This document shows, in pieces, positions 1 through 64,000 of a stretch of 64,000 nt of DNA; position 1 is the first letter of the stretch; every line of letters starts with the position of its first letter. The stretch comes from an uncultured Spirochaetaceae bacterium (lineage in GTDB: Bacteria > Spirochaetota > Spirochaetia > Sphaerochaetales > Sphaerochaetaceae), in assembly GCA_944389505.1 (NCBI GenBank), contig CALXMP010000006.1, forward strand, positions 1-64,000, read 5' to 3'. A program made the translations under genes and the position numbers. The notes beneath the pieces were generated by a model. It had not been told where the DNA came from, did not search any database, and was given only the letters and a program-made list of their open reading frames with translations.

Positions 1-5
1 ATCAA

Positions 6-1193
6 ATGAAGAAAACGATTCTTACAATCATGGTCGCGGCTATGATGCTTGTTGCATTCACAGCTTGCGAGCAGCAGGGATACAAAATCCCAATCGGACT
101 TGAGCTGACTAATTCGAAGGCAGCTTATCTTGTTGGAGAGCCCTTCGATTACAGTGCTGTTTCTGGTGTTGTTACATTCAGTGATAACTCAACAAAGAAC
201 GTAACAGGTAACGATTTAGCAACAGGTTCTTCTGTAACAACAGCTGCAGCTGGAGCTAAAGCTGTCACCTTTACCTATGGCGGCTATCAGGGAGCTTCTG
301 CTACTATTACATTTGATGTACTTACACCAGTAAGTGTGAAGCTTACAACACTTCCTACAACAGGTGCGATAGGTGCAACAAAGTTTGAGGATGTGCCTGC
401 AATCGTAACATTGAGTGATGGATCAACAATGAATCTTAATGTTGATGTTGCAGTGACAGCTCTTTCTGGAACAGTCGGACAGTCAGCAAAGGTTACTGTT
501 GCTACATCTGATGCTGTAGCACTTTATAATACCAGCATTGATGGTGCAGATGTTAAGGGAACAGATGACTGGTCTGTAACACTTACAGCAGATGCAGATA
601 AGTTTAATGCTTCTGATGTAAGAAGCCTTGTTGTGGAGTACAAGAACACAACAACACCTGCTGCTGGATATAATGATCCATATATCAACGATGTAATCTC
701 TGCAACAATTTATGCTGTAGATGGAAACAATAATAAGAGCACAGCTCTTTCTTCAGGTGTTGGTGGATATAGTATTACAGATGGTGGATCATTCAGTGGC
801 TCTCATACAACAACCGCTACTGCTCCAGCAAAGGTTACTCTTGTCTATACTGATAATCCAACAATCAAGGTTGAAGTTGAATTCAAAGCAGGAAGAAGTT
901 ATATCAGTGCAGTCTCTCTGAAGGCTGTTGCTGAGCAGCCGACACTCGCTGCTGGGACGACAATGACACCAAGTCTCCTTAGAAACTACTATACATTTGA
1001 AACAACATATGTAGGTTCTGATGGAGTAGATTTTGTTCCAAGTGATTCGAACTGTGTAATTATGAATCCAACCGTAGGTGAAAGTGGAACATATACACCA
1101 ACGGTAAAGCTCCTGTATGGAAAGACTGGAACAACAACTTGGGCAGATGGAACCACTGATAAGGGACTTGCAATTACCCCAGCAAGTGTCTGA
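6..1193 (+). CDS. surface lipoprotein with Ig-like repeats
   Basis: The 395-residue product begins with a signal peptide ending in a lipobox (LVAFTAC, Cys21), so it should be lipid-anchored. The mature part has repeated segments of the bacterial Ig-like kind: a 'YLVGEPFDYSAVSGVVTFSDNS' type phrase is followed by similar 'IVTLSDGS' phrases, as in adhesin-like surface proteins. It is rich in Thr, Ala, Val and Ser. The DNA is visibly more AT-rich and ACA/GCT-rich than the nrd genes that follow, which suggests different selection or acquisition. The start lies 5 bases from the window edge, so the ribosome site and promoter are not visible. A hairpin follows the stop. The precise ligand or function is unknown. 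Confidence 0.75.
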   Translation: MKKTILTIMVAAMMLVAFTACEQQGYKIPIGLELTNSKAAYLVGEPFDYSAVSGVVTFSDNSTKNVTGNDLATGSSVTTAAAGAKAVTFTYGGYQGASATITFDVLTPVSVKLTTLPTTGAIGATKFEDVPAIVTLSDGSTMNLNVDVAVTALSGTVGQSAKVTVATSDAVALYNTSIDGADVKGTDDWSVTLTADADKFNASDVRSLVVEYKNTTTPAAGYNDPYINDVISATIYAVDGNNNKSTALSSGVGGYSITDGGSFSGSHTTTATAPAKVTLVYTDNPTIKVEVEFKAGRSYISAVSLKAVAEQPTLAAGTTMTPSLLRNYYTFETTYVGSDGVDFVPSDSNCVIMNPTVGESGTYTPTVKLLYGKTGTTTWADGTTDKGLAITPASV

Positions 1194-1203
1194 GTAATAT
1201 TTT

Positions 1204-1239
1204 GAACACAGCCTGCCTAGAATTGGTAGGCATGTGTTC
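1204..1239 (+). terminator. hairpin after the lipoprotein gene
   Basis: Arms GAACACAGCCTGCC and GGTAGGCATGTGTTC pair around a 7-base loop, with one mismatch and one bulge. It starts 10 bases after the lipoprotein stop and ends just before the GAAGGAGG ribosome site of the next ORF. There is no T-tract, so it may protect the 3' end or modulate the next gene rather than terminate. Confidence 0.45.
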
Positions 1240-1253
1240 AGAAGGAGGACGGC

Positions 1254-1463
1254 ATGGAAGAAAAAGATACGTCCCTCCGGAAACACAGGGTTCCAACAGA
1301 AAAGCGTAAGGAATGCTTAAAGCTCTTTGAAGAGGGTTACGGTTATAAGAAGACGGCGCAGCTTGCAGGACTGAACACATATACGGTTCGGGACTACAAG
1401 AGGCGCTATGCCTCAGGGGATAACTCCTGGGCAGATAGGGGCGGGAACATGGTTTCCGTCTGA
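1254..1463 (+). CDS. orphan helix-turn-helix ORF, transposase OrfA-like
   Basis: A 69-residue basic protein. Residues about 14-50 (EKRKECLKLFEEGYGYKKTA, then LNTYTVRDYKRRY) look like the helix-turn-helix N-terminus of IS3-type OrfA proteins. A strong ribosome site (GAAGGAGG, 5-base spacing) supports translation. No DDE catalytic ORF follows: the frame stops after NMVSV and a hairpin sits there. It is either a remnant of an insertion sequence or a small DNA-binding protein kept on its own. The function is not established. Confidence 0.5.
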   Translation: MEEKDTSLRKHRVPTEKRKECLKLFEEGYGYKKTAQLAGLNTYTVRDYKRRYASGDNSWADRGGNMVSV

Positions 1464-1469
1464 ATATGC

Positions 1470-1493
1470 GGGTGCTGGCTTAGGCCAGTGCCC
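1470..1493 (+). terminator. hairpin directly after the HTH ORF
   Basis: GGGTGCTGGC, loop TTAG, GCCAGTGCCC forms a 10-bp stem (two G-U pairs) seven bases after the stop codon, followed by TTCCGTT. It is probably a weak terminator. The stretch from here to 1570 shows no ORF and no other structure I recognise. Confidence 0.45.
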
Positions 1494-1571
1494 TTCCGTT
1501 ACTGATGGGAATGCATTGCGGTGTATTGCCATGAGGATCGGGAGTATTCCTCGATTCCTAGATTAATGATG

Positions 1572-1617
1572 AGGGCCTTCTCTTAGCCTGTGCGGGGAAG
1601 GCTCTGTTAATTTTCTT
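1572..1617 (+). terminator. rho-independent terminator before nrdA
   Basis: AGGGCCTTCTC pairs with GGGAAGGCTCT (11 bp, two G-U) across a 12-base loop and is followed by GTTAATTTTCTTT. It closes the upstream transcription unit, so nrdA must have its own promoter. Confidence 0.65.
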
Positions 1618-1646
1618 TGATTTGCATAGACGTGATTAATGATAAT
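1617..1646 (+). promoter_or_regulatory. predicted nrdAB promoter
   Basis: TTGATT at 1617-1622, an 18-base spacer and GATAAT at 1641-1646 form a sigma70-like pair. The -10 lies inside the Fur-type palindrome, so a bound repressor would block it. Confidence 0.5.
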
Positions 1647-1658
1647 GATTATCATTAA
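1636..1658 (+). promoter_or_regulatory. Fur-family box upstream of nrdA
   Basis: This is a perfect 11-1-11 palindrome. Its core is TGATAAT, one base (G), ATTATCA, which equals the 7-1-7 consensus of Fur in Bacillus and fits the E. coli Fur box. It overlaps the predicted -10 and lies 23 bases before the nrdA start. The inference is repression of nrdAB by an iron-loaded (or related metal-sensing) Fur-family regulator. Confidence 0.75.
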
Positions 1659-1681
1659 CTGACTTTCATTTAGGAGACTCT

Positions 1682-4198
1682 ATGCAGATTACAAAGCGTG
1701 ATGGGCGTATTGAGCCTTTTGATATCCGCAAGATCGAGAATGCCATAAAAGCTTCGCTTGTCAGTACAGGGAAGGATTTCCCTGAAACTCTGCCAGCTGC
1801 TCTTGCCGAATCTGTTGCAGCATCGCTTTCCCCTGATAGAACCTGGAGTGTTGAGGAGATACAGGATGCTGCAGAGAAGACACTCATGGCAGCAGGAGAA
1901 TTCGATGCAGCGAAGAACTATATCCTTTTCCGCAGCAAGCGCACAGAGCTGAGAAAGGAGAGGAAGCGCATACTTGATGCATTTGATGATAAATCAATCG
2001 AGGATGTGCTTATCTCAATCCAGAACGACTTTCCCGATGAGCAGTATTCGCTTTCAATCCTTGCAGATAAATTCCTCTCGTTTTCAAAGAACGGCATGGG
2101 TGAGGATGAGGAGGAGAGTGCTCTTGTCAGGGCAGCTGTTGAGCTTACAGGTCCACAGTCTCCATCATGGGAGTTCATTGCAGCACGCTTCCTGCTTCAT
2201 TCGTTCCGCCGTGCTCTCAATGAGCGCATGAAGGCAAGGAATATCGTAACATTCTCAGATAAGCTTTCGTATCTTGTATCTGAGAATCTTTATGGTTCAT
2301 ATATCACGGAAGGATACACGAAGGCTGAACTTGATGAAGCGTATTCCTTTATTGATGATTCAAGGGATAATCTCTTCACGTATTCAGGTCTCGATCTTCT
2401 CCTCAAGCGCTATGTGATCCATTCGCACCAGCATGAGCCTCTGGAGACTCCACAGGAGATGTTCCTTGGGATAGCGCTCCATCTTGCACTCCCAGAGAAG
2501 AGGAATAGGATGGGCTGGGTCAGGAAGTTCTACGATATGCTTTCGAAGATGGAAGTGACGATGGCGACGCCAACGCTTGCCAATTCCAGAAAGCCTATCC
2601 ATCAGCTTTCATCCTGCTTCATCGATACCGTTCCTGATTCGCTTGATGGTATATACCGGTCTCTCGATAACTTCGCTAAGGTTTCGAAGTTCGGCGGAGG
2701 CATGGGTATGTATTTCGGCAAGGTCCGTGCAAATGGTTCCTCGATAAGAGGCTTCGAAGGTGCGGCTGGCGGGGTTATCCGCTGGATAAGGCTTGTCAAT
2801 GATACAGCAGTCGCTGTTGATCAGCTGGGGGTAAGGGCAGGTGCTGTCGCTGTATACCTCGATGTATGGCACAGGGATCTTCCGGAGTTCCTGAATCTCC
2901 GTACCAATAATGGCGATGACAGGATGAAGGCCCATGATGTCTTCCCGGCTGTATGCTATCCCGATTACTTCTGGCAGCTCTGCTCCGAGAGCCTTGATCA
3001 GGAGTGGTATATGATGTGTCCGCATGAGATATGGACGACGAAAGGATACCACCTTGAGGATTTCTATGGGGAGGAGTGGACGAAGCACTATCTTGAGTGC
3101 GTTGCAGATAACCGCATACATAAGCGTTCAATACTCCTTAAGGATCTTGTCCGCCTGATTCTCAAGAGTCTTGTAGAGACCGGGACTCCGTTTGCATTCA
3201 ACAGGGATGAGGTCAATAGGATGAATCCCAATAAGCATAAGGGAATGATCTATTCCTCCAACCTCTGCACTGAGATCGCACAGAATATGTCAGAGATAGA
3301 AGCAGAGCCGGTGGAGATTACAACGGAGGAGGGGGAGACTGTTGTTGTCACAAGAACGAAGCCTGGTGACTTTGTTGTATGCAACCTTGCGTCAATCTCT
3401 CTTGGCAATGTCGATGTCACGGACAGGAAGAAGCTCCATGATCTTACAAAGACTGTCGTGCGGGCTCTTGATAACGTAATCACGCTGAATTTCTATCCGG
3501 TTCCATATGCCAGGATCACGAACGATGAATACAGATCAATCGGGCTTGGTGTATCAGGATACCACCATATGCTGGCGAAGAACGGTGTCAGGTGGGAGTC
3601 TGAGGATCATCTGGAATTCGTTGATAAGGTCTTTGAGACGATAAGCTTTGCTGCCATTGAAGCCTCCTCTGAGCTTGCAACCGAGAAGGGAGCGTACAAG
3701 TACTTCAAAGGGAGCGAATGGGATACAGGTGAGTTCTTTGAACGTCGTGGATTCTCGTCTCCTGAATGGAAAGAGCTCAGGGATAAGGTCCATAGGAACG
3801 GCATGCGGAATGCCTATCTTCTCGCTATAGCTCCGACATCATCCACAAGCATTCTTTCGGGAACGACTGCCGGTGTTGATCCTGTGATGAAGAGGTTCTT
3901 CTATGAGGAGAAGAAGGGGAGCATGCTTCCGCGTACAGCTCCTGAGCTTTCGCAGAAGACATGGTGGTACTACAAGGCTGCCCATGAGATCGACCAGACA
4001 TGGTCAGTAAAGGCTGCAGGCATAAGGCAGCGGTATATAGATCAGGCGCAGAGCATGAATCTGTACATCACGAATGACTATACGATGAGGGAGGTCCTGA
4101 ACCTCTATCTCCTCGCATGGAAATGCCATGTGAAGACAATATACTATGTGCGCTCCAAGAGCCTTGAAGTCGAGGAGTGCGAGAGCTGCTCAAGCTAG
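1682..4198 (+). CDS. nrdA: class I ribonucleotide reductase, large subunit
   Basis: An 838-residue alpha subunit that reduces ribonucleoside diphosphates to deoxyribonucleotides. Residues 1-90 form an ATP-cone (ITKRDGRIEPFDIRKIENAI), implying dATP feedback control. Expected active-site residues are present: Cys312 (SSCFIDT), Cys529-x-Glu531 (NLCTEIA) and Cys567 (VVCNLASISLG). The radical-transfer pair Tyr821-Tyr822 (TIYYVRS) and a C-terminal redox pair Cys833-x2-Cys836 are also there. TAGGAGA lies 5 bases before the ATG. The nrdB ribosome site follows directly after the stop, so the two are one operon. A Fur-type box upstream points to metal control. Length and motifs are complete. Confidence 0.97.
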   Translation: MQITKRDGRIEPFDIRKIENAIKASLVSTGKDFPETLPAALAESVAASLSPDRTWSVEEIQDAAEKTLMAAGEFDAAKNYILFRSKRTELRKERKRILDAFDDKSIEDVLISIQNDFPDEQYSLSILADKFLSFSKNGMGEDEEESALVRAAVELTGPQSPSWEFIAARFLLHSFRRALNERMKARNIVTFSDKLSYLVSENLYGSYITEGYTKAELDEAYSFIDDSRDNLFTYSGLDLLLKRYVIHSHQHEPLETPQEMFLGIALHLALPEKRNRMGWVRKFYDMLSKMEVTMATPTLANSRKPIHQLSSCFIDTVPDSLDGIYRSLDNFAKVSKFGGGMGMYFGKVRANGSSIRGFEGAAGGVIRWIRLVNDTAVAVDQLGVRAGAVAVYLDVWHRDLPEFLNLRTNNGDDRMKAHDVFPAVCYPDYFWQLCSESLDQEWYMMCPHEIWTTKGYHLEDFYGEEWTKHYLECVADNRIHKRSILLKDLVRLILKSLVETGTPFAFNRDEVNRMNPNKHKGMIYSSNLCTEIAQNMSEIEAEPVEITTEEGETVVVTRTKPGDFVVCNLASISLGNVDVTDRKKLHDLTKTVVRALDNVITLNFYPVPYARITNDEYRSIGLGVSGYHHMLAKNGVRWESEDHLEFVDKVFETISFAAIEASSELATEKGAYKYFKGSEWDTGEFFERRGFSSPEWKELRDKVHRNGMRNAYLLAIAPTSSTSILSGTTAGVDPVMKRFFYEEKKGSMLPRTAPELSQKTWWYYKAAHEIDQTWSVKAAGIRQRYIDQAQSMNLYITNDYTMREVLNLYLLAWKCHVKTIYYVRSKSLEVEECESCSS

Positions 4199-4208
4199 GA
4201 GGAAAGCT

Positions 4209-5252
4209 ATGGAAGAGCTTATAAGGAATCCCCTTTTCAATCCCGATGGGGATACAGAAGTGGAGAAGAGAAGGATGGTCGGTGGTAATACGACCAACCT
4301 CAATGATTTCAACAACATGAAGTATAAATGGGTATCTGACTGGTACAGGCAGGCAATGAACAATTTCTGGGTTCCGGAGGAGATCAATCTCTCACAGGAT
4401 CTGAAGGACTACCATAAGCTTCTGCCGTCGGAACGCAAGGCATATGATAAGATTCTTTCATTCCTTGTATTCCTGGACAGCCTGCAGACTGCGAATCTGC
4501 CGAATGTCACGGAGTATATAACGGCGAATGAGGTCTGCCTCTGCCTTCATATCCAGACATTCCAGGAGTGCCTCCATAGCCAGGCATATTCCTACATGCT
4601 CGATACGATCTGCTCCCCTGAGGAGCGTAATGATATCCTCTTCCAGTGGAAGACCGATGAGCATCTTCTGAGAAGAAATACATTCATAGGCAATTGCTAC
4701 AACGACTTTGTTGATAACAGGGATCTGTTTCATCTGATGAAGGTGCTTATGGCCAATTATATTCTGGAGGGCATCTATTTCTATTCGGGATTCATGTTCT
4801 TCTACAACCTCTCGAGGAATGGGAAGATGCCGGGATCTGCACAGGAGATACGGTACATAAACAGGGATGAGAACACCCATCTCTGGCTCTTCAGGAACAT
4901 AATACTCGAGATGAAGAAGGAAGAGCCTGAGCTCTTCACTCCTGAAAGAATTGAGATTTACAAAGAGATGCTTGAGGAAGGCGTGAGGCAGGAGATTGCC
5001 TGGGGCGAGTATGCCATAGGTGATGATGTCCCGGGCCTTACCAGGAAGATGGTCTCCGATTACATTCATTATCTGGGCAACCTCAGATGGCAGAGCCTTG
5101 GATTCGGTACCCTGTATCCTGGTTTCGAGGATGAGCCTGAGGATATGTCCTGGGTTTCGAAGTACTCCAATGCAAATATGGTGAAGACCGATTTCTTCGA
5201 GGCACGGAGCACCGCTTACGCCAAGTCGACAGCACTTGTTGACGACCTCTGA
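4209..5252 (+). CDS. nrdB: class I ribonucleotide reductase, small subunit
   Basis: A 347-residue ferritin-like beta subunit that supplies the radical to NrdA. Predicted metal ligands are all visible: Asp90 (FLDSLQ), Glu120 and His123 (FQECLHSQAY), Glu187 (LEGIYFYSGF), Glu221 and His224 (RDENTHL). Tyr127 aligns with the radical tyrosine of E. coli NrdB, so this looks like a tyrosyl-radical enzyme. The start was chosen at the ATG after AGGAGGAAAGCT, 10 bases beyond the nrdA stop; a longer reading frame into nrdA lacks support. Whether the metal site uses Fe or Mn cannot be read. No nrdI is visible next to it. Confidence 0.96.
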   Translation: MEELIRNPLFNPDGDTEVEKRRMVGGNTTNLNDFNNMKYKWVSDWYRQAMNNFWVPEEINLSQDLKDYHKLLPSERKAYDKILSFLVFLDSLQTANLPNVTEYITANEVCLCLHIQTFQECLHSQAYSYMLDTICSPEERNDILFQWKTDEHLLRRNTFIGNCYNDFVDNRDLFHLMKVLMANYILEGIYFYSGFMFFYNLSRNGKMPGSAQEIRYINRDENTHLWLFRNIILEMKKEEPELFTPERIEIYKEMLEEGVRQEIAWGEYAIGDDVPGLTRKMVSDYIHYLGNLRWQSLGFGTLYPGFEDEPEDMSWVSKYSNANMVKTDFFEARSTAYAKSTALVDDL

Positions 5253-5362
5253 TGATTGACGGAGAAGACAGCGGAAAACGTTGTTTTCTCCGATTATTTT
5301 TCCCTCTGGATTGGCAGCGGCCGGCATCTGGAGCGTATAGATATCAAAGGAGGAAGATATCT

Positions 5363-7012
5363 ATGTCTTCAAATGCAGATGAAAATAACTATACTGATGG
5401 CATGAAAGGGATCTCAACCGACAGGTTCAGCTTAGAGTATTTCATAACGAACGATCTTCTGTACGTCGATAAGACGATGTACGCCTATGAGCTTATAAGT
5501 TCTGCAGATAAGAACTTCTTCTTCGTCTCCCGTCCAAGAAGGTTCGGCAAGTCCCTCTTCTGCTCTACGCTTCATGCCATCTTCGAGGGGAAGAAGGATC
5601 TCTTCAAAGGGCTGTATATAGCAGAGAAGACCGATTACTCATTCGAGAAGTATCCCGTGATGCACTTCAACTTCGCGAACCTCAGCAAGCTATCAGCAGA
5701 GGATTTCATCGGAGGCATGCAGGAGCTGATTGCTGATGAAGCTAAAAAGGCTGCTGGTATAACGGATCTGAAGGAGGAATCCCCTGCTAGGATGCTGAGA
5801 GCCATTCTTTCTGAGATTGGAGAGAGGACCGGAAAAGGAGCTGTAATCATCGTAGATGAGTACGATGATCCGCTTACGAAGGCAATCCTTGGCGGGTTTA
5901 GCTATACAGAGGAGATGAGGCTCGTTCTGAATGACTTCTTCTCCGTGATAAAGAACAGCAGCGCATACATAAGGTTCTTCTTCATGACAGGATGCGTGAG
6001 GCTGTCGAATCTCTCGATATTCTCCGCTATGAACAACCTCTATGACATATCGATGGACAGGAGGTTCGCTGGGGCATTCGGGTATACGGAGAAGGAGCTT
6101 GAGGATGATTTCGGGGAAGGGATGGATGAGTAACTTGAGGCAAATCCCGGGATATATGGATCGAAGGAAGAGTTCATAGGGAGGATAAGGGGCTACTACG
6201 ATGGGTACAGGTTCTCACCTGACTCCGAGTTGAAGGTATACAACCCTGTATCGATAGGCAGGTTCTTCGACAGGCTTGAATGCATATTCGAGAACTACTG
6301 GGATCTGACAGGTGTATCGACGATGGCTGTTGAGCTTGCGAGGAAGTATGACCTGTTGTCCCTTGTAGAGGAGATGCCATCCCTTGATCTCGAGGCCTTC
6401 ACCTCATTCGATATCTCGCTCCTTGCCGAGAAGAAGCTCCGTGTCAATGATATCTATGCGCTGTTGTACTATGCAGGATACCTGACGATAAAGAAGGCAG
6501 GTGAGACCAGCCTCAGGCTCGGGTATCCTAACAGGGAGATATCCATATCATTCACCCGCGCCCTGATAAAGCAGTATATGGAGCAGGGCTTCGGATCGCT
6601 TACGGATGATCTCGGGGAAGCGATGGATAGATGCGACGGGGATGCTATGGCCGCCATATTCAACCGTTATCTTGCGATGTTCCCATACCATTTCTACGAG
6701 AGGAAGGATGAGAGGCTCTTCCATACTATGATGCATGGCCTCTTCGTCTGCATGAAGGGCGATGCGTACCCCGAGGATGCAGGGAAGCTCGGGAGGGCTG
6801 ATGAGGTTCTTATAAGAGGAAAGCACATCTACATCTTCGAGCTGAAGGTTGATGGAAGTGCTGAAGAGGCGCTGCAGCAGATAAAGGAGAGGCACTACGC
6901 AGATAAGTACATCCATATGGCAGAGGAGAAGGGGATGGAGATCATACTTGCTGGTCTTAGCTTCTCCTCCCGTGAGAGATGTGTCAGCGGATTCAGTCAG
7001 GAGGAGCTGTGA
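5363..7012 (+). pseudogene. AAA-ATPase/PD-(D/E)XK (DUF1703) gene with internal TAA
   Basis: Start at the ATG after AAAGGAGGAAGATATCT. The frame encodes the common gut-bacterial family made of an N-terminal AAA-like ATPase and a C-terminal PD-(D/E)XK nuclease. Walker A is SRPRRFGKS (about residues 55-63), Walker B is AVIIVDEYDDP, and the nuclease motif is YIFELKVDGSAEEALQQI near the C-terminus. An in-frame TAA at 6131-6133 (codon 257 of about 550) splits it after GEGMDE. The same frame continues at once with LEANPGIYGSKEEF and GYYDGYRF, so one base substitution explains the break. Both halves are otherwise intact, so the lesion is recent, or the halves work separately, or it is read through. 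The natural role of the family is not settled. Confidence 0.85.
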
Positions 7013-7013
7013 G

Positions 7014-8351
7014 CTATATGACTTCCTTTGTCTTCCACCTGCCTGATGCAACGCGCCAGAAGTACAGCATGCCGCGCACAATCCAGTCCATATACATCGC
7101 ATACCATATGCCTTCAACTCCGAACCCAAGTCCCCTGACGAGGATATAAGCGCCAAGGACCCTGAAGAGCCACATCGATGAGAATGATGCCAGCATTATG
7201 AATCTGACATCGCCGACGGCTTTCAGCATATTCGGCAGAGTGAAACCAAGCGGCCATACAGCGAAGCACATGAAGAGGCAGAGCCTTGCCATAGGTATTG
7301 CCTGCTGTATTGAATCCTTCTCCAGTCCGTATATCGATATGACCTGGGGCGCGAGTATGAACATCGGCAGTACTGTGATGAATACGGACATGTACACGAG
7401 CGCGATGAGAAGCTTCGTGTAGTATGAGATATCATCGAAATTCCTCCTGCCACGGCATTGGCCTATGACGGTTATCATCGCAAGGTTGATACCATTGCCC
7501 GGGATATTCGAATAGCTGTTGAAGTTTCCTGTTACTGCATTGATAGCCAGCGCTGATGTGCCGAGGCTTGCTGTCAGGGATTGCACAAAAATCTTTCCAA
7601 GGTTGAATGTAGCGCCTTCGATTCCCGCTGGTATCCCGATGCGGAGTATCCTCTTTATGAGATCGGGGGAGAATGGTCCCGATAGTATCCCTTTGAGGCT
7701 TAGCTTATCAGTTCCTTTATGGAGGAGGATGAACATCACGATGCATCCCATGCCCCTGGATGCCAGCGATGCAATGCCGGCGCCCCTCGGTCCAAGACCG
7801 TATATGAATATGAGGATAGCGTTCCCACCGATATTGATTGCATTCATCATTACGGAGACCAGCATCGTTCTGACGCTTCTGTTCTCTGCTCTTGAGAGTG
7901 CTGTCAGAGCGGAATATATCGCAAGAAAGGGGTAGGACAGGAGTATCGGCACGAAATAGTCATCGGTGTATGCCCTGACATCTTCCCCTATGTCTCCGAA
8001 GCATGTGTCGATGATTATCCCACGTACAGGCATGACAACGATTGTCATTATCACCGATATGATCGCAGAGATGTATATCAGATTCTTGGCACTGTCCTTT
8101 GCCTTTTCCTTGTCTCCTGAACCAAGGTACTGGGCCACGACGACAGCTCCGCCCGTTGCGAATGCTGCGAAGAGCTGTACAAGCAGATTAGATATCGTGT
8201 CTACAAGCGATACTCCGGATACGGCAGCTTCTCCGTTTGTCGATACCATTATCGTGTCAGCCATGCCTATGAGGATGGAGAGGAATGAATCGATTATAAG
8301 GGGAATGATAAGCGCCGCTAGGCTGCGGCGCGAGTACATGTGTTTTTCCAT
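7014..8351 (-). CDS. MATE family efflux transporter
   Basis: A 445-residue protein of about 12 membrane helices in two repeats, with MATE/NorM-like sequence (PLIIDSFLSILIGMADTIMV near the N-terminus; QPLGFTLPN-like loop later). Such proteins expel drugs or metabolites using Na+ or H+ gradients. The start overlaps the stop of the upstream ABC ATPase gene (TGATG), so it is translationally coupled to the uptake operon. Its stop is one base from the stop of the convergent DUF1703 gene, with no terminator between. The substrate is unknown; coupling to an importer is unusual. Confidence 0.92.
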   Translation of the reverse strand: MEKHMYSRRSLAALIIPLIIDSFLSILIGMADTIMVSTNGEAAVSGVSLVDTISNLLVQLFAAFATGGAVVVAQYLGSGDKEKAKDSAKNLIYISAIISVIMTIVVMPVRGIIIDTCFGDIGEDVRAYTDDYFVPILLSYPFLAIYSALTALSRAENRSVRTMLVSVMMNAINIGGNAILIFIYGLGPRGAGIASLASRGMGCIVMFILLHKGTDKLSLKGILSGPFSPDLIKRILRIGIPAGIEGATFNLGKIFVQSLTASLGTSALAINAVTGNFNSYSNIPGNGINLAMITVIGQCRGRRNFDDISYYTKLLIALVYMSVFITVLPMFILAPQVISIYGLEKDSIQQAIPMARLCLFMCFAVWPLGFTLPNMLKAVGDVRFIMLASFSSMWLFRVLGAYILVRGLGFGVEGIWYAMYMDWIVRGMLYFWRVASGRWKTKEVI

Positions 8352-9139
8352 CAGGTTGTCAGAAGCCCTTCATCGGAATCGAATTCCTTCCGTCTTATCT
8401 TGCGGAATTCATCGATCAGGGCGGGAACCGTCAGCTTCTTCTTGTCCTCTCCTGACACATCCAGGATGATATGCCCTTCATCCATCATTATGAGCCTGTT
8501 GCCATAATCGATAGCGAACTGCATGTTGTGCGTTACCATCATCGCAGTGAGATTGAAGCGCTCGATATACTCCTTCGTGAGATTCATTACAATCTCCGCA
8601 TTCCTCGGGTCGAGTGCTGCTGTATGCTCGTCAAGGAGCATAAGTGAGGGACGTGAAAGGGTTGTCATGAGAAGGGTAAGGGCCTGCCTCTGTCCGCCTG
8701 AGAGAAGGCCTACGTTATCCTCCATCCTGTCCTCCAGCCCGATCGGCTTGAGAAGCTCGCGGAACTTTGCCTTGCGTTCCTTCGTAAGGCTGAACTTGAG
8801 CCCCTTCATTCCCTTTGAGGATGCAAGGTTCATATTGTCCTGTATGGACATATTCGCACTTGTTCCCTTTGTCGGATCCTGGAATATTCTTCCGATCATG
8901 AAAGCTCTCTTGTATTCAGGTGCATTGGTTATATCCTTGCCCTTGAGCTTTATCGTGCCGGATGTGACAGGGAATGTTCCTGCGATCATATTGAAGAGCG
9001 TGGATTTTCCGGAGCCATTGGAGCCTATTACGCAGATGACATCGCCATCGTTGACGGTGAGATTTATATCCTCAAGCGCAAGTTTCTCATTAACAGTTCC
9101 AGGGAAGAATACCTTCGTGACATGGCTTATCTCAAGCAT
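8351..9139 (-). CDS. ABC transporter ATPase (tryptophan-type family)
   Basis: A 262-residue ATP-binding subunit. Walker A IGSNGSGKST, Q-loop, signature LLSGGQRQAL, Walker B LMLLDEHTAALD (Glu replaced by the usual E-H pair) and switch His MVTHNM are all present. The start at 9139 follows AAGGAGGAAACAA and gives the standard MLEISHVTKVF opening; a longer frame reading into the permease gene is not supported. It overlaps the permease gene by 8 bp. With the permease and the PF04392-type binding proteins it forms an importer of the TrpXYZ kind. Confidence 0.93.
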   Translation of the reverse strand: MLEISHVTKVFFPGTVNEKLALEDINLTVNDGDVICVIGSNGSGKSTLFNMIAGTFPVTSGTIKLKGKDITNAPEYKRAFMIGRIFQDPTKGTSANMSIQDNMNLASSKGMKGLKFSLTKERKAKFRELLKPIGLEDRMEDNVGLLSGGQRQALTLLMTTLSRPSLMLLDEHTAALDPRNAEIVMNLTKEYIERFNLTAMMVTHNMQFAIDYGNRLIMMDEGHIILDVSGEDKKKLTVPALIDEFRKIRRKEFDSDEGLLTT

Positions 9140-10070
9140 TTGTTTCCTCCTTGTGGCCCATTGTCCTCTCGAGAGCCTTCTTTCTAGCACCTTTTGCGCT
9201 TGCCATTGCTCTTGTCTGCGCAACGGTGAGGGAGATTATGACGAGGATGCCGGTAAGCAGCTTGAAGTCATTCGGGGTTATTCCTATCAGGTAGCCGTAC
9301 TTCCTTCCGAGGAACATGAGTGCTTTGTATATGATTCCTCCCAGGATTGCGCGGAGCGTGATGAGCGAGATCCTGTTTGATGAGAATAGGAATTCTCCGA
9401 TCATTATGGCAGCCAGTCCCTGGACGACCATTCCCTGGCCGAGGTTTGCATCTGCGAATCCCTGGTACTGGGCAAGAAGCGCACCGGAGAGCGCGATAAG
9501 ACCATTTGAGAGTCCTACGCCGATAAGCTTCAGCGTTGCAGGATTCATTCCCTGGGAGAGTATGACCTGCTCATTGCCTCCAAGAGCGCCGAGCGCAAGA
9601 CCAAGATCTGTGCGGAAGAAGAGATCCATGATGACTTTGACAGCAAGTACGAATATGAGCGTGCCCAGAAGCGAGGCGAAGGCCTGAGGCAGGAATGAGA
9701 ATGCCTCGGGGAATAATCTGTAGAGTGTATCAACGCGGACAAGCGAGACATTGGCTTTATTGCCGAGTATTCTGAGGTTGACGGAGTAGAGCATAGTCAT
9801 CGTGAGAATACCTGCAAGGAGCCCGGGTATGCGCAGCTTGTTGTGTATCGATGCAGTGACAAGTCCGCAGAGCACGCCTGCAAGGAATGCCAGCACGAGT
9901 CCCGCCGTGATCCCAAGTCCACCGACTATGCACATTGTGGCCACCGCGGCGCCCGTTGCCACCGATCCATCGCATGTAAGATCCGCGAAATCAAGGATCC
10001 TATAGCTTATCAGGATGCCTAGAACCATTATGGAGAAGATAAGACCTTCTACGAAAATTCCTTCAATCAT
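9132..10070 (-). CDS. ABC transporter permease (BPD_transp_2 type)
   Basis: A 312-residue integral membrane subunit with about 8-9 hydrophobic segments and the LivH/RbsC-like pattern (YRILDFADLTCDGSVATGAA near residue 25). It should form the channel for the periplasmic binding proteins encoded upstream. The gene follows a terminator-like hairpin 31 bases upstream that probably lowers its expression relative to the binding proteins, as is typical for importers. It is translationally coupled to the ATPase gene. Confidence 0.92.
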   Translation of the reverse strand: MIEGIFVEGLIFSIMVLGILISYRILDFADLTCDGSVATGAAVATMCIVGGLGITAGLVLAFLAGVLCGLVTASIHNKLRIPGLLAGILTMTMLYSVNLRILGNKANVSLVRVDTLYRLFPEAFSFLPQAFASLLGTLIFVLAVKVIMDLFFRTDLGLALGALGGNEQVILSQGMNPATLKLIGVGLSNGLIALSGALLAQYQGFADANLGQGMVVQGLAAIMIGEFLFSSNRISLITLRAILGGIIYKALMFLGRKYGYLIGITPNDFKLLTGILVIISLTVAQTRAMASAKGARKKALERTMGHKEETNA

Positions 10071-10100
10071 TTTTCTTTTCCAATTCCTAATCAGTCAAAG

Positions 10101-10130
10101 CAGAAGACCGCCAGGTGGCGGCCTCTGCTG
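10101..10130 (-). terminator. attenuator between binding protein and permease genes
   Basis: On the minus strand, GAGGCCGCC and GGCGGTCTTC pair (9 bp with G-U pairs possible only on this strand) around ACCT, followed by a T-rich run. It sits 15 bases after the binding-protein stop and before the permease, and so should cut downstream transcript levels. Confidence 0.6.
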
Positions 10131-10145
10131 TATTCTAGCATATGA

Positions 10146-11150
10146 TTATTTCTCTGTCTTCACTCCGTCCTGGATTATGACAGCTGCAGAATCCAGAAAA
10201 TCCTGCGGAATCGTGATTCCGAGTGCCTCGGCTGTGTCGAGATTGAACCAGAGCTCGAAATCTGCCGGATCGGAGAGGAAGACTGTTCCGAGGGATCCCG
10301 GATTCTCTCCATTGTGGATCTTCTCGATGAGCTTTCCGACCTCAACACCTATTGAGTTGTAGTTGAAGCCCCATGCGATCAGACAGTTGAGTCCATCGAC
10401 TCCGGAAGGATCTGCGGAGAAGAGCGGCTTTCCAGCCTTCGTGCAGACATCATCGATAGCTGCGAGCGCTGAAATGACGTTGTTGTCTGTTGCGATGTAG
10501 ATCGCATCGACGCGGTCGATGATTGACTGTGTAGCCATCATTACCTCTGAGGAGTTGGATACTGCAACCTCTACGAACTCAAGTCCGAGCTTCTCACATG
10601 CAGCCTTTGCCTGCTCCATGAGCACAACACCGTTCTGCTCGCCTGAGGAGTAGACGTTTCCGATTGTCTTTGCACCTGTTATATCAGCAAGAAGCTGGAT
10701 CTGGGATTCTACAGGATTCATATCGGAGACACCGCAGACATTGCTTTCCGGATCTGCTGTGTAGTTATCTGCGACAAGGCCGGCGGATGCGGGATCTGTT
10801 ACTGCTGCGAAGAGGACAGGTCTGTCAGAGAAGATATTGGCAAGAGCCTGTGCCGATGCTGTTCCGATTCCGAGAACTATATCGCAGTCCTCGCTCTTGA
10901 ACTGCTGGGCGATTGATGCTGCTGTTGAGATATCGCCCTGGGCATTCTGGAAATCATAGCGGACAGGGATGCCTGTACCTGAGAGATAGTCCTGCATTCC
11001 TACTTCCACTGCATCGAGTGCAGCATGGGAAAGAAGCTTCGATACACCTATGAGAACCGTTCCGTCATCTGCGGAGCTTTCCTGGCTTCCTCCCGCGATA
11101 AGAGCAAAAGATGCGGCAAGGACAACCATGAGCGCAAGTATTTTTTTCAT
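10146..11150 (-). CDS. ABC substrate-binding protein 1 (TrpX-like, PF04392 type)
   Basis: A 334-residue periplasmic protein. A signal peptide (MKKILALMVVLAASFALIAG) is followed by GSQESS; there is no lipobox Cys, so it may be soluble or anchored by an uncleaved signal. Typical family phrases are present: IGVSKLLSHAALDAVE, ISTAASIAQQF and IGTASAQALANIF. The start was placed at the ATG after GGGAGGTTTT; the open frame upstream is not needed. It has its own promoter (TTGAAT, 17 bases, TATATT). It is about half identical by eye to the paralogue encoded upstream. The substrate could be tryptophan or another small aromatic; a TrpR gene occurs elsewhere in the window. Confidence 0.9.
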   Translation of the reverse strand: MKKILALMVVLAASFALIAGGSQESSADDGTVLIGVSKLLSHAALDAVEVGMQDYLSGTGIPVRYDFQNAQGDISTAASIAQQFKSEDCDIVLGIGTASAQALANIFSDRPVLFAAVTDPASAGLVADNYTADPESNVCGVSDMNPVESQIQLLADITGAKTIGNVYSSGEQNGVVLMEQAKAACEKLGLEFVEVAVSNSSEVMMATQSIIDRVDAIYIATDNNVISALAAIDDVCTKAGKPLFSADPSGVDGLNCLIAWGFNYNSIGVEVGKLIEKIHNGENPGSLGTVFLSDPADFELWFNLDTAEALGITIPQDFLDSAAVIIQDGVKTEK

Positions 11151-11168
11151 AAAACCTCCCTGAAGGAT

Positions 11169-11204
11169 AGCTATGAATATAGCTGAAGCGTGTATTTGAT
11201 TCAA
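11169..11204 (-). promoter_or_regulatory. promoter of binding protein 1 with inverted repeat
   Basis: Minus strand TTGAAT (11199-11204), 17 bases, TATATT (11176-11181). An inverted repeat AGCTAT-GAAT-ATAGCT (11169-11184) overlaps the -10 and could be an operator. Confidence 0.55.
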
Positions 11205-11241
11205 TGTTGCGTATGCACGTTTCGGAATAATTATGCACAAA

Positions 11242-12186
11242 CTATTCGATTATGTACTTTGCTCTGCCAAGTATGTCCTCAGGTATATCCAGCCCCAGCT
11301 TTTCTGCCGTAGCTAGGTTCACATAGAGTTCGAGATCGGTGAGATACTCCGTCCCTATATCCTCGCAGCTCTCTCCATTGATGAGCCTCTTGACGATTTC
11401 CCCTGTAAGGCGTCCTGATGCGTAGTAGTCGAATCCGCCTGCAAGGAGCACTTCCGTTCCTTCTGCAGATGTTACATCAGCGCTGAAGAGAGGAACTGAT
11501 GCATCGCTGCAGACATCCGAAAGTGATGCTATTGCTGATACAACGGTATTATCGATAGCGACATACATAGCATCGACCCTGTCAATGATGGATAACGCTG
11601 CCATCCTGACCTCTGATGAGTTGGATACCGATGCGGTCACGAGTTCCGTTCCGTTCTCCCTGCATATCGCGGCCATCTGCTCCATAGCGGAGATGCCATT
11701 CGCCTCGCCGGATGTATAGACCATACCGATACGCTCTGCTCCTGTAATCTCTTCTATCAGTCTGTAATGCTCGGCAGCAGGGACCTGGTCAGAGACTCCG
11801 CAGACATTTGGAAGTCCATCAAGTCCTGCGGCTTTGACATCTGTTACGGAGGAATAGATTACGGGGATATCATCAAATACATTAGCAAGTGCCTGCGCCG
11901 TCGGAGTTGCGATGCCGATCACGAGATCCTTGCCTTCGGTCCTGAAGAGCTGTGCTATCGAAGCGGCTGTGCTTATCTCTCCGTTCGCATTCTGCACTTC
12001 GATATCCGCATCGATGCCAGCATCCTCAAGATAGTCGCAGATACCTTTCTCAATTGCATCCAGGGCAGGGTGGGAGAGGAGCTTCGAGATTCCTATTCTC
12101 AGTGTCCCGTCTTCTCTTGCTCCTTCTGCAGCGACCGGTGCGATGATTGATATTATAATAATGATAGATAAAAGCAGTTTTCTCAT
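11242..12186 (-). CDS. ABC substrate-binding protein 2 (TrpX-like)
   Basis: A 314-residue paralogue of the next gene, with signal peptide MRKLLLSIIIIISIIAPVAA and cleavage near AEGARED; no lipobox Cys. It shares IGISKLLSHPALDAIE and EISTAASIAQLF with its neighbour. It is first in the operon (binding proteins 2 and 1, permease, ATPase, MATE). AGGAGAATCAT precedes the ATG. The promoter contains a 7-1-7 palindromic operator. Two binding proteins sharing one permease/ATPase could widen the substrate range. Confidence 0.9.
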   Translation of the reverse strand: MRKLLLSIIIIISIIAPVAAEGAREDGTLRIGISKLLSHPALDAIEKGICDYLEDAGIDADIEVQNANGEISTAASIAQLFRTEGKDLVIGIATPTAQALANVFDDIPVIYSSVTDVKAAGLDGLPNVCGVSDQVPAAEHYRLIEEITGAERIGMVYTSGEANGISAMEQMAAICRENGTELVTASVSNSSEVRMAALSIIDRVDAMYVAIDNTVVSAIASLSDVCSDASVPLFSADVTSAEGTEVLLAGGFDYYASGRLTGEIVKRLINGESCEDIGTEYLTDLELYVNLATAEKLGLDIPEDILGRAKYIIE

Positions 12187-12200
12187 ATGATTCTCCTAGT

Positions 12201-12215
12201 AGTAACAATGTTACT
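12201..12215 (-). promoter_or_regulatory. 7-1-7 palindromic operator
   Basis: AGTAACA, one base, TGTTACT is a perfect palindrome lying over the -10 edge and transcription start of the binding-protein operon. It is not a Fur consensus. A repressor site is likely; TrpR (38067-38387) is one candidate, although the CTAG half-site of E. coli TrpR operators is absent. Confidence 0.6.
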
Positions 12216-12241
12216 GTAAGAAGAATCTCTGATATAGTCAA
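12213..12241 (-). promoter_or_regulatory. promoter of the binding-protein operon
   Basis: Minus strand TTGACT (12236-12241), 17 bases, TACAGT (12213-12218), overlapped by the palindromic operator. Confidence 0.6.
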
Positions 12242-12260
12242 GATACTACGTGAAGAAACA

Positions 12261-12416
12261 TTAGAAATCTATATCGAATTTCTCGTCCTCCAGGTCCTCG
12301 TACTCGCTTTCTGAGTCTTCCTCCCCAGTGGCATTCCCTTCCACATCGGGGATTATCGAGAAGAGTTCCTCTATATCATCATCGATCTCATCATCTTCGA
12401 AGCACATGATAATCAT
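12261..12416 (-). CDS. small acidic protein (51 residues)
   Basis: A reading frame MIIMCFEDDEIDDDIEELF... ending KFDIDF, about half Asp/Glu. It has an upstream AGGA four to five bases from the ATG and lies between the terminator at 12485 and the promoter at 12241. No membrane segment or known motif is seen. The palindrome GATAAT-CAT-ATTATC (12408-12422) covers its start codon and could affect translation or bind a regulator. It could be a real small protein or chance; the strongly biased composition and isolated position favour a gene. The function is unknown. Confidence 0.5.
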   Translation of the reverse strand: MIIMCFEDDEIDDDIEELFSIIPDVEGNATGEEDSESEYEDLEDEKFDIDF

Positions 12417-12484
12417 ATTATCCTGCGTTTTCTCCGTTTGTCATGATAATTGATATTAAGAACATTCATATGATTCAGCATAAG

Positions 12485-12524
12485 AAAAGCTGCCTCGAAT
12501 GGATTGGCTTTCTTGGCAGCTTTT
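12485..12524. terminator. bidirectional terminator
   Basis: AAAAGCTGCC and GGCAGCTTTT form a perfect 10-bp stem with A/T tails on both sides and a 20-base loop. It ends the minus-strand lipoprotein transcript (stop at 12548). Confidence 0.7.
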
Positions 12525-12547
12525 GTAGAAGATTATAATGGCTGTTA

Positions 12548-13774
12548 TCAGATTGAGTCAGAAGATGAGACAGAACCTGTCATTCCAGCGTTGATTGTTA
12601 TATAGGTCTTCGGATTATATACATTGCAGATTTCTACATCTGTTTTATTCCCTTCAAGAACAGCATTTACTCCATAATATGTTCCATCCACAGCTAAAAG
12701 AACATCTCCATTATCTCCTTTAGTTCCATAAAACTCAGAGTTTTTCAGAATAAGTTCTGGCTTCGCCCCTTCCTCAGTCGCAACAACCCTGATTGGAGCT
12801 GAGTATTTTGAAATATCAGCACTTTCATCTACGGTAGCTCCGCAATTATTGAACTTGCATCCATCTACAGTGATTGTCTTTGTGCCCGCTGTTTTCATAT
12901 TGAAATTCAGTGGTACTGCTATATCCGTGAATGTGCAGTCAATGAATTCAAGTTTTCCTGGATTGTTTGTATAGAAAGGAGAATCTGTAGATTCAACAGA
13001 GCAATTGGAGATAGTAATATTTGTAGTGCCTTTTGTACCGGTGAAGTAAAGCATCCTTCCTGCGTTGGCGAGAGAACCATTTCCTTTGTTATGGCAATTA
13101 TTCATTGTTACATTGATAATATCATTATCATTCGGAAGCTGATCATCAGGCTGCCCCCACAGATATAGGTTTTCTGCATCATTTATTACTATATTTATCT
13201 CACCGCTCTCCGGGTTTTTCCAAAGATTATTGTATGTATATATTGCAAGATCCCTGTTTCCGAAATCCGCACCATTTGCGTTGATAGTGATAGACCCATT
13301 TATCTCTATTCCATGTGCATTGTATTCTTTTATTGTTTCTGCTGTGATATCAATCACTCTCTCTGCAGGATCAAGAGCTATCGCCGCTTCAACAGCTTCT
13401 TTTAGAGTTTTATAGTATTTTAATCCAATGCGTGCTTCGGAAGCATCAATGTTGGTCTTGCTATTATTGCAATATGTACAGATATCATTTTCAAAGTTAT
13501 GGCCATGTGCATTGATAGCTTCGGTTTTTTCTTCTCCGCAGATTAAGCATGTGTATAGCATTACGCCATCATCCACACAGGTCTCTGCTATAAGGACGTT
13601 ACCAGTATCCCATTGGTGTGAATGGTCTGAAATGTCATTACCGGTTCCTGGAATAAAAACAGGTATATACTGTGTACAGGAAGTAATTGCCAATACTGCG
13701 ATCAGGAGGGAAACAAGAACAGTTAAAGACTTATACCCCCCCCCCGTCGTGTGTGACTTGTAGATTTTTCTCAT
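12548..13774 (-). CDS. phase-variable lipoprotein with beta-helix-like repeats
   Basis: A 408-residue lipoprotein. The start at 13774 follows AGAGGAGAAAAA; a longer open frame upstream is unsupported. Ten Gs encode the Thr-Gly-Gly-Gly at residues 10-13, before a signal peptide ending LLIAVLAITSC. Next comes a His/Cys-rich segment with CLICGEEK and CTYCNNS (CxxC pairs) as in gut bacterial surface proteins. The remaining 250 residues carry repeats such as NITISNCSVES and LEFIDCTFTD, which look like turns of a right-handed beta-helix. The DNA is AT-rich compared with neighbours. The frame is ON at G10; 9 or 11 Gs give stops within a few codons. A Fur-like box overlaps the promoter. It is probably a surface antigen or adhesin. 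Confidence 0.8.
   Translation of the reverse strand: MRKIYKSHTTGGGYKSLTVLVSLLIAVLAITSCTQYIPVFIPGTGNDISDHSHQWDTGNVLIAETCVDDGVMLYTCLICGEEKTEAINAHGHNFENDICTYCNNSKTNIDASEARIGLKYYKTLKEAVEAAIALDPAERVIDITAETIKEYNAHGIEINGSITINANGADFGNRDLAIYTYNNLWKNPESGEINIVINDAENLYLWGQPDDQLPNDNDIINVTMNNCHNKGNGSLANAGRMLYFTGTKGTTNITISNCSVESTDSPFYTNNPGKLEFIDCTFTDIAVPLNFNMKTAGTKTITVDGCKFNNCGATVDESADISKYSAPIRVVATEEGAKPELILKNSEFYGTKGDNGDVLLAVDGTYYGVNAVLEGNKTDVEICNVYNPKTYITINAGMTGSVSSSDSI
13736..13745 (-). repeat. G10 homopolymer tract (contingency tract)
   Basis: Ten consecutive C on the plus strand (G on the coding strand) within codons 10-13 of the lipoprotein. With 11 Gs the frame reads GTA TAA; with 9 it reads GGT ATA AGT CTT TAA. 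Poly-G tracts of this size drive slipped-strand phase variation in treponemes and other host-associated bacteria. Confidence 0.8.
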
Positions 13775-13809
13775 TTTTTCTCCTCTTGTGGCAATATGAG
13801 TTTGTTTCT

Positions 13810-13824
13810 TGATAAAGATTATCA
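13810..13824 (-). promoter_or_regulatory. Fur-like box at the lipoprotein promoter
   Basis: TGATAAA, one base, ATTATCA differs by one base from the 7-1-7 Fur core and from the box upstream of nrdA. It overlaps the predicted -10. Confidence 0.5.
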
Positions 13825-13850
13825 TAATTTTTAACATAACGTCATGACAA
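13821..13850 (-). promoter_or_regulatory. predicted lipoprotein promoter
   Basis: Minus strand TTGTCA (13845-13850), 18 bases, TATGAT (13821-13826), giving a leader of about 40 bases before the ATG. Confidence 0.45.
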
Positions 13851-13919
13851 TATGAAGAAATTTCTGGGTTTCTTAAAATATGGACCTGAAACATTCTGGA
13901 ATATTAATGAATTAAACAG

Positions 13920-13950
13920 CAGGAGCTATCCTGGGATAGAATAGCCCCTG
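13920..13950 (-). terminator. terminator of the nucleosidase gene
   Basis: On the minus strand CAGGGGCTAT pairs with ATAGCTCCTG (one G-U) around an 11-base loop, followed by CTGTTTAATT. It starts 30 bases after the stop at 13980. Confidence 0.6.
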
Positions 13951-13979
13951 AGCACAATATTCAAATCATATTGCTGTGA

Positions 13980-14750
13980 TTACATATTCCCGAGCATTTC
14001 CATCACGATGCTTGCGGAGTTGTCTGCAGCCTGATCGCCGAATCCGTCATATGTCTCATGCGCAAGTCCATCGGCCTTGTCAGACATGCATCTGATTACT
14101 ACGAATGGGACCCCATACTGATAGGCAACAAGACCGACAGCAGCGCCTTCCATCTCGCAAGCGAGGGAATCGAAGCTGTCCTGGAGTACATTCACATAGC
14201 TTTCGCTTGCAACGAACTGGTCTCCTGTAGCGATATTGCCGATGAAAGCGCTATCCTCGCCAACTACATCCACAGCTGCTTTGTATGCAAGATCCGCAAG
14301 TGCTGGGTCTGCAGGTATTCTTCCGTTCCCATCGGAGCCTGCAACCGCATCCCATGTGAATCCGTCATTGCCGATATCGCCATAGTCATGCACAACAAGA
14401 TCGCTGGATACGACGATATCCATGACCTCTGTCTCATCTCCGACACCACCTGCGATTCCTGTGAAGATTATCGAGCTTACATCAAACTCATTGATAAGCG
14501 TAGCAGCACCAGCTGCGGCAAGTATCTTGCCGATTCCTGCCTTTGCAAGCACGACATCCTTTCCCTCGAGGGTTCCTACATTGTAGTCAACTCCTCCGAT
14601 AGTCACTGTCTCTTTGATATCAGCATTCTCAAGAAGGAGGCTGAGCTCATTCGACATTGCTGTGATGATTCCTATAGGACCATTCTCTGCAGCCATTGCA
14701 GGAGCTACGGCCATGATTGCGATAAGCGCGATGATAGCAAGTTTTCTCAT
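13980..14750 (-). CDS. exported 5'-methylthioadenosine/SAH nucleosidase
   Basis: A 256-residue protein with a clear cleavable signal (MRKLAIIALIAIMAVAPAMA-AE), then a full MTA/SAH nucleosidase fold: GIITAMSNEL (Glu aligning with catalytic Glu12 of E. coli Pfs), GIAGGVG, CEMEGAAVG (ribose-binding Met-Glu) and RCMSDKADG (catalytic Asp). It cleaves methylthioadenosine or S-adenosylhomocysteine to adenine plus sugar. Most homologues are cytoplasmic; an exported copy resembles Borrelia Bgp and would release adenine in the periplasm for uptake. It is a single gene with AGGAGA before the ATG and its own terminator. Confidence 0.9.
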   Translation of the reverse strand: MRKLAIIALIAIMAVAPAMAAENGPIGIITAMSNELSLLLENADIKETVTIGGVDYNVGTLEGKDVVLAKAGIGKILAAAGAATLINEFDVSSIIFTGIAGGVGDETEVMDIVVSSDLVVHDYGDIGNDGFTWDAVAGSDGNGRIPADPALADLAYKAAVDVVGEDSAFIGNIATGDQFVASESYVNVLQDSFDSLACEMEGAAVGLVAYQYGVPFVVIRCMSDKADGLAHETYDGFGDQAADNSASIVMEMLGNM

Positions 14751-14836
14751 GTTGTTTCTCCTGCTTTCTTTTTAGTCTGTATTCCAGCATTGCTCAATAT
14801 ATACTGAGCGCTTTTTCTGTCCGACATTCCGTGAAT

Positions 14837-14865
14837 TTGACAGCAGGTTTTTCACGATTTACAAT
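14837..14865 (+). promoter_or_regulatory. strong sigma70-like promoter of the kamA-type gene
   Basis: TTGACA (14837-14842), 17 bases, TACAAT (14860-14865). This leaves a leader of about 95 bases before the ATG at 14966, in which I see no known riboswitch. Confidence 0.65.
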
Positions 14866-14965
14866 TCATATATAGATTTACATCCATCCATATTATTATC
14901 CGGTTGTTCATTTGCGATGTGTTTCACAGATTGATAGCGATGTATTTTCTATAAAAGGAGGTTCA

Positions 14966-16075
14966 ATGAGGAAATGGCAGAGACTTCTTGATGAGTGCTG
15001 CAGAAGCGTTGAAGAGCTGCAGGGGATGCTCGGCCTGGATGCCGATGAGATGGAGAAGCTTCACGGCATCGAGGAGAAGTATCCCGTATGTGTCCCGGAT
15101 TATTATCTTGGGCTCATAGATCCAGCGGACAGGCAGGATCCGATACGTAAGATGGCAATTCCCGATGCGATGGAATTCTCAGAAGGCGGAAGCGCCGATA
15201 CAAGCGGGGAAGGGGATAACACTGTACTGCAGGGTATGCAGCATAAGTACAGTCAGACAGCACTGATCCTCTCGACCAACCAATGCGCCATGTACTGCAG
15301 GCACTGCTTCCGCAAGCGCCTTGTAGGTCTTTCCTCTGAAGAGATTGCGGAGACACTGCCAGAGATGGCTGAGTATGTCAGGCAGCATCCGCTGATAAAC
15401 AATATCCTCATCTCGGGCGGTGATTCATTCCTTAATTCTAATGAGATCATAAGACGGTATCTTGATGTATTTACGGAGATTCCTTCGCTGCAGTTCATAC
15501 GATTCGGGACAAGAACACCTGTCTCTTTCCCGCAGCGTATCACGGAGGATGAAGGGGAGCTTCTTTCAATTCTCAGGGAGTACAGCAGGAAGAAGCAGAT
15601 AATCGTCGTTACCCAGTTCAACCACCCGAGGGAGATCACTCCTGAATCCAGGAAGGCTGTCGATGAGCTCAGAGCTGCAGGATGCACGATACGCAATCAG
15701 ACAGTACTGCTCAAGGGCGTAAATGACGAGCCGGCTGTCCTTGCACTTCTCATGAATAAGCTCGTATCGATAGGCGTTGCTCCCTATTATGTATTCCAAT
15801 GCAGACCTGTCGAGGGCGTGCAGAACCAGTTCCAGGTTCCGATTCTGCGCGGTTCGCGCATAGTCGACCTGGCGAAAGCGGGGATGAGCGGACCTGCGAA
15901 GGCGTTCCGGTATGCGATGTCCCATCCTACAGGTAAGATTGAGATACTCGGCCAGTATGGAGACAGGATGCTGTTTAAGTATCATCAGGCGAAGTATGAC
16001 AAAGACCAGGCAAGGATATTCATCAGGGCTGTCTCCGATACGGAATGCTGGTTTGATGATCCTGATGATGTTTAG
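14966..16075 (+). CDS. KamA-family radical SAM aminomutase
   Basis: A 369-residue protein with the radical SAM motif CAMYCRHCFRKR (CxxxCxxC), the glycine-rich ISGGDSFL and the lysine 2,3-aminomutase family core (IVVTQFNHPREITPES, NQTVLLKGVND). A possible PLP lysine is in HPTGKIEI. The start follows AAAAGGAGGTTCA; the 18 codons upstream are not supported. It is shorter than clostridial KamA (about 415), nearer to EpmB/YodO-like forms. It could isomerise free L-lysine to beta-lysine (osmolyte or catabolism) or modify a protein lysine; no epmA or efp gene is nearby to decide. Confidence 0.88.
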   Translation: MRKWQRLLDECCRSVEELQGMLGLDADEMEKLHGIEEKYPVCVPDYYLGLIDPADRQDPIRKMAIPDAMEFSEGGSADTSGEGDNTVLQGMQHKYSQTALILSTNQCAMYCRHCFRKRLVGLSSEEIAETLPEMAEYVRQHPLINNILISGGDSFLNSNEIIRRYLDVFTEIPSLQFIRFGTRTPVSFPQRITEDEGELLSILREYSRKKQIIVVTQFNHPREITPESRKAVDELRAAGCTIRNQTVLLKGVNDEPAVLALLMNKLVSIGVAPYYVFQCRPVEGVQNQFQVPILRGSRIVDLAKAGMSGPAKAFRYAMSHPTGKIEILGQYGDRMLFKYHQAKYDKDQARIFIRAVSDTECWFDDPDDV

Positions 16076-16126
16076 CAGTTCTTTGCTTATAAAGCAATCA
16101 GCACTTTCCTGAAACAGCGCTAGATG

Positions 16127-16135
16127 GTATCATCC
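16127..16135 (+). promoter_or_regulatory. extended -10 giving a leaderless pdxA-like mRNA
   Basis: TGGTATCAT ends four bases before the ATG at 16140 and there is no Shine-Dalgarno, so transcription should start at or very near the A of the ATG. The -35 is weak (TTTCCT). Confidence 0.5.
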
Positions 16136-16139
16136 GGAT

Positions 16140-17153
16140 ATGCTCAGATATGCAGTACTATCCATGGGCGAAGCAGCGGGAACATCTCCTGAGATAATAC
16201 TCAGGAGCGTTATTGCGCTTTCCGCTACGCCAGGGGCCGGATTAATCATCGCAGGAGATCGCGGGGTATTCGAGCGTGTCGCATCGGATCTATCTTTAGT
16301 GCTTCCCTTCACGGCATATGCTGAGGATCTGGATTCACTGAGGGCCGCAGAGGATGCGGGCGAGCGGCTTATATTCCTCTCATCATCTTCCATGGACATG
16401 GAGGCATTCAGCTACGGCTGTCCTACCGCGGAGACAGGGCATGCTTCATATAAAGCCCTGGAGGCAGCTGTTGATGCCATACAGAACGGGCTCGGTCAGT
16501 CCCTTGTCACCTGTCCGATAAGCAATGCATCGCTCAAAGAGGCTGGCTATGCAGAGAAGAGCGTGCATGAGCTTCTGAGGAAGTTCGCCCAGACAGACAG
16601 GCTCATCAATATGGTAACAGCTGGCAGGATCAATGCCTTCGGTCTTACGCACAGGCGCTCGGTGAGATCTGCTCTCGATAAGATAACGCGTGAGAATGTG
16701 ATCGAGGCCATAATAAAGATCGATGCCCTGAAGGTCTCCAGCTACTTCGAGAAGGATCTGCCAATCGCGGTTGGAGCGCTCAATCCTCAGGATGGGGATG
16801 GCAACTGGCTTGGAACCGAGGAGTATGATGCGATAATCCCCGCAGTGAATATCGTGAAGAGTCTTGGAATGGATGTTGAGGGACCTATCGCTGCAGAGGA
16901 GCTCTTCTCAAGGAGCGCAAGAGGGGAGTTCTCCGCAATACTCGTAATGACAGCAGGGGAGGCATTCGCTGCATGCGGAGCCGCATCCCCTGATGAAATG
17001 CTTATAGTTTCCTGGGGGCTTCCATTCCTCAGGATAGGGCTTCCTGGCGATGCCGGTCTCAGAATCGCAGGCCGCGGGGAGGCCAGTCTCAGAGGAATGA
17101 TAAGGGCAGTGGGAGAGGCCCTTATCCTCCGCGATAACAGTTTCATGGTCTGA
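16140..17153 (+). CDS. PdxA-like protein lacking most metal ligands
   Basis: A 337-residue member of the PdxA (4-hydroxythreonine-4-phosphate dehydrogenase) fold. Family landmarks are SMGEAAGTSPEI, TCPISNASLKEAG, THRRSVRSALDKIT, LGTEEYDAIIP, GPIAAEELF and GLPFLRIG. In E. coli PdxA three His bind the metal. Here only His143 (SVHEL) can match; the NPHAGE His is Gln217 (NPQDGD), and YHDQG is replaced by MTAGE at 270-274. The catalytic metal site is therefore probably lost. It may be a non-catalytic or re-purposed relative (PdxA2/DUF-like kinase-adjacent forms exist). It forms an operon with the lipoprotein gene 14 bases downstream. No other vitamin B6 genes are seen. Confidence 0.8.
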   Translation: MLRYAVLSMGEAAGTSPEIILRSVIALSATPGAGLIIAGDRGVFERVASDLSLVLPFTAYAEDLDSLRAAEDAGERLIFLSSSSMDMEAFSYGCPTAETGHASYKALEAAVDAIQNGLGQSLVTCPISNASLKEAGYAEKSVHELLRKFAQTDRLINMVTAGRINAFGLTHRRSVRSALDKITRENVIEAIIKIDALKVSSYFEKDLPIAVGALNPQDGDGNWLGTEEYDAIIPAVNIVKSLGMDVEGPIAAEELFSRSARGEFSAILVMTAGEAFAACGAASPDEMLIVSWGLPFLRIGLPGDAGLRIAGRGEASLRGMIRAVGEALILRDNSFMV

Positions 17154-17167
17154 TAAGGAGAGGGACT

Positions 17168-18280
17168 ATGCTGAGAAGATGTAAACTGCTTGTTCTTATT
17201 TTAGCGGTGCTGTTGCTATCCGCATCATGTGCGACGGAGATTGCTGTGCGGTATATGCAGCCATCGGAAATCAATATGGGGTCATACAGGAATCTTGCAT
17301 TGGCTTCCGTTGTCCCATACAAGGGCTTTGTGACCAGCAGCGGCTGGATACGCACGATAGATATAGGCAGTGCCGGCATACTGATAAGGCCTTCCTATTC
17401 ATATGATATAACCAACAGCGTCGCATCATACGCTACCGACCGAATCTATTCGACGCTATCGTCCTCCGGCTATTACAATATCCTGCCTCCATCATCGACT
17501 GACAGGATAATCCATACTAGCTGGGATGAGTCGCGCGAGTTCCGCGATATGGGCTATGATGCCGTGATGATTCCTCGTATCGATGCGATGAATGTCGATG
17601 AGAATATCTATTCCGTCCAGCGCAGTGCGACCGAGTATGATGCATATGATCACTCGTATTATACCTATTATTACTATGATTACTACATCAAGCAGACTGC
17701 TTCGATTACCTATACGATCTCTGTGATAGATACGAATACCGAGAAGATCATCGCAACACGTACCTTTACGGATTCCAGGACGAATACAGAGAGCATCGAT
17801 CCTGATTTCCCGCGGTTCGATAAGGCCGAGCTGCTCTTCCAGCGCATGATCCGCTCATTCGATGCAGGCATCATAAGGCTGTTCGTACCTACGATGCATA
17901 ACTACAACGTAGCGCTTATGGACAATAAGCCAGAGATAAAGGAGCTGAAGGATGCGTATGATGCTGCAAAGGATGGCAATACAAGTTATGCCCTTGATGC
18001 ATTCATGGCAGAGTGGAAGAGATCCCAGCATGTGCCTTCTGGATTCAATGCCGCGGTTCTGACCGCTGCCCTTGGGGACATCGATGGAGCGATAGCAATT
18101 GCGGAAGATCTCGCACGTTACAGCAGCGACAGGAAGGTCAGCACACTGCTGACGGATCTCAGGCGCGTCAAGAGCTATAATGAGGAGGCGGAGAAGCAGC
18201 TGACAGCGCCTCCTGCATCGGTCGTGGTGCCTGATGATATGGGACCGGAATACTCCGTATACGACTATCTGACGAGGTGA
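17168..18280 (+). CDS. lipoprotein of unknown function
   Basis: A 370-residue lipoprotein: MLRRCKLLVLILAVLLLSASC lipobox (Cys21), AAGGAGAGGGACT before the ATG. The mature region has a CsgG/TolB-N-like look (alternating strand/helix, YDAVMIPRID, ITYTISVIDTNTEKIIATRTF), with an unusual tyrosine-rich run around residues 158-172 (YYTYYYYDYY). The C-terminal 120 residues are helical and TPR-like (EIKELKDAYDAAKDG, GDIDGAIAIAEDL). I do not recognise a named family. It is co-transcribed with the PdxA-like gene and followed by a terminator. Confidence 0.75.
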   Translation: MLRRCKLLVLILAVLLLSASCATEIAVRYMQPSEINMGSYRNLALASVVPYKGFVTSSGWIRTIDIGSAGILIRPSYSYDITNSVASYATDRIYSTLSSSGYYNILPPSSTDRIIHTSWDESREFRDMGYDAVMIPRIDAMNVDENIYSVQRSATEYDAYDHSYYTYYYYDYYIKQTASITYTISVIDTNTEKIIATRTFTDSRTNTESIDPDFPRFDKAELLFQRMIRSFDAGIIRLFVPTMHNYNVALMDNKPEIKELKDAYDAAKDGNTSYALDAFMAEWKRSQHVPSGFNAAVLTAALGDIDGAIAIAEDLARYSSDRKVSTLLTDLRRVKSYNEEAEKQLTAPPASVVVPDDMGPEYSVYDYLTR

Positions 18281-18405
18281 TGGCAGAAACTACTTAATAA
18301 GTATTAGCTAGTTTTTGTAAATTTTCTTCATTTGATATCCTGAATAGGAGTCTTGTGATAATTAAAATACGGTTTTAATCATTGTATTCCATCATTTTTG
18401 AGATG

Positions 18406-18440
18406 CAATCAGTGGCTTTTCAGGCTACTGATTGTCTTTT
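18406..18440 (+). terminator. rho-independent terminator
   Basis: CAATCAGTGGC and GCTACTGATTG (11 bp, one G-U) around TTTTCAG, followed by TCTTTT. The rest of the 250-base gap holds only the promoter of the next gene. Confidence 0.75.
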
Positions 18441-18460
18441 CAGACAGTTTTCAATCTTTT

Positions 18461-18489
18461 TTTGCAGTTTTCAGCGCTTCTGCTATAAT
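18461..18489 (+). promoter_or_regulatory. promoter of the RloA-like operon
   Basis: TTTGCA (18461-18466), 17 bases, TATAAT (18484-18489) with extended TGC before it. It is strong for this window. A normal GGAGG ribosome site follows. Confidence 0.65.
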
Positions 18490-18530
18490 CGGTCAGTAAA
18501 GGTGGCTGTGCCATCGCAAGGAGGTAGCAA

Positions 18531-19814
18531 ATGCTGCTGAACATGACTATTGCGAACTTCAAGTCCGTAAAGTCTCCGCAGACGATCAGCTTCCAGGCAG
18601 TAAAGGATTCTCGCCTTCCTGCATCGAAGGTCGTCAGTGTGAATGATCGTCTCGATGTTATAAAGACATGTGCGATCATCGGACCGAATGGAGCGGGAAA
18701 GAGTTCATTCGTACGCGCTCTTGAAGTTCTGAAGAGAATCGTAATGGCTGCTGATGGACCAGAGAATCCACTGCAGGGAACGCTTACAGGAACGACTTTC
18801 GCGTATGGCATAGACAAGGCTACTCCTGCAACTATCCAGATCGAGGTTCTCCTTGATAAAGGGGATGGAAGCGATGAGCATCCTACCACTATTGCCCGCT
18901 ATACGCTGAAGGCAAACAAGGAGAGGATCTACGAGGAGTCGCTCTATTATATAATCAACAACTCGAAGAAGCTCATGTTCGAGCGTACCCTCGGAGAGGA
19001 GCTCGGACAGTATGACTACCGCTTCGGAAAGCTCTACAGAGGAGAGAAGAAGCGCCAGGCTGCCAAGCTTCCTGAGAACAGGACATTCCTTGCCGGTTCT
19101 GCAAGGAAGGGTGGGCAGACATCGCTTGAGCTCTATACATGGTTCGAGAAGACGCTTCATATTCTTCCTATGGGAGTCAGCTCAAAGGCTGAGGCCTATG
19201 CCTGCGAGATGCTTAAGGCACATCCGGGCTGGGGTGAGCAGATCCTGAACTACTTCTGGGCTCTTGATATCACGGATATATCCAGAGTCGAGGTCAGGAC
19301 GAACGACAAGGGCGAGGATCATCTCCGCTTCACTCATATCTACGTCAACGACAAAAAGGCCGAGGGCTATGCTAATATGTTCCAGGGTGAGAGCCTCTCT
19401 CTGAGAAGGCTTACAGTCATGGCTTTCGCATTCTTTGAAGCATTCATCACCGGTAAGACACTTGTCATCGATGACTTCGGACAGCTTCTCCATCCTGATC
19501 TCCTTTGCCATCTTGTCGAGATATTCGAGAACTGCGATAAGGAGAGCCAGATGCTCGTAGTGGACTGCAATCCTTCGCTTCTCAAGGATGGGCTTCTCAG
19601 GCGCGATGCCGTATGGTTCGCACAGAAGGACCAGGAGAGTTCCACAGTCTATTACTCACTCTCGGATTTCAAGGGAGCACGTGGAAAGATACCGACATCG
19701 AGAAGGTATATGCAGGGTGCTTTCGGTGCTTTGCCGATTACGAGCGAGTTCTACTTTGTGCATGATGGCACACCGGTAGAGCCGGAGAAGAGCGAGGAGG
19801 AAGCAAATGATTAA
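18531..19814 (+). CDS. RloA/AbiLi-like AAA_21 ATPase, degenerate
   Basis: A 427-residue SMC/OLD-type ATPase of the class found in RloAB, AbiL and related anti-phage pairs. Walker A is intact (GPNGAGKS, 51-58). Family C-terminal landmarks are present: DGLLRRDAVWFAQKD, YSLSDFKGARGK and a final YMQGAFGALP. However, the expected Walker B 'IDELD' reads VIDDFGQLLHP (Glu replaced by Asp), the switch 'TTHD' reads VVDCNP (His lost), and the signature region reads QGESLSLRRL. ATP hydrolysis may be weak or altered. The 3' end overlaps the RloB-like gene by 8 bp, indicating a two-subunit system. GGAGGTAGCAA lies before the ATG. Confidence 0.85.
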   Translation: MLLNMTIANFKSVKSPQTISFQAVKDSRLPASKVVSVNDRLDVIKTCAIIGPNGAGKSSFVRALEVLKRIVMAADGPENPLQGTLTGTTFAYGIDKATPATIQIEVLLDKGDGSDEHPTTIARYTLKANKERIYEESLYYIINNSKKLMFERTLGEELGQYDYRFGKLYRGEKKRQAAKLPENRTFLAGSARKGGQTSLELYTWFEKTLHILPMGVSSKAEAYACEMLKAHPGWGEQILNYFWALDITDISRVEVRTNDKGEDHLRFTHIYVNDKKAEGYANMFQGESLSLRRLTVMAFAFFEAFITGKTLVIDDFGQLLHPDLLCHLVEIFENCDKESQMLVVDCNPSLLKDGLLRRDAVWFAQKDQESSTVYYSLSDFKGARGKIPTSRRYMQGAFGALPITSEFYFVHDGTPVEPEKSEEEAND

Positions 19815-20439
19815 GCGCAGGAAGAACATAACAGCGCCGAAGCAGACTCTGCTTCTTGTGTGCGCAACGGAGGCAGAAGCTCTCTACTTCTCGCAGATGC
19901 GCAAGGACTGCAGGTATGTGAACCTCACTGTGCTTGCGGCTCCTAATGCGAAGAACCTTAAGAGCATTGTGGATTACACAGCAAAAGAGCGCAATCATGG
20001 CAAGTTCGACTCTGCATGGGCACTCTTTGGTTTCGATGATGTAGGAACATCGGTTGATGAGATAAAGGAGATGGATGAGTATGTGCAGAAGAAGAAGGTG
20101 AGACTCTGCTATTTCAATCCATCGTTCGAACTCTGGTTCATACTCCATCTCGGAGCTCCAGGCTCGTTCCTCAAGGATATTTCTCCACTCAGAGGAAAGC
20201 TTGCCGAGGCTCTGCCAGGGTATGAGCTCACGCCGGAATACCTTCTCACGAAGGGTCTGAACATGCATATCAGGCTGTTCCCGAGACATGCCCAGGCTGA
20301 CATCAATGCACGCAATTACAATGCTGCTGCCAGAGCTGCGACAGGTCTCGATGCAACTACCATGCCTCTTCTCAATGAGGATATAACGGCAATCTGCGGA
20401 TCTGCGGATATGTCGCATAACCAGAAGGTGAGAAGATAG
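19807..20439 (+). CDS. RloB/AbiLii-like partner protein
   Basis: A 210-residue protein of the RloB family (PF13707 type), which pairs with RloA-like ATPases and has a Toprim-like fold. Matching parts are LLLVCATEAEALYF, FDSAWALFGFDDVG (acidic pair) and LCYFNPSFELWFILHL, the family hallmark. The usual N-terminal acidic motif 'VCEGE' reads VCATE, so a predicted catalytic Glu is missing, mirroring the degenerate ATPase. Translation is coupled to the upstream gene (ATGATTAAG inside its 3' end) and the next gene starts two bases after its stop. It is an inferred effector (nuclease-like) of an abortive-infection-type pair. Confidence 0.85.
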   Translation: MIKRRKNITAPKQTLLLVCATEAEALYFSQMRKDCRYVNLTVLAAPNAKNLKSIVDYTAKERNHGKFDSAWALFGFDDVGTSVDEIKEMDEYVQKKKVRLCYFNPSFELWFILHLGAPGSFLKDISPLRGKLAEALPGYELTPEYLLTKGLNMHIRLFPRHAQADINARNYNAAARAATGLDATTMPLLNEDITAICGSADMSHNQKVRR

Positions 20440-20441
20440 TA

Positions 20442-21344
20442 ATGGAGGCAGTCCCTCTTCTACTCAGTCTGATAGCGCTGGCGATTGTCAGCATGGATCT
20501 GGCACTCGCTATCGTATGGAACCGCAGTGCGCGATACACATGGTCGCGCACTTGCGTTGTGTTTACGGCAACGCTTCTTGGCGCTGTCGTCGGCTTCGCT
20601 CTTGACCAGTATTCCTATCTTGCATTCTCAGGGCAGGTGCAGTATGTGCTCCACTTCGTATGGGAGATACTCCTTACAGCGGATTCCGCCTTCATTCTCG
20701 GGATGCTGCCATTCTTCGCGTCATGGATAATAGCGCGGCCTATGGCTGGATATGAGAAGGCGCTTGCGATAATACTGGCAGCGCTCTATGTAGGTGATTC
20801 CATAGCCTGGATAATCATCCCGATGCAGATATTCTCAATGCTCCAGTATGCTATATGGATGGTTTCCGTGACATACTGCATTGTCATAATGTCCCAGGCG
20901 CGGAGCTCTGTCGAGGATAAGTCCGTCAGGACAATGTGCCTGACGCTTGTCATCATATCTCTGGCAATGCTTCCTGTCATAATCCTTGCCATGGTATTCA
21001 GCCATCTCAGGGAGCTCTCGATTCCGATTGTCTCGCTGGCATACACAATAGCCATCCTTGTCTTCCTCTTTATCGCCATAGCCCGTACGACGGGCAGGAA
21101 GGAAGAAGAAACGCCGGAGAACAGGGAACTCTCATTTGCTAAAGCAATGGAGATGTACCACATCACGGAGAGGGAAGCGGAGGTTGTTAAGCTGATAAAG
21201 AAGGGGCTTACGAACAAGGAGATCGCTTCCGAGCTCGATATCTCCGTGAATACGGTGAACAATCATATCGCGAACATATTCGCAAAGACGGAGGTCAGGA
21301 GCCGCATCGATCTTCTCAACCTCCTTCAGGAGGCATCCTGGTGA
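20442..21344 (+). CDS. membrane-anchored LuxR-type regulator
   Basis: A 300-residue protein. Residues 1-220 contain six or seven hydrophobic helices with no recognisable ligand domain; residues 230-300 are a LuxR/NarL helix-turn-helix (ITEREAEVVKLIKKGLTNKE, ISVNTVNNHIANIFAKTEVR). It resembles membrane-bound one-component LuxR regulators of gut bacteria. Its ATG is two bases after the RloB stop, and its own stop overlaps the next start, so it is made together with the RloAB-like pair and hydrolase. It may sense a membrane state and control this operon; this is an inference. Confidence 0.88.
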   Translation: MEAVPLLLSLIALAIVSMDLALAIVWNRSARYTWSRTCVVFTATLLGAVVGFALDQYSYLAFSGQVQYVLHFVWEILLTADSAFILGMLPFFASWIIARPMAGYEKALAIILAALYVGDSIAWIIIPMQIFSMLQYAIWMVSVTYCIVIMSQARSSVEDKSVRTMCLTLVIISLAMLPVIILAMVFSHLRELSIPIVSLAYTIAILVFLFIAIARTTGRKEEETPENRELSFAKAMEMYHITEREAEVVKLIKKGLTNKEIASELDISVNTVNNHIANIFAKTEVRSRIDLLNLLQEASW

Positions 21345-22195
21345 TCATATACAGATATACAGTCCCCATGGCATGGTATGAGGGGGTATATGAGGATAGG
21401 AAAGCGCCTTGCAAAGCAGGGCGTCCTTTTACATTGAAGCATAAGGAAGGAAGCGATAAGGCAGTCCTCCTCATCCATGGATACACGGGGTATCCGGGGG
21501 AGCTTGTCCGTCCTGCAGAGGATCTCTACGGGCTTGGCTTCGACATCTATGCCCCGCGCCTTCCAGGCCATGGGACTACCGGAGAGGATTTCCTCAGGTC
21601 GGACCGCAGGGACTGGACCGCTGTCGCCGTGAATGCAGCCCGGGATCTGAGAAAGAAGTACAGCACATTCTATATCCTCGGCCACTCAATGGGCGGTGCG
21701 CTTGCCGTGATTGCCGCTCTGCAGGCCGGATGCGATAAGCTTGCCCTTGCCGGCCCTGCTGTAGCATATCCCGGGCAGAAGCCACCTGTTCCGCTTCCCG
21801 TGATATATCTGTATTCCCTTGTCTGCAAACGGAAGCCTAATGACTGGCACAATGATCCAGGGTATGTGATGTACTATGAGAATGCCCCCGCAGATGATCT
21901 GTATCTTGGAAGCCAGTACTGGTCCTGGCTCTATCCTAGGCAGATCCATGAGCTTCTGGCACTGATGAAGGAGACCCGGCCCATGATTCCATCCCTCTCT
22001 GTTGATACGCTTACAGTCTCCGGTGGACTTGATACGATAATCGGGGAGGAATCATCTGTGTATATCGCAAAGGCGGGAAAAGGACATAACAGGCATGTCT
22101 CCATTCCAGGATGTACGCACTACATGTTCTATGACAAGGACAAGAGCGCAGAGAATGAAGCAGTGAAAGCCGTTCTGGATTGGTTTTCGGCATAA
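21341..22195 (+). CDS. alpha/beta hydrolase (carboxylesterase/lysophospholipase-like)
   Basis: A 284-residue serine hydrolase: oxyanion HGYTG, nucleophile elbow GHSMGG (Ser128), acid in SGGLDTIIG and His in GCTHYMFYD, as in Est30-type esterases and monoglyceride lipases. A GTG start at 21341 is chosen because AGGAGG sits seven bases upstream and the GTGA overlaps the luxR stop; the first ATG (21368) has no ribosome site. There is no signal peptide, so it is cytosolic. It is the last gene of the rloA-rloB-luxR-hydrolase operon. The substrate is unknown; a lipid or ester substrate is possible. Confidence 0.88.
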   Translation: MIIYRYTVPMAWYEGVYEDRKAPCKAGRPFTLKHKEGSDKAVLLIHGYTGYPGELVRPAEDLYGLGFDIYAPRLPGHGTTGEDFLRSDRRDWTAVAVNAARDLRKKYSTFYILGHSMGGALAVIAALQAGCDKLALAGPAVAYPGQKPPVPLPVIYLYSLVCKRKPNDWHNDPGYVMYYENAPADDLYLGSQYWSWLYPRQIHELLALMKETRPMIPSLSVDTLTVSGGLDTIIGEESSVYIAKAGKGHNRHVSIPGCTHYMFYDKDKSAENEAVKAVLDWFSA

Positions 22196-22204
22196 GTCTG
22201 TCGG

Positions 22205-22233
22205 TTGCCAATAAAGTTTGAAAATAATACTAT
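22205..22233 (+). promoter_or_regulatory. promoter of the gltX operon
   Basis: TTGCCA (22205-22210), 17 bases, TACTAT (22228-22233). There is no T-box: the leader is only about 25 bases. Confidence 0.6.
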
Positions 22234-22261
22234 AGACACCTGACAATTCAAGGAGAAAAAC

Positions 22262-23740
22262 ATGGACGTCCGCGTTCGTTATGCCCCGTCCCCGACAGGG
22301 CTTCAGCATATCGGGGGTGTGCGCACTGCGCTCTTCAATTATTTCTTCGCAAAGGCTTCAGGGGGTAAGTTCATACTCCGTGTTGAGGATACAGACAGGG
22401 AGAGGTACTCCGATGAATCACTGGAGGATCTCTATAGCACGCTTGAGTGGCTTGGCATCAAGTGGGATGAAGGTCCTGTCGTCGGAGGTCCCTATGGTCC
22501 TTATATCCAGTCCGAGCGCTTCGATATATACAAGAAGTATGCCGAGCAGCTTGTGGCAGAGGGAAAGGCATACTACTGCTATTGCTCCCCGGAGAGACTG
22601 GAGGAGGTCAGGAAGCAGCAGGTGGAATCGAAGAGCGAGTACCAGGGATATGACAGGCACTGCGCCAATCTCACAGAGGCTGAGCGTGCGGAGTATGAGG
22701 CTCAGGGCATAAAGCCTGTAATCAGGTTCCGTGTTCCGACGGAGGGCAAGACCACCTTCCATGATATCCTCATGGGGGATATAACAAGGCGTAACCGCGA
22801 TATCTCTCCCGATCCGATACTTCTCAAGAGCGATGGCTTCCCGACATACCATCTTGCGAATGTCGTCGATGATCATCTCATGCACATCACTCATATCATG
22901 AGAGCCCAGGAGTGGATTCCGTCAGGACCTCTCCATGTGCTTCTCTATCAGGCATTCGGCTGGGAAGTCCCGCAGTACTGCCATCTTCCGATGGTTATGG
23001 GAAAGGATGGACAGAAGCTCTCAAAACGCCATGGCTCGACAGCTGTAAGGGATTTCAGGGAGAAAGGTTATCTTCCCGAGGCGATAATGAACTATGTCAC
23101 CCTTGTTGGCTGGTCCCTCGATGGCTCCACGGAGTTCTTCTCGAAGGAGGATCTCGAGAAGTGCTTCACGCTCCAGGGTATACACAAGGCTCCTGCGGTA
23201 TTCGATTACAAGAAGCTTGACTGGTTCAACGGGCAGTATATCAGGGCATGTGGCGACGAGCGTCTTGCGTCTCTCATAACCCCATACCTGCAGAAGGCAG
23301 GATACGTCCATGATCCGCTGACAGAGGAGGAGAAGAAGCTCGTGAGCGCCATCGTTCCTCCTGTGAAGGAGAGGATGAAGGTGCTTTCCGACGTCGTGCC
23401 TCTCACATCATTCCTATTCGAGGATAAGCCCGTTGAGGATAAGGCTGTGTATATTGCAAAGGGCTCAGACGAGGAGAGTACCCACAAGGCATTGAAAGCC
23501 GGATCGGAGATTCTTCTTTCCGGGCTTAAGAGCGGGGAGCCTGAGGCTGATATAGAGGCAAAGCTCGCATCTCTGGCTTCTGAGCTTGGCATCAAGGTCA
23601 ATGGTGTATTCCAGCCAATCCGTGTGGCAATAACAAATTCGACGGTATCACTACCGCTCTTTGATTCTATTAGACTTCTGGGGCTCGATGAAGCTGAAAA
23701 GCGCCTGATGCGTGGCCTCAGCATATTTGAGGAGAACTGA
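22262..23740 (+). CDS. gltX: glutamyl-tRNA synthetase
   Basis: A 492-residue class I synthetase charging tRNA-Glu. The HIGH motif reads HIGG in APSPTGLQHIGGVRTALF, and the KMSKS loop reads KLSKR (about 253-257). The C-terminal anticodon-binding region is full length. No zinc-binding Cys cluster is obvious beyond YCYCSPE. AAGGAGAAAAAC precedes the ATG. It is first of a three-synthetase operon with glyQS and tyrS. Confidence 0.97.
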   Translation: MDVRVRYAPSPTGLQHIGGVRTALFNYFFAKASGGKFILRVEDTDRERYSDESLEDLYSTLEWLGIKWDEGPVVGGPYGPYIQSERFDIYKKYAEQLVAEGKAYYCYCSPERLEEVRKQQVESKSEYQGYDRHCANLTEAERAEYEAQGIKPVIRFRVPTEGKTTFHDILMGDITRRNRDISPDPILLKSDGFPTYHLANVVDDHLMHITHIMRAQEWIPSGPLHVLLYQAFGWEVPQYCHLPMVMGKDGQKLSKRHGSTAVRDFREKGYLPEAIMNYVTLVGWSLDGSTEFFSKEDLEKCFTLQGIHKAPAVFDYKKLDWFNGQYIRACGDERLASLITPYLQKAGYVHDPLTEEEKKLVSAIVPPVKERMKVLSDVVPLTSFLFEDKPVEDKAVYIAKGSDEESTHKALKAGSEILLSGLKSGEPEADIEAKLASLASELGIKVNGVFQPIRVAITNSTVSLPLFDSIRLLGLDEAEKRLMRGLSIFEEN

Positions 23741-23742
23741 AA

Positions 23743-25074
23743 ATGTCCGAAGCAGCAACAATGGATAAAATCGTATCGCTCTGCCGCCGCCGCGGCTTTA
23801 TATTCCAGTCCAGTGAGATCTACGGTGGTCTCAATGGTGCTTATGACTATGGTCCGATGGGCGTTGAGCTCAAGAACAATATCCGTGATTTCTGGTGGAA
23901 GGAAATGATCCAGATGCATGACAACATCGTCGGACTCGATGCTTCCATCCTCATGCATCCACGTGTATGGGAGGCCTCAGGCCACGTCTCGAACTTCACA
24001 GATCCGATGGTTGACTGCAAGGTCTGCAAGTCACGCTTCCGTGCTGATCAGATCGATCTCAATGCTCCATGCCCGGTCTGCGGAAACAAGGGTACATTCA
24101 CAGAGCCAAGGAACTTCAATCTCATGTTCCAGACGCATATCGGCGCGAATGCGGATGCAGCATCCGTCGTCTATCTCAGGCCGGAGACTGCCCAGGGCAT
24201 CTATGTGAACTTCAAGAATGTTCTCCAGTCCTCCCGTGTGAAGCTTCCGTTCGGAATCGCCCAGGTTGGAAAGTCATTCCGCAATGAGATCACGACGAAG
24301 AACTTCATCTTCCGCTCCTGCGAGTTCGAGCAGATGGAGATGCAGTTCTTCTGCAAGCCTGGAACAGATGAGGAGTGGTTCCCGTACTGGAGAGAGCAGA
24401 GGATGGAGTTCTATAAGAAGATGGGTATCCATCCAGAGCACCTCAGATGGCATCAGCACGGGCCGGATGAACTTGCGTTCTATGCGAAGGATGCCTATGA
24501 TATCCAGTTCCTCTTCCCGATGGGCTGGCAGGAGCTTGAAGGTGTCCACTCAAGAACGGATTATGATCTTACACAGCATGAGAAGTTCTCAGGCAAGGAT
24601 CTCACATACCTCGACCCAGAGACGAATGAGAGATATATTCCATACGTTGTCGAGACATCAGCAGGACTCACAAGGAATGTGCTCATGGCACTCTGCGATG
24701 CATATGATGAGGAGGCAACACCGGAGGGAGATGTCCGCACCGTCCTTCACTTCCATCCTGCAATCGCTCCGATCAAGGTAGCTGTCCTTCCGCTCGTGAA
24801 GAAGGATGGGCTTGCTGAGTATGCGACGAAGCTTGAGCATGATCTCCGCTCCGATTTCTTCACGTTCTATGACCAGAGCGGTGCTGTCGGAAGAAGGTAC
24901 AGGAGAATGGATGAGATCGGTACGCCTTACTGCGTAACTGTCGATTACCAGACGCTTGAGGATCATACGGTAACGGTACGCTTCCGTGACTCCATGAAGC
25001 AGGAGCGCGTTGCTGCAGACAAGCTCTCCGCATTCATCCATGATGCTATGAAGAACTACCAGAGGGGAATCTGA
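23743..25074 (+). CDS. glyQS: glycyl-tRNA synthetase, dimeric (GRS1) type
   Basis: A 443-residue class II enzyme. It is the single-chain alpha2 form (SSEIYGGLNGAYDYGPMG, motif 1/2 FRNEITTKNFIFRSCEFEQMEM), not the alpha/beta GlyQ-GlyS tetramer. A CxxC pair (CKVCKSRF and CPVCGNKG) should hold zinc. It starts two bases after gltX and overlaps tyrS by one base (TGATG), so the three are translationally linked. Confidence 0.96.
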   Translation: MSEAATMDKIVSLCRRRGFIFQSSEIYGGLNGAYDYGPMGVELKNNIRDFWWKEMIQMHDNIVGLDASILMHPRVWEASGHVSNFTDPMVDCKVCKSRFRADQIDLNAPCPVCGNKGTFTEPRNFNLMFQTHIGANADAASVVYLRPETAQGIYVNFKNVLQSSRVKLPFGIAQVGKSFRNEITTKNFIFRSCEFEQMEMQFFCKPGTDEEWFPYWREQRMEFYKKMGIHPEHLRWHQHGPDELAFYAKDAYDIQFLFPMGWQELEGVHSRTDYDLTQHEKFSGKDLTYLDPETNERYIPYVVETSAGLTRNVLMALCDAYDEEATPEGDVRTVLHFHPAIAPIKVAVLPLVKKDGLAEYATKLEHDLRSDFFTFYDQSGAVGRRYRRMDEIGTPYCVTVDYQTLEDHTVTVRFRDSMKQERVAADKLSAFIHDAMKNYQRGI

Positions 25075-26324
25075 TGAACAAGGGACTTCAGACACTTATC
25101 GACAGGGGATTCGTCAAGGACTGCACCGATTTCGATGGGCTTTCCGATCTCATGGACAGGGAGCCTGTGACATTCTACTGCGGTGTCGACCCGACAGGTC
25201 CTTCTCTCCATGTCGGCCATATCGTTCCATTCTTCGCGATGCATCATCTGCAGGAGGCTGGGAACAATCCTATAGCGCTTGTCGGCGGTGGTACCGGGCT
25301 TATCGGGGATCCGTCGGGCAAGACAGAGATGAGGAAGATCCTCTCCGAGGATGCGATAAAAGCCAATGTAGGGAACATAATGAAGCAGCTGGGCAAGATC
25401 GTCGATTTCTCCGACGAGCCTGCGCCGGGATGCGGCAAGGCAAGGATGATGAACAATGCTGACTGGCTTGTCGATCTCAACTACATAAAGTTCCTGCGTG
25501 AGGTAGGCGTATACTTCTCTGTCAACCGCATGCTCACATTCGAAGGAGTGAAGCAGCGTCTGGAGAGGGGCCTTTCCTTCATCGAGTTCAATTACCAGCT
25601 TCTTCAGTCCTATGACTATAAGATGCTCAATGACCTTGCTGGATGCCGCCTGCAGATCGGAGGGGCTGACCAGTGGGGCAATATAGTGGCTGGAATCGAC
25701 CTGATCCAGAGAATGGGCGGAGAGCAGTGCTACGGTCTTACGTTCAATCTCATAATGAGGGCTGATGGAAAGAAGATGGGAAAGAGCGAGAAGGGTGCTG
25801 TATTCCTTTCGCCTGAGCTCTATTCTCCCTATGATTTCTATCAGTACTGGAGGAATGTAGCCGATGCCGATGCTGTACGCTTCATGAAGCTCTTCACATT
25901 CATGTCGCTTGATGAGATTGCGGAGTACGAGGATCCGAAGAGGAACATAAATGATGCGAAGGCAAGGCTTGCATATGAGGTGACCAGGATCATCCATGGC
26001 CAGGAAGAGGCAGAGAAGGCGGAAAGCGCTGCGAAGAAGCTCTTCGGAGGCGGTGCGGCTGCTGACAGGGATGGTATCCCTTCTGTATCGATTCCAAAGG
26101 CTGATCTCGATAACGGCATGGGGATACTCGAGCTCTATACCAGATCGGGTCTTACAGCTTCCAATGGCGATGCCCGAAGGCTTGTCACACAGGGCGGGGC
26201 TGAGGTCAACGGAAACAAGATCACAGATCCCAAGATGGTTCTTTCCACAGCCGATCTCGATGAGCATGGAGAGTTCCTGCTCAAAGCCGGCAAGAAACGC
26301 TATATGAGGGTCATACCTGAATAA
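25074..26324 (+). CDS. tyrS: tyrosyl-tRNA synthetase
   Basis: A 416-residue class I enzyme: HIGH-like HVGH (SLHVGHIVPFF), KMGKS loop (KKMGKSEKGAVF) and a C-terminal S4-like RNA-binding segment (ASNGDARRLVTQGGAEVNG). The start overlaps the glyQS stop by one base. A strong terminator follows, ending the operon. Confidence 0.96.
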   Translation: MNKGLQTLIDRGFVKDCTDFDGLSDLMDREPVTFYCGVDPTGPSLHVGHIVPFFAMHHLQEAGNNPIALVGGGTGLIGDPSGKTEMRKILSEDAIKANVGNIMKQLGKIVDFSDEPAPGCGKARMMNNADWLVDLNYIKFLREVGVYFSVNRMLTFEGVKQRLERGLSFIEFNYQLLQSYDYKMLNDLAGCRLQIGGADQWGNIVAGIDLIQRMGGEQCYGLTFNLIMRADGKKMGKSEKGAVFLSPELYSPYDFYQYWRNVADADAVRFMKLFTFMSLDEIAEYEDPKRNINDAKARLAYEVTRIIHGQEEAEKAESAAKKLFGGGAAADRDGIPSVSIPKADLDNGMGILELYTRSGLTASNGDARRLVTQGGAEVNGNKITDPKMVLSTADLDEHGEFLLKAGKKRYMRVIPE

Positions 26325-26332
26325 CCAGAAGA

Positions 26333-26359
26333 GGGCAGCTTCACGGCTGCCCCTTTTTT
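26333..26359 (+). terminator. terminator of the synthetase operon
   Basis: GGGCAGC, loop TTCACG, GCTGCCC then CTTTTTT. It is a classic intrinsic terminator nine bases after the tyrS stop. Confidence 0.85.
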
Positions 26360-26376
26360 ATCAATGCCTGAATAGT

Positions 26377-26724
26377 CTAACGCGCTCTGAACGAGACATC
26401 AGCATCTCTTCTTCCCGCGATTCTTTTCAGATCATCGGGATTCTTTATCCTCCCGATCCGCGTATAGCTGCTGTCTGTATCGGATGAGTCATAGAAAACG
26501 ATAAGGCATGATGCACCGAATAGCATTATATCTCCGGCTGCTATGCTTCCTACTGCCTCGCTCTTCACAGGGAGCTTTTTCGATAGATAACGGCATTTCC
26601 CATTGCCGTTCTCATCTTCCATCTCGAATGATAGTGGAAGAAGCGCCATGAATGCACGGCCTGATTCGTTGTCCAGAATCTCCGCATCATATGGCTTCCC
26701 GTTGATTGTCACCACTATGTCCAT
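26377..26724 (-). CDS. cyclophilin-like domain protein
   Basis: A 115-residue protein of the cyclophilin-like fold family (PF18050 type): DIVVTINGKPYDAEILDNES, AFMALLPLSFEMED, GDIMLFGASCLIVFYDS and SYTRIGRIKNPDDL. The biochemical activity of this family is not established. It is the last gene of a three-gene unit behind the cupin and the amidohydrolase, three bases after the cupin stop. GGAG precedes the ATG. Confidence 0.85.
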   Translation of the reverse strand: MDIVVTINGKPYDAEILDNESGRAFMALLPLSFEMEDENGNGKCRYLSKKLPVKSEAVGSIAAGDIMLFGASCLIVFYDSSDTDSSYTRIGRIKNPDDLKRIAGRRDADVSFRAR

Positions 26725-26727
26725 CGT

Positions 26728-27057
26728 TTACTCCAGGAAGTCCTCTCTTTCAGGTGTGAAGATGTCGAGAAGCTCTCCCTTCTCAAGACATACAAGCCCA
26801 TGCATGGCGTTGGATGGTATGTATACCGAGTCGCCAGCTGATAGCGTGGTTGAATCACCCTCGAGCGTGAACTCGAACTTGCCTGAAAGAATGACCGCAA
26901 TCTGTGTATGCGGATGCTTATGTGGAGTTCCGACGCCGCCTTCATCGAAATAGAGGTGGCATGCCATCAGATCCTTGTCGTGTGCCAGGATCTTCCTTCT
27001 GTTCTTCGGTCCCAGCACTTTCGCATCGATATCCCTATCAAAGAAAAACCTTTCCAT
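26728..27057 (-). CDS. small cupin protein
   Basis: A 109-residue single cupin barrel. Metal-ligand pattern HKHPHTQ with a later His (AMHGLV) fits cupin motifs 1 and 2 (GTPHKHPHTQIAVILSGKFE, AGDSVYIPSNAMHG). It could bind a metal and a small ligand; the substrate is unknown. It starts one base after the amidohydrolase stop with AGGAGATGAT as ribosome site. Confidence 0.85.
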   Translation of the reverse strand: MERFFFDRDIDAKVLGPKNRRKILAHDKDLMACHLYFDEGGVGTPHKHPHTQIAVILSGKFEFTLEGDSTTLSAGDSVYIPSNAMHGLVCLEKGELLDIFTPEREDFLE

Positions 27058-27058
27058 A

Positions 27059-28339
27059 TCATCTCCTCAGGATGGAATCCCAGCACCTGTATGTATTGGC
27101 GATGGCTTCATCCTTGTCTATTGTCTTGAGTTCCCCATGCTCCAGGAGCTTCTTCCCTTTGCAGAATACCGTATCGATACTCTTCCTGTCCGCGGCGAAG
27201 ACGACAGCTGACAGCGGATCATTGAGCGGGGTCATGTTAACATCGTCTGTGTTTATCAGGACGATATCTGCATCCTTGCCTTCCTCTATCGTTCCAATCC
27301 TGCTATCTAGTCCGAGAGCTCTGGCCCCGTTTATGGTCGCCATGCTGAGGATATCATAGGGGCGTGCTGCCGATGGCGTCATGTTCGACACGATTGAGAG
27401 CATCGCGGCAAGATTGATCTCCTTCATCATCGAGAGATTATTGTTGGAGGAGGCTCCATCTGTTCCGAGTGAGACATTCAGGCCCATCTCCCTGTATTTC
27501 CTTACCGGAGCGATGCCCGATGCCAGCTTCATGTTCGATGCCGGGTTGTGGACTATCGATATGCGCTCATGGCTTGCAAGCATTCCTGCTTCGCTGTCGC
27601 TGAGGTGGACGCAGTGGGCAAGATAGCATGGCACGGAGAATACGCCAAGGCTGTCGAGATACTCAGCAGGTCTCATGCCATTGTTCTTCAGAGAGTCATT
27701 CACCTCTGTCATCGTCTCTGACAGGTGCGTGCTGAGATAATGACCGCGTTCCATTGTCCATTCAACGGCGAGCCTGTATGTATCGGCTGTGCATGTGTAT
27801 ATGGCATGCGGAGCAGCATCGAGGCGGATCATATCCGAGCCATCCATCGCTTCCTCTATCCTTGGCACGAATTCCCTGAAGCGTCTCTTCGTCTCCTCTC
27901 CATCGCCGAAGAGCGTTAGACCCAGGACAGCTCTTACCCCCGTCTCCCTTACAGCTCTTGCCGTATTCCATGACTGGAAGTACATATCGGCGAAGGTAGT
28001 GCACCCTGACTGGATCATCTCTGCGATGGCGAGCTTCGATCCCCAGTATATATCCTCATTCTGTAGCTTATCCTCGATGGGGAATATCTCTGAAAGCCAG
28101 CTCATCAGCTCCTCGCAGGTGTCCTTATAGTTCCTCATGAGGACCATGGGACTATGCGTATGTGCATTCACGAAAGAGGGAAGCGCTATCATCTTAGATC
28201 CATCGATCACCTCATCCGCATCGCCATCTATCGTTCCGATAGCCGCAATCCTGCCATTCTCTATGAGGATATCCCCACGGAAATGGAGATCGCGTTCCGT
28301 CATCGGGATTATCTCTGCATTCCTGATCAAAGTAGACAT
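27059..28339 (-). CDS. mtaD: amidohydrolase, MTA/SAH deaminase family
   Basis: A 426-residue zinc amidohydrolase: HxH in VNAHTHSPMVL, later His in STHLSET and LAHCVHLSD, Asp in LGTDGASSNNN. This matches 5-methylthioadenosine/S-adenosylhomocysteine deaminases (TrzA/ATZ subgroup). It should deaminate adenosine-type thio-nucleosides or a related purine. No ribosome site: TACAAT lies six bases before the ATG, suggesting a leaderless mRNA. It heads the unit with the cupin and cyclophilin-like genes. A link with the exported MTA/SAH nucleosidase (13980-14750) is possible but not shown. Confidence 0.88.
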   Translation of the reverse strand: MSTLIRNAEIIPMTERDLHFRGDILIENGRIAAIGTIDGDADEVIDGSKMIALPSFVNAHTHSPMVLMRNYKDTCEELMSWLSEIFPIEDKLQNEDIYWGSKLAIAEMIQSGCTTFADMYFQSWNTARAVRETGVRAVLGLTLFGDGEETKRRFREFVPRIEEAMDGSDMIRLDAAPHAIYTCTADTYRLAVEWTMERGHYLSTHLSETMTEVNDSLKNNGMRPAEYLDSLGVFSVPCYLAHCVHLSDSEAGMLASHERISIVHNPASNMKLASGIAPVRKYREMGLNVSLGTDGASSNNNLSMMKEINLAAMLSIVSNMTPSAARPYDILSMATINGARALGLDSRIGTIEEGKDADIVLINTDDVNMTPLNDPLSAVVFAADRKSIDTVFCKGKKLLEHGELKTIDKDEAIANTYRCWDSILRR

Positions 28340-28363
28340 GCTTTGATTGTAATCCTATAGACG

Positions 28364-28390
28364 AAAAAAGGACAGGAGTAAGTCCTGTCC
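28364..28390 (-). terminator. terminator of the AMP-ligase gene
   Basis: On the minus strand GGACAGGA, CTTAC, TCCTGTCC then TTTTTTCG: a perfect 8-bp stem and T-tract, 22 bases after the stop. The amidohydrolase promoter must start beyond it. Confidence 0.85.
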
Positions 28391-28411
28391 TTCCTTAGTA
28401 TCCGCAATCGC

Positions 28412-30130
28412 TTATTTCACGGTTGCTCTCTTGATCTTCTTTGTCGTTGTCATCTCCATCGGCTCGTCGACGATCGTGAGCTTCTCGATCTTCTTGTAAC
28501 CGACAAGATTCTTGTTGACTTCCTTGATGATCTCCTCGATCTCTGCCTTCATTGCATCCTTTGACAGGCCCTTCTCCTTCATGTAGTCGGGAGATGGGAA
28601 TATCACGGCCTCAATCGATTCAGAAGGAACATCCTTCTTCATCTGGAATCCTCTGATGAGTATCTGCTCAACCTGGGAATAGAGCTGGAACATATCCTCT
28701 ATCTCCTCCGGGAAGACATTCTTGCCGCCTTCGGTGACGATGATGTTCTTCTTCCTTCCCTTGAGATACACATAGTTCTCGCTGTCCATGTATCCGAGAT
28801 CGCCGGTTCTGAGATAGCCGTTCTCATCGAACAGTGCCTTTGTGTTCTCCTCATCATCGAGGTATCCGAGACAGTTGTTCGGTCCCTTGATCCTTATCTC
28901 TCCGACTCCATCGGCATCCTTGTCAGCGATGATCATGTCTATGAATGCGAGCGGATGGCCGATTGATTCGACCTTGAAGTGCTCTGGAGGATTGAGCGTT
29001 ACAACAGGGGAAGCCTCTGTCAGTCCATAGCCCTGGAGGAAATCAAGGCCAAGCTGCTGGTACTGCTTGAATACGACAGGGGAGAGAGGACCTGCACCGC
29101 AGATGAGGAGCTTCGAATGGTCGAGTCCGACCTGCGAAACGATCTTCTTGTTGAAGAATCCCTTGAACGGGGACTTGCCGAAGTGCTGCTTGCACCATCC
29201 GTTGATTGCCATGAGTGTCTTTACAAGCCCGTATGTGAAAGCACCCTTTGCCTTCACCTGCTTCATGATGCCTGCAATGACCTTGTTGTAGAGGAGTGGA
29301 ATACCCATGAATACGGTGACCTTCCCCATCTTCATGTCTGCAATCATCCTTGAGACGATGATTCCATGGCCGAAGAGACACTCAGCACCGAACTTCACCG
29401 ATTCGAGAAGAACCGTCGTGCAGCAGTAGCTGTGATGCAGAGGAAGAAGTGCATAGAAGACCTCCTTGTCCGTCAGGTATTTGATCTCATTCGCTGCCTG
29501 ATAGACATTGGATGTTATGCTTTTATGCGTGAGGATCGCTCCCTTCTCATTTCCCGTTGTGCCTGAAGTGAAGAGGATAGCAGCATAGTCATTCTCGCTT
29601 ACCTCCACCTTGCTCTCGAGACGCGGGCCCTCTACTTCAGAGAACTTTACGTAGTTGTCATCCTTTCCCTTCAGCATCGCAGTTCCCAGAAGCGAGCTGT
29701 ACCATTCACCTCCGATGTTCTTCATCTTTTCGAGCACATCGAAATCGCAGATGGCGAACTTTACCTTCGCGAACTCCGAAAGCTTCATGCATCTGTCTGC
29801 ATGCATCTGGTTGTCGATAGGAACGATGACAGCTCCTGCGAACAGGATGGAGAAGTAGGCGATTGCCCAGTCAGGGCTGTTCTTGCCATTCAGGAGAACC
29901 CTGTCTCCCTTCTTTATGCCCTTGCTCGCAAGATAGCCTGCACCGCGCATGATCTTCTCATATGCCTGCTGGTAGGTGAGTATCTTCTTGTCAGGCTCAA
30001 AGACAGAGAAGCAGGTGTTGTTCTTATAGCGGTCAACAGCCATCTCAAAGAGCTCTGGAATCGTAGGCCACTGGCCTTTTACGAGACTACCTCTGTACTG
30101 GTCTATTTCATCCCATGCATGTTTTTCCAT
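28412..30130 (-). CDS. AMP-forming acyl-CoA/acyl-ACP synthetase
   Basis: A 572-residue ANL-superfamily enzyme that activates a carboxylic acid (probably a fatty acid) with ATP. Motifs: AMP-binding LFTSGTTGNEKGAILTH, QGYGLTEASP, hinge YLRTGDLGYMD and a C-terminal lysine region MTTTKKIKRATVK. It has no signal peptide. It is a single transcription unit with GAGGA before the ATG and a strong terminator. Spirochaetes often scavenge host fatty acids with such enzymes. CoA versus ACP as acceptor cannot be read. Confidence 0.92.
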   Translation of the reverse strand: MEKHAWDEIDQYRGSLVKGQWPTIPELFEMAVDRYKNNTCFSVFEPDKKILTYQQAYEKIMRGAGYLASKGIKKGDRVLLNGKNSPDWAIAYFSILFAGAVIVPIDNQMHADRCMKLSEFAKVKFAICDFDVLEKMKNIGGEWYSSLLGTAMLKGKDDNYVKFSEVEGPRLESKVEVSENDYAAILFTSGTTGNEKGAILTHKSITSNVYQAANEIKYLTDKEVFYALLPLHHSYCCTTVLLESVKFGAECLFGHGIIVSRMIADMKMGKVTVFMGIPLLYNKVIAGIMKQVKAKGAFTYGLVKTLMAINGWCKQHFGKSPFKGFFNKKIVSQVGLDHSKLLICGAGPLSPVVFKQYQQLGLDFLQGYGLTEASPVVTLNPPEHFKVESIGHPLAFIDMIIADKDADGVGEIRIKGPNNCLGYLDDEENTKALFDENGYLRTGDLGYMDSENYVYLKGRKKNIIVTEGGKNVFPEEIEDMFQLYSQVEQILIRGFQMKKDVPSESIEAVIFPSPDYMKEKGLSKDAMKAEIEEIIKEVNKNLVGYKKIEKLTIVDEPMEMTTTKKIKRATVK

Positions 30131-30300
30131 AATATATCCTCATTTAACCCCGGTTTATTTTTTTACAAAGCACGATAATTCCGTCAATAACGATAATACC
30201 CACTATGTTCTACCATAATATAGTCAAGTATGACTATCCCTTTGGTAATCTTTTCTCTGAAAGAAAATACATTACAAACAGCAAAAAAGGCCACGCAGTG

Positions 30301-30329
30301 TGGACAAGAAGGGGCAAAGCAAGTATACT
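30301..30329 (+). promoter_or_regulatory. tRNA-Pro promoter
   Basis: TGGACA, 17 bases, TATACT, 15 bases before the mature tRNA. Confidence 0.6.
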
Positions 30330-30344
30330 CACCTTGTTTTCAAG

Positions 30345-30417
30345 CGGGTAGTAGCGCAGGGGCTAGCGCACTTGGTTCGGGACCAAGGGGTCGGAGGTTC
30401 AAATCCTCTCTGCCCGA
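30345..30417 (+). tRNA. tRNA-Pro (anticodon CGG)
   Basis: The cloverleaf can be folded by hand: acceptor CGGGTAG/CTGCCCG with discriminator A, D-arm GCGC/GCGC, anticodon stem CTTGG/CCAAG with loop TTCGGGA (CGG at 30378-30380), and T-arm GGAGG-TTCAAAT-CCTCT. The 3' CCA is not encoded. A terminator follows. Confidence 0.95.
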
Positions 30418-30421
30418 TCAG

Positions 30422-30455
30422 ACCTCATTCCTATTTCCGGGAGTGAGGTTTTTTG
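30422..30455 (+). terminator. terminator after tRNA-Pro
   Basis: ACCTCATTCC pairs with GGAGTGAGGT (10 bp, one G-U), followed by TTTTTG. Confidence 0.8.
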
Positions 30456-30468
30456 ATGCATATCGGCG

Positions 30469-30477
30469 TGGTATAAT
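30469..30477 (+). promoter_or_regulatory. extended -10 giving a leaderless nitroreductase mRNA
   Basis: TGGTATAAT ends six bases before the ATG at 30484. No Shine-Dalgarno exists between it and the start. Confidence 0.6.
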
Positions 30478-30483
30478 GGCCAT

Positions 30484-31005
30484 ATGGAAAATGGAATCAT
30501 CAGATCTCTTCTGGAAAGACGGAGCTGCCGGAGCTATAAGCCTGAGCAGATAAGCGACGATGAGCTTCAGACCGTGCTTGAAGCGGGCAAATACGCACCA
30601 TCGGCGATGGGACGGCAGAGCGCGAAGATGGTTGTCCTTCAGAATAAGGATGATATCTCCGCTCTATCAAAAATGAATGCCAAGATCATGGGTGTGGATA
30701 AAGATCCGTTCTATGGAGCACCTACCGTTGTCATCGTGCTGGCAGACAGGAATATACCGACATGCGTTGAGGATGGGAGTCTTGTCCTTGGCAACCTCAT
30801 GAATGCAGCCCATGCTATCGGCCTCGGTTCCTGCTGGATTAACAGGGCGTATGAGGAGTTTGAATCGGAAGAGGGCAAGGCAATGCTCAGGAAATGGGGT
30901 GTTGAGGGAGACTGGAGGGGCATCGGCCACTGCATCCTCGGCTATCCAGTGAGCGTAAAGGAAGCCGCGCCCAGGAAGAATGACTTCGTGACGATTGTCA
31001 GGTGA
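30484..31005 (+). CDS. nitroreductase family flavoprotein
   Basis: A 173-residue FMN-binding nitroreductase: N-terminal LLERRSCRSYKPEQISDDEL, APSAMGRQSAKMVV, NLMNAAHAIGLGSCWINRAY. It should reduce nitro compounds, quinones or related substrates with NAD(P)H. The mRNA is predicted leaderless. It overlaps the convergent ybaK-like gene by 8 bp at the 3' ends. Confidence 0.92.
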   Translation: MENGIIRSLLERRSCRSYKPEQISDDELQTVLEAGKYAPSAMGRQSAKMVVLQNKDDISALSKMNAKIMGVDKDPFYGAPTVVIVLADRNIPTCVEDGSLVLGNLMNAAHAIGLGSCWINRAYEEFESEEGKAMLRKWGVEGDWRGIGHCILGYPVSVKEAAPRKNDFVTIVR

Positions 31006-31462
31006 AGTCTGCGAAGACGGCGTCGGCGGCTCTCCTCAGATCCTCCGGCGCTATCTCAATCTGCACTCCGCGCTGTCCACCGCTTACGTATATCGTATCC
31101 TCAAGCTGTGCCAGTTCCTCGATGAATGTCGGGTAGCGCTTCCTCATTCCCAGAGGGGAGCAACCTCCTCTTATATAGCCTGTAAGCGGAAGAAGCTCGT
31201 TCTGCTTTATCAGGTCGATTTCCCTGCTTCCTGTCAGTGCCCTTGCTTTCTTCAGCGATATCTCAGCCTCTGCAGGCAGGCAGAACACATAGACCTCTCT
31301 GTCCGTATTCCTCATGACTATAGTCTTGTAGACTCTTTCAGGATCCAGGCCAGCAGCAGCTGATGCATGGATTGCATCGAGATGATCCTCATCGACCTCA
31401 TAGGTATGCACTGTGTAGTCTATGCCAAGACTCTCAAGGATTCTCATCGCATTGGTTTTCAT
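30998..31462 (-). CDS. ybaK: YbaK-type Cys-tRNA(Pro)/Cys-tRNA(Cys) deacylase
   Basis: A 154-residue YbaK/EbsC-like editing protein: KTIVMRNTDREVYVFCLPAEAEISLKKA, GYIRGGCSPLGMRK (Lys/His-rich active-site loop). It hydrolyses mischarged tRNAs in trans. Its location next to tRNA-Pro is notable but probably accidental. No clear ribosome site is seen before the ATG. Confidence 0.92.
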   Translation of the reverse strand: MKTNAMRILESLGIDYTVHTYEVDEDHLDAIHASAAAGLDPERVYKTIVMRNTDREVYVFCLPAEAEISLKKARALTGSREIDLIKQNELLPLTGYIRGGCSPLGMRKRYPTFIEELAQLEDTIYVSGGQRGVQIEIAPEDLRRAADAVFADFT

Positions 31463-31492
31463 ACATACCCAAGTCTCTGCTTCCTGCGGACT

Positions 31493-32137
31493 TTAAGCAA
31501 GAAGGTATGAGGAGTATCCGAGGAAGAAAATGAGCGAGCCGATGAGAACGGCTATATGCCATATGAGATGGTGATGCTTCAGGGGCTTTGCAGCATAGAA
31601 TGCGATGCCTGCCGTATACGTTATCCCTCCTGCGAGTATGCTTCTGAAAAGCCCTTGCGGAAGAAGCGGTACTACCTGGTCCCATATCGAGACAATTGAC
31701 CATCCCATGACCGCATAGAGCGCGACATGGAGTATCCTGAATCTGCCCCAGAATCGTACAGTGAGGACTATCCCGAGGGCGGCAGCAATCCAGATTGCGG
31801 CTGTATAGATCTTTGTGATCGGCGTACCAACATATGCAAGCACTGGTGTATATGAGCCTGCGATAAGCAGATAGATTGCACTGTGGTCGACTATCCTCAA
31901 TGCTTTCTTCAATACACCTTTCTGCAGGTAGTGATACAGCCCGGAGGCTCCGAACATTATTGCATTCGTTGCCGCGAACAGGACCATGGATGGGTTCATC
32001 CCCGGATGGGCCATTACATAAAGCAGTCCGGCCAGCGATATTATGAATCCGATGAAATGGGAGAGGGAGTTCTCCATCTCTTCCGATAACGTTACGTGCT
32101 CAGGGAGCGTGATGTGTGAGTCAATCCAGTTTTCCAT
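31493..32137 (-). CDS. hemolysin III / TrhA family membrane protein
   Basis: A 214-residue protein with seven membrane helices of the PAQR/HlyIII family: EEMENSLSHFIGF, FGASGLYHYLQKG, RIVDHSAIYLLIAGSYTP and a final KPLKHHHLIWHIAVLIGS with conserved His residues that may bind zinc. In other bacteria TrhA affects membrane lipid homeostasis; hemolysis is not implied. AGGAATGAACC precedes the ATG. Confidence 0.92.
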   Translation of the reverse strand: MENWIDSHITLPEHVTLSEEMENSLSHFIGFIISLAGLLYVMAHPGMNPSMVLFAATNAIMFGASGLYHYLQKGVLKKALRIVDHSAIYLLIAGSYTPVLAYVGTPITKIYTAAIWIAAALGIVLTVRFWGRFRILHVALYAVMGWSIVSIWDQVVPLLPQGLFRSILAGGITYTAGIAFYAAKPLKHHHLIWHIAVLIGSLIFFLGYSSYLLA

Positions 32138-32249
32138 GGTTCATTCCTAACCCGGATTTCCGATTCTGTAAAAAGCGTGTTTTCACTATCCATGGGAATC
32201 GGTACATGATTACTAGATGAAAACCGGCGGTAGTAATAGCTCACTATCC

Positions 32250-32278
32250 TTGATTTACTCATCAAACCCATGTAGTAT
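32250..32278 (+). promoter_or_regulatory. tRNA-Leu promoter
   Basis: TTGATT (32250-32255), 17 bases, TAGTAT (32273-32278), 11 bases before the tRNA. Confidence 0.6.
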
Positions 32279-32289
32279 TGCTCTATCTT

Positions 32290-32373
32290 GCCGATATGGC
32301 GGAATTGGTAGACGCAGCAGACTCAAAATCTGCCGGATGCAGATCCATGCCGGTTCGACCCCGGCTATCGGCA
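32290..32373 (+). tRNA. tRNA-Leu (anticodon CAA)
   Basis: 84 bases, class II with long variable arm. Acceptor GCCGATA/TATCGGC, discriminator A, anticodon stem GCAGA/TCTGC with loop CTCAAAA (CAA at 32324-32326), T-arm GCCGG-TTCGACC-CCGGC. CCA is not encoded. Confidence 0.95.
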
Positions 32374-32398
32374 GGTGCTTATGGCGCTATGTCTGCCG

Positions 32399-32707
32399 CT
32401 ATTCCATGCATCTTCTGAATCCTTCATCGGTAAGACAGTAATCCATACCATTCGCGAGTCTGAGGATGCGCTTTGAGAATTCAGAGTTTCCCCTTGATAT
32501 ACTTGTGATACCATCGAATGTGCCCATGTACTGGAAATCCCCGGACCTTGGCCTGCGGCAGTATATCGATAGGATTCTGTCGCATAGCTGCAGATTCCTC
32601 ATGAACATCCTTGATAGCGCATCGACAAATGAATCAGAGCTGTCGGCTGCCTCAATGTAGCTGTGCTTTTTGGGGTCGAGGATGATTATCTCATATCGGT
32701 AGGCCAT
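32399..32707 (-). CDS. hypothetical protein, 102 residues
   Basis: Not a family I recognise. It is soluble, with a beta-strand-like start (YRYEIIILDPKKHSYIEA) and a helical middle (DSFVDALSRMFMRNLQL), ending DEGFRRCME. No Shine-Dalgarno: an extended -10-like TGATATTTT lies six bases before the ATG, so the mRNA may be leaderless as for several neighbours. It lies antisense to tRNA-Leu readthrough. Codon use is like the neighbours, which supports a real gene. Confidence 0.6.
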   Translation of the reverse strand: MAYRYEIIILDPKKHSYIEAADSSDSFVDALSRMFMRNLQLCDRILSIYCRRPRSGDFQYMGTFDGITSISRGNSEFSKRILRLANGMDYCLTDEGFRRCME

Positions 32708-32811
32708 ATCTATAAAATATCAGATTATTGAGTAAAATAAAAGTATTAATAAAGAAACCTGTGATATTATCATCTGTCAGCTGATATGGCGAAGAAAGCT
32801 GGCCTTCGATG

Positions 32812-32840
32812 TTGCTGTCATATTTCTTTTAAGTTACTCT
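32812..32840 (+). promoter_or_regulatory. promoter giving a leaderless patatin mRNA
   Basis: TTGCTG (32812-32817), 17 bases, TACTCT (32835-32840), six bases before the ATG at 32847. No ribosome site. Confidence 0.55.
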
Positions 32841-32846
32841 ATCCAT

Positions 32847-34874
32847 ATGTTCAGGAAGGTTCTCTCAATCCTTTTGGTTATCATTATGTCTGCAGCGGTA
32901 CTGCCTGCCGATGATGAGTCGATGTCATCCCTGCTTGTCTCCGACATCCCGATAACCTATGGTGATGAGTCGTTCAGAGAGAGAATCCTCCAGAAGACGG
33001 GAGGCAGGCGCGATCCAATAGGTCTTGTGCTTACCGGAGGCAGTGCCAGGGCTGTTGCCCATCTTGGAGTCCTTGAGTACCTGGAAGAGAACGGCATTAT
33101 CCCTGATTTCATCATCTCCAATTCGATGGGATCGATTATCGGCATGCTCTATGCAGCCGGGCTTAAGCCTGATCAGATAATAGAGATACTCAATGCAAGC
33201 GAGCTCTCCGATTACTTCTCGTTCACGCTTCCGCTTGAGGGAGGGCTTCTTCTCCCTTCGGGATTCCAGACACTTGTCGACAGCGTAGTAGGGGCGGATC
33301 TCAGGCTTGAGGATCTTGAGATCCCTATCATGGTTGTATGCGAGGATCTTGTCACAAGGCGGGAGGTCCGCATCACGGAAGGTGATTTCTCCCAGGTGAT
33401 GATTGCATCGTTCGCACTGCCTGTCTATTTCCCTCCTGTTGAGTACAGAGGCCATCTCTTGATAGATGGAGGCGTCGTATCCCTCGCTCCGATTGATGCA
33501 GCATATGAGTATACCGATACTGTGATACTCTCCACGACGTTCTACGATGTTCCCACGCTTAATCTCCGCAATCCAATTACAGTTCTCAATGTCGCCTTTG
33601 AGGCTGGCAAGAACCAGAAGGCCGCGGAGGATATAAAGGCGCATGATAACCTTATATGGATACGCTGTGCCGTAGAGCACTTCTCCTTCATGGATTTCGC
33701 AAAGGCTCCTGAGATGGCCTGGATAGGGTATAAGAGCGCAGAGGTTAAGGCTGCGGAGCTCTCTGGTCTGATCCGCACGGGCGTAAGCGATGGGATGATG
33801 GAGATCAGGGAAGGGTATAAGAGGAAGATTGCCAATACTGTCAGGAGCCTTTCGTACTTCAAGCGTGTCGAAGCCGCAGCTCCATCACTTATCCTTGGAT
33901 TCAGCCTGGAATCCGATCAGGAATGGTCCGCTCATAAGTACCTTACCGATTCCGTGGATCTTCTCTTCGGCATCACATATAGGGACAGGGGTTTCGAGAC
34001 AGGCATAGGCATAGGTGGCGCTTTTGATATAACGACACCGGAGACTGCGGGAGCCTATCCTGCCATTGAGGGCTTCCTTTCCCTCTATCCGCTCGATAAC
34101 CTGAGGTTCTCCTTCGAAGCTGCCGCTGATTTCTGCCATGAGCCATGGTACATTCCGCAGATGTACCTGCGTGAGGGCTTTGACTGGATAATCGATGCCA
34201 GAAAGGATTTCTACAGTGTGGCATTCCGCCAGGGCTTCGAGTATATGACAAGTTTCAAGGGGCATGGAGCGGAATCCACAGCGCTGATTGTCTCCGCTCT
34301 TGTCGATGGCAATCTCAAGATCGACTGGTTCGATATAGACATGAGCCTTGGATACCTTCTTTCCGCTGATTCGATAGCCTTCGAGAATATGAGGAATTAT
34401 GGGGAGGTAAGGCTCTCATCACGCTTCTATCTGCCGCCATGGGAGACATTCTTCATTGAGGCTGCTGTCTTCTCCAGATTCAGCCTGGATGGACAGGGCT
34501 ATGTGCCGTTATTCCTCTCAGATGGGTATGTAAGCCCGAGGATAGGCAAGGATGTCGATTACTATAACCACTATCCTGTAGCAGGCGCTTCAGATGAAGC
34601 TAGATACCATGCTTCGATAATCTCGATCTATGCAGGCTATGATGTGCCTGTATCGCCGACATTCGGGGAGTTCATCATCATCGAGGATACAGAGATCGGG
34701 GTCTATGCCGATATGCTGCTGAGGGATCTCTCGTTCTCCGTCTCCACGGGCGTTGAATTCCAGACATCCCTGTCCCTGATCGGGCTTGTCAAACTGCCTT
34801 TCAGGATGCGCCTGGGCTATGACTCATGGTCAAACAGCTTTGCAGCATCATTCATGCTGTCACTCAGGATGTAG
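32847..34874 (+). CDS. patatin-like phospholipase with C-terminal beta-barrel
   Basis: A 675-residue exported protein (signal MFRKVLSILLVIIMSAAVLPA). Residues 55-310 form a patatin domain: oxyanion LTGGSARAVAHLG, nucleophile region IISNSMGSIIG, dyad Asp in IDGGVVSLAP. The usual GxSxG reads NSMG (first Gly replaced by Asn), which may alter the elbow. Residues 340-675 are a series of amphipathic strands ending ...SFAASFMLSLRM with an aromatic-poor Met end, typical of outer-membrane barrels. The layout matches type Vd autotransporters (PlpD-like) or FplA. The 3' end overlaps the convergent TPR gene by 11 bp. Confidence 0.85.
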   Translation: MFRKVLSILLVIIMSAAVLPADDESMSSLLVSDIPITYGDESFRERILQKTGGRRDPIGLVLTGGSARAVAHLGVLEYLEENGIIPDFIISNSMGSIIGMLYAAGLKPDQIIEILNASELSDYFSFTLPLEGGLLLPSGFQTLVDSVVGADLRLEDLEIPIMVVCEDLVTRREVRITEGDFSQVMIASFALPVYFPPVEYRGHLLIDGGVVSLAPIDAAYEYTDTVILSTTFYDVPTLNLRNPITVLNVAFEAGKNQKAAEDIKAHDNLIWIRCAVEHFSFMDFAKAPEMAWIGYKSAEVKAAELSGLIRTGVSDGMMEIREGYKRKIANTVRSLSYFKRVEAAAPSLILGFSLESDQEWSAHKYLTDSVDLLFGITYRDRGFETGIGIGGAFDITTPETAGAYPAIEGFLSLYPLDNLRFSFEAAADFCHEPWYIPQMYLREGFDWIIDARKDFYSVAFRQGFEYMTSFKGHGAESTALIVSALVDGNLKIDWFDIDMSLGYLLSADSIAFENMRNYGEVRLSSRFYLPPWETFFIEAAVFSRFSLDGQGYVPLFLSDGYVSPRIGKDVDYYNHYPVAGASDEARYHASIISIYAGYDVPVSPTFGEFIIIEDTEIGVYADMLLRDLSFSVSTGVEFQTSLSLIGLVKLPFRMRLGYDSWSNSFAASFMLSLRM

Positions 34875-35910
34875 ATCCTTCGTGCTTCCTGATCCATTCC
34901 TCATCGTCATCTGTTATCGTTGTTGAGATATCACCACGGTCGATGGTTCCCGTGCCGAAGTCGGGCTCTGGAGGGAAGCCTGGGGCTGTGCTTCCTGCGA
35001 ACGGCTGATCCGCTTTCTTCCATTCAGGGAGCTTTCCAAGCGTTATCAGCTTTATGTTCCTGTTGACTGCTTCCATGAACGGAATGCGATCCTCAGGATC
35101 GGAGAGCGCTCTGCAGAATCCATCAATGAATTCCTTGCTATATACCGCAAGTTCCGGCATCGCAGAGGCCATGGCTGCCATCTTTGCATACTCTTCCGCT
35201 TTGTCCAGGACTCCATAGTGGAGGTGTACGACAGCGAAGTTCACATATGGGTCGGGATAGGACGGGGAGGACTCAGAGAACAGCCTGGAAAGCATTATGC
35301 CAGCTTCGCGGTAGCTTCCCTCTATCATGTATGACACGGCCTTGAAATGCGTAAATACAGGCGAGTTATCGTGGACTTCCCCCACGAGCTTCCTGAATTT
35401 GTCGGTCCTGCCTTCCTTGAGGTAGTAGCAGCAGATATTCGTATATGTATTCCTGTCCTTCAGTCCATCCTCGTATATTGCGCTCTCTGCAAGCTCGATT
35501 GCTTTATCATGGTCGCCAGAGAACCAGTAATGCATCGACAGTGTGGATTTCGCCATTCCCCTTGTCCTGTCATCCTTGGATTCGGTCAGTGGCTGCAATG
35601 CAGCAGCAGCGACTTCATTGCTCTTCCCTGCAAGGAGGATCGATGATGCGAATATGGCATACTGGTCTGGGATACCTGTCTTCAGAGCCTTCTCAAAGAG
35701 CTCCTCTGCGCTTTTCCCGTTCTTTCCCCGTCCTCTTAGGGCTTTCATTGCTCTGCTGTATATAATGTTGCCCCTCGTCCAGTAGACGAAGAAGCAGAGC
35801 GAGGCTATGAGGAGGAGGGATGCAAGCAGCCTGGGTATTGATGGAATGAATGAGACAAGCGCCGCGGCAACTACCGCTATGACGCCAGGAAGTGTAGTGT
35901 ATCTTCTCAT
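34864..35910 (-). CDS. TPR-containing membrane protein
   Basis: A 348-residue protein with two N-terminal membrane helices (residues 8-46) and four to six TPR-like helical repeats (SAEELFEKALKTG, WFSGDHDKAIELAESAIYED, VLDKAEEYAKMAAMA), ending in an acidic, Pro/Gly-rich tail. It is probably a scaffold with the repeats in the cytoplasm. An extended -10 (TGCTAACAT) seven bases before the ATG suggests a leaderless mRNA, divergent from queH. No named family is recognised. Confidence 0.75.
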   Translation of the reverse strand: MRRYTTLPGVIAVVAAALVSFIPSIPRLLASLLLIASLCFFVYWTRGNIIYSRAMKALRGRGKNGKSAEELFEKALKTGIPDQYAIFASSILLAGKSNEVAAAALQPLTESKDDRTRGMAKSTLSMHYWFSGDHDKAIELAESAIYEDGLKDRNTYTNICCYYLKEGRTDKFRKLVGEVHDNSPVFTHFKAVSYMIEGSYREAGIMLSRLFSESSPSYPDPYVNFAVVHLHYGVLDKAEEYAKMAAMASAMPELAVYSKEFIDGFCRALSDPEDRIPFMEAVNRNIKLITLGKLPEWKKADQPFAGSTAPGFPPEPDFGTGTIDRGDISTTITDDDEEWIRKHEGSTS

Positions 35911-35935
35911 GGTATGGATGTTAGCATGGCACAGC

Positions 35936-35964
35936 TTGATGGAGAAGGTATTCAGTCGTATGAT
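35936..35964 (+). promoter_or_regulatory. queH-cls promoter
   Basis: TTGATG (35936-35941), 17 bases, TATGAT (35959-35964). It leaves a leader of five bases or fewer before the ATG at 35976. Confidence 0.55.
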
Positions 35965-35975
35965 ATGACTGCTTT

Positions 35976-36518
35976 ATGGGTAAAAAGATACTTCTTCATG
36001 TCTGCTGCGGCCCATGTTCCACCTCATCTATCGAGAGGCTTATCGCCGAGGATTACGAGCCGGTGCTTTTCTTTTCTGACAGCAATATCTTCCCTGAGGA
36101 GGAGTTCATGAAGCGCTATAGCAATCTGCTGATCGTGGCGGAGCACTATGGGCTTCAGGTGATACTTGATGACTGGGATCATGGGAAGTGGCTTGATGCT
36201 GTCAGGGGACATGAGAGCGATAAGGAGCATGGGGAACGCTGTTCTCTCTGCTTCCGCTTCAATCTTGAGAGGACTGCGGAGAAGGCTGCGGAGCTCGGCA
36301 TCGATGAGTTTGCGACTACATTGACCGTGTCCCGGTTCAAAAACAGTGCGAAGATATTCCATGAAGGAGAGAATCTTCCCGGATTCCAGAAGATTGATTT
36401 CAAGAAGAAGGATGGATTCAACAGGTCCATAGTGCTCTCAAAGGAGCTTGGTCTGTACAGACAGGATTACTGCGGGTGTGAGTTCTCGCTGAGGGATAGG
36501 CGATGCGGAGACTCCTGA
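35976..36518 (+). CDS. queH: epoxyqueuosine reductase QueH
   Basis: A 180-residue DUF208 protein: HVCCGPCSTSS (paired Cys), GERCSLCFRFNLERTA, TTLTVSRFKN and YRQDYCGCEFSLRD. These Cys residues bind an Fe-S cluster and metal in QueH, which performs the last step of queuosine synthesis in tRNA. No other queuosine gene is visible, so precursors may be salvaged. Its 3' end overlaps cls by 16 bp. Confidence 0.95.
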   Translation: MGKKILLHVCCGPCSTSSIERLIAEDYEPVLFFSDSNIFPEEEFMKRYSNLLIVAEHYGLQVILDDWDHGKWLDAVRGHESDKEHGERCSLCFRFNLERTAEKAAELGIDEFATTLTVSRFKNSAKIFHEGENLPGFQKIDFKKKDGFNRSIVLSKELGLYRQDYCGCEFSLRDRRCGDS

Positions 36519-38029
36519 AACTGCTCACATCGCGCCTTTTCTGGGCGGCTCTTGCGATTCTCATCCAGTTCATGCTTTTTGCATATCTCGTGTTCTGGGC
36601 ATCATTCATGCACAGCTTCTATTTCTACGTATTCTTCTCTGTGCTGTCGCTGGTGATGTCGTTCGCTATCTTTACGAGGAATGAGGATCCTTCCTATAAG
36701 CTTGTGTGGATGTTCCTCATAGCGATTCTGCCTGTATTCGGCGGGGTGCTGTATCTTGTGATGGCAAACAAGAAGCTGGGCTATTTCAGCAGGAAGAAGA
36801 CACAGCAGTTCAGGAAGACGCTTCCGGATAGCAGTTCCTATGCCGAGGCTGCGGAGGCTGAGCTCGATTCTATAGCTCCCGAGTACAGGAAGCTCTCCGG
36901 ATTCATAAAGAACAGAACGGGCCTCTCCGCATGCATGGATACGGAATGCAGGTACTTCGTCTACGCAGATGAGTTCTTCCTGGATGTCCTGTCAGAGGTG
37001 AGAAAGGCTTCGAAATTCATATTCATCGAGTATTTCATCATAGGAGAGGGGCATTGGTGGAACGTAATCCTCGATGAGCTTGTGCGCAAGGCCGAAGCAG
37101 GGGTCGATGTGCGTGTCATATACGATGATCTCGGGTCGATAAACAGCCTGCCCGCATACTATGACAGGAAGCTCTCTGCGATGGGCATAAAGGCCGTTGC
37201 ATTCAACAGGGTGCACCTTCACATGAACCCACGCCTTAATTTCCGCGATCATCGCAAGATATTCTGCATCGATGGCAATGTATGCTATACAGGCGGGCTG
37301 AATATAGCGGATGAGTACTCCAACGATGAGATAAGGTTCGGCTACTGGAAGGACAATGCTGTTAAATTCCGCGGAGCAGCTGTCTGGAACTTCACATACC
37401 TCTTTCTCGAGATGTGGATGGGAGTCGCCAATGCGCATGATGATCTGAGGCAGTTCGTGCCTACGGTTGCTGGCAGCACCGATGGATTTGTCCAGCCGTT
37501 CGGCGATTCTCCTCTGGACTCGGAGACGATAACGAAGGATGTCTATCTCCAGATAATATCAGGGGCGAAGGACTATGTGTGGATAATGACCCCGTATCTT
37601 GTACCTGACAGCACATTCATCGCAGCGCTGAGGATGGCTGCGCAGTCAGGGGTCGACGTGAGGATAATAACACCTCATTACCCAGATAAGAAATCGGTAT
37701 TCGAGGTTACGCGATCGAACTATCTTCCGCTTCTTGAGGCTGGGGTAAGAATCTATGAATATACCCCCGGATTCATACATTCAAAGACATTCATCGCAGA
37801 TGATGAGGTGGCTATCGTAGGGACAACGAATATCGATTACAGATCTTTCTACCTGCATTTCGAGCTCTCTGTCCTGTTTGTGCTGTCGCATATCGTATCG
37901 GATGTCAAGGATGATTTCCTCCGGACCTTCGATATGTCAGAGGAGCAGAGCATCGAGAAGGTGAGGAAGGTCGGGCCGTTAAAGCGCCTTGTCCGCTATT
38001 TCCTACGCCTGTTCTCTCCAGCACTCTAG
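36503..38029 (+). CDS. cls: cardiolipin synthase
   Basis: A 508-residue phospholipase D-family synthase. Two N-terminal membrane helices and a PLDc_N segment (LVWMFLIAILPVFGGVLYLV) are followed by two HKD motifs: DHRKIFCIDGNVCYTGGLN and IHSKTFIADDEVAIVGTTN. It condenses two phosphatidylglycerols to cardiolipin. It is co-transcribed with queH through the overlap. Confidence 0.95.
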   Translation: MRRLLKLLTSRLFWAALAILIQFMLFAYLVFWASFMHSFYFYVFFSVLSLVMSFAIFTRNEDPSYKLVWMFLIAILPVFGGVLYLVMANKKLGYFSRKKTQQFRKTLPDSSSYAEAAEAELDSIAPEYRKLSGFIKNRTGLSACMDTECRYFVYADEFFLDVLSEVRKASKFIFIEYFIIGEGHWWNVILDELVRKAEAGVDVRVIYDDLGSINSLPAYYDRKLSAMGIKAVAFNRVHLHMNPRLNFRDHRKIFCIDGNVCYTGGLNIADEYSNDEIRFGYWKDNAVKFRGAAVWNFTYLFLEMWMGVANAHDDLRQFVPTVAGSTDGFVQPFGDSPLDSETITKDVYLQIISGAKDYVWIMTPYLVPDSTFIAALRMAAQSGVDVRIITPHYPDKKSVFEVTRSNYLPLLEAGVRIYEYTPGFIHSKTFIADDEVAIVGTTNIDYRSFYLHFELSVLFVLSHIVSDVKDDFLRTFDMSEEQSIEKVRKVGPLKRLVRYFLRLFSPAL

Positions 38030-38030
38030 C

Positions 38031-38059
38031 TTGACTGCAGGCTATTGCCATCGTAATCT
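38031..38059 (+). promoter_or_regulatory. trpR promoter, leaderless
   Basis: TTGACT (38031-38036), 17 bases, TAATCT (38054-38059), seven bases before the ATG; no ribosome site. It lies directly after the cls stop. Confidence 0.6.
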
Positions 38060-38066
38060 TTCTTAT

Positions 38067-38387
38067 ATGGATAAAAAGCTTGAAGACAGAGAAAGAGAGG
38101 CCATTGAGGCCTATGACGATATAATCAATGTATTTGCCGCTACTACCGATGAGGAGGATATGAAGGCACTCTTCGATGATATGTTCACCGATTCCGAGCG
38201 CCGTGATCTGGTCAACAGATGGCTGCTTATGAAGGATATATACCAGGGGAAGCCTCAGCGCCAGATTGCCGCCGACAGGTCGCTGTCTCTTTGCAAGATC
38301 ACGAGAGGATCAAGGATGCTGAAGAAGGAGAACGGCTTTATGCGCCGTCTCCTTGCCTCACGTTCTGTTGATAACAGCCATATCTGA
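38067..38387 (+). CDS. trpR: TrpR-family repressor
   Basis: A 106-residue, all-helical protein matching TrpR/YerC: TDSERRDLVNRWLLMKDIYQ, then helix-turn-helix PQRQIAADRSLSLCKITRGSRMLKK (the ITRGS of TrpR is exact). E. coli TrpR binds tryptophan as corepressor. The chosen start gives MDKKLEDRE; an open frame upstream overlaps the promoter and cls. No trp biosynthesis genes are in the window, but a TrpX-type importer with a palindromic operator is at 7-12 kb and is a plausible target. It converges on glf with no space. Confidence 0.88.
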   Translation: MDKKLEDREREAIEAYDDIINVFAATTDEEDMKALFDDMFTDSERRDLVNRWLLMKDIYQGKPQRQIAADRSLSLCKITRGSRMLKKENGFMRRLLASRSVDNSHI

Positions 38388-39485
38388 TCAGAGTGCTTTT
38401 GCTGCGAGATTGAGCGCGGCCCTGACAGTCTTGTCCATATCATAATAGGCATAGTCAGCAAGCCTTCCGCCTATGAGAAGGCGGTTATCGCTCTCTGCGA
38501 GCTTCCTGTATTCCTTATACAGCCCGGAATTCCTCTCATCGTTGATTGGATAGAATGGCTCTCCAGTCTCGCTGTAATCCACAGGATACTCCCTGCTTAT
38601 CCAGGTAACGGGGGAAGCAGTCTTCAGGAAGTGCTTGTGCTCGATGATCCTTGTCCATGGCGTTTCCCTATCGGTGTAGTTCACAACGGCATTGCCCTGG
38701 AAATCCTCCATCTCAAGGCGTTCCTCGCGGAAGATCTCCGATCTGTATTCAAGCTTTCCAAGCCTGTACTCATAGAGAGCATCGAGACAGCCTGTATACA
38801 GCGTCCTCTCAGACTTGCTGTCCCATTTCTCCTTGTCCGCCGTATAATCTTCTGCGAGAACAACATCCGCGCCATCAATCAGGCGCTCTATTATCGCAGT
38901 GTAGCCATCCTCTGGTATTCCCTGATAAGGATCTGAGAAGTAGTTGTTGTCATAGGTGAATCTGACAGGAAGCCTCTTTATGATCCAGGGTGGAAGCTCT
39001 GTGCATTTTCTTCCCCACTGCTTCTCCGTATACTCACGGACAAGCGTTTCATAGATATCGCGTCCGACAAGCGAGATTGCCTGCTCCTCGAGATTCTCCG
39101 GCTCATGGGTTATCTCACCGCGCTGCTTTTCGATGATCTTCTTAGCCTCTTCCGGTGTCGCGATATCCCACATGCGTGCGAATGTATTCATATTGAAAGG
39201 CATGTTGTAGATATGCCCGTGGTATGAAGCGATGGGTGAGTTGATGAATGGACGGAATGCTACAAGACTGTTCATATAGTCCCATACTTCCTTGTCCGAC
39301 GTGTGGAATATATGCGCCCCATATCTGTGGATATCTATTCCGTCGCGCTTTTCTGTGTAGATGTTGCCGCCGATATGGTCCCTCTTCTCGACCATGAGGA
39401 CCTTCTTTCCATGCTTCATGGCCTCATTGGCAAAGACCGCGCCGAAGAGGCCTGTACCGACTATGGTGAAATCATATGCGCTCAT
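38388..39485 (-). CDS. glf: UDP-galactopyranose mutase
   Basis: A 365-residue FAD enzyme converting UDP-galactopyranose to UDP-galactofuranose for surface glycans. N-terminal FAD motif IVGTGLFGAVFANEA, VEKRDHIGGNIYT, YGAHIFHTSDKEV, RPFINSPIASYHGHIYNMP and EKQWGRKC match the family. The start overlaps the DEAD-helicase stop by 4 bp (ATGA). It implies galactofuranose in a glycolipid or polysaccharide. Confidence 0.96.
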   Translation of the reverse strand: MSAYDFTIVGTGLFGAVFANEAMKHGKKVLMVEKRDHIGGNIYTEKRDGIDIHRYGAHIFHTSDKEVWDYMNSLVAFRPFINSPIASYHGHIYNMPFNMNTFARMWDIATPEEAKKIIEKQRGEITHEPENLEEQAISLVGRDIYETLVREYTEKQWGRKCTELPPWIIKRLPVRFTYDNNYFSDPYQGIPEDGYTAIIERLIDGADVVLAEDYTADKEKWDSKSERTLYTGCLDALYEYRLGKLEYRSEIFREERLEMEDFQGNAVVNYTDRETPWTRIIEHKHFLKTASPVTWISREYPVDYSETGEPFYPINDERNSGLYKEYRKLAESDNRLLIGGRLADYAYYDMDKTVRAALNLAAKAL

Positions 39486-41302
39486 CTTCTCTTCCTCCTT
39501 TTCTTGTCAGGGAAGCTGTATCTGCCATCCTCGCCAGGCCTTGTATCGCGGCCATAGGGCTGGTAATCATCCTCCCAGTTCCTGCGTTTCCTTGCCTTCG
39601 CAGCGCTCTTCTTCCGTGGCTCCTTCTTCGATGCCTTCCTGCTTTCCTGCTTTGCCTTCGTTATTACGGGCTTTCCCTTCTGCATGCGCCCGGAGTAGGC
39701 TTTGAGGATCTCCTCAGCTATCGAGTAGGGAGCTGTCACGAACGAGCAGTCCTCCAGGATCTCTATATCCCCGATGTCCTGATCGCGCACCCCTGCCTGA
39801 TCCATGATGATGTTGCAGAGCATGCTCTTGGTAAGACCATCCCTCCTGCCTCTTGCAATAAAGAGCCTTGTCGTCCCCTGATCATCCATGGAAGGGCTCC
39901 TGACCTTGTCATACGGCTCCCTGTTCCTGGCTTCTTCCTTCCTCTCCCTTCTGGATTTCTTCTTCTCCTTCGGTATGATTGCCTCTATCGGCCTGTACTG
40001 CGAGATATCGAGCTCATTGCGGTAGATGAATGAGAGAAGGCCTGCGAATGCCTCCACAGGATCCCTTCCTGAGAGCGATGACCGGGCAAGATCCATGTAT
40101 TCGCTCCTTGGAGGAATGGAGAGCGCGTCCTCAATCTGGTCGCGTATCCTCTGCTTCTTCCCCTCGATGATGTCCTCTGCCTTCGGAATCTCTTCCTTCC
40201 TTATATCGGCACGGGAGGCTTTCATTATGTAGCTGAGCTTCCTGGCTTCTGACGGCGTGATGAATGTTATGGCTGTACCTGTCTTCCCGGCTCTGCCCGT
40301 CCTTCCGACTCTGTGGATGTAGATCTCGGGGTCGGATGGGATGGTGTAGTTGATGACATGGGTCAGGTCCTGGATATCAAGGCCACGTGCCGCGACATCG
40401 GTCGCAACGAGTATCGACAGCTGATGATCCTTCATCTTCTTCAGTATGGCCTCGCGCTCCCTCTGCGAGAGATCTCCATGGAGCGATGCCGCATCGTAGC
40501 CGCGGTCCCTGAGCTTTGTTCCAATCTCATCGCACTGCAGCTTTGTCCTGCAGAATACAACGCCATAGAACTCCTTCTCCCTGTCTATGATCCTTGTCAG
40601 CGCCTCAAGCTTGTCTCCCTCACGGACTTCGTAGTAGATCTGGTCCGTGGTCAGGGCTGCTGTATCCTTCTTCTGCGTCCTGATTATCTCGGGGTTCTTC
40701 ATGAAGCCTTCAGCGAGCTTCATGATCTCAGGAGGCATCGTAGCGGAGAACATCAGCATGCGCTTCTTCTCCGGAACAGCTCTCAGAACCTGCTCGATAT
40801 CATCGATGAAGCCCATATCCAGCATCTCGTCCGCCTCATCGAGGACGAGGAAGTCAAGATTCTCCAGCTTCAGCGATCCGCGTCTGATGTGATCGAGTAT
40901 CCTTCCCGGGGTTCCCACGACGATATTCACGCCGCGCCTGAGCCTGCGGAGCTGCTGCTCCATGCTTGCTCCACCGTATATAGAAGTGACTTCAAGCTTC
41001 TTCTTTCCCTTCAGCGATGAGATCTCCTCGCTGACCTGGCTTGCGAGCTCCCTGGTGGGGACCAGAACAAGGGCCTCTGGCAGAGTCCCCGATGGTTCTA
41101 TCGTCTCTATGATCGGCAGTGCGAATGCCGCTGTCTTTCCTGTTCCTGTCTGTGCCTGGCCTACAATCTCGGTGCCTTCCTCGAGAAGGCGTGGTATCGC
41201 GAGTCTCTGTATCTCGGTCGGTTCCTCGAAGCCCTTTTCCTTCAGAGCCTCAAGCGTTTCATCGCTGAGCCCCAGCGCTTTGAATCCTGGTAGTATTTCC
41301 AT
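39482..41302 (-). CDS. DEAD-box RNA helicase (CsdA/DbpA type)
   Basis: A 606-residue helicase: Q motif GFEEPTEIQ, Walker A AQTGTGKT, PTRELA, TPGR, DEAD in VLDEADEMLD, SAT, ARGLDIQ and HRVGRTGR. A C-terminal DbpA-like RNA-binding domain (RLFIARGRRDGLTKSMLCNI) is followed by a basic Lys/Arg tail. It is likely to act in ribosome assembly or cold adaptation. The start at 41302 (MEILPGFKAL) follows an extended -10 TGATACAAT by seven bases, so it is predicted leaderless. It is divergent from htrA and upstream of glf. Confidence 0.94.
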   Translation of the reverse strand: MEILPGFKALGLSDETLEALKEKGFEEPTEIQRLAIPRLLEEGTEIVGQAQTGTGKTAAFALPIIETIEPSGTLPEALVLVPTRELASQVSEEISSLKGKKKLEVTSIYGGASMEQQLRRLRRGVNIVVGTPGRILDHIRRGSLKLENLDFLVLDEADEMLDMGFIDDIEQVLRAVPEKKRMLMFSATMPPEIMKLAEGFMKNPEIIRTQKKDTAALTTDQIYYEVREGDKLEALTRIIDREKEFYGVVFCRTKLQCDEIGTKLRDRGYDAASLHGDLSQREREAILKKMKDHQLSILVATDVAARGLDIQDLTHVINYTIPSDPEIYIHRVGRTGRAGKTGTAITFITPSEARKLSYIMKASRADIRKEEIPKAEDIIEGKKQRIRDQIEDALSIPPRSEYMDLARSSLSGRDPVEAFAGLLSFIYRNELDISQYRPIEAIIPKEKKKSRRERKEEARNREPYDKVRSPSMDDQGTTRLFIARGRRDGLTKSMLCNIIMDQAGVRDQDIGDIEILEDCSFVTAPYSIAEEILKAYSGRMQKGKPVITKAKQESRKASKKEPRKKSAAKARKRRNWEDDYQPYGRDTRPGEDGRYSFPDKKRRKRR

Positions 41303-41309
41303 AGCCCTG

Positions 41310-41337
41310 ATTGTATCAGAAAGGAAAGTTGTGTCCA
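41310..41337 (-). promoter_or_regulatory. DEAD-helicase promoter, leaderless
   Basis: Minus strand TGGACA (41332-41337), 16 bases, TACAAT (41310-41315) with extended TGA; the ATG begins at 41302. Confidence 0.55.
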
Positions 41338-41343
41338 CCTATG

Positions 41344-41372
41344 TTGCCAGATATTATCCCCGTGATTATCAT
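41344..41372 (+). promoter_or_regulatory. htrA promoter, leaderless
   Basis: TTGCCA (41344-41349), 17 bases, TATCAT (41367-41372), eight bases before the ATG at 41381. It overlaps the divergent helicase promoter region. Confidence 0.55.
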
Positions 41373-41380
41373 CAGCATTG

Positions 41381-42631
41381 ATGGACAGGAAATTCTCAGG
41401 AAAGCGTTTGCTTCTTGCTGCTGCGGCTGCCGTTGCCGCAATCGTGCTTATAGTACTTCTCTCGCTCTGGACCCATGACCTCCAGCGGCGCGATCTCGAG
41501 AATGCCGTGAAGGCAGCGCTTCAGGGAATTGTAATGAATGAGGGGGACAGGGCTTTGTTCGAGGCAGCAGGTATACCTGTGGATGAGATCCATTATTCCT
41601 ATGAGGATCTTCCTCTTTTCTCTGGTGACAAAGGCGCATGGGAATATTCCGAGACCGACCGTCGTGCTATATCCCTCTACAGAAGCGCAGCTCCATCTGT
41701 TGTCCAGATCCTTCCATCATCCGATCTTTCAGGAAATGGTGATGGGGCAGGGGTGATCCTCTCCTCCGATGGATACATCGTGACGAACAGCCATGTGGCT
41801 CCCTCCGCAACCGCATCGTATACGGTCAAGTTCTATGATGGGAGCACCTCCGATGCTGTCCTTGTCGGTACGGATCCCCTCTCTGATATAGCGCTTCTGA
41901 AGGCTGAGAAAGGAGGCCTTTCCGCAATCGGTATTTCTCCTTCATCCTCTGTGATGACAGGAGAGAGCGTATATGCGATAGGCCATCCATATGGCTATGG
42001 CTGGTCGCTGTCTGCGGGAATCGTATCAGGAACGGATAGGATAGTCTCCTCATCATCTGCGGTAGTCCCTTCAATGATACAGACCGATGCAGCTATAAAC
42101 CCTGGAAATAGTGGTGGCCCTCTTCTTTCCGAAGACGGTACGATGATTGGACTTGTAAGCTCAATACATACACAGACCGGGACCTCCGATGGAGTTGCCT
42201 TCGCAATCCCGTCCGAACGTGTGCTAGACTCTGTTGGCGAGCTTATCGATACAGGAGCTGTGCACAGAGGCTGGATCGATCTTCTGTCTGTCGAGCTTAA
42301 TAGCGCGATTGCGGAGTATGCGGGGCTTCCCGTATCAGAGGGCATACTCGTTTCACAGGTTGTCCCCGGTGGCAATGCCGATAAAGCGGGAATACATGGA
42401 GGAAACCAGGCTACGCAGTATGGGCAGTCCGTGATCTATATCGGAGGCGATGTGATCACAGCGATCGACGGGGAGCCAATTGCCGGATACGAGGATTATT
42501 TCGCATCGCTCTTTGATACGGATCCCGGCGATAAGGTAACGCTTTCGCTGATACGCGATGGCATGCCCATGACCCTCGATGTCGTTCTTATAGAACGCAC
42601 AGCGGAGAATTCAGGATGGATAGCAAGATAA
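41381..42631 (+). CDS. htrA: HtrA/DegP-type serine protease
   Basis: A 416-residue envelope protease with one N-terminal membrane anchor (RLLLAAAAAVAAIVLIVLLS). The trypsin-like triad is His in IVTNSHVAPSA, Asp in DPLSDIALLK and Ser in NPGNSGGPLL. A single PDZ domain follows (ILVSQVVPGGNADKAGI). It is a periplasmic quality-control protease of the DegS/HtrA layout. No ribosome site is present; the mRNA appears leaderless. It overlaps uvrB by 16 bp. Confidence 0.94.
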   Translation: MDRKFSGKRLLLAAAAAVAAIVLIVLLSLWTHDLQRRDLENAVKAALQGIVMNEGDRALFEAAGIPVDEIHYSYEDLPLFSGDKGAWEYSETDRRAISLYRSAAPSVVQILPSSDLSGNGDGAGVILSSDGYIVTNSHVAPSATASYTVKFYDGSTSDAVLVGTDPLSDIALLKAEKGGLSAIGISPSSSVMTGESVYAIGHPYGYGWSLSAGIVSGTDRIVSSSSAVVPSMIQTDAAINPGNSGGPLLSEDGTMIGLVSSIHTQTGTSDGVAFAIPSERVLDSVGELIDTGAVHRGWIDLLSVELNSAIAEYAGLPVSEGILVSQVVPGGNADKAGIHGGNQATQYGQSVIYIGGDVITAIDGEPIAGYEDYFASLFDTDPGDKVTLSLIRDGMPMTLDVVLIERTAENSGWIAR

Positions 42632-44700
42632 AGAAGAACAGCTTCGCTCCAGGCTATGAGAGCATAGCAGGCGAGCCTCTTATAAATTTCCAGGCAGGCT
42701 TCTCAAAGCCGTTCCACGTAGTCTCGGATTACGATCTGGCAGGGGATCAGGGGGAGGCTGTGGATAAGCTCTATCAGGGGTATCTGAATGGAGACAGGGC
42801 CCAGACGCTCAAGGGTGTTACCGGCTCTGGCAAGACATTCACCATGGCGAAGCTCATAGAGAAGATCCAGAAGCCAGCGCTCATTCTTTCGCATAATAAG
42901 ACGCTTTCTGCGCAGCTTTATCGTGAGTTCAAGTCCTTCTTTCCCGATAATGCCGTGACGTATTTCGTTTCTACGTACGACTACTACCAGCCAGAGGCGT
43001 ATGTCCCGGGCAAGGATCTTTATATCGAGAAGGAGGTCGATATAAACGATGAGATCGACCGCCTGAGGCTTGCGGCTTCCTTCTCCTTGATGGAAAGGCG
43101 CGATGTGATCGTAGTGGCCACAGTCTCATGCATATACGGTCTCGGCAACCCCGTCTCCCTCCGCGATATGCTCTTCACATTCCGCATCGGCGATGATTTC
43201 AGCCAGAACAAGGTCTTCGGGCAGCTCACGAGGATGCTCTACGAGCGCAATGATGCCGTTCTGACCCGCGGTACATTCAGGCCCCGGGGAGAGACTGTCG
43301 AGATCTATCCTGCATATATGGAAGCGGCATTCCGTATCTATCTCGACTGGGATACGATCGAGAGAATCGTATGGTTCAACCCGCTGACAGGGGAGAAGAT
43401 CGCAGATGCTGATTATATCACTCTCTATCCTGCGAAGCAGTTCGTCATGCCGCAGAGCCAGATCAATACGGCGATAAGGAAGATAAACGAGGAGAAGGAG
43501 GAGAGGGTTGAGTACTTCCTTTCGAACGGCAAGCCTGTTGAGGCTGAGAGGATAAAGAGCAGGGTTGAGTATGATCTTGAGATGCTGCAGGAGGTCGGAT
43601 ACTGCTCGGGTATAGAGAACTATTCCAGAATTCTTTCCGGGCGTGCTCCGGGTGAGCGTCCGGCTGTGCTTCTCGATTACTTCCCCGATGATTTCGTCAC
43701 TTTCATCGATGAGTCCCATGTTACGCTTCCCCAGATAGGGGCTATGTACGAGGGCGACAGGTCAAGGAAGCTCAATCTTGTGAACTATGGCTTCCGTCTG
43801 CCTTCTGCTCTGGACAACCGTCCTCTGAAGTATGAGGAGTTCGATAACAAGGTGGGACAGAGGATCTATGTCTCTGCGACTCCCGGAGAGCGTGAGCGGG
43901 ATGAGTCCAGCCAGATTGTAGAGCAGCTCATCCGTCCTACCGGCCTTCTCGATCCAAGCGTTGAGGTCAGATCCACAGAGGGGCAGATGGAGGATCTCTA
44001 TGGGGAGATCCGCAAGACGATTGCAAAGGGTGAGCGTGTGCTTGTCACTACGCTGACGAAGAAGATGGCAGAGGACCTTACCGACTATCTTTCAGGCCTT
44101 GATCTCAATGTACGCTATCTCCATAGCGAGATTGAGACGATTGAGAGGGTAGAGCTTCTCAGGGATCTGCGTCTTGGCAAGTTCGATATCCTTGTTGGAA
44201 TAAACCTGCTCAGGGAAGGTCTTGATCTTCCGGAGGTTTCGCTTGTTGCCATACTCGATGCCGATAAGATCGGATTCCTCCGCTCTGCGACGTCGCTGAT
44301 ACAGACAATAGGGCGCGCGGCAAGGAATGCTGATGGGCGCGTCATAATGTATGCCGACCATATGAGCGATGCGATGGCTGAGGCGATAAAGGAGACCGAG
44401 CACAGGCGGAGTGTCCAGATGGCATACAATGAGGCCCATGGCATTACCCCGCGCACAATAAAGAAGGCCATTGAGGATATCATAGAGAGGGAGAAGAAGG
44501 ATGATGAGGAGGCAGTGAAGGATGAGATCAGGATTGTCAGCTCCTCGTACAATCTCCTTCTTGAACGCGACAGGAAGCGGTATATCGCTGATCTCACGAA
44601 GCAGATGACGGAGCTTGCGAAGAATCTTGAGTTCGAGAAGGCTGCGCTTATCCGCGATGAGATACAGCGAATAAAGGACCGGAAGGATCTCGAGGGTTAA
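42616..44700 (+). CDS. uvrB: excinuclease ABC subunit B
   Basis: A 694-residue UvrB: Walker A GVTGSGKTFTMA, beta-hairpin region TYDYYQPEAYVPGKDLYIEKE, VTFIDESHVTLPQ (Walker B DESH), LREGLDLPEVSLV and a C-terminal UVR domain (LTKQMTELAKNLEFEKAALIRDEI). It loads onto damaged DNA with UvrA and UvrC. The N-terminus is about 33 residues longer than E. coli UvrB; no later Met fits, so the extension is probably real. It is translated from within htrA. Confidence 0.97.
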   Translation: MDSKIKKNSFAPGYESIAGEPLINFQAGFSKPFHVVSDYDLAGDQGEAVDKLYQGYLNGDRAQTLKGVTGSGKTFTMAKLIEKIQKPALILSHNKTLSAQLYREFKSFFPDNAVTYFVSTYDYYQPEAYVPGKDLYIEKEVDINDEIDRLRLAASFSLMERRDVIVVATVSCIYGLGNPVSLRDMLFTFRIGDDFSQNKVFGQLTRMLYERNDAVLTRGTFRPRGETVEIYPAYMEAAFRIYLDWDTIERIVWFNPLTGEKIADADYITLYPAKQFVMPQSQINTAIRKINEEKEERVEYFLSNGKPVEAERIKSRVEYDLEMLQEVGYCSGIENYSRILSGRAPGERPAVLLDYFPDDFVTFIDESHVTLPQIGAMYEGDRSRKLNLVNYGFRLPSALDNRPLKYEEFDNKVGQRIYVSATPGERERDESSQIVEQLIRPTGLLDPSVEVRSTEGQMEDLYGEIRKTIAKGERVLVTTLTKKMAEDLTDYLSGLDLNVRYLHSEIETIERVELLRDLRLGKFDILVGINLLREGLDLPEVSLVAILDADKIGFLRSATSLIQTIGRAARNADGRVIMYADHMSDAMAEAIKETEHRRSVQMAYNEAHGITPRTIKKAIEDIIEREKKDDEEAVKDEIRIVSSSYNLLLERDRKRYIADLTKQMTELAKNLEFEKAALIRDEIQRIKDRKDLEG

Positions 44701-45118
44701 TCACACTTTCCGTCTAAATTAGGTATGAACATCACCACTTTAAGCCTCTGTTCTGCTTGAGAACTTGTGCATATGGCTCTCTTCTCCTGTATTGCGTAGA
44801 TATGTTTTAGGTATACAAGAGGAGCAATGGGCAGGTTCAGCGGTCGCGAGGAATAAGGAAGATGAAGCCGAAAGGCATGATGGTGAAGGCGGTGAACGGC
44901 AAATGCTACGTCTATGTGTAATCATCCGTGACGGAGGATGGGAGCGTCCATTGGGATGCTGAGGGATGTGTTCACCCCGGAAGACGCGACATGGATATAC
45001 ATATGCGCTGTTCATATGAGGCATTCCCGCATTCCGTGCATACTTCATGGCAGCCTCTACCTGATGTCCCAGCCTTCTGCGACTATCTGCTGTGCTATAT
45101 CCTATTGTCCTTTATTGT
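44701..45118. other. intergenic stretch with decayed coding remnants
   Basis: About 420 bases without an intact gene. It contains the short transposase-like remnant at 44861-44920 and nothing else I can name. No terminator is evident after uvrB. The three frames carry stops throughout. Confidence 0.6.
44861..44920 (+). pseudogene. possible transposase N-terminal remnant
   Basis: AAGGAAG then a 19-codon frame MKPKGMMVKAVNGKCYVYV. The phrase 'KPKGMMVKxVNGKxYVYxY' resembles the N-terminus of IS1634/IS4-type transposases of gut bacteria. It stops at TAA, and a second frame after it (SSVTEDGSVHWD) may be the next piece. It is degraded; the assignment is from memory of the motif only. Confidence 0.3.
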
Positions 45119-45149
45119 CATACATATGTATGCTACACTACAAATGTAG
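45119..45149 (+). promoter_or_regulatory. palindromic operators of the toxin-antitoxin operon
   Basis: CATACATATGTATG (45119-45132) is a perfect 14-base palindrome, and CTACA-AA-TGTAG (45138-45149) a second. They lie 22-52 bases before the antitoxin start in the promoter region, where antitoxin autorepression sites are expected. Confidence 0.5.
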
Positions 45150-45170
45150 AACATATCAGGAGTGATGAAT

Positions 45171-45410
45171 ATGAGCATAATCAGTCTGCGGGTGAATGAT
45201 GAGGAGAAAGCTGTGCTTGAGGATGCCGCGAAGTTCTATAAATGCAGCATCTCAACAGTCATCAAACGGCTTACTTTCGAGAAGCTTGAGGATGAATATG
45301 ACATGAAGGTAGCAGGGGATTATCTGAAGGACAAGGAAGCTGGAACGCTTAAGCTTACTGGTTTCGATGATCTTCTCAAGGAATGCGGAATCGATAAGGC
45401 CTCCTTATGA
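45171..45410 (+). CDS. RelB-like (DUF6290) antitoxin
   Basis: A 79-residue protein with a ribbon-helix-helix N-terminus (SIISLRVNDEEKAVLEDAAKFY, SISTVIKRLTFEKLEDEYD) and a flexible C-terminus that would wrap the toxin. AGGAG lies eight bases before this ATG, which is preferred over the GTG/ATG codons just upstream. It overlaps the toxin gene by 4 bp (ATGA). Confidence 0.88.
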   Translation: MSIISLRVNDEEKAVLEDAAKFYKCSISTVIKRLTFEKLEDEYDMKVAGDYLKDKEAGTLKLTGFDDLLKECGIDKASL

Positions 45411-45673
45411 GCTATGAGATTAAGATTACACCGGGTTTTAAGAAGAGCTTCAAGAAGCTTGATTTCATTGCGCAGAGGACAATATCGAAATGGATAGTCA
45501 AGAATCTTGAGGCGACTGATAATCCCCGGCTTCATGGCAAGGCCCTTTCCGGGAATCTCAAGGGCCTCTGGAGATACCGCATCGGGGATTATCGTTTGAT
45601 TGCTGATATCCAGGATAATGAGCTTGTGATAGTTGCAATTGATATCGGACATAGGCGAGAGATTTGCAGATAG
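45407..45673 (+). CDS. RelE/StbE-type toxin
   Basis: An 88-residue RelE-fold protein: YEIKITPGFKKSFKKLD, LKGLWRYRIGDYRLIADIQD, LVIVAIDIGHRREI. Such proteins cut mRNA in the ribosome. The frame is intact and the Arg-rich core is present, so it is likely active. It is coupled to the antitoxin. Confidence 0.9.
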   Translation: MSYEIKITPGFKKSFKKLDFIAQRTISKWIVKNLEATDNPRLHGKALSGNLKGLWRYRIGDYRLIADIQDNELVIVAIDIGHRREICR

Positions 45674-45737
45674 CCTCATTACTCATTCCTGTACAATTCT
45701 TCATTGAAACCGCAATTAAAGAGGATGAAAGTAGTGG

Positions 45738-46619
45738 CTAATCGAAGAGGACGAGATCCACTGGCGTGAGGGTTGCCTGCGGGGTTGCACGCTTCCATAG
45801 CGTTTCAGACATTGTCTGCTTTATCCTGTCATAGATTGTATAGAATGTTATCCTCCCATCGGGTAGGGCGGGCGTTCCTGAGTCCATTCTGTACCCAAGC
45901 GCTTTCAGAAGATAGTAAGTGAATGCCCCGAATTCATCCTGCCTGTCATAGCCTTCATCCCAGCTGTCATATGATAGCTGGTCGGTTGCTGCAGCTGTCA
46001 GCACCCATGTATTCCAGTACGAGGGCTCTGTTATCGTGAAGAAGAGCTTCAGCGAGGGCATGAGCATATTTGCAAATGTCTCAGAGACCAGCTGCCCGTC
46101 ATCGAACAGCTCCCCGTTCATCAGGGCCGTATCATTGGCTATGAAGCGGCCCGAATAGCAGGAATCGATGAATGCGCACTTCATGCCTGGAATCCGGCGG
46201 AGCCTGTAGAGAAGATCGTCCGGATTGAGTCTTGTCCCATCGGGCATTACGAAGCTTCCGTTCTGGTCACCATGGCCTGCATAGTGGAAGATAATGAGGT
46301 TCTGCTCATCTGCTTCCAGCGTCTCAAGGAGCGTCAGTATATCTTTCCTGCCCCATGGCCTTTCATCTCCTGAGATGCTCATCCTGCCGTCGGCTTCAAG
46401 GAACAGATACTCCCTGTATGGAATGCCCTTTCTGGATGCTATGTAGGAAAGCTGCTCAGATAGCGCTCTCTGATCGCCTGGAGGGTTTGCCAGATAATTC
46501 ACTTCTCCTTCTTTGCCATATGAAGCTGCAACGGAGATGAAGATTGTTTCCGTTTCCTGGGTATATGGAGCACATGCTGAGAGCAGCAGGGCTATAGCTA
46601 TTGCAATCATCGCTCTCAT
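45738..46619 (-). CDS. caspase-like (C14) lipoprotein
   Basis: A 293-residue lipoprotein (AIALLLSAC, lipid Cys16) carrying a caspase-type peptidase domain: His116 in FHYAGHGDQNG and Cys154 in FIDSCYSGRF form the dyad; PPGDQRALSEQL precedes them as in metacaspases. The start at 46619 follows GGAGGTACCGT and overlaps the upstream gene stop (ATGA). It should act in the periplasm or at the outer membrane, unlike the cytosolic caspases of anti-phage systems. It is co-transcribed with an outer-membrane-like protein. The substrate is unknown. Confidence 0.87.
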   Translation of the reverse strand: MRAMIAIAIALLLSACAPYTQETETIFISVAASYGKEGEVNYLANPPGDQRALSEQLSYIASRKGIPYREYLFLEADGRMSISGDERPWGRKDILTLLETLEADEQNLIIFHYAGHGDQNGSFVMPDGTRLNPDDLLYRLRRIPGMKCAFIDSCYSGRFIANDTALMNGELFDDGQLVSETFANMLMPSLKLFFTITEPSYWNTWVLTAAATDQLSYDSWDEGYDRQDEFGAFTYYLLKALGYRMDSGTPALPDGRITFYTIYDRIKQTMSETLWKRATPQATLTPVDLVLFD

Positions 46620-47146
46620 ACGGTACCTCCATAGTGGAAGGCAACGCCTGCTCCGGTTCTTACCGCGATGCCGCTTCTTCCTCCGAGTATCCACATGGGA
46701 ATGGTGAGCGATATGCAGGGCAGAATGCTGAATGATGCATGGATTCTGCCGCCGGCTATCCATTCGCCGGCATCAGCTTTATCCATCCACCGCATTGCCA
46801 TGGACAGCATGCATCCAAGTTCAATGAAGCTATTAACCTGCCTGGCGTATCCTATGCCGATGCCAGCCTCAAGCGATGGAAGGCGCTGCAGCCTTCTATG
46901 GACAAGGGATGCCGAGGTGAATGCCGCATATACAGGCAATGATATCCTGTGTCCATCTATTGTGAATGATAGGACATCAGCATCAGCCGATGCGGCTATC
47001 GATGACAGCATAGTGCCCGATGGAGCGATTCCCCTTCCGTATGCATTTCCCTCCCATAGTACTGCAATCGATGCGGCAGGTGTCCAGACGATGCTCCCAT
47101 ATAGTGGATAGAGCGCCAGCAATGATATAAAGAGCAGGTATTTCAT
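46616..47146 (-). CDS. small outer-membrane-like protein
   Basis: A 176-residue exported protein (signal MKYLLFISLLALYPLYG). The mature part alternates hydrophobic residues in strand-like stretches (AASIAVLWEGNAY, LEAGIGIGYARQVNSFIELG, RIHASFSILPCISLTIP), consistent with an eight-stranded barrel. I do not recognise a family. AGGAGGCAAAT precedes the ATG. It is the first gene of the unit with the caspase-like lipoprotein. Confidence 0.7.
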   Translation of the reverse strand: MKYLLFISLLALYPLYGSIVWTPAASIAVLWEGNAYGRGIAPSGTMLSSIAASADADVLSFTIDGHRISLPVYAAFTSASLVHRRLQRLPSLEAGIGIGYARQVNSFIELGCMLSMAMRWMDKADAGEWIAGGRIHASFSILPCISLTIPMWILGGRSGIAVRTGAGVAFHYGGTV

Positions 47147-47191
47147 ATTTGCCTCCTCTATATATACGCGCTGGATGGCCCTCGCTGACAG

Positions 47192-48175
47192 TCAGGAGCT
47201 GAGGATTTCCACAGCTTCCTTCAGGATTATCACGGAGACATCCTTCTTCCGGGGCTGGATTATGCTTCTGGCGAGGATCTGGAAGCCATTCCAGTCCAGA
47301 CCGAGTGTATAGCCATCACCTGTGAATTCCGCTGAGACGATCTCTGCATTCCGGAATATCATATGGCGCGGAAAGGATGATGAATCCGCATCCAGATTGG
47401 CTATCTGGGCATTCTCCGGCCTGAAGAATAGTGTTCCGCTGGCTCCTTCCGAGAGTACCGATGCAGGGATTGCTGTCCCTTCGCCTGTGAAGAATGCAGT
47501 GAAGAGATTGCTTGGCTTCCTGTACAGCTCCTCCGCTGTCCCGAAGGCCTCGATCCTGCCATCGTGCATTATTGCGATACGGTCGGAGATAGCGAATGCC
47601 TCCTCCCTGTCATGGGTTACATAGAGCATTGTTATGCCCAGGCTGTCATGTATCATGCGGATTGCCGCCCTGAGATGCTTTCTCAGCGGTGTATCTAGGG
47701 ATGATAGAGGCTCATCGAGAAGGAGGATGCGGGGCTCTGCTGCTATCGATCTGGCAAGTGCGACACGCTGTGCCTCTCCTCCAGAGAGCGATGAGATTGA
47801 CCTCTTTCCGTATCCGGGGAGACCGACAAGTTCAAGGAGCTTCTCTGCAAGCTCATTGCGCTTCTTCCTGTCCTTCTCCTTCATCCCTGCCTGGATGTTC
47901 TTCTTCACATTCATCGATGGGAACAGGGCCATATCCTGGAATACCATTCCGATTCCCCTGTCCTGGATTCTCCTTCCTGTTATATCATCTCCGGATAACA
48001 GGATTTCCCCTCTGTCCGGAGGGAGTATGCCTGCAATCACCGAGAGCAGCGTAGACTTGCCGGATCCTGAAGGTCCGATAAGGGAGATGAATTCCCCCTC
48101 CTCGATAGCCATCGAGAGCGATAATGTGAAATCCTTGTATTCCTTCTCCAGTCCTTTGATTTCAAGAAATGCCAT
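47192..48175 (-). CDS. thiQ: thiamine ABC transporter ATPase
   Basis: A 327-residue ATP-binding subunit: IGPSGSGKST, Q-loop FQDMALFP, SLSGGEAQRVALARS, LLLDEPLSSLD and VTHDREEAF. It has a C-terminal extension of about 90 residues like Fe3+/polyamine-type TOBE domains, longer than E. coli ThiQ. Its thiamine role is inferred from the TPP riboswitch and gene order thiB-thiP-thiQ. It overlaps thiP by 14 bp with GGAGATAAG as ribosome site. Confidence 0.88.
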   Translation of the reverse strand: MAFLEIKGLEKEYKDFTLSLSMAIEEGEFISLIGPSGSGKSTLLSVIAGILPPDRGEILLSGDDITGRRIQDRGIGMVFQDMALFPSMNVKKNIQAGMKEKDRKKRNELAEKLLELVGLPGYGKRSISSLSGGEAQRVALARSIAAEPRILLLDEPLSSLDTPLRKHLRAAIRMIHDSLGITMLYVTHDREEAFAISDRIAIMHDGRIEAFGTAEELYRKPSNLFTAFFTGEGTAIPASVLSEGASGTLFFRPENAQIANLDADSSSFPRHMIFRNAEIVSAEFTGDGYTLGLDWNGFQILARSIIQPRKKDVSVIILKEAVEILSS

Positions 48176-49784
48176 TCTTATCTCCGATTTCAGCTAGGAT
48201 GAATACGATGAGGGCTTCCAGAAGCAGCACCGTTCCCAGCGCCGACGCGCTCTGGTAATCATAGCGGCCGATAAGGTCATAGATAAGCGCAGGAAGGGTA
48301 GTGAGCCTCCCTAGGGATATCATCATGGTGGCATTCACCTCTCCGAGCGAGAGGGCAAACGCAAAGCAGAATGCCTTCCTCCTTCCCCCTTTAAGAAGAG
48401 GCTTCTCAACCTTCCTTATGGTCCTGCCAGGGCTCATTCCCAGCGTATAGGCACTTTCTCTGAGTATCTCTGGAACGGCCTTTGCCCTGGGCATAAGCGT
48501 TCTGATTGAGAAGGGGAGCGTGATCATGACATGGGCCGCAAGCAGCATGATGTACCGTATCCAGTCTGCAGATAGTGGCAGAAACCTGCTTATTGCAGAT
48601 GATACAATCAGGAGCCCGAGCCCGATTGTCACCGAACCTGCTGCAAGGGGAAGCGTTGAGATGAATGACAGGATCCTGGATCGTCTATGTGAGGAATAGA
48701 GCGCTATGGCCGATGCTGCAGATACCGACAGCCATGCGGAGATGAGCGCTATAGCAAAGCTTGCCGCGATTGCCATGCTTCCCGATTCAAGGCCCTTCAT
48801 CCAGTGCTCGACAGTGAATGCGCCTCCTTTTGCATGGAAGCTCCGGTAGACGATTGCGAGCATCGGAGGAAGAAGGAAGGATAGGATAAGGAACATTATG
48901 ATGAATGCCGCAGCAAGGCTCCATCCATGCGCTTTCCTGAGCGTCCTTCTTTTTCTGTCGACTTTCTTCTCCCTGCGGCCTTCTGGCGTGATAAGCAGCA
49001 GCAATGCCGTGGCAGCCAGCGCTATGATTGAGATCGCGGCTGCAGATGGGATGTCCGCATCGATATAGACCCTTCTGTAGATCTCTGCTTCCATCGTGTA
49101 GTACCTGGGCTGTCCTCCCAGGACAAGCACGATTGCAAATGAGGAGAAGCAATAGAGGAATATGAGGGCAAAGGATGCGGCCGCGCTTCCTCTGAGGGAC
49201 GGCAGCGTCACATGGAGGAATGTCCAGAGGCGGCTTCTGCCGAGCGAATAGGCGGCATACTCCTCGTTCCCGCTCCGTTCGCTCCAGGCTCCTGTGATGA
49301 TGAGGAATGCTATCGGGAAATTGAGATATGCATGGGCAAGGATTATCGCGGGGAATGTGTACAGTATCCTGAATGGTCTGTAGCCTTGGCCGATGATCTG
49401 GGAAAGCATCGTGTTTAGATAGCCGTTGTTGCCATACCATATCACGAAGCCAAGGACGACAAGGATGGCGGGCATTGTGAACGAAAGTCCTGAAAGCGCA
49501 AGTATCGCTCTGCGGCCGGGAAAGCGGTATGAGGCGAAGAACGCCGCGAATGGAATTGCCAGGAGCGTGGATACAAGAGCAGAGAGAAATGCTTCCTCTG
49601 CGGTGAACAGAAGTATCCTGTATGTGGCTCCTTCACAAAGAGCTTCTGCCAGTGTTCCCTCCCTGATGGCGCTCGAGAATACGAATGCCATCGGAATGAG
49701 AAAGAGAATTACAATAAGGAGCAGGGCAGGGATTGTCCTTGCCCTGTAGCTCCATAGTCCTATCTTGCCATTATCTCTGCCCAT
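48162..49784 (-). CDS. thiP: thiamine ABC transporter permease, fused double domain
   Basis: A 540-residue protein with twelve or so helices in two homologous halves, each with a permease EAA-like loop (EEYAAYSLGRSRLWTFLHVTLP; EILRESAYTLGMSPGRTIRKVE). This is the ThiP layout. It overlaps thiB by 25 bp and thiQ by 14 bp. Confidence 0.9.
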   Translation of the reverse strand: MGRDNGKIGLWSYRARTIPALLLIVILFLIPMAFVFSSAIREGTLAEALCEGATYRILLFTAEEAFLSALVSTLLAIPFAAFFASYRFPGRRAILALSGLSFTMPAILVVLGFVIWYGNNGYLNTMLSQIIGQGYRPFRILYTFPAIILAHAYLNFPIAFLIITGAWSERSGNEEYAAYSLGRSRLWTFLHVTLPSLRGSAAASFALIFLYCFSSFAIVLVLGGQPRYYTMEAEIYRRVYIDADIPSAAAISIIALAATALLLLITPEGRREKKVDRKRRTLRKAHGWSLAAAFIIMFLILSFLLPPMLAIVYRSFHAKGGAFTVEHWMKGLESGSMAIAASFAIALISAWLSVSAASAIALYSSHRRSRILSFISTLPLAAGSVTIGLGLLIVSSAISRFLPLSADWIRYIMLLAAHVMITLPFSIRTLMPRAKAVPEILRESAYTLGMSPGRTIRKVEKPLLKGGRRKAFCFAFALSLGEVNATMMISLGRLTTLPALIYDLIGRYDYQSASALGTVLLLEALIVFILAEIGDKNGIS

Positions 49785-50761
49785 GTGGATATTATCTCAT
49801 CTCTCTTCTCGGCGCTTATGCCGGAGGACGTGAACATTATGGCAGGTTCCGGAGCCCACTTGAATGCATCCGGCAGGACCGTTGTGCTGTTTGCTGGATA
49901 CATTGAGTTCGCGATAGCTATATCTGCCTGCCCCTCTGTGAGGATGAAGTCGATGAACGCCTCTGCCTCGGCACGCTTGTCAGTTCCTTTGATTATGCCT
50001 ATGCCCTCAATCGTTGCCTCATGCCCTTCCGGGAATACCAGTGCCTGATACCTCGTGGTATTCTCGTTCATCACATGGTATACAGGGCTTGTAGTATATG
50101 AGAGCACGATAGGAGCTTCCCCTTCGGTGAACAGACCGTAAGCAGAGGACCATCCATCTGCTACCGTGAGTGCGTTCTCCTTCATTGCCTCCCACCATGC
50201 GGTGAAGTCATCGCCATAGAGATTGTATGTCCAGAGAAGCAGCCCAAGACCGACAGATGATGTCCTCGGGTCGATGAGTATAACCTGTCCTCTGTATTCA
50301 GGTGATGTGAGATCCATCAATGATTCGGGCTTTCTCAGTCCTGACTCAGAGTCCCAGACGAATGCGAAGTCGCCGTAATCGAACGGGATCAGCCTGTGCT
50401 CCGGATCGAATTCAAGCCTGTCCGGTATATTCTCGAGCACTGGTGATTCGTATGGCTCAAGGTACTCATAGGCCCTGTATGCGAAATCATCGGTTATGCC
50501 GATCACGACATCGGCATCGGTAGAGCTTCCTTCAAGCTCGATCCTGCTCAGCATCTCGACAGCATCCCCGGCTCCTACGAGCTCGACATCGATGCCAGTC
50601 TTCTCTTCGAACATGGGAATGAGCTTTCCTGCAGGACCCCAGTCCCCTGAGAATGAATCGTATGCATATACTGTGAGCGTATCGGATTCTGATGCAGCCT
50701 GTGCCGATACGATAGCTGAAGCCGCTATAAGAAGAACTGCTAATAGGATTGTCTTTTTCAT
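49760..50761 (-). CDS. thiB: thiamine-binding periplasmic protein
   Basis: A 333-residue binding protein with signal MKKTILLAVLLIAASAIVSA-QAASES. Family phrases match ThiB/TbpA: LTVYAYDSFSGDWGPAG, YGDFAFVWDSE, RTSSVGLGLLLWT, PIVLSYTTSPVYH. It delivers thiamine or its phosphates to ThiP. AAGGAGATCTT lies before the ATG and is part of a hairpin under riboswitch control. Confidence 0.94.
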   Translation of the reverse strand: MKKTILLAVLLIAASAIVSAQAASESDTLTVYAYDSFSGDWGPAGKLIPMFEEKTGIDVELVGAGDAVEMLSRIELEGSSTDADVVIGITDDFAYRAYEYLEPYESPVLENIPDRLEFDPEHRLIPFDYGDFAFVWDSESGLRKPESLMDLTSPEYRGQVILIDPRTSSVGLGLLLWTYNLYGDDFTAWWEAMKENALTVADGWSSAYGLFTEGEAPIVLSYTTSPVYHVMNENTTRYQALVFPEGHEATIEGIGIIKGTDKRAEAEAFIDFILTEGQADIAIANSMYPANSTTVLPDAFKWAPEPAIMFTSSGISAEKRDEIISTWAEIMAR

Positions 50762-50786
50762 AAGATCTCCTTCCGGAGGGCACTGT

Positions 50787-50853
50787 CCTTCCCTTCGCTG
50801 GCATTATCCAGATCAGGTCCGAGGGTATGTTCTCAGGCAGATGCCACCCCTAG
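50787..50853 (-). promoter_or_regulatory. TPP riboswitch (THI element)
   Basis: The minus strand carries the conserved blocks GGGGTGGC, CTGAGA, ACCCTCGGACCTGATCTGG and ATAATGCCAGCGAAGGGAA in order. These form the TPP-binding three-way junction. Downstream, CTCC-GGAA-GGAG (about 50768-50779) can fold over the thiB Shine-Dalgarno, implying translational control: excess thiamine pyrophosphate shuts off uptake. Confidence 0.95.
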
Positions 50854-50883
50854 ACAGCTAGAATCTACCGTTCAATCCATGGC

Positions 50884-50905
50884 TAGTCAATAAGCTGTTT
50901 GACTA
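50884..50905 (+). promoter_or_regulatory. inverted repeat over the grpE -35
   Basis: TAGTCAA, 8 bases, TTGACTA overlaps the -35 of grpE. It is not a CIRCE element (TTAGCACTC), so if it is an operator the heat-shock regulator is not the usual HrcA site. Confidence 0.4.
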
Positions 50906-50927
50906 TATCCCTGTGCTTTATTATCTT
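50899..50927 (+). promoter_or_regulatory. grpE-dnaK promoter
   Basis: TTGACT (50899-50904), 17 bases, TATCTT (50922-50927). Confidence 0.55.
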
Positions 50928-50957
50928 CATTACTGGCTGCCCTTAAGGAGGGTGGAT

Positions 50958-51566
50958 ATGAAAGGAAGAAAAAAGAATAAGAGGTGCGAGATGCCTGAAG
51001 AAGATAAGAAGACTTCTATTGAAGAGGAGAAGACAGAAGCGGAGGCTGCTGCAGGAACTCCTGAGGAGAACGATGCGAAGGACGCAAGGATCTCCGAGCT
51101 GGAATCTAAGGTCAAGGAGCTTGAGGAAACGATCGCGGATCTCAAGGACAAGGCCCTTAGGGATGCTGCCGATACGGAGAACTACAAGAAGAGGCTCCGT
51201 GCCGATAAGGAGAGCGCCGTACGTTATGCCAATGAGGGTCTTATAAAGGATCTTCTCGATCCTCTTGATAATTTCTCGAGAGCTGTCGAGGCTGCAGGAA
51301 GCACCGGGGATGTCGAGTCGATAAAGACCGGTATATCGATGGTGGAGAGCCAGCTCCAGTCGATTCTCCGCAACAACTGGGGACTTGAGCCGTATTCACC
51401 GGAGGGCGAGGACTTCAACCCTTCAGAGATGGAGGCATGTCTTGTCCAGGAGGATGAGAATCTGGACAGGGAGAAGGTGCTGCAGGTCCTTCTCAAGGGC
51501 TACAAGCTCAATGGCAAGGTGATCAGGGCTGCAAAAGTAATGGTCGGTAAGCCTAAAAAGAATTGA
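50958..51566 (+). CDS. grpE: GrpE nucleotide-exchange factor
   Basis: A 202-residue cochaperone for DnaK. A long charged coiled-coil N-terminus (ISELESKVKELEETIADLKD) is followed by the GrpE core (DTENYKKRLRADKE, LDPLDNFSRAVEA, GLEPYSPEGEDFNPSEMEA, VLQVLLKGYKLNGKVIRAAKV). The start after AAGGAGGGTGGAT is preferred over a longer upstream frame. Upstream is a promoter with an inverted repeat instead of CIRCE. Confidence 0.93.
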   Translation: MKGRKKNKRCEMPEEDKKTSIEEEKTEAEAAAGTPEENDAKDARISELESKVKELEETIADLKDKALRDAADTENYKKRLRADKESAVRYANEGLIKDLLDPLDNFSRAVEAAGSTGDVESIKTGISMVESQLQSILRNNWGLEPYSPEGEDFNPSEMEACLVQEDENLDREKVLQVLLKGYKLNGKVIRAAKVMVGKPKKN

Positions 51567-51657
51567 CGATTGCATCAGCCTTTATTATCTTACCGTCTGA
51601 GATAGCAGATAGCTATCATAGGATGATTCTTAAAGCAATATATGGAGAGAAGATAAA

Positions 51658-53586
51658 ATGGGAAAGATTATAGGTATAGACCTTGGAACCACAAACAGCT
51701 GCGTAGCGGTGATGGAAGGCAATGAGCCTGTTGTCATCACAAATAGCGAAGGTGACAGGACAACCCCGTCCGTCGTAGGTTTCACGGAGAATGATAGACT
51801 TGTCGGAAAGCCGGCAAAGAACCAGATGGTCACGAACCCTGAGAATACTGTCTATTCCATCAAGAGGTTCATGGGCAGGAAGTATCATGAGGTAAGCGAG
51901 GAGATCTCGATGGTTCCATACAAGGTTGTTGCAGGAGCCAATGATGAGATCAAGGTCGCTATAAGGGGCAAGGAGTACTCTCCGCAGGAGATTTCAGCTA
52001 TCGTGCTCCAGAAGATGAAGAAGACAGCTGAGGACTATCTTGGAGAGCCGGTAACGGAAGCAGTCATCACTGTTCCTGCATACTTCAATGATTCCCAGCG
52101 CCAGGCAACAAAGGACGCGGGAAGGATTGCAGGACTTGATGTAAAGAGAATCGTTAACGAGCCTACAGCCGCAGCTCTTGCATATGGCTTTGGCAAGGAC
52201 AAGTCCGATAAGGAAGAGACGATTGCTGTCTATGATTTCGGTGGCGGTACATTCGATATCTCCATCCTTGAGCTTGGCGACGGAGTATTCGAGGTAAAGT
52301 CCACAAACGGCGATACGCATCTTGGTGGAGATAATATCGATCAGTGCATCATCGACTGGATGGTCGCGGACTTCAAGCAGAAGAACGGCGTCGATCTCTC
52401 GAAGGACAAGATGTCGCTCCAGAGGCTGAAGGAAGCTGCAGAGCAGGCTAAGATCGTACTCTCATCCTCAACGACGACTACGATCAACCTTCCGTTCATC
52501 ACAGCCAACGCATCTGGTCCGCTTCATCTTCAGATGGAGCTCACAAGAGCTAAGTTCGAGCAGATGATTGCTCCGCTTGTGGAGAGGACAAAGACTCCAT
52601 GTCTCAATGCTCTCCGCGATGCAGGCATCTCAGCTTCCGATGTTGATGAGGTAATCCTCGTCGGTGGTTCATCGAGAATCCCGTGTGTTCAGGAGCTCGT
52701 GAAGAATCTCTTCGGAAAGGAACCTCATAAGGGCGTTAACCCCGATGAAGTCGTTGCTGTCGGAGCATCGATTCAGGGCGGAATCCTCAAGGGCGATGTC
52801 AAGGATGTTCTCCTTCTGGATGTCACTCCGCTTTCACTCGGTATCGAGACACTCGGAGGTGTATGCACGAAGCTGATTGAGAGGAATACTACTATTCCTA
52901 CAAGGAAGAGCCAGATCTTCTCCACAGCATCCGACGGACAGACTGCTGTATCGATCCACGTACTGCAGGGCGAGAGAGAGCTTGCATCCCAGAACAGGAC
53001 GCTCGGCACATTCAACCTTGAGGGCATTGCACCGGCTCCGCGCGGAGTACCTCAGATCGAGGTCACCTTCGATATCGATGCGAACGGCATAGTCCATGTA
53101 TCCGCAAAGGATCTTGGAACTGGCAAGGAGCAGAAGATCAGGATCGAGTCCTCCTCCGGTCTTTCGGAGCAGGAGATCGACAGAATGGTCAAGGACGCTG
53201 AGGCCCATGCCGATGAGGATAAGAGGGCAAGGGAGTCAATCGACGCAAGGAATACGGCAGAGAGTGTCGTATATGCTACGGAGAAGGCTCTTAAGGACTA
53301 TGGCGATAAGGTCTCCGCAGATGAGAGAGCGAAGATCGAGAGTGCGCTCAAGGATCTCAAGGATACGCTTCAGGATCAGAATGCATCCGCAGAGGCTATC
53401 AAGAGTCAGACCGAGAAGGTCCAGCAGGCTTCGATGGAGCTTGGCCAGAAGGTCTATGAGAGCGCTCAGCAGAGCCAGCAGCCAGGTGCATCCGCTGGTC
53501 CGGACAGCAGCTCAGCATCATCTTCCAGCAGCAATGGCAATGATGATGGTCCTACAATGGATGCGAACTTCGAAGAGGTCAAATAA
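51658..53586 (+). CDS. dnaK: DnaK (Hsp70) chaperone
   Basis: A 642-residue Hsp70: [56 protein letters not shown], substrate domain [12 protein letters not shown], a Ser-rich linker and terminal EEVK. It works with DnaJ and GrpE. An 11-bp hairpin follows before dnaJ. Confidence 0.98.
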
Positions 53587-53607
53587 GGCACTTCGGATCT
53601 ATTCAGG

Positions 53608-53635
53608 GAAAGCAGCATGGAAGCATGCTGCTTTT
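53608..53635 (+). terminator. attenuator hairpin between dnaK and dnaJ
   Basis: AAAGCAGCATG, loop GAAG, CATGCTGCTTT then TCTGGG: a perfect 11-bp stem. It should lower dnaJ expression relative to dnaK or stabilise the dnaK transcript. Confidence 0.7.
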
Positions 53636-53655
53636 CTGGGTTAAGAAGGGATTCT

Positions 53656-54768
53656 ATGGCAAAGAGGGATTATTATGAGGTCCTTGGGGTATCCAAGACC
53701 GCTACCGAGGAGGAGATAAAGAAGGCGTACAGGAAGATCGCACTGCAGAATCATCCTGATACCCATCCCAATGACAAGGCGGCGGAGGAGAGATTCAAGG
53801 AAGCCAGCGAGGCTTATGAGGTGCTCTCCGACCCGAAGAAGAGAAGCACGTACGATCAGTTCGGCTTCGCAGGCATGAATAATTTCCAGGGCGGAGCTGC
53901 CGGCAACTATTCGAATGTCTATCGTGATTTCTCTGATATCTTCGGAGGAGCTGGCGGCTTTGAGGATATCTTCTCATCTTTCTTCGGAGGTGGCAGACAG
54001 CGTTCGAGAGCTCAGGGCGGAGAGCCGGGGGCTTCATTCCGATACGATCTCACGCTCGATTTCAAGGAAGCGGTATTTGGATGCAAGAAGGAGATATCAT
54101 TCTCGCATAAAGTCAGATGCCCGTCCTGTTCTGGACAGGGCGGAAGCGGAAAGCACTCATGTCCGACCTGCGGAGGTTCTGGCCGTGTCGCGACAGGTTC
54201 CGGTTTCTTCCAGATGGCCACAACATGCCGTACCTGCGGCGGAAAGGGCTATGTGATTGACAATCCATGTGCGGAGTGCCATGGTACCGGTACTGTCTCA
54301 AAGCGCGAGAAGCTTATGGTGACTATCCAGCCCGGTGTCGATAACGGTACAAGGCTCACGCTGCGAGGAAAGGGAGATGAGGGCACAGGCGGTGCTCCCG
54401 ATGGGGATCTCGTCCTCTTCATCTCTGTCCGGCCAGATAAGTACTTCGTGCGTGAGGGCGATGATGTCTATCTTCAGATTCCTGTATCGGTCGCACAGGC
54501 CTCTCTGGGAGCGACTGTGCTTGTTCCGACAGTCGACGGGACCGATGTCTCTGTGGACATTCCGCAGGGAATACAGTCTGGGACGATGCTCCGCCTGAAG
54601 GGAAAGGGTGTGCCGCGTCTGAGAGGCGGTGGCCGCGGGGATATGTATCTCCGCGTTGTTGTCGATATTCCGAGAAGACTTTCGATGAAGGCAAAGGATC
54701 TTATGAGACAGCTTGCCGGGGAGCTTAAGGAGACGAATCGCCCCGAGCCAATGGAGTTCAGAGACTGA
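53656..54768 (+). CDS. dnaJ: DnaJ (Hsp40) co-chaperone
   Basis: A 370-residue type I DnaJ: J domain with HPD ([12 protein letters not shown]), Gly/Phe region, four zinc repeats [24 protein letters not shown] and CAECHGTG, and C-terminal substrate domain. The start at [12 protein letters not shown] is chosen; codons upstream overlap the hairpin. It overlaps rlmB by one base. Confidence 0.97.
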
Positions 54769-55526
54769 TGGGAGAGAAGGTTTACGGCTATCATGCCATT
54801 GAAGAGGCCATAAAGAAGGCTGGTATGGGTTCCACGCTCTTTGTCGAGCGCGGGGGCGGTGAGAAGCTTGAGGCGCTTGTGCGTTCAGCAAAGCTTACCG
54901 GACGCATTGCGGTGAAGAAGCTTTCCAGAGAAGAGCTGCAGAGGATGCTTCCCGATGCGGATGTCCGCGGTGCTATCCTCGATATAGGAGGACCGAGACG
55001 AGGAGCTTCCAGACTGAAGGAGACATCGGTATCCGAGTTCTGTGCATCGCTTGAGGAAGGGCAGGGTGCTCTCGTTGTCCTTCTGGATGGCATCACCGAT
55101 CCTCATAATCTCGGAGCAATCCTCAGGTCCGCTGATCAGTTCGGCGCTGATCTTGTCGTGATTCCCGAGCGCAGGGCGGTGCAGGCCAATGAGACTGTCG
55201 TGAAGGTGTCCTCCGGAGCTGCCCAGTATGTGCCGCTTGCCGTTGTTCCGAATCTGACGCGCGAGCTTAAGACGCTCAAGGACAATGGATTCTGGATCTA
55301 TGGCGCCGATATGTCAGGCGAGGATTCATACACAGCTGATTTCCCTGCCCGCACAGCCATCGTCATGGGCTCTGAGGGCGATGGGATATCGCAGCTGGTG
55401 AGGAAGAACTGCGATTATATCGTATCAATCCCGATGAGAGGGCATATCGATTCACTGAATGTTTCGGTAGCTGCGGGAATCCTTCTCTATGAGTTCAGAA
55501 GGCCGCGCAATCAGGAGATGAAATAG
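54768..55526 (+). CDS. rlmB: 23S rRNA 2'-O-methyltransferase RlmB (SpoU family)
   Basis: A 252-residue SPOUT enzyme: substrate-binding N-terminus YGYHAIEEAIKKA, LLDGITDPHNLGAILRSAD, and the knot MGSEGDGISQLV with SIPMRGHIDSLNVSVAAGILLYE. It methylates the ribose of a conserved guanosine in 23S rRNA. It starts in the TGATG overlap with dnaJ and overlaps the convergent purD-like gene by 16 bp. Confidence 0.94.
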   Translation: MGEKVYGYHAIEEAIKKAGMGSTLFVERGGGEKLEALVRSAKLTGRIAVKKLSREELQRMLPDADVRGAILDIGGPRRGASRLKETSVSEFCASLEEGQGALVVLLDGITDPHNLGAILRSADQFGADLVVIPERRAVQANETVVKVSSGAAQYVPLAVVPNLTRELKTLKDNGFWIYGADMSGEDSYTADFPARTAIVMGSEGDGISQLVRKNCDYIVSIPMRGHIDSLNVSVAAGILLYEFRRPRNQEMK

Positions 55527-56776
55527 GCATTGCCTATGTCATCTCTGTACCATAATCTGCCGAAATCCTTGTGTTTTATGACTTTATATGCCTGATGGTT
55601 GGCTCTCTCAAGATTCTCTCCGAAGCCGACCACGGTTATATTCCTTCCACCTGTCGTTATAGCTCTGCCACCCTCATCCTGCAGTGCTCCGCAGAATACC
55701 AGAGGATAGCCCGCGATAGGTTCGAGAAGCATATTGGTAAGCCCTTTGACCTCCCTTCCTATCTCAGGTTTCATTGGATAGCCTTCCGATGCAAGCACAA
55801 CCGCTACTGAGCAGAGCTCGGAGACAGAGAGATCCACGGAGCTGATCTTATCCTCCTGCATAGCGTTCAGGATTTCGATTATATCTGTCTGGATAAGCGG
55901 AATCATTGCCTGGGCCGCTGGATCATTGAAGCGAACATGGTAATCAACGAGGTATGGCTTCCTGTCATCCGTGATGATCAGCGAGAGCGTCAGCACCCCC
56001 TTGTATGATAGCTGCTCGACCTTCATGCCGTACAGAGTAGGCTCTATGATCCTTTCCCTGATCTCATCCTTGAGCTCTTCGATTATGGGAACGGGACAGA
56101 TTGCGCCCATTCCTCCTGTAGGTGTCTTGTCATCAGCTGCCTTCTGGGTGTAATCGCTTGTAAGCGGGAGCATCAGGTAGCCGTTGTTATCGAGAAGAAG
56201 GGTGCAGCTTGCAGGGATTCCCTGCAGATGCTCTTCAAGAAGCACAGGAGACCGCTGCAGCAGGCTATCAGCGAAGTCAATCAATGATTTCGCTGAATCG
56301 GATGTGAGCATTATGCGCGATGGTGTCACCGAATTGCTCTTTATTATGAATGTCTCGCCATCATGCTTCTCCAGATATTTCCTCAGCGACTCCCGGTCCT
56401 TGAAGAATGATCCGCGAGGAACGGGGATATTATGTCTTGCCATGAATGCCCTGGAGAATGATCTGTCTCCTTCCAGCTTCAGCGATCTTGTGGGAGCTCC
56501 GAATGTTCTTATTCCTCGATCTGTCAGATACTGCACAACACCCGTGAAGAGAGGAGCTTCCGTACCGATGAAGACGAAGTCTATGTTATAGACAGTGCAT
56601 GCCTCATAGACATCCGCTGGATCTGATGGATTTACAGAGGGAAGATTGATGGCAAAGCGCGCAGTAGCAAGGTTCCCAGGGGCAATATACAATGCTGAGA
56701 TATAGCAGCTTCTGCTGAACCACCATGCTACTGCATGGTCCTTTGCTCCGGAACCAAGTATCAGGACACGCATCAT
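55511..56776 (-). CDS. purD: divergent GAR synthetase (PurD-like)
   Basis: A 421-residue ATP-grasp protein with the PurD order of domains: N-terminal GSGAKDHAVAWWF (usually GSGGREHAL), ATP-grasp FIIKSNS, LLEEHLQGIPAS, TPTGGMGAICP and VDYHVRFNDPAAQ, then the C-terminal domain (VVLASEGYP, VFCGALQDEGG). The Mg-binding motif normally 'EFNxRFGDPExQ' has lost both Glu residues (DYH, PAAQ), and several other anchors vary. It may still make glycinamide ribonucleotide, or be a related ligase. No other pur genes are adjacent. GAGGAGTTGA precedes the ATG. Confidence 0.8.
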   Translation of the reverse strand: MMRVLILGSGAKDHAVAWWFSRSCYISALYIAPGNLATARFAINLPSVNPSDPADVYEACTVYNIDFVFIGTEAPLFTGVVQYLTDRGIRTFGAPTRSLKLEGDRSFSRAFMARHNIPVPRGSFFKDRESLRKYLEKHDGETFIIKSNSVTPSRIMLTSDSAKSLIDFADSLLQRSPVLLEEHLQGIPASCTLLLDNNGYLMLPLTSDYTQKAADDKTPTGGMGAICPVPIIEELKDEIRERIIEPTLYGMKVEQLSYKGVLTLSLIITDDRKPYLVDYHVRFNDPAAQAMIPLIQTDIIEILNAMQEDKISSVDLSVSELCSVAVVLASEGYPMKPEIGREVKGLTNMLLEPIAGYPLVFCGALQDEGGRAITTGGRNITVVGFGENLERANHQAYKVIKHKDFGRLWYRDDIGNAYFIS

Positions 56777-56837
56777 TCAACTCCTCTATAGTTAAAACGC
56801 TACCACACTGAAATTGGAAAAGCAAAGAAAAACGGAA

Positions 56838-57815
56838 TTACTTTTCTTCAGGAGTTTCTTCCAGAAGTTTCTTGAGCGCCATGACGCATTCTCTCTCGGT
56901 CAGTGCTTGGGATATCTCAGCCTTTACCTTATTTGCTCCCCTTATGCCCTTGATGTATGCCATAAGATGCTTCCGCATCTCTCTGCATGCCGTATTCTCT
57001 CCATAGTACCCGGTAGCAAGATGCAGGTGGCGGATTGCGGTATCCACCTTCTCCTCTATGGTTGGAATCCTGTATGAGCCAGTGCTGAATAACTCGGAAG
57101 ACATGCGGAAGATGAATGGATTGCCAATTGCTCCACGGGCAAACATCACGCCATCCATGCCATAGTTCCTGATGATGTCCTCTGCATCCTCTGGTGTGAA
57201 GATATCCCCAGAGGCGAATAGCAGTACATTCTTTCCATTCATATGATCAGAGAGTGTTCTGAATGCTTGTCTGTCCGCAGTTCCCGAGTAGCCTGCAGCG
57301 CGTGTCCTGGCATGGAGCGTCAGCATCGATGCTCCTGCATCATATGCAGCATCTGCGAAATCCATAAAGCATATCGAGGAGGAATCCCATCCAAGGCGGA
57401 ATTTTACCGATACAGGGAGTCCCGTCTCCCTCTTCAGCGTTCTGACAATCTCTGCCATTCTCTCTGGAGTTTTCATCAAGGCAGATCCCGCGCCAGTCTT
57501 CACGACCTTAGGTACAGGGCATCCGCAGTTTATATCAATCGCAGCTGGATTATGCCTCATCAATGCAGGGATGCAGCGCTCTACTGGATCGGCTGATGGT
57601 GCAAAGAGCTGTACGATGAGGTTGTCCTCTCTGGGAAATCTGTCAAGAAGGAGCTCTGTCTTATCGCTGCCTCTGGCAAGACCCTCTGCACTGACCATCT
57701 CGGTCACAGATGCCTCTGCACCGCATTCATGTGCAATCTGGCGGAATGCCTTGTCTGTATAGCCAGCAAGAGGAGCGAGCATGAATCGTGGATAGATTTC
57801 CCTTAGATCGGTCAT
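56838..57815 (-). CDS. dusB: tRNA-dihydrouridine synthase
   Basis: A 325-residue FMN enzyme: LAPLAGYTDKAFRQIAHECG, VQLFAPSADPVERC, IDINCGCPVPKVVKTGAGSALM (catalytic Cys), SVKFRLGWDSS, TLHARTRAAGYSGTADRQ and MFARGAIGNPFIF. It reduces uridine to dihydrouridine in tRNA D-loops. The mRNA looks leaderless: TAGAAT lies six bases before the ATG and there is no ribosome site. Confidence 0.94.
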   Translation of the reverse strand: MTDLREIYPRFMLAPLAGYTDKAFRQIAHECGAEASVTEMVSAEGLARGSDKTELLLDRFPREDNLIVQLFAPSADPVERCIPALMRHNPAAIDINCGCPVPKVVKTGAGSALMKTPERMAEIVRTLKRETGLPVSVKFRLGWDSSSICFMDFADAAYDAGASMLTLHARTRAAGYSGTADRQAFRTLSDHMNGKNVLLFASGDIFTPEDAEDIIRNYGMDGVMFARGAIGNPFIFRMSSELFSTGSYRIPTIEEKVDTAIRHLHLATGYYGENTACREMRKHLMAYIKGIRGANKVKAEISQALTERECVMALKKLLEETPEEK

Positions 57816-58065
57816 GCGATGATTCTACATGAAAGATGGAACAGAGGCCAGCATCATGCTCATGCATATAAATTCTCATTCGGTTTCTTAGATGGCAATA
57901 CCCGATTCCTAAGGTAATTCCTAAATTCTGATGAAAATGAGCTGGAATATAATATTAATACGGCGGAAGTTTATGCCGTGTCTGATATAAATAATGCTTG
58001 AAAAGCAGTTCCTGTTCGTCCCATATTCCGATAAACTACAACCATCCCAATCATGAGGTGATAAT

Positions 58066-59043
58066 ATGAGCAACAAGCGTCCGGATGAGATGCAGAGAAT
58101 CGAGAGCAGGGAGCAGGCCCTGGCTTTCATCGAAAAGGAAATCGAGGCTGTCAAGGCACAGGTGGGAGATGGTAAGGTCCTTCTGGCTCTTTCCGGAGGA
58201 GTGGATTCATCCGTAGTCGCAGCTCTTCTGATAAAGGCTATCGGAAAGAATCTTGTATGCGTTCATGTCAATCATGGTCTTCTCAGGAAAGGTGAGCCAG
58301 AGCAGGTTGTCCAGGTATTCAGGCATGAGATGGATGCAAATCTCATCTACGTCGATGCTGTGGACCGCTTCCTCGATAAGCTTGCAGGAGTTGCAGAGTC
58401 TGAGAAGAAGAGGAAGATAATCGGAGCGGAGTTCATCAGGGTATTTGAGGAGGAGGCTAGGAAGCTTGATGGTATCGGATTCCTTGCCCAGGGTACTATC
58501 TATCCAGATATCCTCGAGAGCGATGGAGTGAAGGCCCATCATAATGTAGGTGGTCTTCCTGAGGATCTTAAGTTCGAGCTTGTCGAGCCTCTTAAGTTCC
58601 TTTACAAGGATGAGGTAAGGGTAGTCGGAAAGGCTCTCGGCCTTCCTGATTCAATGGTATACCGCCAGCCATTCCCTGGCCCAGGTCTTGGTGTAAGGTG
58701 TCTCGGCGCAATAACACGTGACAGGCTTGAGTGCGTAAGGGAGTCTGATGCGATTCTCAGGGAAGAGTTCGCGAAGAACGGTCTTGAAGGCAAAGTATGG
58801 CAGTACTTCACAGCAGTTCCTGATTTCAAGTCCGTTGGAGTAAGGGATGGCAAGCGCTGCTTTGAGTATCCAGTGATCATTCGTGCTGTAAACACGAAGG
58901 ATGCTATGACAGCTACTGTCGAGAACATTCCATTCGAGCTTCTCTCGTATATTACAGATAGGATCCTGAATGAGGTAAATGGTGTCAACAGAGTAGTCTA
59001 TGATATGACGCCAAAACCATGCGGAACGATCGAATGGGAGTAG
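58066..59043 (+). CDS. guaA: GMP synthase, ATP-pyrophosphatase half only
   Basis: A 325-residue protein corresponding to the C-terminal part of GuaA: P-loop LLALSGGVDSSVVAAL, HVNHGLLRKGE, AQGTIYPDILES, RQPFPGPGLGVRCLG and MTPKPCGTIEWE at the end. The N-terminal glutamine amidotransferase (about 200 residues) is absent and no separate subunit gene is next to it. It may use ammonia, or a GATase encoded elsewhere, to convert XMP to GMP. GAGGTGATAAT precedes the ATG. A -10-like TATAAT is at 57948-57953. Confidence 0.95.
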   Translation: MSNKRPDEMQRIESREQALAFIEKEIEAVKAQVGDGKVLLALSGGVDSSVVAALLIKAIGKNLVCVHVNHGLLRKGEPEQVVQVFRHEMDANLIYVDAVDRFLDKLAGVAESEKKRKIIGAEFIRVFEEEARKLDGIGFLAQGTIYPDILESDGVKAHHNVGGLPEDLKFELVEPLKFLYKDEVRVVGKALGLPDSMVYRQPFPGPGLGVRCLGAITRDRLECVRESDAILREEFAKNGLEGKVWQYFTAVPDFKSVGVRDGKRCFEYPVIIRAVNTKDAMTATVENIPFELLSYITDRILNEVNGVNRVVYDMTPKPCGTIEWE

Positions 59044-59190
59044 TGTCAATCCGAAGTAATTATTTATAATATATGGGATTAATATTTAACTTGACCTCGA
59101 TTTGACCCAATTTTGTGCAACTAATGATATTCATGAATGTTACGGTGAATAAGAATTAGTTGCACGTTTATGCATTTTGAATTCGATTTG

Positions 59191-59972
59191 CTATCTGCGA
59201 AATATTACATCGTTGTGATATTCAAGGAACTCCTTTCTTGGATATCGTTCAGTATTTGATGGTAGATGTATTTTCAAATTCTGGAGAGGGTTTAGCCTCT
59301 TCTGTAGTTCTGGATCGGATAATTTGTCACAGATACATACCGTGAAATCACGGCTTCTGATAGTTATATATCCTTTGTCAAAAGCCTTATCAAGAAAAAC
59401 ATTCAGGAGTAACCCATTTTGGGGATTCAGTCTGTTTTCTTTATCAATACTTCATGGAACGATATGGGAAGCTACCAGAAAATCTCTATTGCTTATTCCT
59501 GATATGCAGCAATGCTCGTCATAACCTTTCAGCAACGAAAGTCTGAATGCCCATTGATTTGCTCTCCATTTCTGCAGTTTTGTTCTGTCCTCTTCGCTGA
59601 AATCAAGTTCTTTTTCGAGTCTAATCTCTTCTGCTTCATTCAAGTCATATAACGGTTTCTGTTCGCCGGTTTCTTCAGAGAAGTAGCTTGCTAGGATCCT
59701 GTTTCTGTCCTCAAAGAGCGTGCAGGATTTTTCAGATACCTATTCCAGACGACCTTATCAACATTTGCACCATGTGTGAATCCTGTTCCATCTGTACTGG
59801 AGTCAAGCGCTTTCAAATTTCCTAGTTTGAAGACAACAGAACCAACGCTTCTATCAAGCAACGAAGCTAATTCCTGCACCTCTTTCGTAGCTTTATCGTG
59901 CTTTGATGTTGGCAATTCATAATAAAGACAAAGTGCCAGTGTAGCTTCTTCTGTCCAGTTGCGTTTGATCAT
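59191..59972 (-). pseudogene. HNH endonuclease gene with frameshift and TGA
   Basis: It begins MIKRNWTEEATLALCLYYELP, like restriction-type HNH proteins (HNH_2/PF13391 kind). The frame runs to NPARSLRTETGS and stops at TAG; the other frame (LFEDRNRILASYFSEETGEQ...) continues the protein, so one base was lost near 59733. The HNH core AFRLSLLKGYDEHCCISG and FLVASHIVP follows, then TGA at 59452-59454 exactly where the family has Trp (HIVPW). The frame then continues SIDKENRLNPQNGLLLNVFLDKAF to a TAG at 59191. Total about 260 codons. It is inactive as read. UGA ends many genes here, so it is not Trp. Confidence 0.85.
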
Positions 59973-59977
59973 TAACC

Positions 59978-59992
59978 CTCTTGTTACAAGAG
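59978..59992. promoter_or_regulatory. 7-1-7 palindrome before the HNH pseudogene
   Basis: CTCTTGT, one base, ACAAGAG is a perfect palindrome six bases upstream of the pseudogene start. It could be an operator or a hairpin over the ribosome site. Confidence 0.3.
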
Positions 59993-60151
59993 AATAACAT
60001 GAAATGACAACTTGTAATTTGATTTAGTGAGTACGACGATTTTCAGTTTAGAAATCCAATTTCTGAATCTGTTCTATTTATTTCGACTTTCACTCAACTG
60101 TTGATTATGTAATTATCTTCTTTCATGGTATTCTTTATGAGGAAGGTGTTG

Positions 60152-60417
60152 ATGCCTGAGATAAGCAGATTCTATGGTATAGTCATAAAGATGCTATATG
60201 AGGCTGGAGGAAGCATAACAAACCCCATGTTCATGTTGAATATGGAGAATATGAGGCATCGGTTGGCATTGATGGAGAGGTTCTAGCTGGCATATTGCCT
60301 GAAAAGCAATATAGACTAGTTTCCGGTTGGCTTGCATTGCATGAAGATGAACTGTATGAGGCTTAGAATAATGCTGTGCAGATGAAGCAGCTTTCAAAGA
60401 TAAAGCCTCTGGACTGA
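60152..60417 (+). pseudogene. DUF4160 gene with frameshift and TAG
   Basis: MPEISRFYGIVIKMLYEAGG matches the start of DUF4160 proteins. One base is lost near 60210; the following frame reads KHNKPHVHVEYGEYEASVGI, then DGEVLAGILPEKQYRLVSGW and LALHEDELYEA, where TAG (60364-60366) replaces the usual Trp, and it ends NNAVQMKQLSKIKPLD. With both lesions repaired it would be about 88 residues. It partners the DUF2442 gene just downstream, a common pair that is probably a toxin-antitoxin or regulatory module. Confidence 0.85.
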
Positions 60418-60431
60418 TAAGGAGACAGGAG

Positions 60432-60725
60432 ATGTACTTTGCAAATGGATTTGTTTATGGAGGAACTCCAGCTGAGCTGATGAAGATCAAAAAGGTAAAG
60501 CCGTTGGATAATATGATGCTTCTTCTGACATTCAGTTCAGGAGAGCAGAGGCTATATGATGCAAGTCAGCTTCTTAAGTATCCATTGTTTGAGCCATTGA
60601 GAGATAAGGAAGTATTCTCTCATCCAGAGCTTGATCATGGCGTAGTCACATGGCTTGATGGTGAATTGGATATTGCACCGGAATCCATGTATGAGAACAG
60701 CTATCCATATGTAGCCAGAGCATAG
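60432..60725 (+). CDS. DUF2442 protein
   Basis: A 97-residue protein with the family layout: IKKVKPLDNMMLLLTFSSGE, RLYDASQLLKYPLFEPLRD, VTWLDGELDIAPESMYE. It is intact, with AAGGAGACAGGAG before the ATG, 14 bases after the broken DUF4160 gene. If the two form a toxin-antitoxin pair, only this partner survives. The rest of the gap to 60927 shows no gene. Confidence 0.85.
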   Translation: MYFANGFVYGGTPAELMKIKKVKPLDNMMLLLTFSSGEQRLYDASQLLKYPLFEPLRDKEVFSHPELDHGVVTWLDGELDIAPESMYENSYPYVARA

Positions 60726-60927
60726 AAGAAACCGCTTAAAGAGTCGGCTGAATGCCTTGATACTGAACGCAATAGATTGCACTCCTGTGTATAGGTGTAT
60801 TCTGAAGTAGTTGAAATGACAGAGCTATACAAAGCTGGGATATATTGATGATTTCCGGGGATGGGAAGAAGTATTGGGCCGTGGCGATGTGACAGTCATT
60901 CTTTCCGTGGATATCAGCAAGTGAAGA

Positions 60928-60955
60928 AGGGAAGGAAGCCTCTCCCTCCCTTCTC
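60928..60955 (-). terminator. terminator of the ABC exporter operon
   Basis: GAAGGGAAGGA and TCCCTCCCTTC pair fully only on the minus strand (one G-U), around AGCCTC. The T-tail is weak. It starts six bases after the stop at 60961. Confidence 0.5.
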
Positions 60956-60960
60956 TGCAG

Positions 60961-62706
60961 TCAGGCAAGACGCCAGGCAGCACTTTGTTTCTGAAGTTCA
61001 ACCATGTGAGCAAAAAGCCCATTCTTTGCCATCAGATCAGAAGGCTTTCCTATCTCCTCAACTGTTCCATCCTTCAGTACGATTATCTTGTCAGCATTCT
61101 CCACGGTACGCATTCTATGTGCGATAACAAGAACTGTTTTTCCTGCAAGCAGCCTTGAAAGAGCTTCCTGGATCTTTGTTTCATTCTCAACATCCAGGCT
61201 TGCTGTTGCCTCATCGAGAAGAACTATAGGGGCATCTTTGAGCAATGCGCGTGCTATCGATATTCTCTGACGCTCTCCGCCTGAAAGCTTTGTACCGTTC
61301 TCTCCAATCATGGTATTGTAACCATTCGGAAGCCTGTTGATAAACTCTGCGCAATTTGCGGCCTCTGCTGCAGCTCTGACCTCATCATCGGTGGCTCCAT
61401 GCTTTCCAAGTCTTATATTCTCCATGACTGTGTCATCAAAAAGAATGACATCCTGAAATACCATTGAATAATCGGTCAGCAGAACTTCTGGGTTGATAGT
61501 AGATATGTCTACACCTCCAACCCGTATCACTCCTTTTGTGGCATCCCAGAGTCTTGCGGCGAGTCTCGCGCATGTGCTCTTGCCTGACCCTGAAGGTCCT
61601 ACAAGTGCTGTCACTTCTCCTTCCTTGGCTGTAAAACTTACATTTCTGAGAACAGCTTCTGAGTCATAGGCAAAGGAAACATTGTCAAATACGATGTCAT
61701 GACCATCGGGGTGGAATGTATCGCTGCCAGTTGCAGTGGCGGCGTTGCTGATTTCCATCATACGATCTGCCGATACCTGTGAGATGAACATCTCTGCAAT
61801 CAATGTAAGGCTCTGATCGAATGGAGCATAGACACGTGTTATCACAAGAAGGAACATAAAGAACATCATGAAATCTATCTCCCCTGAGAGAATGAGAGAA
61901 GCGCCTGCAAGGATAGTTGTCGCGATGCCAAGCCTCATTATTACACTGGCCCCATTTACGAAGACTCCTGTTCCAAGTTCTCCTTTTGTCTGGATTCGCT
62001 CATGTTCATCGATTTTCCGATCAAGTTCATCAAGATATCTCTCCTTCTGATTTGTCTCCCTTATCTCCCTGACATTCTCCAGTGCTTCCTGGAGCCCGTC
62101 AGATACTTTCAGCGCAGCCTTCTTGGTACGTTCAGCACTGCGTGATGCGAATTTCCTGCTTCCGAAGAGAAGAGCAAAGGCCACAGGAACACCCCAGAGA
62201 GCGGCTATTGCCAGCTTCCAGTTGTAGAAGAGGAGACAGAGTGCGATGATTGCTGTCGATATATAAGCTCCGTATAGATATCCTAGTACATGTGACCATA
62301 CATGCTCCATGCGATTTACATCGCCCATTATAGTCTCGGTCAGGTCTGCGATATCCCTTTTCCCGAAGAACCCCAGAGGTAGCTTGCGCAGCTTTTCCGC
62401 AAGAGAGATGCGCATCGTCTTCACTTCATTGTAAACGAGACCATAAGTTGCCTTGTACTGTTCCAGATGGGTCAGAAAAGACAGCAAGATGAAAAGGAGC
62501 AAGAGCATGATTACAAGCCCTGTGTTTGCAAGATTTCCATCACCCGTGAGCTCTGCCATGAATGATGACATCGTAAAGTAGAGGATGCCGACTCCTCCCA
62601 TAACTATAAGATTCACAATCACTGTCCAGAATGCGCCTCTCTTTGTATTCCGGATACCTTGATCCGTGAGAGCATATTTCTGCTGGAATTTCTTTGAGAA
62701 CATCAT
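60961..62706 (-). CDS. ABC exporter half-transporter 2
   Basis: A 581-residue fusion of a six-helix membrane domain and an ATPase: ALVGPSGSGKSTCARLA, KLSGGERQRISIARALL, IVLLDEATASLD and IAHRMRTVENADKII. It pairs with the upstream gene as a heterodimeric exporter (drug, lipid or siderophore class; the substrate is not readable). The start at 62706 follows AAGGAGGTGAA and overlaps the upstream stop (ATGATG). Confidence 0.93.
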   Translation of the reverse strand: MMFSKKFQQKYALTDQGIRNTKRGAFWTVIVNLIVMGGVGILYFTMSSFMAELTGDGNLANTGLVIMLLLLFILLSFLTHLEQYKATYGLVYNEVKTMRISLAEKLRKLPLGFFGKRDIADLTETIMGDVNRMEHVWSHVLGYLYGAYISTAIIALCLLFYNWKLAIAALWGVPVAFALLFGSRKFASRSAERTKKAALKVSDGLQEALENVREIRETNQKERYLDELDRKIDEHERIQTKGELGTGVFVNGASVIMRLGIATTILAGASLILSGEIDFMMFFMFLLVITRVYAPFDQSLTLIAEMFISQVSADRMMEISNAATATGSDTFHPDGHDIVFDNVSFAYDSEAVLRNVSFTAKEGEVTALVGPSGSGKSTCARLAARLWDATKGVIRVGGVDISTINPEVLLTDYSMVFQDVILFDDTVMENIRLGKHGATDDEVRAAAEAANCAEFINRLPNGYNTMIGENGTKLSGGERQRISIARALLKDAPIVLLDEATASLDVENETKIQEALSRLLAGKTVLVIAHRMRTVENADKIIVLKDGTVEEIGKPSDLMAKNGLFAHMVELQKQSAAWRLA

Positions 62707-64000
62707 TTCACCTCCTTGGCGCTGGAAATCTTCCATTGTATCGCTTTCGTATAGTCATTCCACATGCGGGCATACAAACCGTTGTATTCAAGGAGCTGCT
62801 GATGTGAGCCTTCCTCCGCTATGGAACCGTTGCTGAGCACTATGATCTTGTCTGCACCAATTACAGTCGATAGCCTGTGGGCAATCATGATGACTGTCTT
62901 TCCCTGTGTGAGAGCGGAAAATGCTTTCTGAATTAGCACTTCATTCTCAGGGTCTGCAAATGCTGTAGCCTCATCCAGGACAACAATCGGGGCATCTTTC
63001 AGTATTGCCCTTGCAAGTATGATACGTTGCTGCTCTCCTCCAGAGAGATATGTTCCTTCTGTTCCTATAACCGTATCCATACCTGCAGGAAGTTTCTCAA
63101 GTATATCAAGGCACTGGGCTGCTGCAAGTGCACTCATGACATCTTCCCTTGTCGCTTCAGGTTTTGCAGCACGCACATTATCGAATATGGATGCTTTGAA
63201 TAGATGGCCATTCTGGAAAACGAAAGCCACATGATCCATAAGGACTTTTGATTCAATATCCCTTACATCAGCACCACCGATTTCAACAACCCCTTCCGTT
63301 GGATCCCAGAATCTTGGAATCAGGCTAGCTGCTGTGGTTTTTCCTCCTCCTGATGGACCTACAAGGGCAATTGTCTTTCCTGGCTCTGCTGTGAAAGAGA
63401 CTCGGGAGAGGGCAGGGGATGTGGAGCCAGGGTAGATAAAGCTTACATTCCTGAATTCGACTTTATTGTCTGCAGGAATCTGCGCTTTGTTCGTGGTTTG
63501 CTGTACAGGGGCGGACATTATCTTGTTTATGCGTCCTAGTGCTGTATGGGAAAGTATCATCCCTGCAGATGCAAACATGATTCTTGCAAGCGCTGTGGAA
63601 ACTATAGCAGAGAAGACCGCATAGAATGCAAAATCTGTAATCAGGGACACAAAGTTTCCGTCTGCAACAGATCTAGGAGCAAGCATCAATGCAACTGGTA
63701 TCAGAAATACGAATGCGCCTTCCGTGAATGTAAGGTTTATAGCTTGTGGGACTCTGCAGACTTTTGCCTGATAGTACTCTGCTTTGTCGCTGTATTCCTC
63801 TATTGCCTCTTTGAAGGCTTTGAATGAATAGACTGTCTGCTGGAATATCTTAACAACGGGAATACCTCTTACATATTCTGTTCCGGCTTTCGTCATTCTG
63901 TCCTGAGCCGCCTGATACTCAGCCATGATCTTCGCATTTCTCCCTCCCATCATGAATGCCATCGTAGAGACTGAGATGATTGCCGCAAGCAGGCATGCAA
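62703..64000 (-). CDS. ABC exporter half-transporter 1 (5' end outside window)
   Basis: The frame is open to the right edge of the window, so the N-terminus is missing; the visible part starts inside the membrane domain (ACLLAAIISVSTMAFMMGGR). The ATPase has ALVGPSGGGKTTAASLI, YLSGGEQQRIILARAIL, IVVLDEATAFADPENE and IAHRLSTVIGADKI. Both halves keep the catalytic Glu after Walker B, so both sites may hydrolyse ATP. The MAFMMGGRNAKIMAEYQAAQ phrase recalls IrtA/YbtP-like and cobalt-type exporters, but this is uncertain. Confidence 0.92.
   Translation of the reverse strand, partial: ACLLAAIISVSTMAFMMGGRNAKIMAEYQAAQDRMTKAGTEYVRGIPVVKIFQQTVYSFKAFKEAIEEYSDKAEYYQAKVCRVPQAINLTFTEGAFVFLIPVALMLAPRSVADGNFVSLITDFAFYAVFSAIVSTALARIMFASAGMILSHTALGRINKIMSAPVQQTTNKAQIPADNKVEFRNVSFIYPGSTSPALSRVSFTAEPGKTIALVGPSGGGKTTAASLIPRFWDPTEGVVEIGGADVRDIESKVLMDHVAFVFQNGHLFKASIFDNVRAAKPEATREDVMSALAAAQCLDILEKLPAGMDTVIGTEGTYLSGGEQQRIILARAILKDAPIVVLDEATAFADPENEVLIQKAFSALTQGKTVIMIAHRLSTVIGADKIIVLSNGSIAEEGSHQQLLEYNGLYARMWNDYTKAIQWKISSAKEVK

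Follow-up and report, generated by a model that had tools for sequence, protein, structure and literature searches.

A poly-G tract ahead of a lipoprotein signal peptide as a very probable translational switch, one of a genus-wide set in a spirochaete

Ten consecutive Gs close to the 5' end of a lipoprotein gene very probably form a translational phase-variation switch, by which each cell would randomly make or omit a lipid-anchored surface protein. The gene lies in a 64-kb stretch of spirochaete DNA, referred to here as the window. The phase-variable surface lipoprotein proposed in an original prediction, made from the letters of the window, is strongly supported by poly-G tracts across the genus, by their mixed ON and OFF reading frames and by variable tract lengths in near-identical flanks. 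Slipped-strand mispairing would shift the tract length one base at a time, and the out-of-frame lengths would stop translation within a few codons, 5' of the signal peptide. Because the stop would precede the signal peptide, cells would randomly make or skip the lipoprotein. Such switching can be expected to take place within a population, and its benefit may be that cells evade host immunity, phages or competitors, or hedge their bets on adhesion.

On a wider scale, we lean towards the view that a flagella-less genus outside Treponema diversifies its lipoprotein surface by a large poly-G phasome whose tracts are of two kinds, in promoter spacers and at signal peptides. Proteins whose bodies are unrelated would have the 5' modules (promoter, tract and signal peptide) in common, with perhaps some recombination at the tract, and the mechanism would be old in the class and not a speciality of the syphilis spirochaete.

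Results

Reading frame at the G10 tract

On the minus strand, the 5' end of the gene reads AGGAG, then ATG AGA AAA ATC TAC AAG TCA CAC ACG ACG GGG GGG GGG TAT AAG TCT. The ten Gs comprise the last base of codon 10 and codons 11-13, 3' of the ribosome binding site and the ATG and 5' of the signal peptide, just where the original prediction had located them (Table 1). The prediction also held that the frame is open at ten Gs and closed by one base more or less, which the frame test bore out: ten Gs gave a product of 408 aa, nine gave 16 aa and eleven gave 14 aa, the length of ten being read from one assembly, in which homopolymer lengths can err and blur the frames too. The gene has the anatomy of a translational contingency gene, namely a long 5' coding homopolymer in which a change of one base brings an early stop.

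The tract is separated from Cys33 by 20 codons. This interval holds no ATG and its sole TTG sits within the hydrophobic core, so that a start 3' of the tract would cost the signal peptide. Translation starting downstream of the tract, which had been named in advance as evidence against a switch, was ruled out, as there is no start codon ahead of the hydrophobic core. We also ruled out the G10 run as a promoter spacer, for which the TATAAG after the Gs would serve; no -35 element lies ahead of it, and the gene has its own promoter, ribosome binding site and ATG upstream. Likewise, the gene is not of the poly-G promoter-spacer type known from tp0126 and porA, as its promoter, TTGTCA-18-TATGAT, is without poly-G and its tract lies in the ORF.

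Within the window, G10 is the only run of at least eight Gs. Dinucleotide shuffles of the window contained 0.9 G8 positions on average and reached three in 5 of 100 cases, so the window on its own is suggestive at most, and the tract is only mildly unusual in 64 kb.

Table 1. Features of the lipoprotein gene and its surroundings, in window coordinates
Feature	Position	Strand	Basis or remark
Lipoprotein gene, 408 aa, start ATG at 13774	12548-13774	-	ORF list, frame test
G10 tract, proposed slipped-strand switch	13736-13745	-	sequence, frame test
Signal peptide, codons 1-32, lipobox LAITS-C33	13679-13774	-	motif by eye and script
Ribosome binding site AGGAG	13780-13784	-	sequence
-35 element TTGTCA	13845-13850	-	promoter scan, 10/12, spacer 18
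-10 element TATGAT	13821-13826	-	promoter scan
Fur-box-like sequence AATTATGATAATCTTTATC, 16/19 versus consensus, over the -10	13811-13829	-	genome-wide not beyond chance
Cys/His module, residues 51-102, HSHQW...C...CLIC...HGH...CTYC	13469-13624	-	common to other poly-G lipoproteins
Beta-strand-rich, probably beta-helical part, about residues 160-310	12845-13297	-	low-confidence model, weak beta-helix matches; PF20585 match of homologue
Accessory segment with the lipoprotein gene	12408-13978		DNA comparison, flanks 96.9% identical to sister species G014
Terminator-like hairpin 3' of the upstream nucleosidase gene	13920-13950	-	between nucleosidase and lipoprotein genes

The lipoprotein and its relatives

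By motif, the product is a lipoprotein (LTVLVSLLIAVLAITSC; lipobox LAITSC with Cys33), and the lipid anchor that had been predicted is clear. The 408-aa protein matched no family in Pfam (E 0.1) or NCBIfam. A homologue from the sister species (L029 in G014), 25% identical to it over 302 aa, matched PF20585 (Pectate_lyase_5, a putative pectate lyase-like adhesive domain) above the cut-off. The single-sequence structure model of the 408-aa protein had a pLDDT of 42, and its weak fold matches were mostly beta-helical, the best with an E-value of 0.036. In favour of the predicted beta-helix-like character are the domain match of the homologue and the fold matches; with a model of low confidence and no direct Pfam match, a beta-helical fold of the modelled protein is weakly to moderately supported. 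The product looks like a lipid-anchored beta-helix adhesin. We infer that it is exposed at the surface and that, as the labels of the original prediction had it, it may be a host-exposed antigen.

The Cys- and His-rich part that had been noticed in the protein proved to be a module common to other poly-G lipoproteins. The pattern HxHxW...C...CxxC occurs in relatives in three genomes (G014, G020 and G033) and in a paralogue on contig C12 of the source genome. Their tracts (G12, G7 and G9, respectively, and G9 in the paralogue) all lie in promoter spacers; a tract in paralogues had been proposed as a check on the switch, and the C12 paralogue does carry one, placed in the promoter spacer. In genome G022, the tract of a short weak match (E about 0.01) is a coding tract right behind the lipobox, and its frame is closed. 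Promoter tracts in the relatives and coding tracts in the window gene and in G022 suggest that kindred lipoproteins are switched by either mode. The Cys/His module was also found in a Clostridia record.

Fur-like box at the promoter

The original prediction placed a near-Fur box at 13810-13824, over the -10 element, and proposed metal control of the gene. The box exists and does cover the -10, at the slightly different position given in Table 1, and metal control by Fur had no support above the chance level: Fur-like sites with at most three mismatches number four in the genome, as opposed to about 3.3 expected when the shuffle rate of the window is scaled up. A palindromic, better Fur-like box, with one mismatch on the minus strand, lies at 1635-1659, 23 bp 5' of nrdA (1682), the first gene of the ribonucleotide reductase pair nrdAB. 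That Fur represses the lipoprotein gene via the box over its -10, in addition to tract switching, appears possible but doubtful: the match is 16/19 and sits exactly over the -10, the genome encodes two Fur-family proteins and the better box ahead of nrdAB is in the same window, but chance would supply nearly as many sites per genome as were found, and a TATGATAAT -10 looks like half a Fur box anyway.

Poly-G tracts across the source genome

We surveyed the source genome by pattern searches and fetched stretches. Tracts of at least nine Gs occur at 18 separate places (33 overlapping matches), compared with about 5.3 expected under a dinucleotide model, and four tracts reach at least eleven Gs, compared with 0.27 expected under the same model. 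Runs of A10 are absent from the genome, where about 2.6 were expected. Thirteen of the 18 tracts lie between a TTGAC(A/T) -35 element and a -10-like hexamer, mostly ahead of lipoprotein genes, and three more precede a lipoprotein gene (L012, L015) or one whose product has a signal-like N-terminus (L025). At position 5877 of contig C12, a coding-strand poly-C tract follows a few codons past the ATG, ahead of a lipoprotein signal peptide, and its assembled frame is closed. The tracts are thus over-represented and non-randomly placed, and their distribution makes the window tract one of a set, nearly all of which are found at the 5' ends of genes for lipoproteins or other exported or secreted proteins. 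Within the set, the 13 promoter tracts would act on transcription by altered -35/-10 spacing, and two tracts, G10 and the one at C12:5877, would act on translation. Most tracts of the set are promoter spacers, not coding sequence, and the window gene belongs to the minority.

Two other poly-G lipoprotein genes of the genome have a stop with an open frame beyond it; that of L016 lies within the signal peptide, after 20 codons, and that of L015 after 59 codons. The 60 bp upstream of the poly-G in the L023 promoter (G000:C16:692) are identical to those of L017, and the 60 bp downstream are 98% identical to those of L018, as if joined at the tract. Since L017 and L023 lie near contig ends, this mosaic may reflect either recombination or an assembly chimera.

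Tract length between near-identical copies

Several tracts differ in length within closely matching surroundings. In the source genome, L010 with G9 and L020 with G10 share 93% identity in the 60 bp before the tract and full identity in the 60 bp after it. The G10 tract of L128 in the sister species G014 has flanks with 97% upstream and 100% downstream identity to those of L010, and L061 in G036 has G8 ahead of the same downstream sequence. Moreover, copies of a multi-copy coding family carry 9, 10 and 11 Gs, with flanks that hardly differ. These differing lengths, observed in other tracts of the genome and the genus, point indirectly to tract instability.

Coding tracts in the genus

The genus was searched for a ribosome binding site, an ATG, a short gap and G9, and two loci (L035 and L021) were added. 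At about 20 loci, a single frame encodes the signal peptide and the body of a lipoprotein, and both remaining frames stop within about 45 codons. As assembled, about 5 of the frames are ON and about 15 OFF, near the 1/3 for free-running lengths, although assembly error may contribute to this scatter. With ordinary coding Gs, nearly all frames should be open; about one third open is the proportion given by free-running tract lengths. Several of the loci (L075, L078, L079, L088, L091 and L095) belong to one multi-copy family, and not all are therefore independent. The reversed control of the pattern was not clean because promoter tracts followed by a ribosome binding site also match. Three TTG-started 'coding' matches (L049, L054 and L062) were discarded, as the TTG is part of the -35 TTGACA of a promoter tract. 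In three species (G021, G032 and G040), coding tracts are present and matches to the promoter pattern are absent.

The gene itself is, judging from the DNA comparison, an accessory cassette. The sister species G014 has about 117 unrelated bp in place of the 1.57-kb segment and lacks the gene. Downstream of the lipoprotein gene, two tandem genes for substrate-binding proteins span 10146-12186, of which the one at 11242-12186 has a TrpX family match below the cut-off; a TPP riboswitch (Rfam RF00059) lies farther away, at 50772-50861 on the minus strand. The absence of the segment from the sister species and the further frame breaks in L015 and L016 would suit a newly arrived or decaying accessory gene, whose tract stems from relaxed selection and is not a selected switch. 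We consider this improbable, as the ORF is intact over 408 codons and is accompanied by a promoter, a ribosome binding site and a lipobox, and tracts stand at the same position in lipoproteins whose bodies are unrelated. Even harder to credit is the view that the G run arose by chance or from base composition and, lying in a tolerant n-region, plays no part in switching: a single G10 in 64 kb is just mildly unusual and glycines are tolerated in signal-peptide n-regions, but the same architecture recurs at about 20 genus loci, mostly with the frame closed, 13 further tracts occupy promoter spacers in the source genome, and equally long A runs are absent. A selected translational switch remains by far our preferred reading of the G10 tract.

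Promoter tracts in the genus, class and phylum

The promoter pattern TTGACA-N5-13-G8 was present in 34 of the 48 genus genomes, and a single genome holds as many as 28 matches, some of which overlap. Its reversed control matched none of the 48. Among 70 tracts in fetched loci, TAnnnT directly follows the tract in 65, the -35 and -10 elements are 16-22 nt apart (mode 18-19), and the median distance from the tract to the start codon is 38 nt; a lipobox is present in at least 54 of 59 products. As the patterns behind most of this set demanded eight Gs, short, probably more active tracts are under-sampled in it.

In a phylum-wide draw of 296 genomes, 41 carried the promoter pattern, all but one of them in the source class. 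The sole genome from outside the class, G085, has four matches to TTGACA-N-G8-TA. Within the class, four genomes of another genus (G312, G204, G200 and G133; genus g12, family f3) have 9 to 20 promoter-type poly-G matches each, from which it follows that large poly-G repertoires reach beyond the source genus. FlaA was detected in 44 of the 60 class genomes searched and in no control out of 14; it was absent from all four sampled genomes of the source family. From sequence, we infer that the source family is flagella-less and Sphaerochaetaceae-like and belongs to the class Spirochaetia.

Discussion

Most work on poly-G switching in spirochaetes has dealt with Treponema pallidum, a difficult organism to handle. 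The roughly 18 tracts of the genome described here, together with the same pattern in dozens of non-Treponema relatives, indicate that the strategy extends well past T. pallidum. The tracts also offer many natural replicates in which to study how expression depends on spacer length and reading frame. Furthermore, whether an assembly shows such a gene as ON or OFF is arbitrary, and these lipoproteins are therefore easily mis-annotated as pseudogenes or missed.

The poly-G switch type itself is already known from T. pallidum; a genus-wide lipoprotein phasome apparently has not been described so far. A literature search gave nothing that joins Sphaerochaeta with phase variation, which is a weak sign of novelty, as subscription papers were thinly covered. 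Within the same coverage, the literature on gut spirochetes, on homopolymers in metagenome-assembled genomes and on T. denticola likewise yielded no prior description.

In T. pallidum, varying poly-G tracts in promoters affect tprE, tprG, tprJ, tprL and tp0126, and the tprL tracts vary in vivo (PMC7864442). The poly-G of tp0126 lies between the -35 and -10 elements, with an optimum of 17 nt, and in an E. coli reporter the activity was higher with 8 Gs than with 10 Gs (PMC7864442). The promoter class described here has the same anatomy, with similar poly-G lengths at the promoters of outer-membrane proteins in T. pallidum, and would switch by the T. pallidum mechanism; the source organism appears to belong to the same class. 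Unlike the T. pallidum tracts, the window tract is a coding one, ahead of the signal peptide of a lipoprotein. Here lipoproteins are the targets, whereas those of T. pallidum are Tpr or OmpW proteins, and the source family, in its four sampled genomes, is without FlaA.

Neisseria meningitidis has a poly-G in the -35/-10 spacer of porA and a poly-C at the -35 of opc (PMC7864442). The likeness lies in promoter homopolymers that switch transcription, and the tract of L015 abuts the -35 as in opc; the organism and the proteins are unrelated, however, and the window gene has a coding tract. As for the adhesive domain PF20585, the homologue L029 scores above its cut-off and most folds matched by the window model are beta-helical, but the window protein itself is without a Pfam match at E 0.1 and its model is of low confidence.

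The phasomes of Neisseria, Campylobacter and Helicobacter consist of many loci per genome with slipped-strand frame switching near the 5' ends of surface genes. The window tract would act like their coding contingency genes, as a translational switch. The repertoire described here differs from them in that the coding tracts examined lie in or beside lipoprotein signal peptides and are paralleled by a promoter class.
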